Source of the DNA: Methanothermobacter sp.
GTDB taxonomy: Archaea; Methanobacteriota; Methanobacteria; Methanobacteriales; Methanothermobacteraceae
Assembly (NCBI RefSeq): GCF_030055435.1
Contig: NZ_JASFYG010000001.1
Location: 144,154-208,153 of the forward strand
Direction: 5' to 3'
DNA length: 64,000 nt
The position numbers were made by a program, and so were the translations under genes. Under the pieces are notes generated by a model, which was given only the letters and a program-made list of their open reading frames with translations, did no database searches and was not told where the DNA came from. Shown one piece after another: positions 1 through 64,000 of this stretch (positions are counted from its first letter, which is position 1; every line of letters begins with the position of its first letter).

Positions 1-235
1 CCTATGACTCAGGTTCACATGGCCTTGGGGCCGACTCAGGACCCATATGCAGCTCATGGCAGCAGTCCCCTACCTCACAGCTAAGGTGACCTATGGTTTC
101 GGGGATGTGGGCTCAAGGAGGTGCATGTGATAGGGGGACGTCATGGTGAGCATCCCCGGAGGTGACCTGCAGCGTATCGTCTCGAACCCTGAGGAGATGA
201 GGACCAAAAAGCTTTTCGGTGATGATGAAAAATAA
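1..235 (+). pseudogene. Decayed 3' end of a gene, possibly DUF169 family
   Basis: One reading frame ends in a plausible protein terminus: residues reading VSIPGGDLQRIVSNPEEM then a charged tail and TAA at 233-235. In the same frame upstream is a segment reading AKVTYGFGDVGSRRCM that stops at adjacent TGA and TAG codons (128-133). Farther left all frames are broken by stops. A glycine/arginine/cysteine segment followed by a short IP..(D/E)L..IV segment resembles the C-terminal part of DUF169 proteins. That assignment is from memory and is tentative. The window edge cuts off the rest, so an intact copy with a sequence error cannot be excluded. Confidence 0.4.
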
Positions 236-259
236 ATTACTGCTCAAGGGCTGAGGTGA

Positions 260-1942
260 ATGTTCAGGATTCTTCTTGTGAAGGATGGAGATGGCGCTCC
301 TGACTTAGAGGAAAAACTGAGGCGCCATGGTTTCAGTGTGGATGTGGCCACAAGTCTTAAAGATGCCAAGAAAAGTGAAACCGATCTGATCCTCATATAC
401 ACAACCCCCCAGAGGGTGGGAAAATGGGATCTGGAAGATACTGAAATCCCCCTCATGTACCTCCTAGACTTTAAGGAGGAGGGGAGGCTTGTATTAACCT
501 GTCCGCATGGATGTATTGAAAAGCCTGTGGCTGATGACGACCTTAAAAGCTGCATTGATTTTCTCATGAACAGGATCATCCTTGAGGAGGAGCGCTACAG
601 AAAACTCTTCGAGTACATCGATAGCTGCGTGGCCGTCTATGAGGCGGTTGATGATGGTGAGGACTTCGTAATCAGGGATTTCAACCGTGCCGCTGAACTT
701 GCTGAGGACGTGAAGAGGGAGGAGATACTGGGAAGGAGGGTGACTGAGGTCTTTCCAGGTGTGGATGATTTCGGGCTCCTTGAGGTCTTAAGGAGGGTAT
801 ACAGGACTGGAAGGGCAGAGCACTTTCCCCTTGCCTTTTACAGTGATGATAGGATAAGTGGCTGGAGGGAGAACTTCGTATATCGCCTCCCATCAGGAGA
901 GGTGGTCGCTGTTTACAGGGATCTAACAGAACGTAAACAGCTCGAAGAGAAGCTTAAGGAGAATGAGCGCTTATACAGGAGCATATTCGAGAATACTGGT
1001 TCTGCGACAACCATAGTTGATGAGGACACCACCATACTGATGGTTAACAGGGAATTTGAGAGGCTCAGCGGCTACTCCCGGGAGGAGATAGAGGGTAAGA
1101 TGAGCTGGAAGGAATTCTTAGCAGATGAGGATCTCAAGAGAATGGAAGAGTATCACCATCTATGGATGAAGGACCCCGCACTTGTACCTAGAGTCCATAA
1201 CTTCAGGTTCCGTGACCGTCATGGGAACATAAAGTACATAAGGATGAATGCGGATCCCATCCCCGGAACCACCATGATCGTGGCTTCACTCGTTGATGTC
1301 ACGGATATCAGGGAGGCTGAAGAGGAGATCCTCAGGTCCCTCAGGGAGAAGGAGGTGCTTCTCAGGGAGATACACCACCGGGTCAAGAACAACCTCCAGA
1401 TAATATCAAGCCTCCTGAACCTTCAGCTTTCAAGGATAGGGGATGAAGAACTCCGTAAAATAGTCAGGGAGAGTCAGGGCAGGATAAAGGCCATGGCCAT
1501 GATACATGAACACCTTTACCAGTCAGAGTCACTGGAGAGGGTCAATTTCCGGGAATACGTGGAGAAACTGGTTGGGGACATAATCATATCCCATGGGGTA
1601 AGTGTCAGGAAAAACATTGAAATTGAGGACATGGAACTTGACCTGGACACCGCCATTCCTCTCGGGCTGATCATCAATGAACTTGTAACCAACAGCATCA
1701 AGTATGCATTTCCTGATGGAAGAGGCACCATAACCATAGGTATGAGAAAGGCCGACGGTTCAGTAGAACTGGTGGTGGCAGATGATGGTGTGGGTCTTCC
1801 AGAGGATATTGACCCCTCGAGTACCGGTACACTTGGACTTAAACTTGTGGGTCTCCTCACCGAACAGCTGAACGGTAAGATGACACTGGATGTAGATGGG
1901 GGTACGAAATTCAGTATTGTTTTCAGGGAGAGGGATGAATAG
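260..1942 (+). CDS. PAS-PAS-HisKA_2 sensor histidine kinase with degenerate receiver
   Basis: Soluble 560-residue histidine kinase. Residues about 1-110 have the length and secondary-structure pattern of a receiver, but the acidic cluster is VKDGD and the phospho-acceptor strand reads LILIYT, so the Asp is missing: a pseudo-receiver. Two PAS domains follow (about 117-230 and 240-355). Then comes a HisKA_2 dimerisation domain with EIHHRVKNNLQ (phospho-accepting His) and a HATPase with N box INELVTNSIKYAFP and G boxes DDGVGLP and GTLGLKLV. GAGGTGA lies directly before the ATG. There are no membrane segments, so it senses a cytoplasmic signal. It is one of three HisKA_2 kinases within 14 kb. Its partner regulator is not evident; the receiver-only proteins farther right are candidates. 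Confidence 0.9.
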   Translation: MFRILLVKDGDGAPDLEEKLRRHGFSVDVATSLKDAKKSETDLILIYTTPQRVGKWDLEDTEIPLMYLLDFKEEGRLVLTCPHGCIEKPVADDDLKSCIDFLMNRIILEEERYRKLFEYIDSCVAVYEAVDDGEDFVIRDFNRAAELAEDVKREEILGRRVTEVFPGVDDFGLLEVLRRVYRTGRAEHFPLAFYSDDRISGWRENFVYRLPSGEVVAVYRDLTERKQLEEKLKENERLYRSIFENTGSATTIVDEDTTILMVNREFERLSGYSREEIEGKMSWKEFLADEDLKRMEEYHHLWMKDPALVPRVHNFRFRDRHGNIKYIRMNADPIPGTTMIVASLVDVTDIREAEEEILRSLREKEVLLREIHHRVKNNLQIISSLLNLQLSRIGDEELRKIVRESQGRIKAMAMIHEHLYQSESLERVNFREYVEKLVGDIIISHGVSVRKNIEIEDMELDLDTAIPLGLIINELVTNSIKYAFPDGRGTITIGMRKADGSVELVVADDGVGLPEDIDPSSTGTLGLKLVGLLTEQLNGKMTLDVDGGTKFSIVFRERDE

Positions 1943-2236
1943 GTTGCCGCCATTAACATAACTTCGTAATAGTGACGTTTAACGAAGATAAATCAAGGTG
2001 TTATAAGATGGAAATGAAATCCACCTGAACTTCGGATTCATCTTCTTATCTGATAAAAATAAAATGCCCCGAAAAACCTCCAGATTCATCGCTACGTATA
2101 CAATATGATACAGATACCTGTATTTTGCACTGAATCTGCACCCATCTGAGGCATTATCATATGAACCTTACCTCTGGAAAAACTTGGAAATTTTAGATGA
2201 TCAAAAAAGACATGATAAGTCTATTTGATTTTTTTA
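1943..2236. other. Gene-free stretch between kinase and operator array
   Basis: AT-rich, with stops in all frames and no convincing coding signal. It probably holds the 3' end of the kinase transcript and the left flank of the operator array. I see no RNA gene in it. Confidence 0.4.
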
Positions 2237-2514
2237 ATATACACCCCATGTATATCATGATATACACACCCTGTATATAACCCAGCGAAGGTCTCCTGGA
2301 GAAAACCCTGATATATATATCGTGTATATGTATATCAGGACGGCCCTACAGGCATACCTTCAACGTATATCACCCCCACACCCCCAGATATACACACCAC
2401 GTATATCGGATGATGTATTACAATATCTGTATATCGATATCAGCCCCGACCGGGGGGTACCCTCGGAGAATTATATACACCCCATGTATATCATGATATA
2501 CACATGCTGTATAT
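2237..2514. promoter_or_regulatory. Array of palindromic operators ATATACA-N5-TGTATAT
   Basis: Four perfect inverted repeats of the form ATATACA-N5-TGTATAT lie at 2237-2255, 2260-2278, 2473-2491 and 2496-2514. A near-perfect one (right arm CGTATAT) is at 2388-2406, and degenerate ones are at 2311-2329 and 2416-2434. The perfect ones form two pairs with the same 23-bp centre-to-centre spacing, and the pair itself recurs 236 bp downstream. Two turns of helix between centres puts dimers on one face of the DNA. The next gene downstream is the NERD protein at 2691. This is the architecture of a dimeric repressor or activator binding cooperatively. The half-site resembles the TGTACA box of TrpY-type regulators but is not identical. 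The regulator is unknown. Confidence 0.8.
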
Positions 2515-2690
2515 CATATTGGCTGTTATTACTTCACATTAATGCTAGAGGTATTGGCTGCCACATTGACAAAATTGTATATGTCATGTGGGGGTGGTAT
2601 TGTCATAAGCACACAAAACAGCACACATGGAAAAGGATATAATCACTTCCCCCTATAAGTAGAAGAGGGAAATCTCTTTCAAGTGATATC

Positions 2691-3560
2691 ATGGCCTACC
2701 TCATATGCGAAAACTGTAACCACTACTGGCAGATCAAGAGCGAGGAGGAATTCTGGGTATTCCACACTTGTGATGAATGCGGTTCACCACTCCTCTATGT
2801 TAAAAACTTCAATGAATACCGCAAAATCACCAAAGATGTCCCTGAATCCAGCAGAAAAACCCAAAACCAGGGGAAGGCCGATAACTACTGGAGATCCTGG
2901 AGGGGCGGGCACCTGATCCTCATTGCAGGGGCATTGATGGCCGCTGCGGGAATATTACTTACAGTCACAGGGACGGCATGGGGCATCACACCAGTTCTTC
3001 TGGGAATCATCTTCATGGCCCTCTCGGTACCACTGGGCAGGGCCAGTGCGAGAAGGGGTATTGGCTGGAAGAAGGGATATGAAGATGAACTCATAGTAAC
3101 GAACTGCCTCAGACGCCTCCCCCAAGGGTATCATATCCTGAACAACGTCCAGCTCCCGGGGGCAGACGGGCACATGGACCACGTGGTCGTGGGGCCAACC
3201 GGAGTCTACGTGATAGAGACCAAGTCCTATTCAGGGAACTACATCGTGAAGGGTGACCGATGGTTCCTTAACGATGAACTCAGAAAGGAGGAGGTCAGAT
3301 CACCGTCCATCCAGGCAAAAAGGAATGCCGCAGCCATCAAGGAATTCCTTGAAACCAGGGATATCTATGTCTCATGGGTTAATGCTGTGGTTGCATTCCT
3401 CAGCGCCTCCTGCACTATCATGGAGGAGGATGAGCACTGCAGGATCCTGAAGCCATGCCAGGTCCCGGAGCATATAATGGAGAGTCGCCTAATGCTGGGT
3501 GAGAGCAAGGTGAAAAGGATAGTGGATGCCCTGAGAAAACATGCCTCGGAGGTCTGGTAG
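2691..3560 (+). CDS. Zinc-ribbon, membrane-anchored NERD-domain protein
   Basis: 289 residues. The N terminus has two cysteine pairs (CENC at about 6-9 and CDEC near 29-32), a zinc-ribbon arrangement. Two hydrophobic helices follow (about 75-115). The C-terminal half is a NERD domain, a restriction-endonuclease-like nuclease fold, with GHMDHVVVGPTGVYVIETK carrying the D...E-x-K catalytic pattern. AGTGATATC precedes the ATG, and a TATA-like CTATAAG lies about 38 nt upstream. The biochemical role of NERD proteins is not settled; nuclease activity is predicted from the fold. The gene stands alone behind a large operator array, so its expression looks tightly controlled. Confidence 0.8.
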   Translation: MAYLICENCNHYWQIKSEEEFWVFHTCDECGSPLLYVKNFNEYRKITKDVPESSRKTQNQGKADNYWRSWRGGHLILIAGALMAAAGILLTVTGTAWGITPVLLGIIFMALSVPLGRASARRGIGWKKGYEDELIVTNCLRRLPQGYHILNNVQLPGADGHMDHVVVGPTGVYVIETKSYSGNYIVKGDRWFLNDELRKEEVRSPSIQAKRNAAAIKEFLETRDIYVSWVNAVVAFLSASCTIMEEDEHCRILKPCQVPEHIMESRLMLGESKVKRIVDALRKHASEVW

Positions 3561-3677
3561 AGTACATTTATGAGTGTAATCAGAACACACCAATTTTCCA
3601 CCATCGCATCGAAGGGTACATTTATAAGGTGGCTGGTTATAAATATCTTCTTCAATTCATTATCATGGAGGATTTAA

Positions 3678-4547
3678 ATGGGCTACTATGACAGACTCAG
3701 GGGTTTCCTGGCAATATTCCTCCGGGGACTTTTCATGGGAAGCGCGGATGTTATGCCCGGTGTCTCGGGCGGGACAATCGCACTCATAACAGGTATCTAT
3801 GAGAGACTTGTACATGCGATAAGTAAGATAAGGTTTGGATTCATAAGACCCCTCATCACCGGCGACCTTGCTGGTGCCCGGAAGTCCCTGAGGGAGGAGG
3901 TCGATTTTGAGCTCTTCGTACCCCTCCTTGCGGGTATAGCCTGTGCTGTGCTAACACTATCAAAGGTTATACTCTTCTTCATAACCACCTACGTGGCATT
4001 CACCTACGCATTCTTCTCAGGCCTCATACTCGCCTCTGCATATGTTGTCTACCAGAAGATAGATGGTTTTTCACTCAAAAACCTTGCATCAGGTGCCCTG
4101 GGCCTCATATTTGCCTACCTATTCGTGGGCCTCAACCCGATACAGGCAAACCATACACTCCCTGTTGTCTTCATATCCGGATTCGTGGCCATATGTGCCA
4201 TGATACTCCCCGGAATTTCAGGTGCATTTCTACTTCTCCTGTTGAACCAGTATGAGTATATGCTGGGTGTCCTGAACCGCCTGGCCATCGTTGAAATATT
4301 CACATTCCTTGCAGGGGCGGCTATCGGTATAATGAGCTTCTCAAGGGTTCTGGATTACCTTCTGAGGAACCATGAGGCCGTTACCATGTCATTTCTTGTG
4401 GGTCTCATGATAGGTACCCTCAGGCTCCCCTACAGGAAGATAGCAATAGTGGACACAGCCTCCATCATAATATCCGTAGCTATTGGTATAATCGGCTTTG
4501 CCCTCGTCATGATACTTGAGAGCAGATTCGACTACATAGACTACTGA
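3678..4547 (+). CDS. DUF368 membrane protein (polyprenyl-phosphate transporter family)
   Basis: 289-residue polytopic membrane protein with about eight hydrophobic segments. The N-terminal signature FMGSADVMPGVSGGTIALI and the internal repeat ILPGISGAFLLLLL are characteristic of DUF368. Family members in bacteria (PopT) recycle undecaprenyl phosphate across the membrane. In an archaeon with pseudomurein and N-glycans, the likely cargo is a C55 polyprenyl or dolichyl phosphate; that is inference. A GGAGG site precedes the ATG. Two similar AT-rich elements containing GTACATTTAT lie upstream at about 3563 and 3616, the second close to the expected TATA position. A run of six T follows the gene at about 4554. 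Confidence 0.85.
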   Translation: MGYYDRLRGFLAIFLRGLFMGSADVMPGVSGGTIALITGIYERLVHAISKIRFGFIRPLITGDLAGARKSLREEVDFELFVPLLAGIACAVLTLSKVILFFITTYVAFTYAFFSGLILASAYVVYQKIDGFSLKNLASGALGLIFAYLFVGLNPIQANHTLPVVFISGFVAICAMILPGISGAFLLLLLNQYEYMLGVLNRLAIVEIFTFLAGAAIGIMSFSRVLDYLLRNHEAVTMSFLVGLMIGTLRLPYRKIAIVDTASIIISVAIGIIGFALVMILESRFDYIDY

Positions 4548-4659
4548 ACTCTAATTTTTTACCTAAATTACCAATATTAATTCCCTTTAATTTACTGGAA
4601 TGTTTAAGTGGCAACTGTTGTGGAGATTGAGCATACTATTTTAACATGATTAAACATAT

Positions 4660-5910
4660 ATGAACTATATGCAGATCCTGAAGGGTGTGGGTGCCGGTGC
4701 CGGAAGGCAAAGCGGCAGAGTGCGCATAATAAGGAACCTGGAGGATGCTTGCAGCCTTGAATGGGGAGAGGTGGCTGTCTTCAAAAAGATAGCCAGAGAT
4801 GTGCTGCCTGAAATCAAAAGGGCTGCCGCCGTTATAGCAGATTATGGTGGACTTACGAGTCACGCCGCAATAACACTCAGGGAACTTGGAATACCCTGCG
4901 TACTCGGAACAGAGACCGCCACCAGAGTCCTCAGGGACGGAATGATAGTCACAGTGGACGGTAAAACCGGGAATATCTACAGGGGAGTCATGGACTGGGC
5001 GTCCAGGAATGACATAATTGGGGTTCATGAGACCGCCACAAAGGTCATGGTGAACCTGAATTTCCCCTGGCTCGCAGCGAGGGTTGCTGAATTTGCCGAT
5101 GGTGTTGGCTCTGTAAGGATAGAGAATATGATCATAGAGACAGGAAAGCACCCATACCTGCTTTTGAATGAAGGTAAACTCTCCGGGGTCCTTGAAAGTG
5201 GCCTTGAGGAGATACTTGAAGCATTCCACCCGAAACCGGTATGCTTCAGGACACTTGACATTCCATCAGATGAACTCAAACACCTCCGTGGATCCGCTGA
5301 ACCCCACGAAAGGAACCCTTTCCTGGGTATGAGGGCTATAAAAAGGGATCTCAAGGATAATGAGGTCCTGAAAGCAGAATTTGAGGCATTGAGGAATCTC
5401 CTGGATTCTGGATACAGTAACCTCGAGCTGAAGTTTCCCTTCATAAGGGATATTCCTGAATATGTCCGTGCAGTTGAAATCCTTGATGAATCAGGCATAA
5501 GACCCCACAGGGACCTCAGGGTGGGTGCATCCATTGAAACACCATCTGTGGCCCTCCAGATAGATGAACTCCTGGATGAGGGTGTGGATTTTGTCTCACT
5601 TGGCCTCAGTGACCTCACCATGTGCAGCCTTGCAGCGGACAGGAGGAGCACCCGTGTTGCAGGTATCTTCAATCTATCACACCCGGCAGTCCTGGGAATG
5701 GTTGAGGATGTGGTTGTTGCGTGTCATGAAAGGGGTGTGGAGGTTTATGCTGCTGGATACGCTGCAACAAATTACGTTCTGGTGAGGGAACTTGTTGAGA
5801 TGGGTGTCGATGCTGTATCAACAAGCCCCGATAAGGTCCTCAGGATGAGGTCATTCATCGCAAAGGTGGAGGACTCACTGATACTAAGAGGCATGGGAAG
5901 AAACAGTTAA
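4660..5910 (+). CDS. PEP synthase-like protein lacking the ATP-grasp domain
   Basis: 416 residues. Residues 1-115 are the swivelling phosphohistidine domain of PEP synthase/PPDK, with GGLTSHAAI containing the phospho-His. Residues about 120-400 match the PEP/pyruvate-binding barrel (NPFLGMRAIKRDL, LKFPFIRDIPEYV, IETPSVAL, GLSDLTMCSLAADR). The N-terminal nucleotide-binding half (about 350 residues) is absent and there is no partner gene beside it. The C-terminal catalytic Cys motif of real PEP synthases (CGxxPS) reads AAGYAATNY here. Net PEP synthesis therefore looks impossible, and the protein may be regulatory or a phosphotransfer component. The ATG at 4660 has no clear ribosome site; a second ATG is three codons in. 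Leaderless initiation is possible. Confidence 0.8.
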   Translation: MNYMQILKGVGAGAGRQSGRVRIIRNLEDACSLEWGEVAVFKKIARDVLPEIKRAAAVIADYGGLTSHAAITLRELGIPCVLGTETATRVLRDGMIVTVDGKTGNIYRGVMDWASRNDIIGVHETATKVMVNLNFPWLAARVAEFADGVGSVRIENMIIETGKHPYLLLNEGKLSGVLESGLEEILEAFHPKPVCFRTLDIPSDELKHLRGSAEPHERNPFLGMRAIKRDLKDNEVLKAEFEALRNLLDSGYSNLELKFPFIRDIPEYVRAVEILDESGIRPHRDLRVGASIETPSVALQIDELLDEGVDFVSLGLSDLTMCSLAADRRSTRVAGIFNLSHPAVLGMVEDVVVACHERGVEVYAAGYAATNYVLVRELVEMGVDAVSTSPDKVLRMRSFIAKVEDSLILRGMGRNS

Positions 5911-5939
5911 AAAAGCGCCAGTAATCTGAAAGGCAGTGC

Positions 5940-8900
5940 TTATGAGTCGCGCTCAATAAGTGGGAAGGTTATCCTGAAGCAGGCCCCATCACGGTTTCCG
6001 TATTCAAGTTCACCATCGATCTGCCTTACAAGGCTTGTCACAAGCTGCATTCCAAGAGATTTAAGTTCCTCTATGTTGAAGTCCGCTGGAAGACCCCTTC
6101 CATTGTCAGATATCTCAAGGACACAGTTATCACCGGTTTTTCTGATTGATACACCTATCTTACCCCTATCCCCTGTGAACGCATGTTTAACCGAATTTGA
6201 GATTATCTCATTTGTTATGAGGCCAAGGGGTATGCATCTCTCCATCTCCACCATGATATCATCATATTCAAACTCGAGTTCTATGAATCTTCTATCGTTT
6301 GACTGGAGTGTTACCATCTCATCTGCAAGTGTTTTGAGGTATTCCCCAAGGTTTATGCTGGATATGGCCTTTGACTGGTATATCTTTTCATGGGCGACCG
6401 CCATTGTCTTCACCCGCAGCTGGCTATCCCTGAGGATATCCAGAATTTCAGGGTTATCTGTGTAGGCTGACTGAAGTGAGAGGAGACTTGCAACTATCTG
6501 TAGGTTGTTCTTGACCCGGTGGTGTATCTCCCGCAGAAGCACCTCCTTTTCATAGAGGGATTCGATGATCTGCCTGTGCATCATTATCCTCTGAATTCCA
6601 TCAGAGATTTCAGCTCCAAGTATCTCAAGAAATTCTGTTTTGTCCCGGATTTCATCGGACTCTAAACCCAGTTTAAGGATTCCTTTAACTTCACCATCAA
6701 CTATGAGGGGAATTTCAGCAGAACTTCCATCCAATTTGAGTTTAGGGGACTCTGGAAGATCTTCAGGGGCGTCTATTTCTCTTTCTACTTTTAGGTCAGG
6801 TTCAATGTAGGCTGCCGCTGATTTGAATTCAGGGCACCTTATGATGGCATCAAGGACCCGTTCCATAAAGATATCTGGGTCATCTGTCTCAGCAGATTTA
6901 AGTATGATATTTATGAGCCTCAGATGATTCTGATGTTCCACCATTCTCTTCCTGTAGGCCAGCTGCCTCACCGCCAGGAGGTAATACTGTGATAGGTGTT
7001 TAACCGCCCTCAGGTCTGATTTATGGAAATTTCCGCCCATGAGGATTATCTCAGATTTCATATCCCCCGATGATGCACTGACACGCAGGATGTCCCCTGC
7101 AGATGAGATTCCATCCTCTGAAATTGCCTCAATTTCCTCATTACTGAGGTCACTTGATACCAGAATTTCCCTTCTATTTTTAAGCCTTATGGCACCCTTC
7201 TCTGCATCTGTAACCTGGCATGCGGCATCGAGGATGTACTCTGTGAATTCCTCTATGCTCTCAGCGGAAATCGCATGGGGATATATCTCACTTAGAACCA
7301 TCCTGACTCTGAGTTCATCCCTCAACTTGTGCTGGGACAGTTTGAGTTTTGTTATATCATTGAAGCTCAGCACAACCTGACCTGAACCTGGAATATCACC
7401 CCTGTGGACTATCATGTGGAGAATCCTATCATCGGCCTTCATCCTTAGGAGTACCCTGCATCTGTCCTGGAGTCCATGGAATTTCTCAAGGTCATCCTTA
7501 TGGATGATCTCAGCCATATTGATCCCCTCTGAGCTGCCGAAGATCTCTCTGAAGATCCTGTTTGTCCTCAGAATATTGAAGTCCCTGTCTGTAACCGCAG
7601 TTGGGGTGGCCCTGTTTTCAAATATTGTCCTGTAACTTTCCCTTGACTTCTCGAGTTTCTTCTTGGTCTCAATGTAATCTGTAACATCCCGCAGTATCTC
7701 CACGGCGCCTATGACCTTCCTATGTTCATCGTATATTGGGGATGCCTTGATCTGGAAGTGCCTCCCCATGTGCTCCACATAGACCTCAGCGTAGATTGAA
7801 TTCCCATCCCTTCTTATATTTCTGTATCTTTCAGGGACATCTCCGGGTTTTAAAATGAATTCAAGAAGGCCAGGGGTTCTTTTACCGTAAAATGGAATTG
7901 CGTATGCCCTGTCACCATCGCCAATTATATCATCCTTTTTTATACCTGTGAGCTTTTCCATCTCCCGATTCCATGCCATAACCCTTCCGTCGGTGTCAAT
8001 TGCAAATGTGGAGTCGGGTATTGACTCAAGGAGATCCCTAAATTTTCTGTGTTCAGTTTTAAGTTTTTTATGGGCTCTGTGGAGGGCTGTCATGTCCCTG
8101 ACGATGGCCATCACAAGGTCTCCTACCTTGCTGACGGTGACCCTTGTGGGGAAAACCTCACCTGTGATTTTCCTGTGGAGCCAGTCGAATTCACACCTCT
8201 CACCGGACATTACCCTTTCAATAATGGCATGGGCCAGTTCTGAGGATTTTCCATCCTTCTGGTACTCAGGTGAGAGTTCCCATGGGTGTTTGCCCTTTAT
8301 TCCATCCTTTTCGGCCCTGAAGAGTTCCAGGGCGGTTCTGTTACAATCGATTATTTTTTCATTCTTGATTAGGAATATGGCGTCCCCTGCATTCTCGAAG
8401 ATTTCACGGTATCTGGATGAGATGGAATCAAGTTCACTTTCTGAGGTGATTCTCCTGAGGGTTTCTGTTGTGCTTGAGGCAATTTCCCTAAGGAATTTCA
8501 TCTCTGCCTCATCGATTTTCCTCCTCGCTGAAACCACAAGGTAGAGTGGGTTTTTGCAGTTCTCCAGTTTTATGACTGCAGTTGATCCGCCTTTGCCTTT
8601 TTGGATGCCTTCCCTCAGATCGACATCAGGCATTGGACCCTCACCTTCAGTGACACCATCGGGTGTCCTGAATGAGGCATGGGAGTATCCCTCATCAACC
8701 AGGAGTTTGCATATGCCTTCCATGAGTTCAGACGGATCGGTTGAAACCGCCGCCTTAAGGTTAATTCTGCTTAGAAGTTCCAGGCATCTGTTTGTCTTTC
8801 TAAGGCGCCTCTCAACCATCTTATGCCCTGTTACATCCCTGAACATGCAGAAGCCGCCCTTGAACTGGGATGACTCAGTTATGGGGTGGCCTGAGAGGAT

Positions 8901-9551
8901 CATCCATTTCGTGCTACCATCAGCTGCCCTGAAGCGGATCTCACGCTCCCCTGATACACCCTTACGGCAGGAATCAAAGATACGCTCCATTATTTTCCTG
9001 TCTGCAGGGTGGACAAAATCAAAGATGCTTCCTCCTGTTATATCCCCGCGTCTGCAGGATAAGAAATCAGCCATCCTCTTATTACAGTACTGTATAATTC
9101 CATCTTCACTGAATATACAGACTCCCTCACCTGTTGTATCCAGTATCTGCTGGTACCTTCTGTTGGCATGGGCGAGGAGTTTCTGCATCTTGTTCTTGTA
9201 CAGGGCGAGTTCAAGGGCGTATGCAAGTTCCCTTGAATTGAAGGGCTTGAGGAGATAGGCGTCCGGCTCAACCTCGGATGCCCTCTCAAATATCTTCCGG
9301 CTTGAATATGCTGTGAGGAACACCACGGGTATATCAAGAACCCTTTTTATGGCGCTTGCGGCCCTTACTCCATCAACCTCTGACTGGAGGACTATGTCCA
9401 TGAGGATGATGTCTGGTTTCATCCTGAGGGCAGTTTCAATGGCTTCCTCCCCGGTACTCACAGAAACCGCATCATATCCCCATGATTCAAGAAGCCTTAC
9501 AAGTTCAAGTGCGGTTACTGCCTCATCCTCAACGATAAGGGCAGATGGCAT
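5940..9551 (-). CDS. Receiver/multi-PAS/GAF/HisKA_2 hybrid histidine kinase
   Basis: 1203-residue soluble sensor kinase, the largest protein here. Residues 1-120 are an intact receiver (VEDE acidic pair, phospho-Asp in ILMDIVL, Lys in LLKPF). There follow a PAS (about 130-240), a GAF-like segment (250-360), three further PAS domains (370-490, 500-625, 635-730) and one or two GAF-like segments (745-1010). HisKA_2 (EIHHRVKNNLQIVASLLSLQ) and a HATPase (TNEIISNSVKHAFT, SDNGRGLP, LGMQLV) close the protein. Having a receiver at the input end suggests it is itself phosphorylated by another kinase and integrates that with several ligand inputs. It is transcribed alone, convergent with the PEP-synthase-like gene. 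Domain borders are estimates. Confidence 0.9.
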   Translation of the reverse strand: MPSALIVEDEAVTALELVRLLESWGYDAVSVSTGEEAIETALRMKPDIILMDIVLQSEVDGVRAASAIKRVLDIPVVFLTAYSSRKIFERASEVEPDAYLLKPFNSRELAYALELALYKNKMQKLLAHANRRYQQILDTTGEGVCIFSEDGIIQYCNKRMADFLSCRRGDITGGSIFDFVHPADRKIMERIFDSCRKGVSGEREIRFRAADGSTKWMILSGHPITESSQFKGGFCMFRDVTGHKMVERRLRKTNRCLELLSRINLKAAVSTDPSELMEGICKLLVDEGYSHASFRTPDGVTEGEGPMPDVDLREGIQKGKGGSTAVIKLENCKNPLYLVVSARRKIDEAEMKFLREIASSTTETLRRITSESELDSISSRYREIFENAGDAIFLIKNEKIIDCNRTALELFRAEKDGIKGKHPWELSPEYQKDGKSSELAHAIIERVMSGERCEFDWLHRKITGEVFPTRVTVSKVGDLVMAIVRDMTALHRAHKKLKTEHRKFRDLLESIPDSTFAIDTDGRVMAWNREMEKLTGIKKDDIIGDGDRAYAIPFYGKRTPGLLEFILKPGDVPERYRNIRRDGNSIYAEVYVEHMGRHFQIKASPIYDEHRKVIGAVEILRDVTDYIETKKKLEKSRESYRTIFENRATPTAVTDRDFNILRTNRIFREIFGSSEGINMAEIIHKDDLEKFHGLQDRCRVLLRMKADDRILHMIVHRGDIPGSGQVVLSFNDITKLKLSQHKLRDELRVRMVLSEIYPHAISAESIEEFTEYILDAACQVTDAEKGAIRLKNRREILVSSDLSNEEIEAISEDGISSAGDILRVSASSGDMKSEIILMGGNFHKSDLRAVKHLSQYYLLAVRQLAYRKRMVEHQNHLRLINIILKSAETDDPDIFMERVLDAIIRCPEFKSAAAYIEPDLKVEREIDAPEDLPESPKLKLDGSSAEIPLIVDGEVKGILKLGLESDEIRDKTEFLEILGAEISDGIQRIMMHRQIIESLYEKEVLLREIHHRVKNNLQIVASLLSLQSAYTDNPEILDILRDSQLRVKTMAVAHEKIYQSKAISSINLGEYLKTLADEMVTLQSNDRRFIELEFEYDDIMVEMERCIPLGLITNEIISNSVKHAFTGDRGKIGVSIRKTGDNCVLEISDNGRGLPADFNIEELKSLGMQLVTSLVRQIDGELEYGNRDGACFRITFPLIERDS

Positions 9552-10210
9552 ATAATCATATATTGCTTTTCCTGATATATTAAACCTTTTATATTAAAGA
9601 AATGGGGGAAGGCAAAAATATGAAAATCCCATTATCTTCCAGATAATGAAATATTGAAGCTGTGTACAAACTTTCTACTTAAGTTTATATTCAATATTGA
9701 GAACTATCTTCACTATACTCTCATAACCTCATCCGGCGCGTCGCAGTAGCCCTTCTCAGCCGTTCAGGGAGTATTCCACCATCCAGACAGCTTCAAAGGG
9801 ATTTTCTCTTCTTAATCCTTCTCCTCATCTCATCATCATGTATTTGGAGTCTCTGCAACACCATCAAATACTCCACTTTCCAGGAACCTGTGTGGCTGAA
9901 AAGCTCGGGAGGTGCTCCACACAGTCCTTGATGTTCTTTGCGCAGGGATAATCATTGGTCAGCATCCCTTCAGGCCGTGGGTTGGGAATCTGCATTCCAC
10001 ATCCCTCCTATGAAGTCCCAGGTTCCCTCAATGTAGAGCCCATCATCAGTTGAGACCACAACCAGCAGGTCATAGGAGACCCCAGGCTCCTTAGGGATGC
10101 TTTGAGGAAACCAGAAATTCATGAGGAAGTGGGAGGTGTCTCACAGGTACCTCACCCTCAAATTCTTTTTGAAGGAAAAAACATGCAGCTGATAAGACGG
10201 AAATAAAAAA
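9552..10210. other. Gene-free stretch with remains of a degraded gene
   Basis: 659 bp without an intact gene. The left 110 bp are AT-rich and contain the promoter region of the leftward kinase. The part from about 9700 has coding-like composition on the minus strand but many stops; see the separate pseudogene entry. Confidence 0.5.
9864..10122 (-). pseudogene. Decayed open reading frame, family unknown
   Basis: Reading leftward from an ATG at 10122, a clean 50-codon frame (to TGA at 9970) includes DLLVVVSTDDGLYIEGTWDF, which has normal protein composition. After a frame change, a second segment reads NDYPCAKNIKDCVEHLPSF and ends at 9864. Beyond that, short coding-like pieces (such as PFEAVWMVEYSLNG) continue to about 9780, broken by stops. 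The pattern is that of one gene inactivated by several frameshifts. I do not recognise the family. Confidence 0.45.
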
Positions 10211-11298
10211 CTAAACCTTCAAAAATCTTTCAAGGGACTCGAGCGCCCTTAAGCGATCCTTTCTGTTGATTTTAGCCTCCTCAAGAGCACCCCTGAGGTA
10301 ATCCACTGTGCTATCATATGTATCCCTATCCACGGGGTAAGGGTATCCGTCCTTGCCACCATGTGCATAGCTGTACTTAACAGGATCCCTCCAGCTCACC
10401 TCCTCACCGTATATGAGGTCAGCGACAAGGGCAAGGGCCCTGATCTTTCTGGGTCCAAAGCCTTCAATCATGACCAGTTCCTCATAGTTCCCGGGCTGGA
10501 TCTCATATGCCCTTTCAAGGACAGCCATGTCTTTCTCTGTGAGGTCAACAGATAGAACCTCATGGCGTCCTGGCATCTCAAGCACATTGAAGTCGAAGAG
10601 TGTCCGCTGTCCTGTGAGGTAACTCCTGATGTGTGATGGGCCATCGCAGACGATATCAACACTCACATCACGGGCGCCCTGGCTTTTGGGTGAGGTCATG
10701 TCAAGGACCTCCCCCATGGTCCTATCTGATGATATCCCGCTGTGGGGCGAGTCAACATAATCCTCAACCCCTGAACCAAGCCAGTGGTATCTCCTGGCAT
10801 ATCCTCCATCAGGGTTGAGTCCCTGCTGTAAGACAGCCCACTCACCATCGGCGTCAAGAAGGAATGTGTGCTGGTAGAGGCTGAACCCATCCTGTATACA
10901 GTTACCATCCACCTGGCAGATATCCTGCTGGAATAAACGAGTTGGGATGAATCCAGGTCAAAAAGTTTCCCTGCAGCCTCAAGTTCACCTGGTGTCCTGC
11001 GGGACGCCCTTCCCTTACCACCTGCAACCAGTATACCGTGCCTCTCTGGGTCAAGTGCAGCTTTGAGGGCACCACAGGTTGTGGTGGTTGTCCCTGATGA
11101 GTGCCAGTCAAATCCTATTGTGCAGGAGAATGCCTGAAACCAGAAGGGGTCCGAGATTCTTGATATGAACTCAGAGGTCCCGTACTCCTCAATTATAACC
11201 TCAGCTATGGCACCTGAGAGTTCGACCATCCTCCTCATGAGCCAGGCAGGTGGGTGACCCCTATGGAGGGGTAGATTTGCAATGCCCGTTCTCCTCAT
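10211..11298 (-). pseudogene. DUF763 gene broken by a single frameshift
   Basis: The upstream frame (from ATG 11298) encodes the DUF763 N terminus: RRTGIANLPLHRGHPPAWL, DPFWFQAF, IGFDWHSSG, VAGGKGRASRRTP, LVYSSRISA. The continuation lies in another frame from about 10912: VDGNCIQDGFSLYQHTF, WAVLQQGLN, ARRYHWLGSG, then a C-terminal part with an HhH-like motif (VMIEGFGPRKIRALAL). The junction reads GCCAGGTGGAT where the family expects Ala-Lys-Val-Asp, so one base is missing at about 10912-10920. Both halves are otherwise well conserved, so the break is very recent, a sequencing error, or bypassed. DUF763 function is unknown; family members are about 360 residues and this would be about that length if restored. 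Confidence 0.85.
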
Positions 11299-11304
11299 TC
11301 CAGA

Positions 11305-11400
11305 CCACTTAAAGGATTATTTAACGCTGACCTTTGAAGATTTTTGTTGGAGTTAGGGGGTTTCGAATCCACTTAAAGGATTATTTAACCCTGAACCTGA
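11305..11400. repeat. 64-bp-spaced direct repeat at the end of the receiver gene
   Basis: A 21-bp sequence beginning CCACTTAAAGGATT occurs at 11305 and again at 11369, followed by diverged but related bases. The right copy covers the last codons and TAA of the receiver gene (reads ...RVK-stop leftward). The left copy sits just upstream of the DUF763 gene start. It looks like a diverged duplication of a gene end. Confidence 0.65.
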
Positions 11401-12214
11401 AGAGGCACCTCTCTGATCCATCTGCAATGTGTTCAAGTGCCCTGAAATCACCAGGAAGTCCGCTCCAGTCCCAGCTCAGCTTGAGAATGGCCTCACAGTT
11501 GAGGCAGAATCCAGGGTTCTTCCCTGCATCATCAATCCATGGACAGTTCTCAAATTCAACGTAGACATTTTCATCATCCTCAAGGAAGCCCACCCTTATA
11601 GTGAAGTTCTCAAATACATCTGCAACCCATGCAAGGTATGCCTCAAGGGGGTCATCGTAGGGGGATTCCTCCATATATGATTCAAATCCAGGTTTAAGTT
11701 CAGATATGATCCTATCCCTGAATATCCCTGATAATAATTCCCTGATCTCATCCCTCTCGGCGTCTGGTGAGGGCATTGCGTTGAGGATGAAATTGTAGAA
11801 GTCGGAGATTATCCTTTTCCTCATTAGCTCCATTTCCCTCATGGCCGACCTGTGCCTGTATATAGCCATCTCAATGTTGGCGTTGAGTTCGGATGATTTG
11901 AAGGGCTTCACAATGTACCCGTAGGGCTCCGTTATCTTCGCACGTGCCATCATCTCCTCATCGGCGTAGGCTGTGAGGTAGATTATGGGGATGTTGAAGC
12001 TGTCCCTTATCTCCCTTGCGGCCTCTATCCCATCCATTTCACCCTTGAGCACTATATCCATGAGGACAAGGTCCGGTTCATGTATCTTACTTGCCCTTAT
12101 GGCGTCCCTGCCTGTTGAGACGGTATCCACCACCTCATGGCCCATTGTCTCAAGTTTGTGTCTTATACCCATCGCCACTATGGCCTCGTCCTCAACAACA
12201 AGAATTCTTGCCAT
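11381..12214 (-). CDS. Response regulator: receiver plus methanogen output domain (MetOD1-like)
   Basis: 277 residues. Residues 1-120 form an intact receiver (VEDEAIVAMGIRH, LVLMDIVLKGEMDG, YLTAY, IVKPFKSSEL). The C-terminal 150 residues share length and motifs with the end of the protein at 22729 (ERDEI/PQLRNAI helix region, then FENCPWIDDAGKNPGFCLNC), which I take as the output domain described in methanogens as MetOD1. This copy has three cysteines (CPW, CLNC) that could bind a metal or react; the other copy has none. There is no DNA-binding domain, so the output is probably protein-protein or ligand binding. GGGGAGATTTT precedes the ATG. It lies downstream of a kinase-receiver-kinase operon on the same strand, a likely phosphodonor. 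Confidence 0.85.
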   Translation of the reverse strand: MARILVVEDEAIVAMGIRHKLETMGHEVVDTVSTGRDAIRASKIHEPDLVLMDIVLKGEMDGIEAAREIRDSFNIPIIYLTAYADEEMMARAKITEPYGYIVKPFKSSELNANIEMAIYRHRSAMREMELMRKRIISDFYNFILNAMPSPDAERDEIRELLSGIFRDRIISELKPGFESYMEESPYDDPLEAYLAWVADVFENFTIRVGFLEDDENVYVEFENCPWIDDAGKNPGFCLNCEAILKLSWDWSGLPGDFRALEHIADGSERCLFRFRVK

Positions 12215-12339
12215 AAAATCTCCCCAAGGTCTTTTTAATTCAGATGATCTTCAATTATTCTGGAATCACTGAAATTTAAAATTTGATGTGAAAATAAGGC
12301 CTTTAAGCCGCTTGTAGCAGTCTAAAAGCAACAAGTCAG

Positions 12340-14091
12340 CTAGAACCTTTTACTGTACTCAACCTCACGGAATTTTACAGTGAACCTGGCGGGCCTCTCT
12401 ATCTTGAGTTCACCATTTATCTGATCCACAAGGTTCTTCACAATACTTAGACCCAGGGTGCCGGTATTCTCAAGGTCAAGGGCCTCTGGCAATCCCACAC
12501 CGTTGTCTGAAACGATGAGGGTGTAAAGGTCACCATTCTTGTGGACCTCCACGGTAATCTCGCCTCCATCATCAGGGAATGCGTACTTTATACTGTTGGT
12601 TACAAGTTCATTTATTATGAGGCCACAGGGGATTGCTGTTTCAATGTTAAGCATAACATCATCCACGCGGATTCTCACATCGATTTCACTTCTATCTGCA
12701 CCGTATGAGTCAAGGAGGTCACTGAGAAGTGTCTTTATGTAGTCCCTGAGGTTGACCCTTGATAGGTCCCTTGACTCGTAGAGCTTTTCATGTATGAGTG
12801 ATATGGCTTCTATCCTGTGCTGGCTGTCCATGTAGAGTTCCCTCAAGCGGGGGTCCCCCGTGATGGACGCCTGCAGCATCAGGAGGGTTGAGATTATCTG
12901 GAGGTTGTTCTTGACCCTGTGGTGTATCTCCCTGAGGAGCAGCTCCTTCTCCCTGAGGGATTCTCGAAGGCGCTTCTCAACCGACTTCTTATGGGTTATA
13001 TCCATGAGGGAGAGGAGACACTTTCCGCTCCCAGGGATGGTGACAGTCGTTGCAAAGAAGTTCCTCTCCTCACCCCTCCTGTTTCTGAGTGTGACCTCAA
13101 AGTTCTTCGGTATAGCATCAGGGTTAACTGACATTAACCTGTGGTAGGCCTCTATACGACCGGCATCAGAGGGGTCCACAAAGTCGGTGAGCTTCATGTA
13201 TCCCTGTATTTCCACCTTGCTGTAACCAGAAAACCTTTCAAAGGCACTGTTTACAAGCTCTATCACCATATCACTGCCACATATAACTGTGAGGGTACCC
13301 GTATTCTCGAATATCACCCTGTACTCTTCCTTGCTGGCTTTAAGTTCCTTTTCAATTCTTTTCTGGGCTGTGATATCCTTCCCCATCAGGTATATAAGTT
13401 TCTTATCATCCACCTCAACCGATGTTACAGATACGTCAAGGGTGCGGCCCCGAAGACCCACTGTGAACTTAATATGGCCACCCTCGCACTCTCCCATGAT
13501 CCTTCTGAAGTCCTCCTCACTGATCCATTCACTGATGTTTCTACCGGTTATATCCTCAGCAAATGATTTCAGGAATCCCGCAGCGGCAGGGTTAACATCA
13601 AGTATTGTCCCGTCTAGTGAACATATAAATATGGGGTTACCCGATTTCTCAAAGAGGGCCCTGTATTTTCTTTCACTCTCTTCAAGGGCCCTCTGAGCCT
13701 CTCGAATCTTTCTTTCCTCCTCTGCCTCCTGAAGGGCCCTCCTGAAAGCGAGGGGTAATTTTGAAAGGTTATTTTTGAGTACGTAATCTGTTGCCCCTGC
13801 CTTCAGCATCTCAACGGCAAATTCCTCCCCAATCTTCCCACTCACAAATATGAATGGGATATCGTATCTCTTCCTCACTATTCTCAGGGCTGATGCACCA
13901 TCAAAGTTTGGGAGCGCATGGTCAGCCAGTATGATGTCCGGCTTGAATTCCTCAAGAGCTCTTCTGAAGGAGTCCTCACTGTCAACTGTTAGATGATCAA
14001 ATTCTATACCGTATCTCTTGAGTTCCCTTATGGCCAGTTCAGCATCAAGGGGGACATCCTCAAGGATCAGCACCTTAACCTTCTCTGACAT
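12340..14091 (-). CDS. Receiver-PAS-PAS-HisKA_2 hybrid histidine kinase
   Basis: About 583 residues. An N-terminal receiver (LILEDVPLDAELAI, DIILADHALPNFDG, VLKNNL in place of the usual Lys-Pro) is followed by a short coiled coil, two PAS domains (about 150-260 and 270-385), HisKA_2 (EIHHRVKNNLQIISTLLMLQ) and a HATPase (INELVTNSIKYAFP, SDNGVGLP, GTLGLSIV). I chose ATG 14091 (MSEKVKV) because AGAGGATTTCC lies just before it; the longer reading from 14115 has no ribosome site and overhangs the receiver start. It sits 29 bp downstream of the Rcp1-like receiver gene, in one operon with it and the membrane kinase, so phosphate could pass between the three proteins. Confidence 0.88.
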   Translation of the reverse strand: MSEKVKVLILEDVPLDAELAIRELKRYGIEFDHLTVDSEDSFRRALEEFKPDIILADHALPNFDGASALRIVRKRYDIPFIFVSGKIGEEFAVEMLKAGATDYVLKNNLSKLPLAFRRALQEAEEERKIREAQRALEESERKYRALFEKSGNPIFICSLDGTILDVNPAAAGFLKSFAEDITGRNISEWISEEDFRRIMGECEGGHIKFTVGLRGRTLDVSVTSVEVDDKKLIYLMGKDITAQKRIEKELKASKEEYRVIFENTGTLTVICGSDMVIELVNSAFERFSGYSKVEIQGYMKLTDFVDPSDAGRIEAYHRLMSVNPDAIPKNFEVTLRNRRGEERNFFATTVTIPGSGKCLLSLMDITHKKSVEKRLRESLREKELLLREIHHRVKNNLQIISTLLMLQASITGDPRLRELYMDSQHRIEAISLIHEKLYESRDLSRVNLRDYIKTLLSDLLDSYGADRSEIDVRIRVDDVMLNIETAIPCGLIINELVTNSIKYAFPDDGGEITVEVHKNGDLYTLIVSDNGVGLPEALDLENTGTLGLSIVKNLVDQINGELKIERPARFTVKFREVEYSKRF

Positions 14092-14120
14092 TGGAAATCC
14101 TCTGAATATTCGCATGCGAA

Positions 14121-14555
14121 CTACTCAGGCGGCTGATTTATGATCATCCAGTAGAATCCCAGGGTTGAAACCGCGTTTATGAATTCATCGAATTCCATGG
14201 GTTTGCTCACGTAGCTGTTAACCCCCAGCTTGTAGCTCTCAACTATATCCCGGTCCTCCTTGGATGAAGTCAGAACCACCACCGGGATGCTGGATGTATT
14301 TTCATTTCTCTTGATCTCCTGGAGAACCTCAAGGCCATCAACCTTGGGCATCCTGAGGTCAAGGAGTATGAGCTTCGGGAGGTTATCAGGGTCCCTCTCA
14401 GAGTAGGATCCCCTTGCGAAGATGTAGTCAAGGGCCTCTGCACCATCCTTGACCCAGTGGAGCTTGTTTGCAAGGTTGTTTTTCTTCAGTGCCCTTATCG
14501 TTAGTTCTGCGTCTGTCGAGTTGTCCTCAACAAGGAGTATATCTGCATCTGTCAT
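14121..14555 (-). CDS. Single-domain response regulator, Rcp1-like
   Basis: 144 residues, receiver only: [20 protein letters not shown], phospho-Asp in [26 protein letters not shown] and the Lys in [11 protein letters not shown]. The RMPK..G..VL.EIK pattern and the NxxxxL insertion are typical of the Rcp1 class that pairs with phytochrome-type kinases. Its ATG overlaps the stop codon of the upstream kinase (TAATG), so the two are translationally coupled and almost surely a cognate pair. No output domain is present: it acts by protein contact or as a phosphate shuttle to the downstream kinases. Confidence 0.9.
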
Positions 14556-15583
14556 TATCCCACCGCCTTTGGAAGTGTGAAGTATATTGTTGCACCGGCA
14601 TCAACCTCACCTTCACCCCAGACTCTTCCTCCGTGCCTCTTTATTATCCTCTGGACTATTGAGAGGCCCACACCGGTTCCCTCAAATTCCTCCTGACTGT
14701 GGAGTCTCTGGAAGAGTCCAAAGAGTTTCCCCACATACTTCATGTCAAAGCCTGCCCCGTTATCCCTGACATAGTAGATGTGTTCATTGCCTCCGTCCAT
14801 GTATCCCACCTCAATCCTTGCAGGGTTCCTGTCCCTTGTGAATTTGATGGCGTTTGAGAGGAGGTTACCCATCACCTGCCCCATGAGGACCCTGTCTGCC
14901 ACTGCAGGGGGGAGGTCATCCACAGAAAACTCTATGACCCTTCCCTCCTCCTGTGAGGCAAGTTCCCGGTAGGTCGACTCTGCAAGTTCCCTCATGTCCA
15001 GAGTCACAGGGTTCATCTCCTGCCTTCCAGCCCTTGATAGGAGGAGGATGTCATCGATGAGCTGCCCCATCTTCTTCGTGTTATCCCTGATTATTCCAAT
15101 GACCCTGCGACCATCCTCATCAAGTTTATCCTCATAGTCCTCGACTAGTATCCTTGAAAACCCGTCGATGGCCCTTAAAGGGACGCGGAGATCATGTGAT
15201 ACTGAATAGGCAAATGCCTCCAGTTCCTTATTGGCATCCTCAAGTTCTACGGCCTTTTTTTCCAGTTCACGGTTCAGTTCTCTTAGAGAGCGAACCTTCT
15301 CAATCCTCTCAATGAGTAGTGCGATCATCACTGTGAAGAGCATGAGGAGGACTATCCTGAAGAGCTCATCTGATATGTTTAATCCAACTGCACGTGTCAT
15401 TGGCTGAATTATGAGTAAAGCTGTGAATACTGCAAAAACAAAAAGAGCCCATTTAATTACCCTTCCTGAGAGTTTTGGGACTGCTATGAGAGGTAAAATC
15501 AGGAAAATTCCATCCATCCAGTTGAAGGATAACATCATAACCGCCGCTGCAGTCATCATCAGAAGGTCTTCAGGGTATTTCAT
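14555..15583 (-). CDS. Membrane sensor histidine kinase (HisKA type)
   Basis: About 342 residues. The N-terminal 110 residues hold several hydrophobic helices (four to five predicted by eye) and no large external domain, then a coiled coil (about 105-135). HisKA carries [18 protein letters not shown] (phospho-His), and the HATPase has N box [10 protein letters not shown] and G boxes RDNGAGFD and GTGVGLSIV. The kinase core is of the bacteriophytochrome/Rcp1-partner type, unlike the HisKA_2 kinases around it. I favour ATG 15583, preceded by GGTTATC; a GTG three codons earlier is possible. It begins the operon kinase, receiver, hybrid kinase. With no sensor domain outside, the signal is probably sensed in or at the membrane. 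Confidence 0.85.
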
Positions 15584-15641
15584 GATAACCACATAAAATT
15601 ATGGGGATGATCATATAAAAAATTTCCTTTAAAGGAGTTGG

Positions 15642-15686
15642 CTGAAACACTTTTATTTTATGATAATTAGATTGAAACACCTTTAT
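15642..15686. repeat. Short direct repeat in promoter region
   Basis: A 15-bp near-identical repeat (CTGAAACACTTTTAT at 15642 and TTGAAACACCTTTAT at 15672; period 30) lies between uvrA and the kinase operon, upstream of the leftward kinase gene. It could be a pair of regulator sites or a small duplication. Confidence 0.4.
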
Positions 15687-15781
15687 CTTGCTATAAAGAA
15701 GATACGGACGTTATGTTGTTTAAAAAAAGACCAAGCAAAAAATTTAACGGAAAAATGCTCACTGAGAGCAGTCAAACCAGC

Positions 15782-18649
15782 CTACTTTCCGGTGTCCTGT
15801 CCCACGGGGACCCTCTCATTCTGCACCCCGCTGAGGACGTCCCTGAGGAACCGTCCTGTGTGCGTTCCTGAGTTAGCAACCTCCTCTGGTGTACCCTCAG
15901 CAACCACAAGGCCCCCCCTGTCACCGCCCTCGGGTCCAAGGTCTATGATGTGGTCCGCAGACTTTATAACGTCCAGGTTGTGTTCTATCACAACAGCTGT
16001 GTTACCTGCATCCACAAGCCTTCCCAGGACATTGAGGAGTTTCTTGATGTCATCGAAGTGGAGTCCGGTGGTTGGCTCATCAAGGATGTAGAGCGTCTTT
16101 CCTGTGCTCTTCCTCCCAAGTTCCTTCGCCAGTTTGACCCTCTGGGCCTCACCACCTGAGAGTGTGGTGGCTGGCTGCCCCAGCTTTATGTAGCCAAGGC
16201 CCACGTCATAGAGTGTCTGCAGTTTCTTCCTCACCTGGGGTATGCTCTCAAAGAACTCAAGAGCCTCCTCAACGGTCATATCAAGGACCTCTGCGATGTT
16301 CTTACCCCTGTATCTTACCTCAAGGGTCTCCTCATTGTACCTTCTACCCTTGCAGACCTCACATGGGACATAGACATCTGCAAGGAAGTGCATCTCTATC
16401 TTGATTATCCCATCACCACTGCAGGCCTCACAGCGGCCCCCCTTAACGTTGAAACTGAATCTGCCTGGCCTGTAGCCCCTCTTCTTTGCCTCGGGGGTCT
16501 GGGCAAAGAGTTCCCTTATATGGGTGAATACCCCCGTATAGGTGGCGGGGTTTGATCGTGGTGTCCTCCCGATTGGTGACTGGTCTATCATCACAACCTT
16601 GTCGATGTGCTCAAGGCCCTCGATGTCGGTATGCTCACCTGCATTCATGTGCTTATTGTGTAGCCTCTCATAGACTCCCCTGTAGAGTATCTCGTTGACC
16701 AGTGTACTCTTACCTGAACCTGATACGCCGGTGACGCAGGTGAAGACACCCAGTGGGATTCTCACATCGATATCCTTAAGGTTGTTGGCCCTGGCCCCCC
16801 TCACCGTCAGGTACTTCCCTGAATGGCCCCTCCTGAATTTGGGTACAGGTATTGTTTCCCGGCCCGACAGATATGCCCCTGTGAGGGATGCCAGGTCCTC
16901 CATTATCTCCTGGGGTGTCCCCTCTGCAACCACGTGTCCACCGTGTTCCCCGGCACCGGGTCCAATGTCAACAACGTGGTCAGCCGAGAGTATGGTTTCC
17001 TCATCGTGTTCAACCACTATCAGGGTGTTCCCCAGGTCCCTGAGCCTCTTGAGTGTCTCAATCAGTCTCATGTTATCCCGCTGGTGGAGGCCTATGCTGG
17101 GCTCGTCCAGGATGTATAGGACCCCCACGAGGCCCGATCCAATCTGGGTTGCAAGCCTTATCCTCTGGGCCTCGCCACCTGAGAGTGTGCCTGAGGACCT
17201 TGAAAGTGTCAGATAGTCAAGACCCACGTCAATCAGAAACCGTAGCCTCTCACGTATCTCCTTGAGAATCTCCCTTGCGATGTACTCCTCCCTCCCGGTG
17301 AGTTCAAGGCCCTCAAAGAAGCTGTGGGCCTCGCTCACTGACATTTCAACAACATCATGTATTGATTTTCCACCCACCGTGACCGAGAGGCTCTCCGGTC
17401 TCAACCTGCTCCCCTTACAGACCGGGCATGCATGGTTGCTCATGAATTTACCTATGTAGGTCCTCATGTAGTTGGACTTGGTCTCCATGTAGATCCTTTC
17501 CATCCTGGGTATAACACCCTCAAAGCGCCTGTTAACACGGTAGGTTCTGTTTTTACGCTGAAATACGAACTGGATCTTCTCGTCTGTCCCGTAGAGGACT
17601 GCCCTCCTGTGTTCCTCGTCCAGTTCACCGAAGGGTGTGTCCAGGCTGAAGCCGTAGTGCTCTGCCACAGCCCTCAGCATCTGGTGGTAGTAGTTGTCCT
17701 TCTTACCTGACCTGCTCCAGGGGACTATGGCCCCCTCATTTATGGAGCGCTCAGGGTAGGGTACCACGAGGTCAGGGTCTATCTCAAGTTTGCTTCCAAG
17801 CCCATTGCACTCTGGACATGCTCCATGGGGGCTGTTGAATGAGAACATTCTTGGGCTTATCTCCTCAAAGTTTATGCCGCATTCAGGGCAGGCGAAGTGT
17901 TCACTGTAGACCCTCTCCTGGCCTGTGTCATGGTAGAGGACCCTGAGTGTACCCTCGCCCATCTCCAGGGCGGTTTCAACGGAGTCTGCGAGCCTCTTCC
18001 TGAATTCAGTGTCCTTTCTAACAGCAAGGCGGTCCACCACCACATCGATCGAGTGTTTCCGGTTTCTGTCAAGGTTGAATTCCTCGTCAAGGTCCCTTAT
18101 TTCACCATCAACCCTGACCCTTACGAATCCCTGTTCCCTTAGTCTCTCAAAAACCCTCTGGTGCTCGCCCTTCCTGTCCCTCACCACCGGTGCCAGTATT
18201 ATGATCCTTGTGCCCTCATCGTCCTCCATTATACGGTCCACTATCTGGGTTGATGTCTGCTGCTCTATCTCCCTTCCGCAGAGGTAGCAGTGGGGTTTAC
18301 CTATCCTTGCAAATAGGAGCCGGAGGTAGTCGTAGATCTCTGTTATGGTCCCCACTGTTGAACGGGGGTTGACCCTTGTGGTCTTCTGGTCTATGGATAT
18401 TGCAGGGGAGAGGCCCTCTATGTAGTCCACCTCGGGCTTCTTCATCTGCCCCAGGAACTGCCTTGCATAGGCTGAGAGGGACTCAACGTATCGCCGCTGG
18501 CCCTCAGCGTATATGGTGTCAAAGGCCAGCGAGGACTTCCCTGACCCGCTTATACCTGTTATGACTATGAATTTATCCCTTGGGAGTTCAAGGTCAATGT
18601 TCTGGAGGTTGTGTTCCCTTGCACCCTTAATAATTATCTTTCCACTCAT
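15782..18649 (-). CDS. uvrA: UvrA, excinuclease ABC subunit A
   Basis: About 955 residues, full length. Two ABC ATPase modules: Walker [21 protein letters not shown] near the N terminus and [18 protein letters not shown] near 630, with [12 protein letters not shown] and [14 protein letters not shown] signatures and ILDEP Walker B motifs. Zinc-binding cysteine sets are visible (CPEC...CPEC near 255-285, CEAC...CEVC near 735-765). UvrA loads UvrB at bulky lesions in nucleotide-excision repair. ATG 18649 ([10 protein letters not shown]) fits the family start; an in-frame GTG lies six codons upstream. It follows uvrB by 38 bp and is in its operon. The family is bacterial and rare in archaea, so acquisition by transfer is likely; codon use shows no obvious foreign bias. 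Confidence 0.97.
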
Positions 18650-18687
18650 AACTCTCAGAATCTCCACTTATTCATATAAAGTTCGTT

Positions 18688-20631
18688 TTATTTTGATGAG
18701 GACCCCTTGAGGGACATTATCTGGTCCCTGAGCCTCGCGGCCCTCTCGAATTCCAGGTTCCTTGCGGCCTCACGCATCTCGGCCTCAAGGTCCTTTATTA
18801 TGACCTCAAGTTCATCCCGGGGTATCTCCTCAGCCTTAATCTCCTCTTTCTCCTTCTTCTCCCTGAGGGTCCTTCTTGTGCTCCTTGGCTTTATACCGTG
18901 CCTGCGGTTGTACTCCATCTGGAGCTTTCTTCGCCTGTTGGTGGTCTCAACCGCTGCTTTCACCGCATCTGTGAGTCTGTCGGCGTATATCAGAACCTGG
19001 CCGTTGACGTTCCTGGCGGCCCTACCGATTGTCTGTATGAGGGAGGTCTCTGATCTGAGGAAGCCCTCCCTGTCGGCGTCGAGGATAGCCACCAGTGAAA
19101 CCTCCGGTAGGTCCAGCCCCTCCCTGAGGAGGTTCACACCCACCAGGCAGTCGAATTCGCCACGTCTGAGGTCGTCTATGATCTCAATACGCTCAAGGGT
19201 GTCTATCTCAGAGTGGAGGTACCTCACCCTCACACCAACCCGTGAATAATAGTCGGTGAGGTCCTCTGCCATCCTCTTGGTGAGGGTGGTTACGAGAACC
19301 CTCTGGCCAAGGTCAACCCTCCTTCTTATCTCAGAGAGGAGGTCGTCAACCTGTCCCTTAACCGGCCGGATCCTGACCTCAGGGTCCACGAGGCCAGTGG
19401 GCCTTATGATCTGTTCAACGATGTTCTGGCTCCTTGAAAGCTCATATTTACCCGGGGTTGCAGAGACATAGATCACCTGGTTTATGCTCTCCTGGAATTC
19501 ATCGAAGCGCAGCGGCCGGTTCTCCTTTGCACTGGGGAGTCTGAAGCCGTACTCAACGAGTGTCTCCTTCCTTGCCCGGTCACCGTTGTACATGCCCCTT
19601 ATCTGGGGGACGGTCACGTGTGATTCATCTATAACCGTCAGGAAGTCATCGGGGAAGTAGTCGAGGAGGGTGTTGGGTTTCTCACCCCACCTCCTGCCGC
19701 TGAGGTGCATTGAGTAGTTCTCTATGCCCTGGCAGTAGCCCATCTCCCTTAGCATCTCCATGTCGAATCTCGTCCTCTGCTCCAGGCGCTGGGCCTCAAG
19801 GAGTTTATTCTGGGCCCTAAGTTCCCTTAGCCGATCCTCAAGTTCCTCCTCTATCGACTCTATGGCCCTCTGGAGTCTGTCCTCAGGGATCACGAAGTGC
19901 TTGGCAGGGAATACCGTTATGCGGTCCAGTTTCTGCAGCCTCTTACCTGTTACCCTGTGGACAGTTGATATGGAGTCCACCTCGTCCCCGAACAGTTCTA
20001 TCCTGATGGGGGGTGTTCCGTGGATGGGGTTTATCTCTATGGTGTCGCCGCGGACCCTGAACTGGCCCCTGTCGAATTCCACGTCGTTCCTCTCGTACTG
20101 CATGCTTACAAGGCTTGAGAGGATCTCCTCCCTCCCGATGGTGGAGCCAACCTCAAGGTGGAGGGTGAACTCACCGTAATCTGCGGGGGCCCCTATGCCG
20201 TAGATGCAGGATACACTGGATACCACTATAACGTCATCCCTGGATAGGAGCGCCTGGGTTGCTGAGTGCCTCATCCTGTCTATCTCATCGTTTATTGAGG
20301 CCTCCTTGTCTATGTAGGTGTCTGTCTGTGGTATGTAGGCCTCTGGCTGGTAGAAGTCATAGTAGCTCACGAAGTACTCCACTGCATTATCAGGGAAGAA
20401 GTCCCTGAACTCCTCGTAGAGCTGCGCAGCCAGTGTCTTGTTGTGGGATATGACCAGTGTTGGTTTCTGGACCTCCTCGATGACATTGGCGATGGTGAAG
20501 GTCTTACCTGACCCTGTGACCCCCAGGAGGGTCTGCTCCCTCATCCCTGAGTTTATACCCTCAACGAGGGACCGTATCGCCTTTGGCTGATCCCCGAGGG
20601 GTCTGTAATCTGATACCAGTTTAAATTTCAT
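18688..20631 (-). CDS. uvrB: UvrB, excinuclease ABC subunit B
   Basis: About 647 residues, full length. Walker [13 protein letters not shown], the strand-clamping beta-hairpin region [20 protein letters not shown], helicase motifs DESHVT and [21 protein letters not shown], and a C-terminal UvrB-UvrC interaction motif ([17 protein letters not shown]). It verifies damage and recruits UvrC. The start is ATG 20631 with AGTGATTTG upstream; a GTG codon precedes it. It is divergent from uvrC across a 207-bp control region and leads the uvrBA operon. Confidence 0.97.
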
Positions 20632-20838
20632 CACAAATCACTTAAAATGAGAAACTCGATTTATGGTGAAAATATATTTCAGGTCACATTATATATACCT
20701 TTGCAGTTAGAAGAGTGATACATCAAGTATACATCTGCAGTCTTAGAATGTTAAAGGAATGATACATCGACGGATACCTCTGCAGTTAGAAGGGACAGAT
20801 ATACAGCTGCACTTTTAGAATCTTAAAGGGATGATAGG
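20632..20838. promoter_or_regulatory. Divergent uvrB/uvrC control region with imperfect tandem repeat
   Basis: 207 bp between divergent uvrB and uvrC. A minus-strand TATA-like AATATATTT (about 20671) suits uvrB, and a plus-strand ATTATATATACC (about 20688) suits uvrC. Between that and the uvrC start lie two diverged copies of a 65-75 bp unit: copy one about 20694-20763, copy two about 20773-20838. Both contain CTGCAGTTAGAAG near the left end and TTAGAATNTTAAAGGNATGAT at the right. The right part of the unit includes the uvrC ribosome-binding region, so the 5' leader of uvrC has been duplicated. Confidence 0.65.
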
Positions 20839-22578
20839 TTGACAAGGGTAAGGGATGCAGGGAAACTTCCAGACAGGACAGGTGTTTACATATTCCGTGA
20901 TGAAAAAGATAGGGTCCTCTACGTTGGCAAATCGGTCTCAATAAGGAAGAGGGTCGCATCATACTTCCGGGAACATGAGAACCCCCGCCTCAGGGTCATG
21001 ATGAGGCACCTTGACAGCATAGAGTACATCCTCACAGAGAATGAAAAGGAGGCCCTCATCCTTGAATCCAACCTAATAAAGAGGTACAGGCCCCCCTACA
21101 ACGTCCGCCTCAAGGACGATAAGAGGTACCCATTCATAAAGATAACAGATGAGGAATACCCCCGTGTAATCATAACAAGGACCATCGGGGGTGACAGTGC
21201 AAGGTACTACGGGCCATTCACCGATACCGGGTCTGTGAGGAAGACCCTGAAGTTCATAAAGTCCCTATTCAGGATCAGAAGCTGCAGAAGGATGGATGGG
21301 CCCTGCCTCAACAGCCAGATAGACCTCTGCCATGCACCCTGCGATGGGAGGATAAGCAGGGAGGACTACCTTGAGATCATCGAAAGGGTGGACCTCTTCT
21401 TCCAAGGCCGATACCGGGAGGTTATTGAGGATCTTGAGGTGGAGATGCACGATGCCTCAGAAAAACTGGAGTTTGAGAGGGCCGCGGTTATCCGGGACCA
21501 GATTGAATCTATACGTGAGGTTATGGAGAGGCAGTACGCGGCCTTCACAGACTCCATTGACCAGGACATAGTGGCCCTGGAGACCAGCGGGGATAACTCC
21601 GTCGTTGTGGTTCTGCAGATCCGTGACGGTAAGATCACAGGTAAGGACGACTTTATGCTGAGGGGCTCTGCAGATAGGAGGGAGATCCTCGAGTCCTTCA
21701 TCAAGCAGTACTATGCAATCCCCCGTTATATACCATCAGAGATCCTGGTGCAGTACCCGATAGGGGATGAGGTCATAGCAGAGTGGCTCTCTGAGCTCAG
21801 GGGTGGTGAGGTCAGGATACATTCACCAGAGGGGGGGTCAGGCAGGAGGCTCCTGAACATCGCCTGGAAGAACGCCTCCGTCATCCTCAAACAGAAGGGT
21901 AAGGTGAAGGATGCGCTCCTTGAACTCAAGGGTGAACTCAAGCTCCCCTCCATCCCCCGGCGGATTGAGGGCCTTGACATATCCAATATTGGTGGTGAAC
22001 ACGCAACCGGTTCAGTCGCCGTCTTCCTGGATGGTAAACCAGCCCCCGGAATGTACCGCCGCTACCGTATAAGGACCAGGGGACCGGATGACTATGCCAT
22101 GATGCGGGAACTCGTCATGAGGAGGTACTCCAGTCCTGAAACTGAAAAACCGGACCTTGTGCTTATCGATGGGGGTAAGGGGCAGCTCTCAGCGGCACTG
22201 GATGCCCTCAGGTCATGTGGTGTGGATGTGCCTCTTGTTGGCATAGCAAAGAGGGAGGAGGATATATACCTCCCAGGGCTTTCAGAGCCAGTTGAGGTAT
22301 CAGATGGCGCCCTTCAGCTTCTCAGACACCTACGTGACGAGGCCCACAGGTTTGCAGTTGAATATCACCGGAGGATCAGGGACAGAAAATCCCTTGAGTC
22401 AGAACTCGATAGTATAAGGGGTGTTGGTCCCAGAAGAAAGAGGGCCCTCCTGGAGCACTTTGGGAGTGTTGAGGGTATAGGGAAGGCCAGTGTGGAGGAA
22501 CTTGCCACGGTAAAGGGTATGAACCGCCCGGTGGCAGAGAGGATATACAAACACTTCAGAAGGGGTGATAATGGCTGA
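20839..22578 (+). CDS. uvrC: UvrC, excinuclease ABC subunit C
   Basis: 579 residues. The N-terminal GIY-YIG nuclease domain (TGVYIFRDEKDRVLYVGKS) makes the 3' incision. A Cys-containing segment (CRRMDGPCLNSQIDLCHAPC) follows, then the UVR interaction motif (EFERAAVIRDQIESI, about 213-230), the RNase H-like nuclease domain for 5' incision (IEGLDISNIGGEHATGSV, LVLIDGGKGQLSAA), and a C-terminal helix-hairpin-helix pair (IRGVGPRRKRALLEHFGS). The start is TTG at 20839, with GGGATGATAGG just upstream; no in-frame ATG lies near. With uvrBA opposite, all three excinuclease subunits are encoded at one locus. Confidence 0.96.
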   Translation: MTRVRDAGKLPDRTGVYIFRDEKDRVLYVGKSVSIRKRVASYFREHENPRLRVMMRHLDSIEYILTENEKEALILESNLIKRYRPPYNVRLKDDKRYPFIKITDEEYPRVIITRTIGGDSARYYGPFTDTGSVRKTLKFIKSLFRIRSCRRMDGPCLNSQIDLCHAPCDGRISREDYLEIIERVDLFFQGRYREVIEDLEVEMHDASEKLEFERAAVIRDQIESIREVMERQYAAFTDSIDQDIVALETSGDNSVVVVLQIRDGKITGKDDFMLRGSADRREILESFIKQYYAIPRYIPSEILVQYPIGDEVIAEWLSELRGGEVRIHSPEGGSGRRLLNIAWKNASVILKQKGKVKDALLELKGELKLPSIPRRIEGLDISNIGGEHATGSVAVFLDGKPAPGMYRRYRIRTRGPDDYAMMRELVMRRYSSPETEKPDLVLIDGGKGQLSAALDALRSCGVDVPLVGIAKREEDIYLPGLSEPVEVSDGALQLLRHLRDEAHRFAVEYHRRIRDRKSLESELDSIRGVGPRRKRALLEHFGSVEGIGKASVEELATVKGMNRPVAERIYKHFRRGDNG

Positions 22579-22728
22579 ATTCCCTCCATATGGTTTTCTA
22601 CAGTTTAGAAGTGTTTTATGGGGTGATAACGGAATTTTCCAGCAAATTATTTATACTGATCATTTACATAATATATCTAACTGTGTGAACTTTAATCCAG
22701 GGGATGGATGATATCCAGGGAGGATTGA

Positions 22729-23976
22729 ATGTCGCCTACAAGTTTGCTCGTTGTGGAAGATGAGAGTATAGTGGCTATGGACATCAAACACAGGGCCGAG
22801 GGCCTCGGCTACCGCGTGGTTGGCATGGCAGCCTCAGGTGAGGAGGCAATAAAACTTGCCCGTGAGGAGAAACCTGACCTTGTACTCATGGATATAGTGC
22901 TCAAGGGTGAAATGGACGGTATAGAGGCGGCAGAGGTCATAAGAGAGGAGATGAATATACCCGTTGTTTACCTCACAGCATACTCTGATGAGAAGACCCT
23001 CAGCCGTGCGAAGCTCACAGGGCCCTTCGGGTATATAATAAAACCCTTTGAGGATCGTGAGCTTCACAGTGCAATCGAGGTGGCCCTCTATAAACACAGG
23101 ATGGACAGTAAACTCCGCGAAAGTGAGGAACGCTACAGGGCACTCCTTGAGACATCACCCGATCCCATAATCCTCCTGGACTCTGACTCAAGGATACTCT
23201 TTGCAAACAGAACCGTTGAGGAGTTGACAGGGCTTAACAGGAAGAAGTTGAGGGGTAAGAAACTCTCCATCCTCGAAAGGAGGGGCCTAATATCAAGGGA
23301 TGTCCTTGAGAAGATCCTTGACCTCATGAACCATGATCATAAAACCTTTGAAATCGAATTTGTTGATGTGAAGGGTAGAAAGCACCACTTTGAGATACAC
23401 TCCACCACAATTGAGACAACAACCGAGAAGAACCTCCTCCAGATAATAGGGCATGACATAACAGGGAGGGTTGAGGCCGAGAAGAGGAGGGAGGAACTTA
23501 TCCGTGAGAGGTCAAAGGCCCAGCTTTATGGATTCGTTGTTTCGGCTGTGCCAGTCTTTGCATCATCAATTCCTCCACAGCTCAGAAATGCCATCATAAA
23601 GAACTTTGCGGACAGGTTTGAGAAGAACCTCAAACCCAACTTCCAGAGGATGATGGAGAAGCTGGGGGTTGTTGAGGATATCAGGTCAGGTAGGGCGCCC
23701 GAGAGGGTTTTCAATGCATACATAAAGTGGCTTTCAGGGTTTCTCGGGAACCTTGGAATTGAGACCGGGCTCCGAAAGGAGAAGTCACGGTATGTACTTG
23801 AATTTAAGACGTTTCCCTGGATCAATGAGGCACGTCAGAATCCCATCTTTTCACTCATATTCAGGGCCATGCTGATGAGGAGTTTCACCTGGACAGGTAT
23901 CAAGGGAAGCGTCATACAGACCTCAACACTGAGGAGCAGGGACGAGAACCTCACATTCGAATTCCATATGGTATAG
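22729..23976 (+). CDS. Receiver-PAS-MetOD1-like response regulator
   Basis: 415 residues. Intact receiver at 1-120 (LVVEDESIVAMDIKH, LVLMDIVLKGEMDG, VYLTAYSD, IIKPFEDREL), very close to that of the regulator at 11381. A PAS domain follows (about 128-245, ending GHDITGRVEAEKR), then the roughly 155-residue methanogen output domain (QLRNAIIKNF, KPNFQRMMEKL, FKTFPWINEARQNPIF). The cysteines found in the sister protein are replaced by Phe, Ser and Ile here. GGGAGGATTGA precedes the ATG. It is followed 62 bp later by the KaiC-like ATPase gene, which probably shares its transcript and may be its target. Confidence 0.85.
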   Translation: MSPTSLLVVEDESIVAMDIKHRAEGLGYRVVGMAASGEEAIKLAREEKPDLVLMDIVLKGEMDGIEAAEVIREEMNIPVVYLTAYSDEKTLSRAKLTGPFGYIIKPFEDRELHSAIEVALYKHRMDSKLRESEERYRALLETSPDPIILLDSDSRILFANRTVEELTGLNRKKLRGKKLSILERRGLISRDVLEKILDLMNHDHKTFEIEFVDVKGRKHHFEIHSTTIETTTEKNLLQIIGHDITGRVEAEKRREELIRERSKAQLYGFVVSAVPVFASSIPPQLRNAIIKNFADRFEKNLKPNFQRMMEKLGVVEDIRSGRAPERVFNAYIKWLSGFLGNLGIETGLRKEKSRYVLEFKTFPWINEARQNPIFSLIFRAMLMRSFTWTGIKGSVIQTSTLRSRDENLTFEFHMV

Positions 23977-24038
23977 AGAGGGGAGCCTCATATTTGAATT
24001 CATACATGTATCTGAATGGACTAATGGGGGGTAAATAA

Positions 24039-24752
24039 ATGGATGCTATACCTAGGTTAGGTACGGGGGTTAAGGGATTGGACGATATAATAGGGGGATA
24101 CCCGGAGGGGAGGAGTATTCTTGTAACAGGTGACGCCGGGGCTGGTAAAACCATCATGGCACTTCAATTTGCCATTGAGAGTGCCAGGAATGGACTTAAA
24201 ACAGTCTATGTTACAACAGAGGAAGACGAGACTGACCTGAGGATCCAGTGCGCCTCCCTTGGGTGGGATATAGATGAACTGATGGAATCAGGTACCCTGA
24301 AGATCATAGGACTCTCTGCAATAAGGGCAAGGCTCACAGAGGCGGAGATAAACATAGGCATTGAATCCGTCAAGGGAAACCTTCAGAAGATACTGGCCGA
24401 GATCCCGGAGGATACTGAGGTGCTTGTGATAGACAGTATAGGTAGCCATACAGAGAAACTAACAACACATGAGTTCCGGGACCAGTTTGACCTCCTCATC
24501 TACGAACTAAAGAAGAGGGGTATAACTGCATTGATAATCCTTGACAGCGCCACCTCAATGGAGTTCAATGAGATAGCCCTCTACGCGGTATACGGCGCCA
24601 TAAAGCTGATAAAGAGGGAGAACCCCTACACAGGTAGAAGGGAGAGGGTTATGGATATTATAAAGATGAGGAGCACAAGGACACCAATTGAATTTGTACC
24701 TTACATCATATCAGATAATGGCCTTGAGGTTATTGAGAATCCTGAGGAGTGA
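24039..24752 (+). CDS. Single-domain KaiC-like RecA-superfamily ATPase
   Basis: 237 residues. The KaiC/RadA-like N-terminal signature [14 protein letters not shown], Walker A GDAGAGKT (about 33-40), the paired catalytic glutamates in YVTTEEDE, Walker B VLVIDSIG and a C-terminal [12 protein letters not shown] segment typical of archaeal KaiC homologues. Only one RecA domain is present, whereas cyanobacterial KaiC has two. Archaeal single-domain members act in signalling (for example motility regulation) rather than timekeeping. Its position directly after a receiver-PAS-output protein supports a signalling role. There is no zinc finger or DNA-binding extension, so it is not RadA. Confidence 0.85.
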
Positions 24753-24910
24753 TACGGTACCATAATCAAATTATCTCATAATTGGAGAGTCCCCAGTGAT
24801 ATTAATTTTATTCTGATGCCTATCTGCGGGAGACATTTATTTAAAGCCTTAAGCTGGCGCATCGTTCCCATTTTCCAGGTACTTCAATCATAATATAATA
24901 ATTAGATAAA

Positions 24911-24960
24911 TTTATATATTACGTTATTACATTATTGATCAGAGTTATTCAAAAGGAGGT
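24911..24960 (+). promoter_or_regulatory. Promoter and strong ribosome site of the small Cys protein gene
   Basis: TTTATATATT at 24911-24920 is a good archaeal TATA box with an A-rich element just upstream. AAAAGGAGGT at 24951-24960 is a near-perfect Shine-Dalgarno sequence four bases before ATG 24965. The ATG thus lies about 45 nt after the TATA box, giving a very short leader. Confidence 0.65.
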
Positions 24961-24964
24961 TTGC

Positions 24965-25180
24965 ATGTTGAAGAGAAAGGTCGTAATAAAGGTCTTTGAA
25001 ATGAAAAAACAGTGCGAATTTCCTTGCCGGGTGAAAATTTCAGAGGAAACAGTCCACCAGTTTCTGAATGAGATCATGACCAGGGACGTGGTTATGGGCA
25101 GTAAATATGTTGTGGAGGTCTATGAAAACTGGTGTGACAGCCCATACATCTTCTATGTTGACGGAAAAATTAAACGTTAA
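24965..25180 (+). CDS. Small hypothetical protein with CxxxxC pair
   Basis: 71 residues, not recognised. The start is fixed by the strong GGAGGT site. The sequence begins basic (MLKRKVVIKVFEMKKQ), then has CEFPC (two cysteines spaced by three) near residues 17-21, an amphipathic helix (ISEETVHQFLNEIM), a beta-like strand (KYVVEVYENW) and a third Cys followed by SPYIFYVDGKI. The pattern of strands and a CxxxC pair suggests a small cytosolic fold with a possible redox or metal site. The strong TATA box and ribosome site imply high expression. It has its own promoter and ends just before the convergent M42 peptidase gene. Confidence 0.7.
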   Translation: MLKRKVVIKVFEMKKQCEFPCRVKISEETVHQFLNEIMTRDVVMGSKYVVEVYENWCDSPYIFYVDGKIKR

Positions 25181-25204
25181 ATCGTAGTAAAATAGGTGGA
25201 GGGT

Positions 25205-26227
25205 TTACAGCCTTTCAATTGCCTTAACAAGAAGGTCAACGGTCATCCTGATGTCCTTCATACTTGCCATGCTCACCGTTGTGTGGATGTACCTTGTGGG
25301 TACAGAGACCACACCTGCAGGTATACCCTCCCTTGTGAGGTGAATGGCTGTTGCATCGGTGGTTCCCCCCTCACTCACCTCTATCTGCACCGGTATATCC
25401 TCCTCCCCTGCCGTCTCAAGGAGCCAGTCCTTAACCCTTGGATGGGTTATTATACCCCTCCCACTCGCATCTGTGAGTATGACGGCAGGGCCACCGTCAA
25501 GCTTCGCTGGTGCCTCCTCCTCCTTCATACCAGGGTGATCCCCGGCTATTGTAACATCCAGGGCAAGGGCCATGTCAGGGTTGAGCTTGAAAGCTGAGGT
25601 CTTGGCACCCTTCAGCCCCACCTCCTCCTGGACCGTTCCAACACCGTAAACTGTTGCATCAGCATCGACCCTTTTAAGGACCTCAATCATTACAAGGCAC
25701 CCTATACGGTTGTCAAGGGCCTTCCCTGTGAATCTGGAATTGGGAAGTTCACTGTAGGATGCATGGAATGTGATGGGATCCCCCACAGAGACAAATTCCT
25801 CTGCATTCTCACGGGACTCTGCCCCTATATCGATGAACATGTTATCATGGGTTGTAACCTTCTTCCTCTCAGCGGCTTTCATCCGGTGTGGGGGCTTGGA
25901 TCCAATGACACCCATAACAGCGCCATTCTTCCCGTGGATCCAGACGGCCTGGTTGAGTATCATCTGATCATTGATTCCCCCTATCTTTGAAAACCTTATG
26001 AAGCCCTTCTTATCGATGTGCCTCACCATGAGGCCTATTTCATCCATATGGGCTGCGAGCATGACCGATGGGCCGGACCCGCCCTTGGTTGCGATGATGT
26101 TACCAAGCCTGTCCTCCTCTATCCTATCGACATGACCTTCAAGTTCAGATGATATGATATCCCTTACCTCTCCCTCAAATCCAGAGACTCCACTGGCAAG
26201 TGAGAGACGCTTCATGAGTTCCTTCAT
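25205..26227 (-). CDS. M42 family aminopeptidase/glutamyl aminopeptidase-type
   Basis: 340 residues. Dinuclear-metal peptidase of the M42 family: metal ligands in [11 protein letters not shown] (His/Asp), [11 protein letters not shown] (Asp), [10 protein letters not shown] (catalytic Glu plus Glu), [11 protein letters not shown] (Asp) and the C-terminal PTRYIHTTV (His). Members form tetrahedral dodecamers that trim peptides in the cytosol. I start at ATG 26227, preceded by GGTGATTGT; the longer frame to 26350 would overlap the upstream membrane-protein gene and lacks a start signal. It is 11 bp downstream of the small membrane protein gene, in one unit. Confidence 0.9.
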
Positions 26228-26238
26228 ACAATCACCGC

Positions 26239-26454
26239 TCATTTCCTGATGGATTTTATGATTATAAGAACCCCAATGATAACCAGCAGGGCCTGGGGCC
26301 AGAACCTTGAGTACTGTGGTGGTATAAGGCCTGATGCAAATGCAAACCATATAACACCTATTATCACCAGCATTGACCCAAGGTAGATCCCCCAGAGGCT
26401 TTTCCCATACTCTGGCTTTCTGGGTTTTCTTTTGATCTCAACTTCCTCTTCCAT
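26239..26454 (-). CDS. Small two-helix membrane protein
   Basis: 71 residues. A charged N terminus ([18 protein letters not shown]) is followed by two transmembrane helices (about 21-42 and 50-67) linked by a short loop with a PPQYSRFWP segment, and a basic end (IKSIRK). AGGAGGAATCC precedes the ATG. The charge pattern puts both termini in the cytoplasm. Such helix pairs resemble the transmembrane part of LiaF-like proteins but there is no further domain. It is co-transcribed with the M42 peptidase gene; no function can be assigned. Confidence 0.7.
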
Positions 26455-26560
26455 TATGGATTCCTCCTCCTAATTCTATCTTCAAGCTGGTATAAAATAT
26501 TTGGCTGACACCCACTTTACATGAAATAAACTTATTAAATGTCCGGTACAATAGAGTACC

Positions 26561-27316
26561 ATGATTTCAAGGGACCATCCACGCTACCATTCACTTATGC
26601 AGAGAGAGAAAATAACAGATGCCTGGCGAAGGGGCATACTTGCAGACTCAGGAATGATCGCCCATGGAAGGGGTGAGGCCTTTGACTACCTGCTGGGTGA
26701 AGAGACAACAGAACCTGCCAGAAAGGCCATAAAAGCGGCAGCAGCAGCTCTTATCCTTGCAGAGAACCCAGTGATTTCAGTTAACGGGAACACCGCAGCA
26801 CTTGTCCCTGCAGAGGTTGTGGAACTTGCAGGGGAGATTGGAGGGAAAATAGAGATAAACCTCTTCCACAGGACAGAGAAGAGGGTGAAACTCATAGAGG
26901 CGGTCCTGAGGGAACATGGGGCATCAGAGATCCTTGGAACAGGCAAACTCATTCACATAGATGGTATAATGAGCCCAAGGGCAACAGCAAGCCCTGAAGG
27001 TATATACAGCGCCGATACAGTCCTTGTACCCCTTGAGGATGGTGATAGAACCGAGATACTGAGAAAATCCGGAAAAACTGTTATAACCGTGGACCTCAAC
27101 CCCCTATCACGTACATCAAGAATGGCCAGTATAAGCATAACAGATAACATTGTGAGGGCTTTACCGAACCTGATAGATGCCGTAAGGGAACTCAGGGATG
27201 CCCCAAGGGAGAAACTTGAGGAGATCCTCAGGGAATTTGACAACACAGAAAACCTGAAGGAAACCATAAAATTGCTTGATATAAGGCGTTACAATCCAGA
27301 GATTGAGTTCCACTAA
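26561..27316 (+). CDS. 4-phosphopantoate--beta-alanine ligase (archaeal phosphopantothenate synthetase)
   Basis: 251 residues, family COG1701/DUF137. Archaea phosphorylate pantoate first and then join it to beta-alanine with this ATP-dependent enzyme, giving 4-phosphopantothenate for CoA. Conserved segments include PRYHSLMQREKI, ISVNGNTAALVP (nucleotide/pantoate site), INLFHRTEKRV and VDLNPLSRTSRMASISITDN. The start is ATG 26561, with a TATA-like AAACTTATTAAATG about 30 nt before. It is followed 19 bp later by the UPF0200 kinase-like gene, and then UPF0201, probably one operon. Confidence 0.9.
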   Translation: MISRDHPRYHSLMQREKITDAWRRGILADSGMIAHGRGEAFDYLLGEETTEPARKAIKAAAAALILAENPVISVNGNTAALVPAEVVELAGEIGGKIEINLFHRTEKRVKLIEAVLREHGASEILGTGKLIHIDGIMSPRATASPEGIYSADTVLVPLEDGDRTEILRKSGKTVITVDLNPLSRTSRMASISITDNIVRALPNLIDAVRELRDAPREKLEEILREFDNTENLKETIKLLDIRRYNPEIEFH

Positions 27317-27335
27317 GAATACATAAGGTGTGAAC

Positions 27336-27872
27336 ATGGTGGTTATTGGAGTTTCAGGGATGCCAGGAGCAGGGAAGGGTGTTGTATCAAGGGTCGCCGA
27401 GTCCATGGGATTCCAGGTTATAAGGATGGGTGACGTTATAAGGGATGAAGCCAGAAAACGAGGTGAAGAGCCAGGGGTGACAGCTGTCCGCCTCAGGGAG
27501 GAATACGGTGAATACGTCGTTGCCGAGAAGTGTGTTGAAAGGATACAGAAGGCAAAATCCGAAAGGTTCCTTATAGAGGGGATAAGAAGCCCCCACGAGG
27601 TTGAAATATTCAGGAAGAAGTTCCCTGGATTCAGGGTGATATCTGTATTCTCAACGCGAAAGACAAGATTCAGACGCCTCAAAAAGCGTAGAAGAGAGGA
27701 TGATTCATCAAGTTACAGTGAATTCATTGAAAGGGATGAAAGGGAACTTGGATTCGGAATAGGGAATGTAATAGCTACCTCAGATTACATGATAGTCAAT
27801 GAGGGCCCCATCTGGAAGATAAAAAACCAGGCAAAAAAGATACTCAGAAAACTATGCGAGGAGGGGAGATGA
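27336..27872 (+). CDS. UPF0200 P-loop kinase-like protein
   Basis: 178 residues. P-loop GVSGMPGAGKGVVS near the N terminus, and a fold of the dephospho-CoA kinase/nucleotide kinase type: MGDVIRDEA, IEGIRSPHEVEIFR, DERELGFG and SDYMIVNEG. The archaeal dephospho-CoA kinase activity has been assigned to a different family (DUF359), so the substrate of UPF0200 is open; the neighbouring pantothenate gene keeps a CoA-related role possible. ATG 27336 has AAGGTGTG before it; the GTG two codons upstream is within that site. The stop overlaps the start of UPF0201. Confidence 0.85.
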   Translation: MVVIGVSGMPGAGKGVVSRVAESMGFQVIRMGDVIRDEARKRGEEPGVTAVRLREEYGEYVVAEKCVERIQKAKSERFLIEGIRSPHEVEIFRKKFPGFRVISVFSTRKTRFRRLKKRRREDDSSSYSEFIERDERELGFGIGNVIATSDYMIVNEGPIWKIKNQAKKILRKLCEEGR

Positions 27873-28273
27873 TGGATACTGTGAGGGTTGAGGTTCCGGT
27901 GCGAGCAACAGAGGACCCTGAAAAGGTCAGGGAAGCCGTTATGAACGTATTTCCAGACCTTGAAATTGAGAGCGATGGAGATTTCCTGAAGGGCGAAGGC
28001 AGTATTGAGAGCCTCAGTGAACTCAGGGAGGCCCTTGAGAGGCGGAAGATACGGCTAACCGCGAGAGGAATCCTAATTAAGAACATGAGGGGCAAATCAA
28101 CCCGTCTTTATATAAACAAGCAGGCGGCCCTCATAGGGCGTGTCAATGTTCTCGAGGAACCCATCACACCCCTTGGGGATATAATGGTAGAGATTGAGTC
28201 AGACGATATAATGGGGATCATTGACTGGCTTGCACCTGATGTATCCGGGGAAACGGATGAAAGTATGGATTAA
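27869..28273 (+). CDS. UPF0201 family protein
   Basis: 134 residues from ATG 27869 (or 133 from the adjacent ATG 27872). Acidic, with the family start VRVEVPVRATEDPEKVREAV and a second half with KSTRLYINKQAALIGRVN. UPF0201 proteins have a ribosomal-protein-L5-like fold and are proposed to bind RNA; no reaction is known. In many archaea the gene is adjacent to UPF0200, as here, with an ATGA-type overlap that shows translational coupling. The strong GAGGAGGGG site lies inside the end of the upstream gene. Confidence 0.85.
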   Translation: MMDTVRVEVPVRATEDPEKVREAVMNVFPDLEIESDGDFLKGEGSIESLSELREALERRKIRLTARGILIKNMRGKSTRLYINKQAALIGRVNVLEEPITPLGDIMVEIESDDIMGIIDWLAPDVSGETDESMD

Positions 28274-28282
28274 AAATAAAAG

Positions 28283-28963
28283 CTAGTCCTTATCAACAAG
28301 CACAGCCCTCTTTATATCCAGGAATCCGTTATCAAAGAACCACTTCTTTTCATATTCAAGTATCTCAAGTCTCTTCTTAAATATTGGGCCATCAAGGACG
28401 AGGGTCTCGGCCTCTCCACCCTCAAAGGCAGGGTTTATACCGTACCTCTCACTGAGATCAGCGAGTTCAGCTATCATCTCCCTATCAACAATCCTCCCGA
28501 GCCATGACTCATCCAGACCCTCAGCTGCAACCGCTGTTATCATGACCCTGAATCCAAGGTCAACAACCTCCTCCATATAATCAATGGGGTCCCTGTGCCA
28601 GAGTGGTGCCACCGACTTAAGGCCAAGCCTCCTGCAGACCGTATCTATCCTTGACTTCTGATACTCAGAGTATAGTGCCCCCGAGTAAACCGCATCTACA
28701 CCCCTCTCCTTCAACATGGAAAGGGTCTCTGCAAGGTCCTCAACCTCCTCCTCCTCAACACCTCTAGTCCTGGATTCAATGAGGGGTATTTCAAGTGCCT
28801 CTGCAAGGAGGGATGTGAGTTTGATGTTTGGCACATGGTACATGTGGGACTCGGGGTTATCTGATACCATGGAAACCAGAAATCGGACCTCAGACTCCCT
28901 TAGTGCATGGTAGAGGGCCATTGTACTGTCCTTACCCCCTGAATATAGTACCACAGACCTCAT
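28283..28963 (-). CDS. dph6: Diphthine--ammonia ligase
   Basis: 226 residues, archaeal ATP-PPase of the Dph6 family. PP-loop LYSGGKDSTMALYHAL at the N terminus, the SGALYSEYQKSRID and LWHRDPIDYMEEV segments, and the late GEAETLVLDGPIF motif are all diagnostic. It amidates diphthine on elongation factor 2 to complete diphthamide. The ATG overlaps the stop of the upstream membrane-protein gene (ATGA), so the two are coupled, although no functional link is obvious. Confidence 0.9.
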   Translation of the reverse strand: MRSVVLYSGGKDSTMALYHALRESEVRFLVSMVSDNPESHMYHVPNIKLTSLLAEALEIPLIESRTRGVEEEEVEDLAETLSMLKERGVDAVYSGALYSEYQKSRIDTVCRRLGLKSVAPLWHRDPIDYMEEVVDLGFRVMITAVAAEGLDESWLGRIVDREMIAELADLSERYGINPAFEGGEAETLVLDGPIFKKRLEILEYEKKWFFDNGFLDIKRAVLVDKD

Positions 28964-29760
28964 GCTTCACCCCTGTACTTCCTGTAGATTCTCTTGAAAA
29001 AACCCGCGATGGAGTCTATGAAAACACCTGCAAGACCCGTCAGCACTCCAAGAACCCCACAGAAAAGCACTATATTGGATTTAGGAGGTAGAGACTTCCT
29101 GAGTTCAGCCACTTTCTCCTCTTCAGGGCCCCTGACACCTGTTACCACTACATCCCTCGCCTCAAGGTAGGAGACGACTGCATCGACATTTGCTGCTTTC
29201 ACCTCCACCACCATTTTGACAGTGCTGTACCTTGTGTTTATACCTCCAGTGTACATGAGCCACTCTGCAAGGTTCTCAAGGGCATTCACAGGGTTATATC
29301 CCCTTTTAACCTGAAGGATTATGGTACCATTCGTGTAAACCTTCCATGAAGTTATATTGGAATCTATAACTGCTATTTTATCCTCTATTATTTTTTTACG
29401 TTCCTCTGTGAACTTATCTGTCTTTATCACTATTCCTTCAGAACGGACATCCACAACACCTTCCTGGGAGGCGAGATCCGCTTTGAGCCTCTCTATATCG
29501 GCACCTGTTGAGACATCCGCGGTTATGGTTTCTGTGGCTCCAGATGTGGAGAGATATATGCTCCTTGCAATTTCAGGGATCTCATCGTAAACCGGTGAAA
29601 TAAGGAATGTCCCCCCAACGGCCCCCACGATGAAGCCTATGAATACCACAAAAAGGAGGTTTTTCCTTCCTATTACAGGTGTCATGAGACCAGCAGAGAA
29701 TATGAATGCAAGTAGAAGAAAAAAGAGGGCCAGCATTACGATTACACTCAGAACATCCAT
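28960..29760 (-). CDS. Methanobacterial membrane protein with external domain
   Basis: 266 residues. Two N-terminal transmembrane helices (about 4-24 and 33-53), a roughly 150-residue extracytoplasmic region with mixed strands and helices (DIERLKADLASQEGVVDVRS, WLMYTGGINTRYSTVKMVVE), and a C-terminal helix (about 232-255) ending in basic residues. The external region contains two ferredoxin-like alternating segments, possibly a repeat. I do not recognise a named family. GCGGTGAATAAG precedes ATG 29760. It closes the surface-protein group and is coupled to dph6. Confidence 0.65.
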   Translation of the reverse strand: MDVLSVIVMLALFFLLLAFIFSAGLMTPVIGRKNLLFVVFIGFIVGAVGGTFLISPVYDEIPEIARSIYLSTSGATETITADVSTGADIERLKADLASQEGVVDVRSEGIVIKTDKFTEERKKIIEDKIAVIDSNITSWKVYTNGTIILQVKRGYNPVNALENLAEWLMYTGGINTRYSTVKMVVEVKAANVDAVVSYLEARDVVVTGVRGPEEEKVAELRKSLPPKSNIVLFCGVLGVLTGLAGVFIDSIAGFFKRIYRKYRGEA

Positions 29761-29901
29761 CTTATTCACCGCAAATCCTTTTGAGGGGCGCTTTAATCAC
29801 TTACCAATAATATCTCAGATTGCCTTAAATATTTTATGATTATCCCGCAGGTGAATTCCCTTGTAAAAGAGATAGAATAAGAATCATATGGAACTGCTTA
29901 A

Positions 29902-30303
29902 TCAGGCAAATTCCCTGCTCCCTACGATCTGTCCATTCCCCATGCTGACATAGACCTCTTTAACTGTCCTCCCACCCCTCTGGAGGGGTACAACCCATAC
30001 CTCCACATTCGTACCGTTCAGGTTTATTGTGCCCCTTGTGGGCTGGCCTGCGGTGTAGCCTGATTCTACTGCTATCTGTCTGGCCTCCTCGGCCGTAATA
30101 TTCTCAGTTGTGTTTGTTCTGTTATCTGTCATGTTCGGTACGCTCACTGGTACCGGCTGCGGCTGGGGTTTAGGTTGTATGGAATCAGAGAGCCTCACCC
30201 TCTCCCCCTGATTGAATGAGTTGTATGAGTACACTGTCACAAGGATGGCTATGATGGCAATGATTGCAAGGGCCTTATACTCCCACCTAAGGTCACTAAA
30301 CAA
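29902..30303 (-). CDS. Membrane-anchored PepSY-like protein
   Basis: 133 residues. One N-terminal transmembrane helix (about 11-27), then a Pro/Gln-rich linker (PKPQPQPVPVSVP) with N-glycosylation sequons (NMT, NRT, NTT, NIT), and a small C-terminal domain starting ITAEEARQIAVESGY that looks like a PepSY unit (EEA..IA...G, then two strands). The start is a TTG at 30303 with GGAGGATTTCTC before it. It is the last of the run of surface proteins on this strand. PepSY domains are often inhibitory or regulatory for proteases; here that is conjecture. Confidence 0.65.
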   Translation of the reverse strand: MFSDLRWEYKALAIIAIIAILVTVYSYNSFNQGERVRLSDSIQPKPQPQPVPVSVPNMTDNRTNTTENITAEEARQIAVESGYTAGQPTRGTINLNGTNVEVWVVPLQRGGRTVKEVYVSMGNGQIVGSREFA

Positions 30304-30330
30304 GAGAAATCCTCCGGACTTTTTGATTGT

Positions 30331-30726
30331 TCAGGTGACTTTACTTATGGTGATGGTACCGTTCTGGTTCCTCACAGTGTATTTGAATCCAGGCGTCATG
30401 TTGGTGGTGGTCACGTTGACCTTTGGGATGAGACGAAGCACGATTGTGCTAGACTTATAGAACACAGTGACTCTCCCATTCCTAACCTCAATGATGTATG
30501 GAAAACCAGAAGCTAATGTGAGGTTAACAGCATAGCCAGGGCCATTGGTGTAGGCTGCATTCACTGCACCCACAACACGCTCACCCATCATCCTGGCCTT
30601 CCCAAGTTCACCAACCTGTGTCCTTGAGAGTTCACTGTCCACTATGCTTACCATTCCCGCGATTATGATGAGAGCTATCAGTGTTGCGAAAAGGAAGTCG
30701 ATGCTTAAAACACCGGCATCATCCAT
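30331..30726 (-). CDS. Pseudopilin-like secreted protein (short)
   Basis: 131 residues. N terminus MDDAGVLSIDFLFATLIALIIIAGMV: a short charged leader, Gly, then the hydrophobic pilin-type helix, followed by a small mostly beta domain with N-glycosylation sequons (NLT, NVT, NMT, NGT). A segment NAAYTNGPGYAVNLTLASGF matches the NIVYSNGPGAKRTVSFYL segment of the pilin at 36178, so the two are related. AGGTGATTTA precedes the ATG. It is in an operon with the two larger proteins upstream and is probably a minor structural component. Confidence 0.7.
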   Translation of the reverse strand: MDDAGVLSIDFLFATLIALIIIAGMVSIVDSELSRTQVGELGKARMMGERVVGAVNAAYTNGPGYAVNLTLASGFPYIIEVRNGRVTVFYKSSTIVLRLIPKVNVTTTNMTPGFKYTVRNQNGTITISKVT

Positions 30727-30735
30727 TAAATCACC

Positions 30736-31785
30736 TTAACTGTAATTGTTTGCAGCAAGGCCCAGAAGGTTCTTATATGTAGCTGAGAGGCAGAAAGGAC
30801 ATCCAAGGGGGTCGTACATAACATTGTTCCTCACCTTAATGGTGGTCCCGGCGATTCCAAGGAAGTACTCCCTGTCAACCTTTGAGATGTACTGATTACC
30901 GTTATGGTCCTCAAGGAGGGGGTCGCCTATTATAAATGTGCTCATCCTGGTGTATTCAGGATCTGCAGAGGATGACCTGTTCTCCAGGCGGTCAAAGAAT
31001 GATAGCCCATATGGGTCCACGAAGTAGTAGGGTCTTGGTGTTATGTTGCTGGGGTTGTCGGTCCCGTTGAGGCAGTACCAGAGGTTCTGGAGTCTTCCGT
31101 TACTGTCGACACTCTCATTGAGCCTGTAGTCTGCATATGTACCGTTACTTGCATAGTAGGGGTATTTGTAGATCACGTTACTTGCACGGAACTTGGTGTT
31201 TATCCATATGTAGGGGTCCTCTATACCCTCAAGGCTCACATAGGATGATACCTGTGGTAGCCGGAACTCATAGACCTGGTCCTTCTGGACAACCTTCACA
31301 GGTATGCCACCGCGTATCTCCACTGAGAACCCGAAGGGGTCACTCTGTGTTATTGTAACATCCGATGTGGTGAATGTGGCGTTGGTGTAATTGGTTATGG
31401 GTATATTGTTGATGTAGATCTGACGGCCCGTCTGCCTTTCAAGCTCCTGTGATGTGTTTATGACGTTGGTGTTTATGGCATCAACGATGCTCCTTGTTAT
31501 GTTGGCCTTGCTGGTTCCTGGTGGGAAGAATTCAGCGTTATCTATAACGTTCCTTGATGCATTGTATGCCGCGTTACGCCCTGCATCCGCCGCGGCCTTC
31601 TCAACGGTAGAGTATATTGAGCCAACCACGGTTACAGTGACATCTCCACCCATTGTAAGGGCTGCCAGCATGTTGGCCTCATTGACTATGCTTCCATAGG
31701 ATATGGCGATTACAATAACCGGTATGAAGAGGAGTACTGCAAGTGGTGTGAATGCGTATCCATCCTCGTCACGGATTATACTCAT
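30736..31785 (-). CDS. Pseudopilin-like secreted protein (349 aa)
   Basis: About 349 residues. N terminus MSIIRDEDGYAFTPLAVLLF: charged leader, Gly-aromatic, then one hydrophobic helix (to about residue 35). The rest is an extracytoplasmic domain with many NxS/T sequons (NAS, NIT, NTS, NYT, NAT, NGT, NES) and a late CPFC pair near residue 333. GGAGGAG lies just before ATG 31785, which is inside the end of the 690-residue protein gene, giving coupled translation. The leader pattern is shared with its neighbours at 30331, 31788 and 33885. Confidence 0.7.
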   Translation of the reverse strand: MSIIRDEDGYAFTPLAVLLFIPVIVIAISYGSIVNEANMLAALTMGGDVTVTVVGSIYSTVEKAAADAGRNAAYNASRNVIDNAEFFPPGTSKANITRSIVDAINTNVINTSQELERQTGRQIYINNIPITNYTNATFTTSDVTITQSDPFGFSVEIRGGIPVKVVQKDQVYEFRLPQVSSYVSLEGIEDPYIWINTKFRASNVIYKYPYYASNGTYADYRLNESVDSNGRLQNLWYCLNGTDNPSNITPRPYYFVDPYGLSFFDRLENRSSSADPEYTRMSTFIIGDPLLEDHNGNQYISKVDREYFLGIAGTTIKVRNNVMYDPLGCPFCLSATYKNLLGLAANNYS

Positions 31786-31787
31786 AT

Positions 31788-33860
31788 CTAACTCCTCCAC
31801 AGTGTTAGTCTAACAGGTAATGAATTGGGTATGTCCCCTGTGTAGAGGGCCTCGGTCCTTATAAGTGATGGGTCTATATTGTAGCCTGATGCCTGGAGCA
31901 TCTCTATGAGTTCCTGCCTTGCAAGGGCCTGGGCCGTGTATGCGTCGTTGGCATATTCTGTGGCCCACATGTTTGCAAGGAATTTGGGGTATATGACAGC
32001 GACACGTGTACCCGAGTATATCTCAGCGTTGGAGTCCCCTGACTCCCAGCCCTGCCCTGAATTTACTGTGACACGTATATCATAGGTTCCAGGTCTTGTA
32101 CTGTAGTTTCCAGGGGTTCCACCTGTTGTGAATATCCTGCTTCCTGCAACATCAATGGCCCCTATATCCAGTGAGAAGGGCACGGGACCATTGTAGAGCT
32201 GTGTCCAGGCGCTCGTTGAGTTTTTAACCTCAACCTTGATGGTTTTGGTGTCAAATCCTGCCCCCACGAATAAGAGGACCTTCTTGGCATCTGACCCAAT
32301 GGTGAACTGCCTCACAGGGGCCGATACATTGGTTGAGTTCTGGTAGCTTGCAAAGGGGTAGTTGTTCCACTGGATGGGTAGTGATGTGTAGGAGACCGTG
32401 GAGTAGCAGTCAACAAGGCCCACAAGGTCGTAGTCCTGGCCAGGTACGTTGTCCCATATTGTAACCCTGACCTTATTGGTGTGCCCAGCCCTCAGGTAAT
32501 CCCTGATGTATATGATACCCGGCACGTTACCGTAACCGTCACTCACAGCACTGTAGGTTACTCCACCATAGTTAAATGAACAGAATGCCACGTTCCATGC
32601 TGTACCATTCCATACCTCCACAAGGGCATTGTCAACACCACCGTATGGGTTGACAACGGTGTAGGCATCGAGTATCCTTGAGCCTGGCGGTATTGGAATG
32701 TCCTGCGTGACGCTTACCGCACATCCATCTGCGCTACCCCCATTAACGTTATCAATTACGAATGGCAGACCATCAGAGTATGAATGGTTCTGTCTCACCA
32801 TACTGCCCCATGCTATCACCCGCCTCGTGTTGAGGTTGGTAACCGTACCCGTGTTGAGGTCATATATACGGCCGTAACCCATGGTCCCATTGTTGTCAAG
32901 CCTCGTTAAGCTGGGCACTGCAAGGCCTGCAGCGTCATTGAAGGGGTATGTGCGGGTAATGATACCCCTCGGCACCTTTATTGTGTTTGTATAGTTGGCT
33001 ATCATTGAAAACCATGGCATGTCGTAATCCGTGGTTCCCGTTGTGGTCATGTTTGTGAACTGGACATAGAAGTTGTTCGAGCCGCCCACTAGTGACGTTA
33101 TGTTTCCCTGATAATTGTACATGAGTTCCCTTGTTGTTCCGGGTCTAAGGTTGAGGAAGGTGAAGCTATCGTTCCTGACAACATGGGGAACATTGTTTAT
33201 CACCACGTTGGCCCCGTATGATGACCTGTTCTGCCGGTTACATGAACCAATAAGGAACCTACCCCAGTGGATGTTACTTGATGGGACTGAGAAGGTGATG
33301 TTCCGGGGTGCGGTCTGGTATCCCCAGTAGGGTCTTGAATAAAGACTGTTCCAGAAATTGGTAAGCCAGTTGTGGAAGTTCCATACGGTTGTGGTGGAAT
33401 TTATCTCCTGGTCCTCCAGTGTGACCTCCTCCATCTTGTACCATGCACGTCCAAGCCAGCCCTCCTCAGGACCTGAAATAACTATGGCCCTTGATGCGGT
33501 GTCCCTTGATACGAGTATTCCGCTGTCATTCCTGAGAGTCGGATATGGTCCCATCTTGAACTCATACCCAACCCCTGGTGGTAGTAGTGATCTCAGCTCA
33601 GACCTTATCAGGTTCTCGGCACCTGCCGTGTTGTTCCTGGAGTACATGGCGGCTGCAGAGTATAGTGTCCCGTCCTGCCTCATGACATCCAGGGCGTCTG
33701 CTGCCAGGGCCTCAAGGTGCTGGTGGTCAGTCCCCATATAATTTGGAAGCGCAAAGTAGGTCACAATTGATGCTGTGAATATGAATACAACAACCAGGGC
33801 CAGGACGGCGTCGGTTGTGAATATGAATCCTCCTTCATCATCACCGAAATCACGGATCAT
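31788..33860 (-). CDS. Large pseudopilin-like surface protein (690 aa)
   Basis: 690 residues. The leader MIRDFGDDEGGFIFTTDAVL and a single hydrophobic helix (about 18-40) are followed by a very large Asn/Tyr/Gly-rich, largely beta extracytoplasmic part with more than a dozen NxS/T sequons. An internal segment (LDAYTVVNPYGGVDNALVEV, then VRVTIWDNVPGQDY) looks like a beta-sandwich. The C-terminal region (YTAQALARQELIEMLQASGY) is helical. It is the probable major or tip surface component of this island. AGGTGATC precedes the ATG. It has no recognised family name. Confidence 0.7.
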   Translation of the reverse strand: MIRDFGDDEGGFIFTTDAVLALVVVFIFTASIVTYFALPNYMGTDHQHLEALAADALDVMRQDGTLYSAAAMYSRNNTAGAENLIRSELRSLLPPGVGYEFKMGPYPTLRNDSGILVSRDTASRAIVISGPEEGWLGRAWYKMEEVTLEDQEINSTTTVWNFHNWLTNFWNSLYSRPYWGYQTAPRNITFSVPSSNIHWGRFLIGSCNRQNRSSYGANVVINNVPHVVRNDSFTFLNLRPGTTRELMYNYQGNITSLVGGSNNFYVQFTNMTTTGTTDYDMPWFSMIANYTNTIKVPRGIITRTYPFNDAAGLAVPSLTRLDNNGTMGYGRIYDLNTGTVTNLNTRRVIAWGSMVRQNHSYSDGLPFVIDNVNGGSADGCAVSVTQDIPIPPGSRILDAYTVVNPYGGVDNALVEVWNGTAWNVAFCSFNYGGVTYSAVSDGYGNVPGIIYIRDYLRAGHTNKVRVTIWDNVPGQDYDLVGLVDCYSTVSYTSLPIQWNNYPFASYQNSTNVSAPVRQFTIGSDAKKVLLFVGAGFDTKTIKVEVKNSTSAWTQLYNGPVPFSLDIGAIDVAGSRIFTTGGTPGNYSTRPGTYDIRVTVNSGQGWESGDSNAEIYSGTRVAVIYPKFLANMWATEYANDAYTAQALARQELIEMLQASGYNIDPSLIRTEALYTGDIPNSLPVRLTLWRS

Positions 33861-33884
33861 AACTGATCACCTGAATCATAATTA

Positions 33885-34769
33885 TCATTTTAGCCAGAGG
33901 TACAGAACGAATCTGGCAGGCCTTAACCTCACGTTATCAAGTGTGATCTGATCTGGGGGGGTACCCTTGGGTGCTGCAAGGATGTAGACATCCATTGATG
34001 CCCCGGGGTTACTCTGGGTTCTCACACTCAGTATATTATCCCTGAATGTTGTGTTATTGTAGAGGTAGGTCTCATTTATCTGTTTCTTGATCTCTGTTAT
34101 GTGCTGATTTATCTCATTGGGAGGTATAACACGGTTGTTGTTAACATCCACAAATGCTGAATTGTATCCCCTGTTAATTACAAGGACCCAGTAATCGTAA
34201 ATTCGGAGATATGCATCATTGGTTGGGAAGTTGGTTGTGTAGGTCCTTGGCTGCCCAGCATCCCTTATGAGTCCCTCTATTGAACCCACACGCTCAACCT
34301 TGGTGGTGAGGACGTAACGCTCAACCCTTGCAATGTCAGGGGCGCTTGTGTTGAGGGTTCCAAGGGTTCTGACAGTGAGGCCCTCGGTGGTGCTTATGTT
34401 GATGTAGTAGCCATACTCCGGGCCCACAAGTTCCCCCATGTTGGTTGTGTTCATCCCAGCGATCTTTGCAGGGGAGAGGTAGTTCTTCTGGGGCGTGTTT
34501 CTCACAGGGTCATACTTTGCAAGTCCTATACTCTGGGGGTTTCCGAGCTGCTCCCAGTTTGGAGGTACACCTGAGGTTTCAACCAGGGCGTCTGCTATAT
34601 CCGATGCCTGGCGGTCAAGGGCGCTCTGATAGATTGTGCTCTGTGTTAAATACATTATGTTGTCCATATCAGCGGCAAGTATGCCCAGCATGATGGTTAA
34701 TGGTATGAGAGCCAGAAGTATGTCAAGTGAAAATGCAAAACCCCTCTTATCAGCCAGTATACCCCTCAA
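33885..34769 (-). CDS. Pseudopilin-like secreted protein (294 aa)
   Basis: 294 residues. N terminus MRGILADKRGFAFSLDILLAL then a hydrophobic helix (to about 32); the remainder is extracytoplasmic with sequons NTT, NMG-free NIS, NTS, NET, NTT. The start codon is TTG at 34769 with GGGGATAAAA upstream. It is the first gene of the leftward surface-protein operon (34769 to 29902) and is divergent from the pilin gene at 34859, with about 90 bp holding both promoters. The G-[FY]-x-F-[ST] junction in front of the helix matches the two larger neighbours. Confidence 0.7.
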   Translation of the reverse strand: MRGILADKRGFAFSLDILLALIPLTIMLGILAADMDNIMYLTQSTIYQSALDRQASDIADALVETSGVPPNWEQLGNPQSIGLAKYDPVRNTPQKNYLSPAKIAGMNTTNMGELVGPEYGYYINISTTEGLTVRTLGTLNTSAPDIARVERYVLTTKVERVGSIEGLIRDAGQPRTYTTNFPTNDAYLRIYDYWVLVINRGYNSAFVDVNNNRVIPPNEINQHITEIKKQINETYLYNNTTFRDNILSVRTQSNPGASMDVYILAAPKGTPPDQITLDNVRLRPARFVLYLWLK

Positions 34770-34858
34770 TTTTATCCCCTTCTCTTTATATGTGGTTATT
34801 TATGCCGGGAATGTTATATATAGTTGCTCATTCATATATCAGTAGGAGGATGATATAT

Positions 34859-35242
34859 ATGGATTTCAGGGGTCAGGTCTCAGCAGAATTTCTCTTGATC
34901 GTCTCATTCATACTGATAATCGTGCTTGTTTTCTCATCAATTGCAGGTCCCCAGTCCCAGGAGAACAGTATAGCCGCTGCTGCAAGGGAGGGTGCCTCAT
35001 CTGCGGTTGCTGAGATTGCATACACTAACATATCCATGAAGCCAGTAAAGGTCACAAAGACAACCATAACAGGTGGAAATAACAGGACCATAACTGTGTA
35101 CTTTGACACGCCCATTCCCTCAAATTACAGGGCATTTGTGATAAACAGGACCGTTGAGTCCCTATTAAGTCTCAATGGGGTAAAGCCTGTGAATAGCACC
35201 ACCGTCAGGCTGGGGGATAAGACATACACGGTACAGGTCTAG
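34859..35242 (+). CDS. Class III signal-peptide pilin
   Basis: 127 residues. The leader MDFRGQVSAEFLLIVSF contains the class III (QxSxExxxL) signature Q-V-S-A-E-F-L-L processed by EppA-type prepilin peptidases, directly before the hydrophobic assembly helix. The mature domain is short, beta-rich and carries sequons (NIS, NRT, NST). ATG 34859 is nine bases after AGGAGG; the alternative ATG at 34850 touches that site. A TATA-like TTATATATA lies at about 34814. It is the only plus-strand gene in this part of the island, so it is independently controlled. Confidence 0.85.
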   Translation: MDFRGQVSAEFLLIVSFILIIVLVFSSIAGPQSQENSIAAAAREGASSAVAEIAYTNISMKPVKVTKTTITGGNNRTITVYFDTPIPSNYRAFVINRTVESLLSLNGVKPVNSTTVRLGDKTYTVQV

Positions 35243-35270
35243 AATAAAATAGAGGTCATAATTTTTCCAG

Positions 35271-36167
35271 TTACACCCCTTCCACACCGGTTATCCTAAC
35301 AGGCCTGTTACCCCTCATGCTCATGACGGACCCCTCAACTGCAAGCTTCACTGTATCCCCAACCTTCACATCAAAACCCCCATTCTCGACGATGTAGACG
35401 TCTGGTTTAACGTTGCTCCTTATATCATAGTCAACCCTGACATAGGATGTGTTTTCACCTGTCTCTATAACCTCGCCGAAGGTGTAGTCCCGCACATATC
35501 TTATTCTGAATATGAGGAAGACCACAGCCACAGCCAGCACAGCAAAGAGGAGTGTTGTGAGTGCCGGGAAAAATACAAATGGGAAGGCCATTGTGATGGC
35601 AGAGTTACCTGATACAAAAATTATAACGAGTCCAACACCCACGTACATGAAGAAGAAGTCCCGGTAGGCCTCAAAGTCCCCTGGGTACATGACCCTTATC
35701 TGGCGGTAGAGTATGTAGAGGAGAAGTCCCAGAAGTATAAGTGCAGCTGGCATGAATACAAGGAGAGATATGAAATTGAAGACGTATATTATTGAGAGAA
35801 CGATGAACCCAGAGGCTGTTAACTGAAGTTTAAGGACTGCATTTTCCTTCTCTGCTGGATCAAAGCGCCTCGCCTTGATGATTATTGGGGCGTCGTCCTG
35901 AGATATTTTGATGTCATGGTTCCTTGCCTCCTCGAGGATTTCCTGGACCTCCTCATCATGCTGGGCTGGTATACGCTCCCCTATTGACTCAGCCCTGTCC
36001 CTGATCCTTCTTTTCACTTCATCAACATCAACATCTGAGATTCCCTTCCGAAGATTGGATGTCATGCTCCTTATCTTAGCTGGAAGTCTTATGATTCCAA
36101 AGATTGCCGTTCCGATGAGTGTGAATAGAGTTATCACTGCGCTGCCGAGTCTTGAGAAAAAACTCAT
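35271..36167 (-). CDS. DUF2101 family membrane protein
   Basis: 298 residues. An N-terminal hydrophobic helix, a charged coiled region (about 30-90, ADDEVKRR/EEVQEILEEARNH type), four to five transmembrane helices between about 115 and 220, and a C-terminal beta domain (VIETGENTSYVRVDYDIRSN ending in GNRPVRITGVEGV), resembling an OB/NfeD-like fold. The layout fits DUF2101, seen in methanogens. GGAGGTGTTTC precedes the ATG. It lies between two pilin genes and shares the strand and probably the transcript of the prepilin peptidase, suggesting a role in assembly or membrane organisation of that system. Confidence 0.75.
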   Translation of the reverse strand: MSFFSRLGSAVITLFTLIGTAIFGIIRLPAKIRSMTSNLRKGISDVDVDEVKRRIRDRAESIGERIPAQHDEEVQEILEEARNHDIKISQDDAPIIIKARRFDPAEKENAVLKLQLTASGFIVLSIIYVFNFISLLVFMPAALILLGLLLYILYRQIRVMYPGDFEAYRDFFFMYVGVGLVIIFVSGNSAITMAFPFVFFPALTTLLFAVLAVAVVFLIFRIRYVRDYTFGEVIETGENTSYVRVDYDIRSNVKPDVYIVENGGFDVKVGDTVKLAVEGSVMSMRGNRPVRITGVEGV

Positions 36168-36177
36168 GAAACACCTC

Positions 36178-36612
36178 CTAGATCCTGGTTATGTTGGCAA
36201 CCCTCACGTTAGTTGAATTGATGGGCCAATAGACCACAGCTCTGTACCATCCCTTATTTATTTGCCTTGTGGGCTCTGGTGTGAAATTGCAGAGTGTCTG
36301 TGCAGTTATATTTGATTTTGTACCGTTGCTGTAGGTCACAGTGAATATTACCCTGTTATTTTCAAATAGAAGAACACCATCAACTGGTAAATAGAAGCTC
36401 ACAGTCCTCTTTGCCCCTGGACCATTGGAGTACACAATGTTTGCTGCATCAGCCAGAGTCTGAACAGCCACTTTCGCATCCGATGCCCGGGATACATCTG
36501 TACTCGCCTCTATTGAGCTCCCTATGAGGGGGATGGTGACACCACCCAGCACAAGGATGACCACGAGTATGAGTAGGAGGTACTCCAGGGAAACCTGTCC
36601 CCTGCTATCCAT
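36178..36612 (-). CDS. Class III signal-peptide pilin
   Basis: 144 residues. Leader MDSRGQVSLEYLLLILVV has the Q-V-S-L-E-Y-L-L class III motif; cleavage before Gln leaves the hydrophobic helix at the new N terminus. The mature part has sequons NGT, NIT, NST and ends RVANITRI. AAGGTGATCTGC precedes ATG 36612. It is 59 bp downstream of the prepilin peptidase gene. It is closely similar to the pilin at 34859 in the leader and shares the SNGPG segment with the pseudopilin at 30331. Confidence 0.85.
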   Translation of the reverse strand: MDSRGQVSLEYLLLILVVILVLGGVTIPLIGSSIEASTDVSRASDAKVAVQTLADAANIVYSNGPGAKRTVSFYLPVDGVLLFENNRVIFTVTYSNGTKSNITAQTLCNFTPEPTRQINKGWYRAVVYWPINSTNVRVANITRI

Positions 36613-36671
36613 GCAGATCACCTTCTAAATCTATTATTATTGTTTATGTGGAGGGCCTCTTAAATACTTGG

Positions 36672-37820
36672 CTAAAATACCAGGTCAAATGCCCGGAAGA
36701 GTATGACTGCAAGGTCACCCACAAGGAGTGATATCACAAGTCCTATGAATATTGCAGGGGCGAAGGGCAGACCCCTCCTTATACGGAACTCATCACGGAT
36801 CTTTCCCTCATCTACAAGGTCCCTTAGTGTCTGGATCTCATCCTCCCTCAGGCCGGCGGCCATTGCAGAAATTACAGGTTCGCCCCTGTAGGTCAGCGTG
36901 GATACATCACCCGTCCTTGCGGCGGTCCTGAATCTATCGATGAATGATGTGTCATCAAAGTAGTACTCATCACCCTTCCTGTAGAGTGTGTGGGCGAGTA
37001 TCATGCCCTCCCTGAGTTCATCCACGTGCATGGTATCCTGCAGTGCCTCCCTTGTGATGGATGTCAGGAGCTTTCTTATAAGCTGTATGGCGGTTATTGA
37101 GACCCAGAGTACAACAACGCCACTCACGGTTAACTCGAAGTTCCTGTAGAGGGAGTAGACAATTATCACAGATACTATCACAGCCTTCACCCTGTTGGGT
37201 AGGCGTGATATGACCATGGTGAGGAGGTAGATGAGTATGAGTGAGAGCACTATTATCTGGAATGGGAGGAAATCCGTTACAATGAACGTAAGAGTCACCG
37301 CCGATGTGATCACAAGGGCAAGGACCATGTTCGTCTTGTACTGTTTCAGGGGCTCCATGAACTCATCCATGAGGTCCCTCCTCGATGTGTAGATTATGAA
37401 GAAGACGTATACAAGGAGAAATGGCAATAGGGACAGTATGCTGTTTATTATAAGTGTTAAAGGGAATGGATAAGCTGCTGTTACAGGAAAAGCCACCCCT
37501 CCAAGGGTGTAACCCACAATGGATGGCTGGAATGGTAGAAGAGCCGTGATGGCTGTGAATAACTTGACATCACCACCGGCCCAGGCACCCATCCTCCAGA
37601 GGATGTAGCCAAGGGCAAATATACCCGCCGTGAAGATGACGGTGTATATGAATATCCAGGGGTCCGCCTCGGTGTAGGCCCTCATGGCGTTAAAGGCAAG
37701 ACCAAGGCCAATAACAGGAAACGTGAGGCGGTTGGGTATTAAACCCCTCTTTATATCACTGTATGAGGCATAGAAACATACTATAAGTGCTATGAAAACA
37801 GGGATCAGTTCCATGACCAT
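36672..37820 (-). CDS. Archaeal prepilin peptidase (EppA-like, A24 family)
   Basis: 382 residues with about ten transmembrane helices. First catalytic Asp in ASYSDIKRGLIPNRLTFP (about residues 20-35) and second in the GxHyD motif AGGDVKLFTAITALLP (about 83-98), the aspartic protease pair of type IV prepilin peptidases. A cytosolic domain (about 250-345, MHVDELREGMILAHTLYRK) lies before the last helix, a feature of the longer EppA type that matures class III-signal pilins rather than archaellins. GGAGTGATTTT precedes the ATG. Substrates are probably the two pilins beside it and perhaps the pseudopilin-like proteins. Confidence 0.88.
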   Translation of the reverse strand: MVMELIPVFIALIVCFYASYSDIKRGLIPNRLTFPVIGLGLAFNAMRAYTEADPWIFIYTVIFTAGIFALGYILWRMGAWAGGDVKLFTAITALLPFQPSIVGYTLGGVAFPVTAAYPFPLTLIINSILSLLPFLLVYVFFIIYTSRRDLMDEFMEPLKQYKTNMVLALVITSAVTLTFIVTDFLPFQIIVLSLILIYLLTMVISRLPNRVKAVIVSVIIVYSLYRNFELTVSGVVVLWVSITAIQLIRKLLTSITREALQDTMHVDELREGMILAHTLYRKGDEYYFDDTSFIDRFRTAARTGDVSTLTYRGEPVISAMAAGLREDEIQTLRDLVDEGKIRDEFRIRRGLPFAPAIFIGLVISLLVGDLAVILFRAFDLVF

Positions 37821-38010
37821 AAAATCACTCCTCTAATGTGAACATTAAGAGAATCTCATATTTCAGGACTCGTTTTTAATTAATTCTCAGAGTGAGGATA
37901 TTTAAGTTTTTGTGAACAGATCTCAGAATGTATATCCAGCTTATAAACTAAAGAGTGGATGCACATTGAGGTGGGATAAAAAATCAATCTGTGGACTGAT
38001 AAGAGCTGAT

Positions 38011-40089
38011 ATGAGAACACTCATTCTCATGCTTGTAATATTCTCTGCTGGATTTGCCCTGAGGGCCGGTGCGGTTGCCACAGTCCCAGGTATATACAGT
38101 GAAAGCTACAGCCAGCCATACATGTATGATATGGACTCCTACTACAACCTCAGGCTCGCATCCAACCTCCTTGAACATGGCACCCTCTCAGAGGATGGCT
38201 GGGACAGGTACTCATATTACCCCCCAGGTGTACCCCTCGATTACCCGCCACTTCTCGCCTACCTCACGCTCCTTGTTTACATGATCCTTTCACCATTAAC
38301 AGGTTTAACTGACCTGGCATTCTGGCTTCCAACATTCATAGCCCCCCTTGCAGGTGTACTGGTATTCGCCCTTGCAAGGTCACTTGACTGTGATGACCTA
38401 TCATCGGCGGCCGCGGGTCTTCTGGCGGTTTCTGTACCCTTCTACTTCATGAGGACTGTACCTGGATTCTATGACACAGACATGTTCAACCTCGTCCTTC
38501 CACTGGCCGTGGTACTCTCACTCCAGGTCTCTCTTAAGGAGAGTAGCTGGAGGTATGCAGTCCTCGGAGGGGTTCTCATGGCCCTATATTCAACTGCATG
38601 GAATGGCTGGCAGATACTTTATATTCTCCTTGCAGCCAGCATGATCTTCTCGTTTAAGTTAAGGCGCAGGGAGCCCATCATACTACTCCTGGTAAGCACG
38701 GCTCTCATTGAGGTCCTTGCACCTGGAAGTATCCTATCAATCCTTTTTGGGGCTTTCAGGATACCTGGAGGTGTGAGTTCCGCATACCCCTTCCCGAATC
38801 CATACGCCAACATAACGGAGTTACAGAGGCCTGACCTGGCAGATGCAGTGGTCGCCCTTGGACCAGGACTCCTCCTGGCGGGCATTGCCGGTTTCAGGGG
38901 CCTCATAAGGTATCAGAGGAAAAGTGTGCTGCTGCCTCTACTATCCCTATGGACAGTGACAGGGGCCATTTTAATGTTCTGGGGTATAAGGTTTTCTGAA
39001 ATAACCGCACTTCCCATCCTTGTTACATCTGCACTTTTTCTCACTGACATCCGGCGGAATGAAATCAGAGTGGGATTCATGGATTCCCCTGATCCTACAT
39101 TCAGAAAATCCCTCCATGTGGCTGTGGCTACCATGGTGATCCTTCCATCCTTCCTCATATGCATTGAGAGTTACAGTGCACTGCACCCGAGGGTTAATGA
39201 TGACCTCATGGCCGCTGCAGATTACATAAGGGAGAATACACCAACTGGTACGGTGGTGATCTGTAACTGGGTCCACGGACACTTCTTTGCCTTCATGGCT
39301 GAGAGGCCTGTGAATTTTGATGGTAGACTTGCCTACATTGAAACCCTCCCCCGGAGGGGTGCTGATTATCCCCTTGATCCCAGGGTTCCAGGGGTTTACA
39401 GGGAGTACTGGCAGAACAGGGCGCTTGCAACATCAGACCCTGTGCTTTCAGCTGATATCCTCTCAATGCTTGCATCCTCTGGAGATGATGCCTACCTTGA
39501 GGTCCTGAAAAATGAAAATGACCCTGCAGCTTCAGCCATCATCCTGGGGGACATTCTGGGTGTTAAAAGGGGTGAACGTGCTGATTACCTCATTGAGAGG
39601 TATGGCTTCCATGATGGCACCGCAAAAAAGGTTGAATCCATACTCAACCGGAAATCAGATTATGTCCTCGTAACCTATGATCGCCTCATAGACAAGGGCT
39701 ACTGGATACTCTACTATGGAAGCTGGAACTTCACCGGAAAAACAGAGGAACCACTCTACTCCACGGGTACCATCACCTCACTTGAACCACTGAGAAGTAG
39801 CGACGGTCTTGTATATGATAGTGGAAGTATGAAATTCAATGGGGTGAATGTTTCGAGGCTTTACCTTGTTAATGGGAACTCAAGGATTATTGAGGGTGAC
39901 CCAGATTCAGATATCGTTGCATTCGCACTCCTTGAGAGAAACCGGACCGTGGTACTCCAGAGGAAGTATGAGGGGTCAATGTTTGTGAGGCTAGTGCTTC
40001 TGGGTGATGGTGGGGGTGTCTTCAGGGCTGTTATGAGGAGTGGGGACGTCACGGTATGGGAGCCCATTGATGAGGGAAAAATAAAGTAA
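38011..40089 (+). CDS. STT3/AglB-like oligosaccharyltransferase paralogue with degenerate WWDYG motif
   Basis: About 692 residues: some 12-13 transmembrane helices, then a soluble C-terminal domain. The first luminal loop has MYDMDSYYNLRLASNLL (conserved Asp), the second GFYDTDMFNL (DxD-type), and the WNGW motif is present. In place of the peptide-binding WWDYG motif the sequence reads ICNWVHGHFFAFMAERPVNF, so the Asp is lost. The end of the domain (about 515-560) fits the usual layout. ATG 38011 starts at the first helix. A GTG at 37912 would add 33 residues, but a TATA-like ATATTTAAG lies only about 10 bp before it. It probably transfers or modifies glycans on the neighbouring sequon-rich pilins, with uncertain catalytic competence. 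Confidence 0.8.
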   Translation: MRTLILMLVIFSAGFALRAGAVATVPGIYSESYSQPYMYDMDSYYNLRLASNLLEHGTLSEDGWDRYSYYPPGVPLDYPPLLAYLTLLVYMILSPLTGLTDLAFWLPTFIAPLAGVLVFALARSLDCDDLSSAAAGLLAVSVPFYFMRTVPGFYDTDMFNLVLPLAVVLSLQVSLKESSWRYAVLGGVLMALYSTAWNGWQILYILLAASMIFSFKLRRREPIILLLVSTALIEVLAPGSILSILFGAFRIPGGVSSAYPFPNPYANITELQRPDLADAVVALGPGLLLAGIAGFRGLIRYQRKSVLLPLLSLWTVTGAILMFWGIRFSEITALPILVTSALFLTDIRRNEIRVGFMDSPDPTFRKSLHVAVATMVILPSFLICIESYSALHPRVNDDLMAAADYIRENTPTGTVVICNWVHGHFFAFMAERPVNFDGRLAYIETLPRRGADYPLDPRVPGVYREYWQNRALATSDPVLSADILSMLASSGDDAYLEVLKNENDPAASAIILGDILGVKRGERADYLIERYGFHDGTAKKVESILNRKSDYVLVTYDRLIDKGYWILYYGSWNFTGKTEEPLYSTGTITSLEPLRSSDGLVYDSGSMKFNGVNVSRLYLVNGNSRIIEGDPDSDIVAFALLERNRTVVLQRKYEGSMFVRLVLLGDGGGVFRAVMRSGDVTVWEPIDEGKIK

Positions 40090-40094
40090 AGGAA

Positions 40095-41690
40095 TCAGGA
40101 CCCCTTATTTTCAAATGCCGCCTTCAGGAATGATACAAAGAGTGGATGTGCCCTGTTTGGCCTTGATTTAAACTCAGGGTGGAACTGGCATCCCAGGAAC
40201 CATGGGTGGTCCCTGATTTCAACCATCTCAACCAGAAATTCATCAGGTGATGTTCCTGAAATTACAAGGCCTTTCTCCTCAAGTTCATCCCGGAATTCAT
40301 TGTTCACCTCAAACCGGTGCCTGTGCCTCTCGGTTACAAGTTCCTCCCCGTAGGCCTCATGTGCAAGGGTGCCCTTCCTGACCCTGCAGTCATAGGAGCC
40401 GAGGCGCATGGTTCCACCCATCTTCCTTATCCTCTTCTGCTCCTCCATCATGTCGATCACAGGGTAGGGTGTGTCCGGATCGAACTCTGTACTGTTGGCG
40501 CCCTCCATTCCATTGAGCCTTGCAAATTCTATAACCATGCACTGCATCCCCAGGCATATACCGAAGATGGGGATCTTCTCCTGAAGGGCGAATCTAACAG
40601 CATCGAGTTTCCCTGATATACCCCTCTCACCGAAGCCGCCAGGGATAAGTATGGAGTCAAGGTGTCTGAGGTCATCCACACTGACGTCATCATCTGCACT
40701 TATCCATTCAATTTCAACGCGGATCCCCAGGTGGGCTGCGGCGTGCTTCAGGGCCTCCCTTATGCTTATGTAGGAGTCCTCGAGTTCCACATACTTGCCC
40801 ACTATCCCAACTGTCACCACAGGCTCATCTATCATGAGGGATTCCACGATTCCCTTCCACTCTTTAAGATCCGCTTTGCCCTCAACATCCAGTTCTATCC
40901 TCCTCACTATGTATTCGCCGACATTTTCACTGTCAAGGACCAGTGGGACCTCGTATATGGATGATGCGTCTGGGGCGTTTACGACCGCCTCCTCCTCGAC
41001 GTCACAGAAGTGGGCTATCTTCTTTTTGAGTGATGAGTCTATGGGCATCTCACTGCGGCATATTATCATATCAGGGTTGATACCTGTACTCCTGAGCTCC
41101 TTTGTGCTGTGCTGTGTTGGTTTTGTCTTGAATTCCCCTGCAGCCCGCAGATATGGGACATAGGTTACATGGACGAACATGACATTCTTGTGGCCCTCCT
41201 CATTTCTGAGCTGCCTGAGGGCCTCCAGGAACGGCTGTCCCTCTATGTCACCCACGGTTCCGCCAACCTCCACCAGGACGACGTCAGCCCCGCTTTTATC
41301 TGCAATCCTCCTTATCATTGCTTTGATCTCATCGGTGATGTGGGGTATTATCTGCACACATGAGCCCAGGTATTCACCGGCCCTCTCCTTGTTGATGACA
41401 GAGAGGTAAACCTTACCTGTGGTTATGTTGGCCTCGCCGGGGAGGTCCGCATCCAGGAAGCGCTCATAGTGGCCCAGGTCAAGGTCTGTCTCCATACCGT
41501 CATCTGTAACAAAGACCTCACCGTGCTGGTAGGGGTTGAGGGTCCCCGAGTCCCAGTTTAGGTAGGGGTCTATCTTGATGGCTGTCACGGAAAGCCCATA
41601 TGATCTCAGTATCCTTCCAATTGATGCTGCTGTTATCCCCTTTCCTATAGAACTTACAACTCCTCCTGTTACAACAATGTACTTGGCCAG
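40095..41690 (-). CDS. pyrG: CTP synthase
   Basis: About 531-534 residues. Synthetase domain with P-loop [32 protein letters not shown] and [14 protein letters not shown]. The glutaminase domain has the nucleophile in GICLGMQC, then [11 protein letters not shown], and the His/Glu pair in [12 protein letters not shown]. It makes CTP from UTP and glutamine. The start is unusual. The frame opens at TTG 41699 directly abutting AGGAG, while a CTG at 41690 sits nine bases after it and would give (M)AKYIVVTGG, the usual family N terminus. No ATG is available in frame. I give the CTG coordinate as the better fit; the TTG remains possible. Confidence 0.95.
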
Positions 41691-41711
41691 ATGAACCAAC
41701 TCCTGAGTGGT

Positions 41712-41783
41712 TGAATAAGATTAATGAATAGTCTATGTGTCTTCGAGTGAATAAGATTAATGGAATAGTGTATGTGCCTCATC
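41712..41783. repeat. Imperfect 36-bp tandem repeat upstream of pyrG
   Basis: Two copies of a unit beginning TGAATAAGATTAATG and ending about GTCTATGTG, starting at 41712 and 41748 (period 36), with a few substitutions and one inserted base. They lie between the pyrG start and its promoter side, thus probably in the 5' leader. Confidence 0.7.
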
Positions 41784-41814
41784 GGTATTAAAAATTCGTA
41801 CCCTGAAGCCGGAA

Positions 41815-42996
41815 CTAGAGGGTTTTCATGAACTCTATGAGTCTATGACCATCCTTGAGACCCATTGAACCCTCCCTGGCAGAGAATTCATCGTATGATT
41901 TTACAGCATCAGGTTCAACACCATCACCTGCAAGTATGCAGGGTACAGGGTCAGGTACATGGGTTTTCACCTCGACGGGTGTCGGGTGATCCGGGAGCAC
42001 GGATATCCTGCAATCGTATTCTGTCATGGCATCAAGTATCCTTCCCAGTACAAAGCTGTCTATATTCTCTATCGCCCTTATCTTCTCCTCAACGTCACCT
42101 GCGTGTCCGGCCTCGTCGGGTGCCTCCACATGGACATACAGGAAGTCGTATTCCTCGAGGGCCGCTGCCGCGTACCTCCCCTTGGCCCGGTAGTCGGTGT
42201 CAAGGTAGCCTGTTGCACCGGGGACATGGATGTTCTCAAGGCCCGCATATACACCGAGACCCTTTATGAGGTCCACGGCTGTTATCGTGGCGCCCTTCAG
42301 GCCATATTTTTCACTGAATGGTTCCATTGATGGCCTGGTACCCTGACCCCAGAGCCAGATCATGTTTGCCGGTCTCTTTCCCCTCGCCACCCTTTCATTG
42401 TTAACCCGGTGTGAATCAAGGACCCCCCTTGATCCGAGCATGAGCTCCCTTATATGGTCTGCCTCAGGTGACCCCCCGGGGAGGTGATGGTCCACGGGTT
42501 CACCTACGATGTCATGGGGGGGTTCGACTCGCACATCGGCATAACTGGGTCCTGTGATGACAAAGAGGTTCCTGTAGCTCACTCCAGCATAGAATCTTCC
42601 AGGGGTTTCAAGGTGGGTGTTGAGGGCATCTATGAGCTCTGCTACATCATCTGTTTCAATGTGGTCGGCGTTAAAGTCCACTATCCTCTCATCTGCGTTT
42701 ATAAGGTTGCACCTGAATGCAACATCCTCAGGGGAGAGCTCCACACCTATACTTGCGGCTTCAAGGGGCCCCCTCCCTGTGTAGTACCTCCTGGGGTTGT
42801 AGCCCATTATGCTTAGGTTCGCCACATCTGAGCCCGCCTCCATGCCGTCTGGTATTGTCCTGAGGAGTCCACATGCGCCTCTAGCTGCAAGCTGGTCCAT
42901 GTTGGGTGTATCCGCAGCCTGTAGTGGTGTTCTGCCATCAAGTTCATCAAGGGAATAATCTGCCATTCCATCTCCAACAAGAATAACATATTTCAT
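41815..42996 (-). CDS. apgM: 2,3-bisphosphoglycerate-independent phosphoglycerate mutase, archaeal type
   Basis: 393 residues, alkaline-phosphatase superfamily: VILVGDGMADYSLDELDGRTPLQAA (first metal-binding Asp), the nucleophile segment VANLSIMGYNP, GRGPLEAAS and the late metal ligands VEAPDEAGHAGDVEEK and VLPDHPTPV. It interconverts 3- and 2-phosphoglycerate in gluconeogenesis. ATG 42996 follows AGTGATTATC; the GTG three codons upstream forms part of that site. It precedes pyrG on the same strand with a 116-bp gap and is probably separately transcribed. Confidence 0.93.
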   Translation of the reverse strand: MKYVILVGDGMADYSLDELDGRTPLQAADTPNMDQLAARGACGLLRTIPDGMEAGSDVANLSIMGYNPRRYYTGRGPLEAASIGVELSPEDVAFRCNLINADERIVDFNADHIETDDVAELIDALNTHLETPGRFYAGVSYRNLFVITGPSYADVRVEPPHDIVGEPVDHHLPGGSPEADHIRELMLGSRGVLDSHRVNNERVARGKRPANMIWLWGQGTRPSMEPFSEKYGLKGATITAVDLIKGLGVYAGLENIHVPGATGYLDTDYRAKGRYAAAALEEYDFLYVHVEAPDEAGHAGDVEEKIRAIENIDSFVLGRILDAMTEYDCRISVLPDHPTPVEVKTHVPDPVPCILAGDGVEPDAVKSYDEFSAREGSMGLKDGHRLIEFMKTL

Positions 42997-43056
42997 GATA
43001 ATCACTGTGGGATTGAAACATAATTCATTACTGATGGATTAAAAAAACATTAAAAT

Positions 43057-44079
43057 TTATATGCTTTTTCTATGCCTTCGCCATATGGTGAGGGTGTCTG
43101 TTAGCATGGCCGATGCTGTCTCCAGGGACCCGGCACCCCTCCCAACGGCTGTGACCTCACCTGCAAGGTCCGTCCTGAGGGTTGCCATGTTGAGTGTCCC
43201 GTCAACAGCATAGGGGGACCCCATCCTCACGAGCCTCGGACCCACCTCCAGTGTATCATCTGATATCTCAGCGATGAGCTTTATGAGGTAACCCTCCTGG
43301 GCTGCCAGTTCAATGGCCCCCTGGGTTATGCCTGTGATACCCTCCACACTGACATCCCTGAGGGTACAAGCTCTCCCGAGAATTGCATTGGCGAGTATAA
43401 CCGCCTTGCATGCGGCGTCTGTACCCTCAACATCCTGTGCAGGGTTGGTCTCTGCTATACCAAGCTCCTGTGCCTCAAGGAGGGCCTGCTCATAGGATGA
43501 ACCCTCTGAGGTCATCCTTGATAGTATGAAGTTTGTGGTGCCGTTCAGTATCCCTATCACAGATTCTATACTGCAGGATGTGAGGGTCTCCCTTGCAAGG
43601 TTTATTATGGGCATGGCCCCGCCAACTGATGCCTCAAACATGAGCTCGGCGCCGGCCTCTGAGGATAGCTCCATTAGTTCAGAATAGAAGAGCGCCAGGT
43701 GCCCCTTATTGGATGTTACAACGTGTTTACCATCCCCAAGGGCCTCTATGAGAAGTGACTTACCTGGTTCACCATCCGTTATGCTGGTGGGGGTCGCCTC
43801 AACCAGGCAGTCGTATTCAACCTCCTCCAGGAGTTCAAGGCCGCTCATACCCTCAACTCCCATGGGGTGTCTGCCGACACCATCTGTCTTCTTGTGTCTG
43901 AGGATTTCAGCTATATCGAGACCGTTTTCATCATAAATTGCCCCTGATGAATCAGCAATCCCTGTGAATGTCAGCTCCAGACCATACCTTTTTTTCAGGT
44001 ATTCGCCCTTGAACCGGGCCGCTCTGAGGAATCCCTGACCCACCGCTCCCAGACCAACCAGACATATCCTCACTCTCAT
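43057..44079 (-). CDS. hom: Homoserine dehydrogenase
   Basis: 340 residues. Rossmann motif [15 protein letters not shown], the substrate segment [37 protein letters not shown] with the catalytic Lys and Asp, and NKGHLAL. It reduces aspartate semialdehyde to homoserine for threonine and methionine. There is no C-terminal ACT domain, unlike many bacterial forms; the ACT unit is the adjacent upstream gene, six bases away. AGGGAGTG precedes ATG 44079. Confidence 0.93.
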
Positions 44080-44085
44080 CACTCC

Positions 44086-44565
44086 CTAGACCTCTGTTAT
44101 GAGGAGGAGGTCATGCCTGCTGGCGGCCTCCTGGATCCTCTCAAGGACCATCTCCCTGGTCCCATGTTCGGCCTCAACGGTTATCCTGGCTGACTGTTTT
44201 TCCCCGGACATTCTGAGTGAAAGGTCAGATACAGAGGCGCCTCTGACGCTGTTTATTGCCTCCACAGTTTCATGGAGGTCTCCCTCTGAGATTTCACCGA
44301 TGAGTATGCTTGTGAATTTCTCCCTGATGGGGGCGCCGTCCATCTCGATTATGTTAACACCCCTCTCCTGGAGTTTGTTGATGGCAGTGTCAAGTGTTTC
44401 CCTGTCACCCTCCACCGTGAGCTGTACAGGTACCATCGGCCCGTATTCACGGTCCCTTTCATGTATAACAGTTACTATATTGGCACCGGAGCTCCCCAGT
44501 GGTTCCAGTACAGATAAAAGCTGGCCGGGGGCATCCCGGAGTTCAATAACCAGGTTTAACCGCAT
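44086..44565 (-). CDS. ACT domain protein, probable regulator of homoserine dehydrogenase
   Basis: 159 residues with two ACT modules: LNLVIELRDAPGQLLSVLEPL...GANIVTVIHER (1-75) and FTSILIGEISEGDLHETVEAINS (about 88-159). The glycine-containing turn after the first strand binds amino acids in this family. The gene ends six bases before hom, and the homoserine dehydrogenase lacks its own ACT domain, so feedback regulation in trans (for example by threonine) is the natural hypothesis. AGGTG precedes ATG 44565; an in-frame GTG three codons earlier overlaps the site. Confidence 0.85.
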   Translation of the reverse strand: MRLNLVIELRDAPGQLLSVLEPLGSSGANIVTVIHERDREYGPMVPVQLTVEGDRETLDTAINKLQERGVNIIEMDGAPIREKFTSILIGEISEGDLHETVEAINSVRGASVSDLSLRMSGEKQSARITVEAEHGTREMVLERIQEAASRHDLLLITEV

Positions 44566-44574
44566 CCTTAACAC

Positions 44575-44790
44575 CTACTGGGTCCATTCACCCCTCTCAA
44601 CAACTATGTTGCCGTCCTCATCAACAGGGGCGTTTCTGAGGATCTTCTCAGGGTCGGTCTTCTCAACATCATCCTCGCTTGTCCTGTTAAGGTTATCAAC
44701 GATGTAATATGTTTCCTCAAGTTCGGGGACGTCTTCAAGTGCCCTTGAGAATTCCTTGAGGATTTTCTCAGCCTCTTTCTCTATCTTCAT
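44575..44790 (-). CDS. gatC: Probable archaeal GatC, Glu-tRNA(Gln)/Asp-tRNA(Asn) amidotransferase subunit C
   Basis: 71 residues, acidic, mostly helical: MKIEKEAEKILKEFSRALED, ETYYIVDNLNRTSEDD, then a C-terminal belt DPEKILRNAPVDEDGNIVVE. The helical N terminus and the KILRNAP belt match archaeal GatC proteins. GatC bridges GatA and GatB in the enzyme that converts misacylated Asp-tRNA(Asn) or Glu-tRNA(Gln); the other subunits are not in the window. A GGAGGAATCCTGC site precedes the ATG. It is ten bases before the ACT gene and appears to start the gatC, ACT, hom unit. AsnB next door gives a loose theme of amide metabolism. Confidence 0.75.
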   Translation of the reverse strand: MKIEKEAEKILKEFSRALEDVPELEETYYIVDNLNRTSEDDVEKTDPEKILRNAPVDEDGNIVVERGEWTQ

Positions 44791-44914
44791 GCAGGATTCC
44801 TCCTAGTGATGGGTAATCGTGAATGTGAACATATGAGTCTAGTATTGATTTGCAGTGATATAAATGCTTAGATTAGAGAAACACAAAATCCGGAGAGGCG
44901 AACCCCTCATGGAT

Positions 44915-46330
44915 TCATCTCTGAAAGACTCCACCATCATTCATGAGTCTCCTCAGGAAGGACTCATGGTCGAATCCAGGGAGCACCCTCCTTCTAAGTA
45001 TCCGATCAATCCCTGAACCGTACTGGGCTGCCTTCTTGGGCCTCCTTGCAATGTAATCAGGTACCCCCATCTCAGCCGCCACCTCCCTGAGGATGTGCTT
45101 TCTCATCTCATCATCGGGGCCCCTTATCTTGAAGCAGGTGGGGGTTGTGAGGGCCAACTCTATAACCCTCAGGTCAAGGAAGGGGACCCTGAGTTCCACC
45201 GAGTTTGCCATTGTAACAGCGTCATCACGTTCAAGGTTTACCTGGTATATGTTCTCCAAATCATGCATCAGCGCATCTTCAAGGTTTCCATCCTCAAGTA
45301 GCCTTCTGTAGCGGTGGTAACCTGCGAAGAGCTCATCGGCTCCCTGCCCCGAAAACATGACCCTGAAGCCTGCAGCCGACGCCTCCCTGGATGCAAGGTA
45401 TAGGGGCATGGCAATGGCGATCTGCATGGGATTGTAAACCTCAATCGCACCGAGGACATGGGGGAGGGCACCCCTCACAGCCTCCTCTGTAACCTCAATT
45501 ACCTTGAGGTCCATGCCAAGGTCCTCTGCTGCCCTTGATGCGAATTCAACATCCGGCGATCCAGGTGTACCCACCGTGTAGAGGGTGATGTCCAGGTATT
45601 CCCTGAGGAGCACAGCAAGGAGGGTGCTGTCCACACCACCTGAGAATACAAGTGCGGCCTTCCTGAGTCCACGGGTCCTCTTTTTTACCGATTCCCTGAT
45701 GGCAGATTTCAGGAGACCTTTAAGTTCATGGGGGCTTTCGGTGCATGTTCTGGGCTGAGGGAGTCCCCGCAGCTTCACCAACCTCCCATTTATAATGGCG
45801 TGACCCGGTGGAAGGCTCTCAATGTTCCGCAGACCTATACTCCACAGGGCCTTTCTCTCCGATGCAAAGGCCTCCCCGGAATGGTAGAGTGGCTTGACAC
45901 CCACAGGGTCCCTCACCGCTGCAAGGTTCACTCCATCGGTGTAGATGAAGGCGTAGTCCCCGTCAAGTTCACTGACTGCAAAGCGGATTGCATCCTCAAG
46001 GTCGTCGCCGTGGGCCTCTATGAGGTCCAGTATGAGGTGGGCATCACCACCAGCTGGGATGTCATGACTGTAGATTTCGCCGTTGAAAACCAGGACCCCA
46101 TCACCTGAAACCGGCTGGGGTCCCCCCACTATTGAGAGGAGGTTGTGGCCCAGTGCAATATCCTCTGAGGGAGGGGCCTCAAGCACATCCTCCCCCTCAC
46201 TGGTTTTTATGGTGATCCTGCCGTCATGGTATAGGCCCCTTGCATCCGGGCCCCTGTGTCCGATGGTGTTGAGCATCGCGGCGACCTTGTCCCTGGCGCC
46301 TGCTCCCCTGAACCCTGCTATACCACACAT
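44915..46330 (-). CDS. asnB: Glutamine-dependent asparagine synthetase
   Basis: About 471 residues. The start MCGIAGF puts the N-terminal nucleophile Cys at position 2. The glutaminase half has GHRGPDARG and VFNGEIY; the synthetase half has the PP-loop AALVFSGGVDSTLLAVLL, FSGQGADELFAGYHRY and VELRVPFLD. It amidates aspartate using glutamine. ATG 46330 is chosen because translation must begin at the Cys; the frame extends 12 codons upstream without function. The glutaminase domain is slightly short relative to E. coli AsnB (554 residues). It lies 19 bp after the flavin-type gene. Confidence 0.93.
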   Translation of the reverse strand: MCGIAGFRGAGARDKVAAMLNTIGHRGPDARGLYHDGRITIKTSEGEDVLEAPPSEDIALGHNLLSIVGGPQPVSGDGVLVFNGEIYSHDIPAGGDAHLILDLIEAHGDDLEDAIRFAVSELDGDYAFIYTDGVNLAAVRDPVGVKPLYHSGEAFASERKALWSIGLRNIESLPPGHAIINGRLVKLRGLPQPRTCTESPHELKGLLKSAIRESVKKRTRGLRKAALVFSGGVDSTLLAVLLREYLDITLYTVGTPGSPDVEFASRAAEDLGMDLKVIEVTEEAVRGALPHVLGAIEVYNPMQIAIAMPLYLASREASAAGFRVMFSGQGADELFAGYHRYRRLLEDGNLEDALMHDLENIYQVNLERDDAVTMANSVELRVPFLDLRVIELALTTPTCFKIRGPDDEMRKHILREVAAEMGVPDYIARRPKKAAQYGSGIDRILRRRVLPGFDHESFLRRLMNDGGVFQR

Positions 46331-46349
46331 CCATGTCACTCTGGGGGCT

Positions 46350-46742
46350 TCAGGCCACCTTTTCACCGGCCTCCGGGCCTGGTTTTACTGAGTATATTTC
46401 CTCAACAGTCATGAGTATGGCGGATTTTGGTTCAAGTTCTGTCATGACGTTCTGGGCCCATTCAACGACCATGTCAAAGTATTTGCCTGATTTGAAGATT
46501 TCAACTGTTCCCTTGAACTGGTATGGGCATTCCCTGGCGTTCTGTGGTATCAGTGCCATCTTTGGGTTTTCATGGAGGTTTCTTATGGTCTTCTTCATGT
46601 AGTTGTCTGCAATGAGGATGGTCCTCTCATCAAGTGGCCTTGCGAATCCTATGGGGACCACGTTTGGTGTGCCCTCCTCATCGGCGGTTGCAACAAAAAC
46701 GAGTTCCTTCTCGATGGCATCCATCATCTCACGACTCATCAT
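46350..46742 (-). CDS. Pyridoxamine 5'-phosphate oxidase-like flavin-binding protein
   Basis: 130 residues with a split-barrel fold: ELVFVATADEEGTPNVVPIGF, TILIADNYMKKTIRNLHENPKMAL and YQFKGTVEIFKSGKYFD. Such proteins bind FMN or F420 and reduce small substrates. The family is broad, so the substrate is unknown. CGGTGATATTAT precedes the paired ATG codons (46742 and 46739). In methanogens, F420 or FMN are both plausible cofactors. Confidence 0.85.
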   Translation of the reverse strand: MMSREMMDAIEKELVFVATADEEGTPNVVPIGFARPLDERTILIADNYMKKTIRNLHENPKMALIPQNARECPYQFKGTVEIFKSGKYFDMVVEWAQNVMTELEPKSAILMTVEEIYSVKPGPEAGEKVA

Positions 46743-47265
46743 ATAATATCACCGTTTATATATTACTCCCTGATCATTAGATAAATTTAACCCCCTGTTC
46801 TTTATGGTTGTTATGAAGCCTCTGAATTCATTTTAAGACATCATAAGATATTATATGCCTCTATGAAGTATTCAGATCTTCTTTTATGTCTCAGGAGCTC
46901 CTTGTGATCCTTCAGGATCCTATGGGCCAGACACAATACCATGTTGAAGTCCCTCCGGAGAGCCCCTATAATTAAACTGAAATCCTGTTAAGATCCTGCT
47001 GGCATAAGAGGTTCTTTATATGCCTTTAAGCTGAATAAAGAATTGGAAATTGTCATTCAGCCCATGCTGGAGATGGAAAGAGCATATTCATCTATCCTGA
47101 AAATGAAAAGATTTCATTAAGCCTATTTCGATTTAAAAGGTTCATATAAGGCTTTTTTAGGTCAAATAAACCAAAATATTTATATATAACCTTAAATTCA
47201 AGTTTTTAATGTCACAGTGACCCTACCGGGCACTGTGGATTGGAGGCGGTAAAATTTCTGTAAAC
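46743..47265. other. Gene-free stretch with promoters on both sides
   Basis: 523 bp between divergent genes. The left part contains a TATA-like region for the leftward flavin-type gene (about 46758). The middle (46800-47130) is AT-rich with stops in all frames and no RNA gene that I can recognise. The right end holds the promoter and hairpin of the cell-wall enzyme gene, listed separately. Confidence 0.5.
47177..47265 (+). promoter_or_regulatory. Promoter and 5'-leader hairpin of the cell-wall enzyme gene
   Basis: TATTTATATATAACC at 47177-47191 is a strong TATA box, predicting transcription from about 47210. Almost at that point is an inverted repeat CACAGTG (47213-47219) and CACTGTG (47231-47237) separated by 11 bases with a GC-rich loop. 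GGAGGCGGT (47242-47250) is the ribosome site, 15 bases before ATG 47266. The repeat could be an operator at the start site or a leader hairpin. Confidence 0.6.
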
Positions 47266-48558
47266 ATGAGACTGGTGTGCATGCTCACTGCATGCATGCT
47301 CCTCATGAATACAGCAGGATATGCAGTGGCAGCTGATGATACAGCCCTTGAGGTTGAAATGGAATCTGGACAGTCACTGGATCAGTGCTCCAGTTTGAAT
47401 GAAAGTTACAGTGAAGACATGGTGGACAGTGACGGCACATTGTATAGCGGGGCCGATCAGCTGAGTGCAGATAACACCGAGCCCCCTGTTTCAGTGGACA
47501 GAGAAGCGTATACACCTAACACCACGGATAAACCTGTAGTGGCAGATGCAGACATGGAAAACGTCAGTGGCAATTCAGGCAGCCATTTCCAGGCTGCAGG
47601 TGATAATTCAGGTGTGAACCATGCAAACATACTGAGCGCTGCAGTTAACCTCAGGAAGTACATTGAAACCTACGGGAAGCTGCCATCAACAGTATCAGTG
47701 GGAAGCCAGAAGCTGACGGTTGCACAGTTCTTTGACCTGATGCTCAGGGATCTACTTAAAACTGCAGGAAAATCAGCTTCACTCACAGTGCGTTCAGTGC
47801 AAGCCGCGCCGAACCCAGCAGGGTCAGCGACGGGGGAGCTTTCAAAGTCAGCCTACATCAAACTTGCAGAGAATGTGCTGAAGTTCATAAACAGTAACGG
47901 CAGGGCACCCAACTATGCGAGTTCCAGTATCGGCAGGATATCCGTTGATAACCTCATATACGCGGTTTCAAGGATCCTTGCATTCCATGCTGATAATGGC
48001 AGACTCCCCAACTATGTCACGGTGAAGAAGATCAGTGCTACATCAACAGCCCCATCATCATCACTTAAGAAGAGACCTGAGAATGACCCATACAGCGGTG
48101 AGAGCACCTCCCGGTACCTTTCGGCAACAGCAAACTGCCAGGTGAATGACACGGCAATCAGGTCACTGGCAGCCAGCCTAACCTCAGGTCTCACCAGTGC
48201 ATGGGATAAGGCAACAGCGATATTCAACTGGGTACGCGACAGCATCAGCTACAGCTTCTACTACAACACAAGGTACGGTGCCACTGGTACGCTAAAAACA
48301 AGGACAGGTAACTGTGTGGATCATTCACATCTCCTGGTTGCCCTCTTCAGGGCTGCAGGGCTTGCTGCCAGGTACGTCCATGGTACATGCACCTTCACCT
48401 CAGGTAACACCTATGGCCATGTCTGGGCCCAGGTACTTGTGGGTGACACCTGGTACGCTGCAGATGCCACGAGTTCAAGAAACAGCCTCGGCGCTGTATC
48501 AAGCTGGAACACTGCAACAGCAAAGATTAAGGGAATATACGCAAGTCTTCCCTTCTAG
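47266..48558 (+). CDS. Secreted pseudomurein-binding transglutaminase-like peptidase (PeiW/PeiP-like)
   Basis: 430 residues. The signal peptide MRLVCMLTACMLLMNTAGYA is followed by an acidic Ser/Asn-rich linker to about 115. Two or three pseudomurein-binding repeats follow (NILSAAVNLRKYIETYGKLP at about 120-160, IKLAENVLKFINSNGRAPNY and LIYAVSRILAFHADNGRLPN at about 195-255). The C-terminal transglutaminase-like domain (about 285-430) has Cys in RTGNCVDHSHLLVALFRAAG, His in GHVWAQVLVG and Asp in WYAADATSS, the triad of peptidase C71. Phage homologues PeiW and PeiP cut the isopeptide bonds of pseudomurein. A chromosomal copy is probably for growth or division, or prophage-derived; no phage genes are adjacent. 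Confidence 0.9.
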   Translation: MRLVCMLTACMLLMNTAGYAVAADDTALEVEMESGQSLDQCSSLNESYSEDMVDSDGTLYSGADQLSADNTEPPVSVDREAYTPNTTDKPVVADADMENVSGNSGSHFQAAGDNSGVNHANILSAAVNLRKYIETYGKLPSTVSVGSQKLTVAQFFDLMLRDLLKTAGKSASLTVRSVQAAPNPAGSATGELSKSAYIKLAENVLKFINSNGRAPNYASSSIGRISVDNLIYAVSRILAFHADNGRLPNYVTVKKISATSTAPSSSLKKRPENDPYSGESTSRYLSATANCQVNDTAIRSLAASLTSGLTSAWDKATAIFNWVRDSISYSFYYNTRYGATGTLKTRTGNCVDHSHLLVALFRAAGLAARYVHGTCTFTSGNTYGHVWAQVLVGDTWYAADATSSRNSLGAVSSWNTATAKIKGIYASLPF

Positions 48559-48590
48559 TGGTTTTTAAACCACTATTTTATTCTTTTTTA
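48556..48590 (+). terminator. Terminator of the cell-wall enzyme gene
   Basis: Perfect 9-bp stem TAGTGGTTT / AAACCACTA (48556-48564 and 48567-48575) with a two-base loop, followed by a T-rich tail TTTTATTCTTTTTT. The stop codon TAG is part of the stem. Confidence 0.75.
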
Positions 48591-48630
48591 GTGATAATTG
48601 AGTCCTAAATTTAAGAATAATTGTTCTGAA

Positions 48631-48780
48631 GCATCAGTACCTTGCAATAAGCAGACTGTTCACAAAAAAAGATAATGGTTCTCAATAGCATCAGTACCTT
48701 GCAATAAGCAGACTGTTCACAAAAAAAGATAATGGTTCTCAATAGCATCAGTACCTTGCAATAAGCAGACTGTTCACTAT
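48631..48780. repeat. Three tandem 57-bp copies of the 3' end of the metal ATPase gene
   Basis: Units begin GCATCAGTACCTTGCAATAA at 48631, 48688 and 48745. The first two are identical over the full 57 bp; the third continues into the ATPase gene after TGTTCACT. Read leftward, each copy encodes VNSLLIARY-stop preceded by non-coding sequence, so the last ten codons and the TGA of the gene are present three times, with the two extra copies outside the gene. Confidence 0.95.
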
Positions 48781-50565
48781 AACAAAAAGCGAGAGACCCA
48801 TATCACCCACAGCAACCGCGAACCACAGAGGTACCGAGCCGGTGACAGAAAGCACCGCAAGGGATAGTTTAACAGTAACCGTTAAAGCCGTGTTGATCCT
48901 CACTGTGCGGATGGTCCTCCGGCTTAAATCAATGAGTTCATCTATCCTCTCAAGGTCATCCTCCACCAGGGTTATATCGGCTGTTTCAAGTGCCACATCT
49001 GACCCCCTGACACCCATGGCTATCCCCACGTCTGCAGCTGCAAGGGCCGGTGCATCGTTAACACCATCACCAACCATTGCAACAGGTCCCCTCTTTTTAA
49101 CCTCATTGATCACCTTCATCTTATCCTCTGGGAGGAGACCCCCATGATAGTTTTCAACTCCAAGTTCAGATGCAACCTCTGCTGCAACCTCCTCGGTGTC
49201 CCCTGTCAGCATCATGACCTCGATTCCCCTATCTTTGAGTTCTAAAATCGTCTTTCTGGCCGAATCCCGGATGGCATCTGTGAGGGTTATCTTCCCTGCT
49301 ATCCCCTCCGGCCCCTGGAGGTAGACTGTGGTCCCATTACCTGGGCTGGCCCCTACAAGCTCAGGGCTTCCAATGGTGTACTTCACCCCGTTGATGTAGC
49401 CTGAAACACCCTTCCCAGGCATGGACTCAAATTCACTGACCTCATCTGTTTCTCCATGGTAGGAGTCAACTATGGCCTCTGCGATGGGGTGCCCTGACCT
49501 CCTCTCAAGGGAGGCTGCGATCCTGAGGACATCATTCCTCCTCTCGATGGGTTCAACCGAGGTGACCCTGGGGGATCCCTCTGTGAGGGTTCCTGTTTTA
49601 TCGAAGATTATGTTTCTTACCGAGGCCATGGCCTCCAGGAACTCCGAGCCCTTGATGAGTATACCCCTTCCTGCAGCGGCGGTCATCCCGGAGACCATTG
49701 CAACCGGTGTTGATATGAGGAGTGCGCATGGACATGAGATTACAAGAAGTACAAGGGCCCTGTAGATCCATGTTCCGATGGATCCACCCATTATGATGGG
49801 GACTGCTGCCGTTAGAACCGCTAGTGATATGATAGCTGGGGTGTAGACTGATGCGAAGCGTTCTATGAACCTCTCCCTGCGGGATCTTCTGGTGGCAGCC
49901 CTTTTAACGGTTTCAATAACACCTGCAAGCACAGTGTTATCTGCTCCCCTCGTAACCCGAACCTCCAGGTATCCGTCAAGGTTCTGGGTACCTGCAAATA
50001 CCTCACTACCCTTCTGGACGGTTATGGGGAGGGATTCCCCTGTTATATTTGACTGGTCCACCTTTGACCTGCCCATTGTGACGGTTCCGTCGAGTGGGAT
50101 GGTTTCACCGGGTTTTATACCTATTATGGAACCAACAGTCACCTCCTCAACCTTAATCATCTTCTCAGCATCACCGAGGACCCTTGCGGTTCTTGGCCGG
50201 AGTCTTATGAGTGATTCCACGGATCTGTGGGATCTTCTGTGGGCGTACTCCTCAAGGTACTCTGCAATGTTATACAGAACCGTTACCAGGGCCGCCTCTG
50301 TGTAGTCACCAAGCGCAAGGGCACCGGCGACTGCTATGAGTATTAGGAAGTTCACTGTGAAGCGTCCCCTGAGGACTGATCTGATTGCTGAGGGGAATAT
50401 CCTGTAGCCGGCAGCCGCCACTGCGGCAAGTAGCAGTGGGATTGAGATCAGACTGTCTGTGAAGCTGAGGATAATCCCTGCTGTGAGTAGTGTAACTGAT
50501 GCTGCGATGACCTGTATATCTCTATCCCCCTCCTCAGGGGAGCATGAGCTGCATTCACATCCCAT
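48748..50565 (-). CDS. P1B-type heavy-metal-transporting ATPase (Zn/Cd/Pb type)
   Basis: About 605 residues. The N terminus MGCECSSCSPEEG is a short Cys-rich tail in place of the usual HMA domain. Eight hydrophobic helices are visible, with SCPCALLIS (metal-binding CPC), phosphorylation motif DKTGTLTEG, ITGESLP, SGHPIAEA and MVGDGVNDAPALAAADVGIAMG. Late Lys in TVTVKLSL and Asp in AVGDMGLS match the P1B-2 (Zn2+/Cd2+/Pb2+) signature. It exports metal ions. ATG 50565 follows AGGTGATTGT; the longer frame to 50664 crosses the operator. The 3' end is repeated downstream. Confidence 0.93.
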   Translation of the reverse strand: MGCECSSCSPEEGDRDIQVIAASVTLLTAGIILSFTDSLISIPLLLAAVAAAGYRIFPSAIRSVLRGRFTVNFLILIAVAGALALGDYTEAALVTVLYNIAEYLEEYAHRRSHRSVESLIRLRPRTARVLGDAEKMIKVEEVTVGSIIGIKPGETIPLDGTVTMGRSKVDQSNITGESLPITVQKGSEVFAGTQNLDGYLEVRVTRGADNTVLAGVIETVKRAATRRSRRERFIERFASVYTPAIISLAVLTAAVPIIMGGSIGTWIYRALVLLVISCPCALLISTPVAMVSGMTAAAGRGILIKGSEFLEAMASVRNIIFDKTGTLTEGSPRVTSVEPIERRNDVLRIAASLERRSGHPIAEAIVDSYHGETDEVSEFESMPGKGVSGYINGVKYTIGSPELVGASPGNGTTVYLQGPEGIAGKITLTDAIRDSARKTILELKDRGIEVMMLTGDTEEVAAEVASELGVENYHGGLLPEDKMKVINEVKKRGPVAMVGDGVNDAPALAAADVGIAMGVRGSDVALETADITLVEDDLERIDELIDLSRRTIRTVRINTALTVTVKLSLAVLSVTGSVPLWFAVAVGDMGLSLFVIVNSLLIARY

Positions 50566-50579
50566 ACAATCACCTGAAC

Positions 50580-50616
50580 ATATGAATACACATTCATATG
50601 TATTCATATTATATAA
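50580..50616 (-). promoter_or_regulatory. Promoter and palindromic operator of the metal ATPase gene
   Basis: An 11-bp inverted repeat, ATATGAATACA (50580-50590) and TGTATTCATAT (50599-50609), with an 8-bp spacer, lies between the minus-strand TATA box (CTTATATAAT, about 50607-50617) and the ATG at 50565. The ATGAATA/TATTCAT half-sites are those of ArsR/SmtB-type metal repressors. Placement over the transcription start fits repression relieved by metal. No regulator gene is adjacent. Confidence 0.8.
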
Positions 50617-50704
50617 GTGTTCCTTAATATCGGTGATGCCGGGGGCGCCAGTAAAAACCTTCAAAAGTCCGGAGGGAAATCAATGAGATAAAAAAAGAGA
50701 GGGA

Positions 50705-51340
50705 TTACTTTCTTGCCCTCGCAATCTTTCTTGCAATCACAAGTTCACCGATGGCTATCAGACCGACAAAGAACTTTTCAAGACCACCTGTAGCCCATAT
50801 GGCCTCGCCAAATGTGGAGTTCCTGATCCTCTCCTCGTATTCCTTAGGCTTGATCCTCTTACCAGTGCGCCTCCTTGTGATGATTGCAGCGGCCTCCATG
50901 AGTTCGTCCCAACTAACACCCTTAAGTTCACTGTTCATGGCCTCGAATATCTTGGAGACCTTGATCTCATAGAGCTGTGAGAGGGTCTCTACGATGTCAA
51001 AGGACCTCACAACACCGACAACCCTTCCCTCATCGTCCAGTACAGGGACACTAACAAGTTTGTGGTGGGCTGTTTCAAGGACCGCCAGCCGCGCCGGGTC
51101 GTTCTCATTGACGTGGACTATCCTCTCTGGGGGCTGCATAATGTCGGATACAAGTTCAACTCCATCCCTGAGTCCCCTCATAACATCAAAACTTGTAACC
51201 CATCCAACAAGTTTTCCCTCATCATCAACAACAGGTGTTGTGAATTTCCTTGTCTTCTCCATCTTCAGGGATACATCAACAACCCGGTCCCCAGGGGAGA
51301 CGACTATAAAATCCTTATCCATTATCTCCTTAACTTTCAT
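50705..51340 (-). CDS. CBS-domain pair protein with C-terminal helical extension
   Basis: 211 residues. Two CBS domains: VKEIMDKDFIVVSPGDRVVD to about 65, and VSDIMQPPERIVHVNENDPA to about 125, each with a strand-helix pattern and a TS/RS-FD motif (VTSFDVM, VRSFDIV). The C-terminal 85 residues are helical and basic (ITRRRTGKRIKPKEYEERIR, ending with a hydrophobic stretch LEKFFVGLIAIGELVIARK). CBS pairs sense adenine nucleotides or S-adenosylmethionine. It overlaps the end of the polyferredoxin gene by 11 bp, so it is the last gene of the eha transcription unit or a coupled extension, and may report energy status to it. Confidence 0.85.
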   Translation of the reverse strand: MKVKEIMDKDFIVVSPGDRVVDVSLKMEKTRKFTTPVVDDEGKLVGWVTSFDVMRGLRDGVELVSDIMQPPERIVHVNENDPARLAVLETAHHKLVSVPVLDDEGRVVGVVRSFDIVETLSQLYEIKVSKIFEAMNSELKGVSWDELMEAAAIITRRRTGKRIKPKEYEERIRNSTFGEAIWATGGLEKFFVGLIAIGELVIARKIARARK

Positions 51341-52085
51341 CTGACAACCTCTCCAGTTTAAGTGCTGCCACAGGACACTTAGACGAACAGACCTCACAGA
51401 GGATACATTTATTTCCATCAACAACAACTTCCCCATCCTCAATCCTTATGGCGCCGGTGGGGCAGTTCTCCTCACATACAAGGCACTCAACACATGCATC
51501 CTGATCAACCATGAGTTTACGGGTCTCAATGACAGGTCCGAGTTCCCTTTCAAGTTTTATGGCATCTGAGGGGCACACGTTGACGCAGGCGCCACAGCCA
51601 ATGCATATGGATCTATCAACCACTGCAGTTTCCCCAACCCTTATTGCGCCTGTGGGGCAGAACCTCTCACAGGTGCCGCAGGCGGTGCATTTATCTGTAA
51701 CCTGGATATCCCTCATACGGAGTGTTCTGTGGGGAATCCTCACATATTCAAGGTTGTATGTGACGTCCTCATCAATGGTGGCTGTGCTCTCAACAACATT
51801 TATGCATCTCACGGGACAGGTCTGGGCACATATCTCACATTTAACACAGTTATCGAGTATTTTAGCGGTCCTTGAGGCAGATGAATCTGATATGGCGTCA
51901 ACAGGGCACTCCTCAACGCAGAGGTTGCACCTGACGCACTTTGGTGTTATATCTATGAATTTATCGCGAACACTGCACCTTCCAAGTTCCACCCTGACAT
52001 CCTGAGGGTTCTCCTCAAGGTCCATCGACTTCAGTGCAACGTCCCTCTGGAGATCATCAAGTTTCTTTTTAAAGACAATATCCAT
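51330..52085 (-). CDS. Six-cluster polyferredoxin (6 x [4Fe-4S])
   Basis: 251 residues with six CxxCxxCxxxCP motifs in ferredoxin pairs: CVRCNLCVEECP, CVKCEICAQTCP, CTACGTCERFCP, CIGCGACVNVCP, CVECLVCEENCP and CILCEVCSSKCP. There is an N-terminal 45-residue cluster-free segment. It is predicted to be a cytosolic electron carrier. It lies downstream of the eha genes on the same strand, with 79 bp between it and the PfkB gene, and is expected to receive or deliver electrons at low potential to Eha or its partners. Confidence 0.88.
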   Translation of the reverse strand: MDIVFKKKLDDLQRDVALKSMDLEENPQDVRVELGRCSVRDKFIDITPKCVRCNLCVEECPVDAISDSSASRTAKILDNCVKCEICAQTCPVRCINVVESTATIDEDVTYNLEYVRIPHRTLRMRDIQVTDKCTACGTCERFCPTGAIRVGETAVVDRSICIGCGACVNVCPSDAIKLERELGPVIETRKLMVDQDACVECLVCEENCPTGAIRIEDGEVVVDGNKCILCEVCSSKCPVAALKLERLSDES

Positions 52086-52164
52086 GATACAACCCCGTAT
52101 CTGTTCAATCTATTAAAGAGATTAACATGATCCTTCTCTATTACTTTAAACATGTTCACTTAAA

Positions 52165-53106
52165 TTATTTTTTGGAATTAACGCTTTTATCTGGATGGGT
52201 ATTCCCAATGAGGTATCCCTCAAGAACCTCAAGGGCCTCCCTTCCCGGTAGTGAGGAAGTGGCGCCGTAGCCCTCTATACACCTTGATGCCAGGTAGTTT
52301 CCAAAGAGACACGATACCTCAAGCCCATGTCCTGAAAGCCATGCATAGAGGAAACCTGCATTGAATGCATCCCCGGCGCCTGTTGTATCCCTGCAGGTGA
52401 CCTCAAGTGCCCCCACCACCACCTCGGAACCATCGAAGGCCCTGACACCCTCAGAGCCCATCTTCATGACAACCACGTCAACCCCCAGTTCTGCAGATGC
52501 CCTGGCAGGGTCAGGGGATCCCGTCATGAGCTCCAGTTCCCTCCGGTTAACTAGGAGGATGTCTGTCCTCTCAAGGATACCCTCAAGTTCAGATGCGCCC
52601 CTCTCTGCATAGAGGTGGCCGGGGTCGAGGCTCACGGTCACAGAGTCATCGATGACCTCCAGGACCTCCCGCTGGACGCTGATACCTGATCCTGCAAAGG
52701 ATGTTAGGTGGAGTAGCCTGGTTTTCAGTGCCTCCTCCCGGACCTCATCCATGTTGAGTGTGTCGTTAACCCCAGGGTCCACGTAGAGTGCCCTGTTTCC
52801 CTGGCTGTCAACGAATCCCATGACCCGGCCACTTCTTCCCTCATCTGAAACGGCAATGTAATCGGCGACACCCTCCCCCTGTAGGTTCTCCCTGAGGATG
52901 GAACCCTCCCTGTCACCTGCGACCTTGCCTATGAGGGCCGTTCTCAGGCCGAGCCTTGAAAGGCCTATTATGGTGTTGGCTGCTGAGCCGCCGCAGGACT
53001 CCACTGTATCATGGACAAAGACCTCCTCATCGGGTCCTGCTATCCTCTCAACCATGTGGAGCTGGTCCATGTTAAGGGCCCCAAGGCCCACGGCATCGAA
53101 CAACAT
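52165..53106 (-). CDS. PfkB-family sugar kinase in the eha unit (possibly EhaT)
   Basis: 313 residues. Ribokinase fold with GLGALNMDQ at the N terminus, GGSAANTIIGLSRLG (first PfkB signature) and the C-terminal catalytic CRDTTGAGDAFNAGFLYAW (anion hole and Asp base). It phosphorylates an unknown alcohol or sugar. Its ATG overlaps the stop of the formyltransferase homologue (shared base at 53106), showing tight coupling with the eha genes. By position it may be the protein named EhaT in the operon description, but I am not certain of the letter. Confidence 0.85.
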   Translation of the reverse strand: MLFDAVGLGALNMDQLHMVERIAGPDEEVFVHDTVESCGGSAANTIIGLSRLGLRTALIGKVAGDREGSILRENLQGEGVADYIAVSDEGRSGRVMGFVDSQGNRALYVDPGVNDTLNMDEVREEALKTRLLHLTSFAGSGISVQREVLEVIDDSVTVSLDPGHLYAERGASELEGILERTDILLVNRRELELMTGSPDPARASAELGVDVVVMKMGSEGVRAFDGSEVVVGALEVTCRDTTGAGDAFNAGFLYAWLSGHGLEVSCLFGNYLASRCIEGYGATSSLPGREALEVLEGYLIGNTHPDKSVNSKK

Positions 53107-53996
53107 CAGAGAACACCGTGAAGGTCTATCCTGTGGTCCCCCAGTTTACCATCATAGTTACCCGCTGACACCATCAGGACGCCGTCGTAACGGCAGACAG
53201 CCTCTATACCAACCCTCATGGCCTCCTCAAGGGCCTCCATGGACAGGCCATTTATGACTATCTCGGGTATGTACCCAACTCCCTCAGGGACCCTTGACTC
53301 ATCACCCAGTAGGTCTCTGAGACTTGGACAGTAGGGGTGGTTGGTTGTGGGGCCTATCCAGGGGTAATTGGTCTCAGGCTTGGAGGCGGCCGAGCAGATA
53401 TCAAAGGGTGTCACAACACCCTCAACCTCACCTATAGCATTTATGGCAGCCCTACCGGCCTCAAGGACGGTTTCAGGGTCCCTGCACATGTACCAGAAAT
53501 TGGCCCCCATGATCGCATCCCTGTAACCCAGCTTTGATTCGATCTTAAAGTCCGGGACCGCTATTGGGATGTTTATCATTTCACGGCCATTGAACTCCTC
53601 AATCCACTCATAACCGTCCCCGCAGTGGCCCACATGCTTCATCATATCCATGTACCCCTCAGGGTCAGGTGTGGAATTGTAGAGGGCTGTGAATGGCTTC
53701 ACCAGTATGTCCTGCCTTATCCTGTAGGAGAGTTCAACCTGGAATTTCTCCAGGTCTGGGAGGGCGTAGTAGAACTGTACAGTGGCCCCTGGCCTCCCAT
53801 CTGGTGTTTCATCAGCTGAGAGGAATGATTCAATGCCACCCTCAACTCTACCTATAACCGCTCCGGGGGTTGCGGTTGAATCGTAGGCCGCCCTCCTTAC
53901 GGTTTCCATGTCACGGGCCGTTATGGTGGCCCTCACACACCTTCCTGTGAAGGCCTCTGAGAACGTATCCTCGATCACCGTTCCATTAATCTCCAT
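53106..53996 (-). CDS. Formylmethanofuran:H4MPT formyltransferase paralogue (Ftr II; possibly EhaS)
   Basis: 296 residues, full Ftr length (297). It starts [16 protein letters not shown] as Ftr does, with [15 protein letters not shown] in the middle, [20 protein letters not shown] and [11 protein letters not shown], and ends [12 protein letters not shown] and [20 protein letters not shown]. Ftr moves the formyl group from methanofuran to tetrahydromethanopterin, the second step of CO2 reduction. It is clearly divergent from the canonical enzyme, so activity is uncertain. Placement inside the eha unit ties hydrogenase A to this pathway. AGGTG precedes ATG 53996, which is 21 bp after the HAD gene. 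Confidence 0.9.
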
Positions 53997-54017
53997 AATC
54001 AACACCTGACGCTCAAT

Positions 54018-55034
54018 TCAGCCTAGGGATCCCACATCCTCCCCTCTTATCTTCTTTCTAACTGCGAGGCTCTCCTCAACGAGTTCATCGGTATCATCCA
54101 CGGGTGTGATGGTGGGGTAGGCGTCCCTGAATATGTTCTCGAATCTCTCGGCAACCCTGAAGTCCAACCTGAAGGATTCAAGGGCCCTTTCAGGGTCATC
54201 TGAGTACGCCTTAACGAATTCCATTACGTAGTTCCTCCCGAACCTTGAGTGGAGGTCCACGAGTGGCAGGAGCGCCCTTGCATCCTCGGATATGACGGCA
54301 ACCTCAGCCTCCCTTAGGGCGTAGCTGTTACCGTTGAAGGAGACGGGTATACCCTTCCCCCTCAGTTCCCTGAGGGGCTCGACGTCTGTTATGCTGTCCC
54401 CCACGTACATGGCCGCCTTTGCTGTTAAACCAAGTTCAGATAGTATCCCCCTGAGGGCGACCCTCTTACCGTCCCCACCAACGGTCCTGACCTCATCAAG
54501 GAGCCCCCCTATCCTCATCTGTGGTATTTTCTGGAAGAATATCTCATCCAGGTCCTGGAAGTCCCCATCAATGACTTCCTCCCTGAGTTTCATGAGCATC
54601 TCCCTTTCATCATCCCCTATAGGGACGTTGAGGGTGAGGGTTGTGTGGCGGGTGTTCTCAATTGGGAAGCCTGTGCGCCTGCAGAGGGCCTCTATGTAAT
54701 GTCTGTAACTTGTGCTTATGATGTAGGATGGCATGAGCTGCATGGCAAGCTCGAGGGTCTCCTCTGCCCCGGGTACAAGTTTTAGGGTTTCCTCTGAGAA
54801 CTCAATGAGCTTCTCATCGGTGACACCGTAGGCCACCAGGAAGGGTACTATGAGTTTCAGGGTGTCCCCGGCATTGTAACCGGGCCTCTTTATCTCATCT
54901 GCGAGTATGTCATCAAATTCGCTGACCTTCCTGAAGAACCTGTCACCTTCGGGCATGAAGTGGGCCGCGGCTTCAAAAGCGTTGTCGTTCAGTGAAACCG
55001 GGCCCTCGCAGTCTGTCACAAAGACCCTATTCAA
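54018..55034 (-). CDS. ehaR: HAD-superfamily protein, energy-converting hydrogenase A subunit R
   Basis: About 338 residues. HAD-like: [20 protein letters not shown] carries the first DxD/E motif (TDCEGP, with the second acid shifted), [15 protein letters not shown] the Ser/Thr motif, and [18 protein letters not shown] the GDSxxD metal motif. A helical cap lies between. Proteins of this family are annotated as EhaR in methanogens; the substrate is unknown. The start is odd: ATG 55043 abuts GGAGG directly, and TTG 55034 is nine bases beyond it and better placed. It overlaps the stop of ehaQ by a few bases. Confidence 0.8.
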
Positions 55035-56373
55035 CGTTATCATCCTCCAAGTTAAGTTTCACTGCAGTGACAGGGCATATGTCCTGGCATTCACCGCAGA
55101 GTATGCAGGTGTCATCATCAACCTCCACTTCACCATCCAGTGCCATGGCATCAACGGGGCAGTGGTTGACGCAGACGCCGCACCTCTGGCAGATGACATG
55201 ATCCACCTCCACTGAACCGCTTCTTGGTCCCCTTAGGATTCTGCGCTCAAGGTATATCCTGCCATCGGATGCCCTGAAGCCCTCCTCTGTTATTTCAATG
55301 GCGTCAACAGGACAGACCCCACTGCAGCGACCGCAGAAGACGCATCCATCCTTTATCTCAACAGGGGCTGGTGTTACAGGTTCTATAACTCCAACCGGGC
55401 ACTCATCGATACATAGTCCGCACCCGATGCACCTATCCTCAAGTACCCTTATACTTCTCTTTGGCTTTGTGAAGTCCACTATATGGTTGAGTTCAAGGAT
55501 TTCAAGGTCCGAGTCGACGAGTTCCTCTATTCCGTCCCTTATCTCATCTGTGACATCCACCCTGAATTGGGGTTCATCCCTGGTGAACCTCCGCTTCACG
55601 CTCCTCAGAACCGAGTCTATCCTGCCAAGGTTCCTTACGAGTTTCTCTGATTCCCTCTCAAGGATTTCCCCTGCTATCTCCATGTTATTGAGTTTTGAGA
55701 AGTTCTCGTAGGCCCTCTTTCTGGATGAGTACTTTATGGCTGCTGATGGGCAGACATCCATGCACTCCTCGCACCTTGCACAGTATGATGGGTCTATGTA
55801 GGGGAGCCTGTTGATCTTACCCACCTTTATGGCGCCCCTGGATGGGCAGACCCTGGTGCAGGTCATGCAGCCTATGCAGTCCCTCTGGTTAACCACAACG
55901 GCCTTTCCACCCACCACGGATCGTGGCAGGATTTCACCGTATTTTATGGCCTCTGTGGGGCATGCCCTTGCACAGTAGCCGCACCTGACACATTTATCCT
56001 CATCTATCTCACTGTGAACACCGGTCTCCCCTGATGATGCAAGGTGTATTGCCCCTGTCCTGCAGGCAGATACACAGGCACCGCAGCCACGGCAGATCCT
56101 GGGGTTTATAACAGGGACGTTCTCCCTTATGGGCTCCCCAAGGATTGTCTTCATCTTTATGGCGTCGTAGGGGCAGGCCTCCCTGCAGAGGACGCAGCCG
56201 AAGCAGCGGTCATCGATTTCAACCTCCCCTGTTTCCGGGTCCATGTGCACGGCATCCACAGGGCATGCATTCAGGCAGGGTTTATCAGGGCAACTCCTGC
56301 ATTTCTCATGGTCGATTTCATAGTCAACGTCAACTTCCCTGAGGGGCTTTACGGGTTTTGCTGCAGCTGGAAT
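55027..56373 (-). CDS. ehaQ: Ten-cluster polyferredoxin, EhaQ, with non-AUG or frameshifted start
   Basis: Nine typical CxxCxxCxxxCP motifs lie downstream of GTG 56259 (for example [48 protein letters not shown]). A tenth cluster-type set, [19 protein letters not shown], lies in frame upstream, as does a Pro/Ala-rich lead ([19 protein letters not shown]). The eha operon is known to encode a 10x[4Fe-4S] polyferredoxin, so this upstream part is real. No ATG, GTG or TTG exists in that frame between the TGA at 56388 and 56259. The best candidate is ATT 56373, eight bases after GAGGAG. The alternative is a one-base deletion after ATG 56381. The 5' end lies in a tandem duplication. Confidence 0.85.
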
Positions 56374-56465
56374 GTTATCATCTCCTCATCACTTTACAGG
56401 AAGCGCCGCAACTTATTATGATCCTAATGTTATCATCTCCTCATCACTTTACAGGAAGCGCCGCC
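56372..56465. repeat. 55-bp tandem duplication over the ehaP/ehaQ junction
   Basis: The sequence beginning ATGTTATCATCTCCTCATCA recurs at 56372 and 56427 (period 55); 38 bp are identical before divergence. Read leftward, each copy carries the last codons of ehaP (AALPVK-stop) and GAGGAGATGATAACATT, the ehaQ ribosome site and start region. The duplication therefore lengthened the ehaP/ehaQ spacer and produced an extra copy of the ehaQ start context. Confidence 0.95.
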
Positions 56466-57466
56466 GGTTTTATTGTGATCTTTATTACCTCCTCACCGTT
56501 GGACTCGTCAATGAGGAACCTTGCAACGTAGTAGCCGGCAACACCGAATGGGCAGGTCTGGTAGCATGTGCTGCACCTGACGCACTTTTCAGGGTCCCTC
56601 ACAACCCCCTCATCCTCCGAGTAGGTTATGGCACCTGATGGGCACTCATCGACGCATAATCTGCACTGAACGCACTTCTCGGGGCTCCAGGTTATTATCC
56701 TCATCTTGAGGCGATCCGTTATCATCTCGAGGATGTCCCTGGTGATCTCCTCATCGGGTAGAATCTCAAGGGCCCTTTCAAGGAGGGGTCTGAGTGGGTA
56801 GTTCATCCTGTAGACCTCACCGGCCCCGAGTTTCTTTATATCATCACTGCGCTCCTCGATGGCCGCCTCCAGTTCATTGACAGCCAGGTTTATAACCATC
56901 TTCTGCTCCTCAACGTATGCCACGTGTATCCTCTTGAGGGCACCCTTGACGGGACACTTCTCGAGGCAGTCACCGCATGCTATGCACCTGCTCTGGTCAA
57001 TTTCGACCCTGCCGTCCTCCTCAACGATGGCGTCAACCGGGCAGGCCTTCAGGCATTTCTTGCAGCGTATGCAGAGGTAATCGTCTATCACGTAGAGCTT
57101 CTCGGAGGGTACGATTGTGAACTCTTCCCTTATGAGGTGATTTTCACCGCATTCTATGGTCTTGGGGTCGGTTGGGCAGACCTCGGCGCAGAATCCGCAC
57201 CTGATACATGCCCCCCTCACTATTACAGGGTAGGTGAGGCCCTCCTCCTCAGAGGTATCAGTATCACGGACCAGTTTTATGGCGCCAGGGGCAGGGCATG
57301 CTGTGGTGCAGGCCCCGCAGCCTATACAGTACTCCTTATGTACTGTGGGGAAATCCCTGAACCTTTCAGGTTTTTCAAGGATCTCATGTTCTGTATGTGC
57401 ATTTGCAAATTTCTCTACCCATGATTTGCGGGCAAACTCGTAGAGGTACCATATTACAGAGGACAT
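56444..57466 (-). CDS. ehaP: Six-cluster polyferredoxin, EhaP
   Basis: 340 residues with six cluster motifs: [48 protein letters not shown], then after a roughly 100-residue helical segment [12 protein letters not shown] and [12 protein letters not shown]. This matches the 6x[4Fe-4S] polyferredoxin reported for eha. It probably carries electrons between the hydrogenase core and soluble ferredoxin. The ATG 57466 has only a weak ribosome site. It lies 23 bp after ehaO. Its final codons are duplicated in the spacer downstream. Confidence 0.92.
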
Positions 57467-57489
57467 AGGACATCAACATGATCAATTTT

Positions 57490-58602
57490 TTAGAGGAGTA
57501 TCTCCCTCTTTCCCCCATCTTCGTCCAGGACCACGGCCCTCTCTGCACATGCTATGCATGGGTCTGCGCTGGCATAGGTTGCAACGGCATCTGCAACGGT
57601 TGCAACGTCCCGTAGCATGTACTTTGCACAGGCATCGATGTTCATGATGCTCGGGGTCCTTATGGAGATGTTCTTTATGAGGTTGCCGTTGGTCTCAATC
57701 ATGTAGGCCACCTCGCCACGGGGTGCCTCGTTTCTCCACTCCCCGTAGCCGGCCTTCACATCCACCTTCCTCCTCACAGGGCCGGAGGGGATATTGTCTA
57801 TCACCTGCTTTATGAGGTCAATTGAGACCCTTATCTCATCGAAGCGGTTCATGACCCTTGCAAAGTTGTCCCCCTCATCCCTCCAGATTGTCCTGAAGTC
57901 CAGGTGGTCCCGGTAGGTGGGGTGGTCCTCCCTGAAGTCATACCTTATACCTGAGGCCCTTCCTATGGGTCCCACTGCACGGGCCTTCTCTGCCTCCTCC
58001 TGGCTCATGTAACCCACATCCCTTGACCTGAGCCCTATGAGTGGCCCGTGTTCGAACATTTCAACGTAACGGTCGAATTCCCTTTCAAGGTCCACTATGA
58101 TCTCCCTTATCCTTGAGAGGTGATCCTCTGAGGCGTCCATCCTCACACCCCCCACAACGTTCCAGCCCATGTTGACACGGTTACCTGTGAGTAACTCGAT
58201 GGCATCCATTACAGGCTCCCTCAGGGCCAGCATGTACATGAACATGGTCTCATGGTCAAGGGCCTTGAAGTAGGTTGAATTTGCGATGAGGTGACTCTGT
58301 ATCCTGTCAAGTTCATTCGTCAGGGCGCGGAGGAACTGGGCCCTTGGAGGGGCCTCCACCTCAGAGATGGCCTCGAAAGCCTCTGCAAAGGTCTGTGTGT
58401 GTATATATGAGCATATCCCGCAGACCCGCTCGGAGAGGTATATGGCCTTCTGCCAGGTCTTGTTCCTCATGACCCTCTCTATTCCCCTGTGAACGTATCC
58501 GTACTCTATCTCGGCCTTAAGAACCTTCTCACCCCTTGTCTTCACCTTGAGCCTTATTGGCTCCTTGTAGCCGGGGTGCATTGGTCCAAGTGGCAGTATC
58601 AT
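57490..58602 (-). CDS. ehaO: [NiFe]-hydrogenase large subunit, EhaO
   Basis: 370 residues. Nickel-binding motifs [11 protein letters not shown] near the N terminus (Cys61 and Cys64) and [12 protein letters not shown] near the C terminus (Cys349 and Cys352). Other conserved pieces of the group 4/complex I 49-kDa family are present: [28 protein letters not shown] and [12 protein letters not shown]. It activates H2. After the DPCxxC motif only some 18 residues remain, so a C-terminal peptide for maturation protease, if any, is short. The ATG overlaps the ehaN stop (ATGA). Confidence 0.95.
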
Positions 58603-59045
58603 CTCTTCCTCCCCCTCTCTGCTATTGCATCCGGTGCCACCGATAGTATGGCCTCAAGTATCTCAGATGGTCTTGGAGGGCAACCAGGAACCTCGGCGTC
58701 CACCGGTATGAAGTCAGAGACCGGCGCATAGACGCTCCCGCCCTCCTGGTTGAATACGTCCCCTGAGATGGGGCAGTTGCCCAGGGCCACCACTATCTTT
58801 GGCTCAGGTGCCTTGCTGTATATCCTCTGAAGCTTCTCCCTCCACTGCTCTGTAACGGCACCGGTCACCAGTATCACATCAGCCTCCCTGGGGTTCTGGT
58901 GGACGTATATACCGTACTGTTCAAGGTCATATCTGGGTGAGAGGAGTGCAAGGACCTCTATGTCGCAGCCATTGCACCCCCCTGTGTTCACAAGACACAC
59001 ATGGATTGATGTTTTCCTCAGAATACTTTTAAGGGCATCCAACAT
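58599..59045 (-). CDS. ehaN: [NiFe]-hydrogenase small subunit, EhaN
   Basis: 148 residues, NuoB-like. The proximal [4Fe-4S] cluster ligands are Cys24 and Cys27 in [11 protein letters not shown], the Cys of [10 protein letters not shown] and the Cys of [12 protein letters not shown]. It passes electrons from EhaO to the polyferredoxins. Its start MLDALKS is preceded by GAGGTAAAGAA. This start region is copied repeatedly in the 346-bp spacer upstream. Coupled to ehaO by ATGA overlap. Confidence 0.95.
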
Positions 59046-59391
59046 TTCTTTACCTCTACATCTACTCTTTTATGATCACGTTAATCTTAAGGGCATCCAT
59101 CACTTCTTTACCTCTACATCTACTCTTTTATGATCACGTTAATCTTAAGGGCATCCAGCACTTCTTTACCTCTACATCTACTCTTTTATGATCACGTTAA
59201 TCTTAAGGGCATCCAGCACTTCTTTACCTCTACATCTACTCTTTTATGATCACGTTAATCTTAAGGGCATCCAGCACTTCTAACTCTTCTATGATCACAT
59301 TAATCATTAAGGGCATCCAGCACTTCTAACTCTTCTATGATCACATTAATCATTAAGGGCATCCAGCACTTCTAACTCTTCTATGATCATG
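59034..59391. repeat. Seven-copy tandem repeat of the ehaM/ehaN junction
   Basis: The core GGCATCC recurs at 59034, 59092, 59150, 59208, 59266, 59312 and 59358: spacings 58, 58, 58, 58, 46, 46. The rightmost copy adjoins the ehaM stop and the leftmost includes the ehaN start. Read leftward, the 58-bp unit contains an ehaM-like GATTAA, AGAGGTAAAG (the ehaN ribosome site) and GTGCTGGATGCCCTTAA, a near copy of the ehaN first codons. The 46-bp type lacks a strong ribosome site. The 346-bp spacer holds nothing else. Confidence 0.95.
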
Positions 59392-59778
59392 TTAATCTTC
59401 AGCTCGGAGTATCTCATGGAGCCTCCTCTTCCCCTCGGCAAGGGCCTCCTGGTATTCGGTTCCCGCAAGGATCATCTCGGTTATCTCATCCTTGAGTGTT
59501 TCCGCATCTTCAGCATCCACGATCTCCATAACATCCACGAGCCAGCAGAGCTGGAGGTCACTGTGCAGCCTCTCCTTTATGCACCTTGGCCTTGCAGACT
59601 CGAATCTGGGGTGGAGGGCCTCAAGGCTGGACATGTCCAGTTTATCCATGAGTATCTCCTGGAACTCCTCCAGGTCAATTTCAAGTTCCCTGGAGAGTGG
59701 TTTCACAACATCCTCCTGCCACCGGTAACTTTCAATTATCCTCCTCTTCATGATCCTCATGAGTTCTCCTTCATCCAT
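59392..59778 (-). CDS. ehaM: EhaM, hydrophilic subunit of energy-converting hydrogenase A
   Basis: 128 residues, soluble and highly helical and acidic (GELMRIMKRRIIESYRWQED, LEIDLEEFQEILMDKLDM), ending EALAEGKRRLHEILRAED. It has no cofactor motif. GGTGGTAGTT precedes ATG 59778. Identification is by position between the membrane subunits L, K and the small subunit N. It ends at TAA 59394-59392, after which the junction repeat begins. Confidence 0.8.
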   Translation of the reverse strand: MDEGELMRIMKRRIIESYRWQEDVVKPLSRELEIDLEEFQEILMDKLDMSSLEALHPRFESARPRCIKERLHSDLQLCWLVDVMEIVDAEDAETLKDEITEMILAGTEYQEALAEGKRRLHEILRAED

Positions 59779-59780
59779 AA

Positions 59781-60098
59781 CTACCACCCCGGGGTCCCGG
59801 CCAGGAGCCATATTATGAATGCCGCCGCAGCCCCAGTGACCGTCTCGTATCTGCCATACCCTGGCCTCATACCGGCAACCAGGGCCACCATGAAGAACCC
59901 CGCTGTCCTTAAAATGGGGGTGAAGGGTGTCAGGGCCGCATTAACAAGCACAGCCCACCCCATGAGGGCCACTATAAGTGCCAGTGGGTCTATTTTTTCC
60001 TTCACAAATGGCTCCCTGTACTTCCTGTAACTTAAGAGTAAACCGATCACCGAGCCAGCGATAAAGGAAACCGTGTATACCAGGTACATTTCATACAA
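59781..60098 (-). CDS. ehaL: EhaL, small integral membrane subunit
   Basis: About 105 residues with three hydrophobic helices (about 6-26, 40-60, 68-103 including a Gly/Ala-rich last helix). It lies between ehaK and ehaM. A TTG at 60098, preceded by GGTGATAACA, is the likely start; a GTG at 60107 forms part of that site and an ATG at 60089 is also possible. The stop is two bases before the ehaM start. Confidence 0.8.
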   Translation of the reverse strand: MYEMYLVYTVSFIAGSVIGLLLSYRKYREPFVKEKIDPLALIVALMGWAVLVNAALTPFTPILRTAGFFMVALVAGMRPGYGRYETVTGAAAAFIIWLLAGTPGW

Positions 60099-60119
60099 TG
60101 TTATCACCAGTGAATTTGA

Positions 60120-60371
60120 TTATACCGGCCTGTAGAGGACCAGGAATGAAATTATGAAGAGTGCCAGTACCGCGAAGAACGCGACCCTTTCAAGTTCCTC
60201 TGAGAGTTCAGAGAACCTTTCACTGCCAGACATGAGCAGGAGAACCATGAATATTGCTGCAAGAACTGTGACAGGTATTACAGATATCCTCTGTATGATG
60301 GCTGCAAGCAGGCTCACGATTATTACTCCACCTGCAACAAGTGCCGTGAGTACCGTTAGACCTTTCTCCAT
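60120..60371 (-). CDS. ehaK: EhaK, small integral membrane subunit
   Basis: 83 residues, three helices (about 5-25, 31-48, 62-80) with an acidic loop (SGSERFSELSEELER) between the second and third. GGGGATTTA precedes the ATG. Identified by position after the NuoH-like subunit; no catalytic residue is expected. It probably helps anchor the hydrogenase module. Confidence 0.8.
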   Translation of the reverse strand: MEKGLTVLTALVAGGVIIVSLLAAIIQRISVIPVTVLAAIFMVLLLMSGSERFSELSEELERVAFFAVLALFIISFLVLYRPV

Positions 60372-60394
60372 TAAATCCCCTCTCTAAATTACTA

Positions 60395-61258
60395 TCACAT
60401 TACAAGCATAAGAATGATGGACCCTGCTATACCTACAAATGCCAGGATTACCTGTATGGCCACAGAGTGGTTGGGGTTCAGCATGGGTGTTGTTGCGTTT
60501 ATGAATGCCGTCACCGCCGTGATTATCACCATTCCCAGGATATAGAGCGGCAGGCTGAGTCCCCCCACGAATACAGTGAGGAATATCCAGAGGAGCATGT
60601 ACCATGCTATGGACTCTGAGATCATCAGGTAGCCCCTGAGGACCCCGAAGTGCTCTGTCTCATACCCTGATATTATGTCCTTACCCTTGGTTATGGAGAA
60701 CGGTGAGTAGGGTGCCTTTGAGAGTATGAGGACAAAGAACATCATGGCCGCCAGTGGGAGCTTGAGTATGAGTGGCCCGTGGATGCTCTGGTAGCCTATG
60801 ATGTCCGATATTATCATCGTCCTGGTCTCCAGGTATATGATGGCGAGCACCGCAAAGAGTGGGAGTTCGGCTGCAGCAGAGAACACGGCACGGACACAGC
60901 TGAGCTTACCGTACGGTGAACCTGATGATGATCCTGCATTGTGCTCAACGATCTTGTGGAGGGCGTATATCCCGAAGAAGAGCAGGAGTGACCCCTCAAG
61001 TACGGGTCCCACGATAACCGCGCTCACCCATATACCGCAGAGTGTCGCCGCTATCGCCACATAGAATGGCATTGCAGCCGTCCTGGGGAACGATGACTCC
61101 TTTATGTAGAACTTGAGGGTGTGGAGGAGGTGCTGTATAACAGGGGGGCCTGGCCTCCTCTGTATCCTCGCCATCACCTTCCTCTGGAACCCCAGAAGCA
61201 GGCTCCCCACCAGAAATGCTATTGTAACGTTAACTATGATGTTTCCCATCAGATTCAT
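60395..61258 (-). CDS. ehaJ: EhaJ, NuoH-like membrane subunit
   Basis: 287 residues, eight transmembrane helices. NuoH/HycD family features: [25 protein letters not shown] at the start of the first cytosolic loop, [15 protein letters not shown], and [25 protein letters not shown] with the acidic residues of the ion or quinone-like cavity region. It connects the hydrogenase small subunit to the ion-translocating part. GGTGATGAA precedes ATG 61258. Confidence 0.93.
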
Positions 61259-61289
61259 TTCATCACCGCAACGTATGGTTCCATGATCA

Positions 61290-61505
61290 TCAGTACCCTA
61301 TGAATGGTTCGTTGACCCTCTCATCGGCCTCGTCCTTCTCTGGCCTGGCCATGGAGAGTATCCCCACCGAGAGTATGAAGACAGGGATGAGGAATATGGC
61401 CACACCATAAACCACCCATGCCGGTGGGTTGAATATGAGGGCATAGATTATCCCGGCTCCTGAGAGTATGAGTGCAGTAAGGCTTCCTGCTTTAAGTTTA
61501 TTCAT
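61290..61505 (-). CDS. ehaI: EhaI, small integral membrane subunit
   Basis: 71 residues with two helices (about 6-28 and 33-52) and a charged C-terminal tail ([19 protein letters not shown]). GGTGAGATC lies before ATG 61505 (MNKLKAG); the seven codons upstream in the longer frame have no start signal of their own. It is placed between the H and J subunits as in other eha operons. Confidence 0.8.
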
Positions 61506-61515
61506 GATCTCACCT

Positions 61516-62190
61516 TCAGAGTGCAACTATCAGTAAAACCTCAATTGCCCTCACAATCACGAGGAGGGAGCTGAGGTGTATTATGAGTATGAATGGCGAA
61601 CCCGGTGTTCTGAACATCTCCGCCTTGGTTGCATAGAAGGGTGCAACACCGGTCTCGCCGATAACCCCCATGAGAAGGAGGAGGGCTGCGAAGCCTATCA
61701 TCTGGTTTCCCCCGATGTGGGATAGTTCAAGTAGGCTCAGTGTACCTGATGAGCCAAGCACCATGGCCGCGCCCCCGAAGAGGGGGAGTGAGGCCATCAT
61801 TGCTATGAGGCCATACTGGAATGCCGCGTCAAGCACATCCACCTGTCTCACCGCTGAGACTATACCGATGTTCACTATCCCTATGAGTGCCACGAAGAGT
61901 GTGAAGTTGAATAGGTCACCTGTAACCATCGCACCTGCGGTTGCAAGTCCGCAGACGATTGCAAGGAACCTCCTGATCCTGAACTCGGCGGTGTCAACCT
62001 CAACCCTCCGGTTACCCAGTGTCCCGAACTCTGCCTCAACCTGGGTCTCTGTCCGGCTTATTGCTATGAGGAATGTGAATATGAGGACAGATGCGAACAT
62101 GAAGAGGTTGAATGGTGTGAGGTAGAGCACTATGTCCCCGAAGGGTATCTGGCCCAGCAGCTCACCGCCAAGGGAGGCTATATCCATCAT
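61516..62190 (-). CDS. ehaH: EhaH, antiporter-like membrane subunit
   Basis: 224 residues, six to seven helices. Similar in layout to the half-length NuoL/M/N-type subunit of multimeric membrane hydrogenases, with an internal [15 protein letters not shown] segment like the conserved helix of that family. It probably forms part of the Na+ or H+ pathway. The ATG overlaps the ehaG stop. Confidence 0.85.
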
Positions 62191-62849
62191 TCATCACCCC
62201 CTGCTTCCATCATCTCCTCCCTTGCAAGGACCCCGATGAGGCCCATCTTGCTCGCCACCTTGATCAGTATACCGCAACCTGAGAGGAATAGTGCGGGGAG
62301 CCAGAGCTGTGGTGCTGTGAAGAATATTATGAAACCTGCAAGCCAGAGGCACCAGGTTATACCTGAGACACCCGCTATCCCATTCCACTCAGCCACCGGC
62401 AGGCCACGGGCCTTCCTGGTTGCAGCGTAGAACAGGACACCTGCACCTGCAACCGCACCCCCAGTGAAACCTGTGAGGAACACGCCGTAGGCTATGAGTA
62501 CAAGGGCCAGGAAGTTGGGGGCTGTCCTGAAGACCTCAAGTTCCATTGGCACGCGTTCAATCTCCTCCACCTCACCTCGAATCCTCATCTCCCTTGAGAT
62601 GAGTATCTCTGATATGGCCATTATCTCTGCCAGTTCAACCACGAGCCCGGGGAGTATGAGGGCCTCTGCAAGGTCGGTTCCAACCGCTGCAACGATGACG
62701 AGCATTGCTATTCCCACTATATCGGTGATTATGAGTGCGCTGAGGTCGTTCTTCTGGAATGATATCCCGAGGAGGGCTATGAACCCTGCTATGAGTCCCG
62801 TGTAGACCGCCGGCACGAAGAGTGAAACTGTGAATTCCGGCACCATCAT
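62187..62849 (-). CDS. ehaG: EhaG, integral membrane subunit
   Basis: 220 residues with about seven helices, including a short cytosolic region [19 protein letters not shown] between helices four and five. It begins within the end of ehaF (ATGATG overlapping its stop) and ends within the start of ehaH. Similar to the MrpB/NuoJ-type subunits only in general layout. Confidence 0.82.
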
Positions 62850-63325
62850 GGTTTACGCCTCCTCACAGTGAAGTTAAGGGCGACCCATGATGCTATGGTG
62901 AATGCCATCATGAGTATGCTTGACTCAAGTACCGTATCAAGGCCCCTTGTGTAGTAGAGTATCTCATCTATGAGGCCCCCTGGGGATGAGTATATTGAGG
63001 TCCCGAAGTAGTGGGTCAGGCCCTTGATGGCTATCGCTATCGGTGACAGGTAAGCCGTGATCTTACCCAGGTTAACCTCAAACTGGGGGTACTGGGACTT
63101 CACGTTGCCGGGTTCCTTGAGTGGAACCCCGCCGCGGTCGTAGGGTGCCAGGGGGTCCTTGCTGTTAATCTGCTCCTGTGGAAGTGGTCTCGGGTAGAGC
63201 TGGTTCTCATTCAGTGTTAATGGCACCAAAAAACCCACAAGGAGCACGAGTCCAAGTGAGAATGCAAATAGGCGGGGTATCCTCTTGGGGTTTGCCAGTT
63301 CGTTGAGGATTCTTCCAAGGCTCAT
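62846..63325 (-). CDS. ehaF: EhaF, integral membrane subunit
   Basis: About 159 residues from ATG 63325 (MSLGRIL), with GGGGGTGGAAGG upstream. An N-terminal helix (about 17-37), a roughly 60-residue external Pro-rich loop ([33 protein letters not shown]) and a C-terminal helix. The longer frame upstream to 63565 is an artefact of ehaE read out of phase. The ATG overlaps the ehaE stop. Confidence 0.82.
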
Positions 63326-63582
63326 CCTTCCACCCCCATCTCCTCGAGCCTTATAACGGCCCTGAGGAGTATCAGTGTCATGATTGTTGTGGCCGCGATG
63401 AAGGTGAGGAGTGCCAGTGTGTGGTTGTAGGTGAGGAATATGAGTGAAACACCAACCGCCGGTATCTCGGTGTTCAGTATCCTGACTATTGGGTCCCTTA
63501 CACCGGGGCCTCCGACGGTTGCAATGGAGCCTATTATTACAAGTGCGGCCCCTGCATAGAACCATATCTGGGTTTCAAGCAA
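63322..63582 (-). CDS. ehaE: EhaE, small integral membrane subunit
   Basis: About 86 residues with three helices: [32 protein letters not shown] and [21 protein letters not shown]. It resembles the small MnhG/MnhF-type antiporter subunits. The most probable start is TTG 63582, nine bases after GAGGTGGG; a GTG at 63591 lies inside that site. No ATG is available. Confidence 0.8.
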
Positions 63583-63615
63583 GTTTCCCACCTCTCACAT
63601 CCAGTAAGTGAATAT

Positions 63616-63770
63616 CAGACAAGATCCTCACCCCTCGCTACCCTCACATCGGAGTAAACATGAACATCAGACAAGATCCTCACCCCTCGCTACCCTCACA
63701 TCGGAGTAAACATGAACATCAGACAAGATCCTCACCCCTCGCTACCCTCACATCATTGATTCTCATAACA
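63616..63770. repeat. 52-bp tandem repeat of the ehaD 3' end
   Basis: The sequence CAGACAAGATCCTCACCCCT starts at 63616, 63668 and 63720 (period 52), three copies. The third is the real end of ehaD: leftward it reads DVRVARGEDLV-stop. Each extra copy in the ehaD/ehaE spacer repeats those codons and the TGA, then a short linker with GTTTACTCC. Confidence 0.95.
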
Positions 63771-63991
63771 GCCATAAGCAGTATCACAGTTGATATGGGG
63801 TCGAACAGGGCCGCTGCCGTGGCCACATCAAGGTATCTGGCCGCCGCGAGGACCATCACAAAGCCCCCCTGAAGCAGAGAGAACATTATTACCTTATCAA
63901 GGGGCCTTGGAAGGAGTATGATACCTGCGGCACCTGTGAATATCACGAAAATTCCTGTATTTGTAAGGTTAATGAGGTCAAGCGGATTCAT
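63719..63991 (-). CDS. ehaD: EhaD, MrpC/NuoK-like membrane subunit
   Basis: About 90 residues from ATG 63991 (MNPLDLINL), with GTGATGGTT just before it; ATG 63997 is an alternative, and the window ends three bases beyond. Three helices, with RPLDKVIMFSLLQGGFVMVL and DPISTVILLMAVMRI resembling MrpC/NuoK-type subunits. The last eleven codons and stop are repeated three times including this copy. Confidence 0.82.
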   Translation of the reverse strand: MNPLDLINLTNTGIFVIFTGAAGIILLPRPLDKVIMFSLLQGGFVMVLAAARYLDVATAAALFDPISTVILLMAVMRINDVRVARGEDLV

Positions 63992-64000
63992 AACCATCAC

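Follow-up and report, generated by a model that had tools for sequence, protein, structure and literature searches.

Between ehaM and ehaN, in the 64,000-nt stretch of a Methanothermobacter genome analysed here (the window), the start region of ehaN is repeated several times in tandem. Is such an array a device for controlling the synthesis of the hydrogenase small subunit, or is it the outcome of mutation that the operon merely tolerates? The preliminary description of this locus offered three possibilities: that the copies act as decoy initiation sites and tune EhaN/EhaO translation, that they form a slippage-based phase-variation switch, or that they are a neutral by-product. The last of these is the best supported of the three, on account of a wider class of similar duplications, of spacers that differ between species by whole units, and of the patchy occurrence of the array in the genus. 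The ehaM/N array appears to be an instance of ~55-base duplication that occurs at gene boundaries throughout the genus, and not a purpose-built switch.

Anatomy of the ehaM–ehaN junction

The eha gene names are backed by Pfam: EhaL and DUF1959 (at the position of ehaM) are matched upstream of the array, and downstream of it the two hydrogenase subunits, small and large, match families of the NuoB/NuoD type. In M. marburgensis, ehaA-T form a single transcription unit (PMC3087415). The features of the junction are as follows.

58599..59045, minus strand: ehaN, hydrogenase small subunit, with its own ATG and ribosome site intact
59029..59397, minus strand: whole tandem array (58-bp plus 46-bp units), reaching from the final ehaM codons to codon six of ehaN
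59029..59281, minus strand: 58-bp units (TRF), each with sequence proximal to the ehaM stop, spacer, the AGAGGTAAAG ribosome site and ehaN-like codons
59238..59397, minus strand: 46-bp units (TRF), 12 bp shorter, with the ribosome site degraded to GAGTTAGAA
59062..59103, minus strand: decoy micro-ORF, strong ribosome site
59120..59161, minus strand: decoy micro-ORF, strong ribosome site
59178..59219, minus strand: decoy micro-ORF, strong ribosome site
59236..59277, minus strand: decoy micro-ORF, weak ribosome site
59300..59323, minus strand: decoy micro-ORF MLDALND, weak ribosome site
59346..59369, minus strand: decoy micro-ORF MLDALND, weak ribosome site
59392..59811, minus strand: ehaM (DUF1959; Pfam)

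The array occupies the 346-nt spacer between the two genes, and TRF resolves it into 4.4 copies of a 58-bp period (98% matches) and 3.5 copies of a 46-bp period (95% matches). Three 0.83 Mb simulations under a third-order Markov model of the same composition produced no near-perfect array with a period of at least 30. Each unit duplicates the gene junction itself, from the final ehaM codons through codon six of ehaN, and the copies can be told apart at diagnostic positions (GTGATGG at 59103; 46- versus 58-bp units). The coding strand shows seven ehaN-like starts, at successive spacings of 46, 46, 58, 58, 58 and 58, so that the earlier count of seven units, five at 58 and two at 46, holds when ehaN itself is taken as one of them. 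The six others, which we call decoys, start at 59369, 59323, 59277, 59219, 59161 and 59103, in each case with GTG; ehaN starts with ATG, at 59045.

It had been claimed that every 58-bp unit carries the ribosome site of ehaN. This is true of the decoys at 59219, 59161 and 59103, which have that site in common (anti-SD duplex, -7.2 kcal/mol), but not of the decoy at 59277, where a 13-codon frame follows a weak site (-2.4 kcal/mol). Both 46-bp starts are similarly weak, in agreement with the earlier account, and the strong site is lost in three of the six decoys altogether. Judging by these sites, initiation could occur at the three decoys of full strength. The micro-ORF peptides are those given previously, including the seven-codon frames of the 46-bp units: MLDALND occurs twice, and the peptides of the 13-codon frames come in two versions, one present three times and the other once. 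Each micro-ORF stop is separated from the next start by a gap of 16 or 22 nt.

Several other identities of the array were considered and rejected. The array does not belong to a dispersed or MIRU-like repeat family: its matches in the genome are the local array itself, and the others are 17–19 bp long with E of at least 0.04. Nor is it a structured RNA or riboswitch, since Rfam gives no match at or above the gathering score (the best scores 24.6 against 45, E 0.58); the minimum free energy of the array RNA, -66.8 as against -67.0 for shuffled sequences, indicates no extra structure. An N-terminally extended EhaN is precluded by an in-frame TAA upstream of the ATG, and a phage origin was discarded upon zero matches in a phage collection.

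The junction in eight congeneric genomes

Our comparison set comprises eight congeneric genomes, one per species, including the present one (G000). The ribosome site and ATG of ehaN are intact in all eight. The array is absent from four of them (G002, G003, G005 and G006), in which the ehaM/N spacer is 34 nt. Two units are present in each of G001 and G004, with spacers of 82 and 89 nt respectively; G007 has an array interrupted by an N gap, in a spacer of about 195 nt; and seven units occur in G000 only. In a tree of ehaN-O DNA the four genomes with an array group together, G000 and G001 being sisters. The array of G001 consists of one 46-type and one 58-type unit, in this order, and this two-unit arrangement was probably the starting state of the seven-unit array. 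The 46-type unit has kept the strong ribosome site in G001 and has lost it in G000. In G004 and in G007, the copies are closer to their own ehaN-proximal copy than to the units of other species; such species-specific diagnostic bases would point either to a repeated origin of the duplication or to copies that have been homogenised.

The micro-ORF peptides differ as well, reading MLDALKISVIIKE in G001, MLDALKLKIDH in G004 and MLDALKSLT in G007. Because the frames diverge between species after MLDALK, that is, beyond the copied ehaN codons, we reject the idea of a conserved micropeptide. Decaying ribosome sites and differing peptides are, to all appearances, signs of drift, and not of initiation sites that are being maintained.

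The units are thus near-identical, arranged head to tail and longer than about 10 bp, and their number differs by whole units among related genomes, in this set between species only. The ehaM/N array is a young, lineage-specific minisatellite, and the whole-unit differences are what a slippage-prone array would predict.

A genus-wide class of short tandem duplications

Arrays of the same class are found elsewhere in the window.

48630..48777, minus strand: perfect array, 57 bp x2.6 (TRF), 3' end of the gene for a heavy-metal P-type ATPase
about 56371..56465, minus strand: partial array, 55 bp x1.7, at the ehaP/Q junction
63609..63754, minus strand: array, 52 bp x2.8, at the ehaB/C junction (TRF)

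Spacers at these eha junctions form ladders between species. Those of ehaB/C climb in 52-bp steps, from 23 nt (G004) through 75 (G007) and 127 (G000) to 179 nt (G001). Those of ehaP/Q climb in 55-bp steps (129, 184, 239), with one 55-bp unit in five congeners, two here and three in G001. At ehaC/D, a 47-bp duplication in G002 has converted a 4-nt overlap (-4) into a 43-nt spacer.

Some further loci may be recorded here. At ehaD/E, where the genes overlap by 4 nt (-4), G006 has an insertion (spacer 73; L155:12400-12520) in which the start region of ehaE recurs as a degenerate copy, and G002 a lesser one (spacer 28). The place of the 48630–48777 array at the end of the P-type ATPase gene is occupied in G001 by 432 bp with an N gap. 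At a gene end in G004 (L169:9722-10207), a 49-bp unit is perfectly repeated 9.9 times; G000 has 45 bp at the orthologous position. The gene at 47266–48558 encodes pseudomurein-binding repeats and a transglutaminase-like domain; its orthologues in G003, G004 and G006 have near-identical in-frame repeats of 435–456 bp, and the copy here is shorter.

We surveyed the class in 2.4 Mb of stretches from seven genomes, centred on the eha region. A lag scan independent of TRF, over lags of 30–400 bp, yields 58 tandem duplications, 55 of which have lags of 40–69 bp. The median lag is 55 and the quartiles are 50 and 60; there are zero duplications at lags of 30–39 and only three above 69. TRF reports 42 near-perfect rows in the same sample, with periods of 40–121 bp. 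Thirty-six of these are not contained in an ORF, the noncoding share of the sampled DNA being 8.8%. The arrays sit between genes of every relative orientation (co-directional, divergent, convergent), and the 42 of them reach the starts of 13 genes and the stops of 24. ORFs were called for this placement by a simple greedy rule. Because this rule assigned ehaM wrongly, the two array rows of the window were tallied as divergent; they are really co-directional. About nine of the 42 rows fall at eha junctions, in roughly 4% of the sampled DNA, a count that includes non-independent orthologous arrays and comes from eha-centred samples; array density at these junctions is perhaps above the genome average. 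In small samples, lags are more widely spread in other genera of the order, and arrays of the same class are absent from G009, of another family of the order, and from Methanomicrobiales loci.

The samples of G007 and G001 contain nine N-runs, each of which abuts a tandem repeat of the ~55-bp class, and drafts must therefore under-count copies. One N-run (L208:19230-19327) lies within the ehaM/N array of G007, in whose draft the N-runs coincide with tandem repeats of ~46–71 bp.

In most recent two-copy arrays the exact self-match equals the period to within -5 to +5 bases, so that there is little or no microhomology at the breakpoints when an array is born. It is this narrow unit length of 40–69 bp, and not decoy regulation, that is the part of the problem worth following. 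One reading, which we put forward tentatively and hold to be somewhat short of probable, is that genomes of the Methanothermobacter type carry a mutational process with a molecular ruler, giving duplications of ~55 bp (40–69) with almost no breakpoint homology, recurrently at the same junctions. As the ruler one may think of a fixed-length intermediate of replication or repair, such as an unprocessed Okazaki flap or an opposite pair of nicks, or else of the ~60-bp footprint of an archaeal histone tetramer. FEN1 (PF00867) and histones (PF00808) are found in all eight congeners, and for that reason their presence does not separate genomes with the ehaM/N array from those without it. Fragments of 55–65 bp measured in M. 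thermautotrophicus are consistent with the footprint idea, which is weakened by the depletion of nucleosomes from intergenic regions in T. kodakarensis (PMC3691661). Our literature search returned no description of so narrow a unit length, and nothing pertinent on flap-related duplications or on microhomology in connection with archaeal tandem repeats.

Origin of the array, rival explanations and known systems

Quite probably, the ehaM/N array is a tolerated by-product of the ~55-bp tandem-duplication process, in the form of a lineage-specific minisatellite. A process acting throughout the genus would tandemly duplicate about 40–69 bp, and its products would persist mostly at gene junctions, where they would do little harm. 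Here the ehaM-ehaN junction, with the ehaM stop, the spacer, the ribosome site and the first ehaN codons, would have been duplicated in tandem, and later growth would have been by expansion, unit by unit. Because stop, ribosome site and start all lie within the duplicated segment, each added unit would resemble a decoy start with a micro-ORF, and selection would not be needed. We infer that the array arose by mutation and is tolerated, and that its effect on EhaN is at most small, since ribosomes most likely begin EhaN at its own ATG, whose ribosome site is intact. If arrays were simply purged from coding sequence, that could by itself account for their position at junctions, and this location is therefore neutral with respect to function.

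The alternative that ribosomes initiate at the decoy GTGs, with unit number setting EhaN/EhaO output relative to EhaA-M, would draw on the exact ehaN ribosome site in three decoys that open short frames, and on the differences in unit number between species. Comparison lends it no support: the array is missing from half of the genus, the peptides are unlike among species, and upstream ribosome sites are decaying, with the strong site gone from three of six decoys and ATG replaced by GTG in every one. The class, moreover, is not bound to start sites, given that its arrays reach more gene stops than starts and occur also at convergent and divergent gene ends. We consider such tuning unlikely. 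Alternatively, ribosomes leaving ehaM might reinitiate along the micro-ORFs, thereby covering the spacer and shielding ehaN from polarity, as has been put forward for mycobacterial MIRUs; the stop-to-start gaps are short in place of an empty 346-nt spacer, and MIRU ORFs are thought to reduce the cost of insertion through coupling (PMC12548453). But in Haloferax volcanii reinitiation reaches only a fraction at 13–14 nt and is abolished at 22–23 nt (PMC10666635), so that the 16–22 nt gaps fall where it is largely or wholly lost, and even the single-copy 34-nt spacer is already outside its range; MIRUs rely on a -4 nt overlap. A relay of this kind is quite improbable.

A slippage-based phase-variation switch of EhaN would make use of near-identical tandem units that are able to gain and lose copies, and species do differ by whole units. 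In a phase-variable switch, however, copy number alters the downstream frame or start, whereas here the last unit keeps the ribosome site and ATG of ehaN, in an unchanged frame, at any copy number, and there is consequently no on/off state. An off state would in any case probably be lethal, because eha could not be deleted in Methanococcus maripaludis (PMC3087415). Thus, a switch is very unlikely. It might also be supposed that short-read assembly created the copy number, or even the whole array, for the genome is a draft of 10 contigs and the association of N-runs with such repeats makes draft copy counts unreliable. Against this, G001, G004 and G007 each have the array in a sequence version of their own, its copies are distinguishable, and arrays of the class are present in the single-contig genomes G003 and G006 and the two-contig genomes G004 and G002; an artefact is very improbable.

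As a tolerated minisatellite inside an essential operon, the locus carries a caution, namely that a gene junction copied in tandem mimics a set of purpose-made decoy starts. The ~55-bp class provides fast-evolving typing markers for these methanogens and accounts for assembly gaps in drafts, and its narrow unit length and scant breakpoint homology make it a handle on short tandem duplication in archaea.

The array resembles the bacterial VNTR loci employed for strain typing, in that relatives differ by whole units, here between species. MIRUs, the interspersed repetitive units of mycobacteria, are comparable to it in unit size and in copy-number variation. Like the array, they are short repeats between co-directional genes with small ORFs at the junction (PMC12548453). 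They constitute one dispersed and apparently mobile family that inserts at start codons, coupled by a -4 nt overlap; the ehaM/N unit, by contrast, is a local junction copy, not dispersed, and no micro-ORF overlaps the next start by 4 nt, the gaps being +16 to +22 nt. MIRUs are the closest functional analogue, from which dispersal and ORF overlap set the array apart. Many unrelated long-unit satellites are scattered over the genome of Methanobrevibacter ruminantium, and the available part of that account reports no 40–69 bp band, junction location or between-species ladders (PMC6749651). Although they belong to another genus, these satellites, as described there, are like the arrays considered here: unrelated arrays in a member of the Methanobacteriales, each with its own sequence, with units longer than 30 bp and at least half of them noncoding (PMC6749651).
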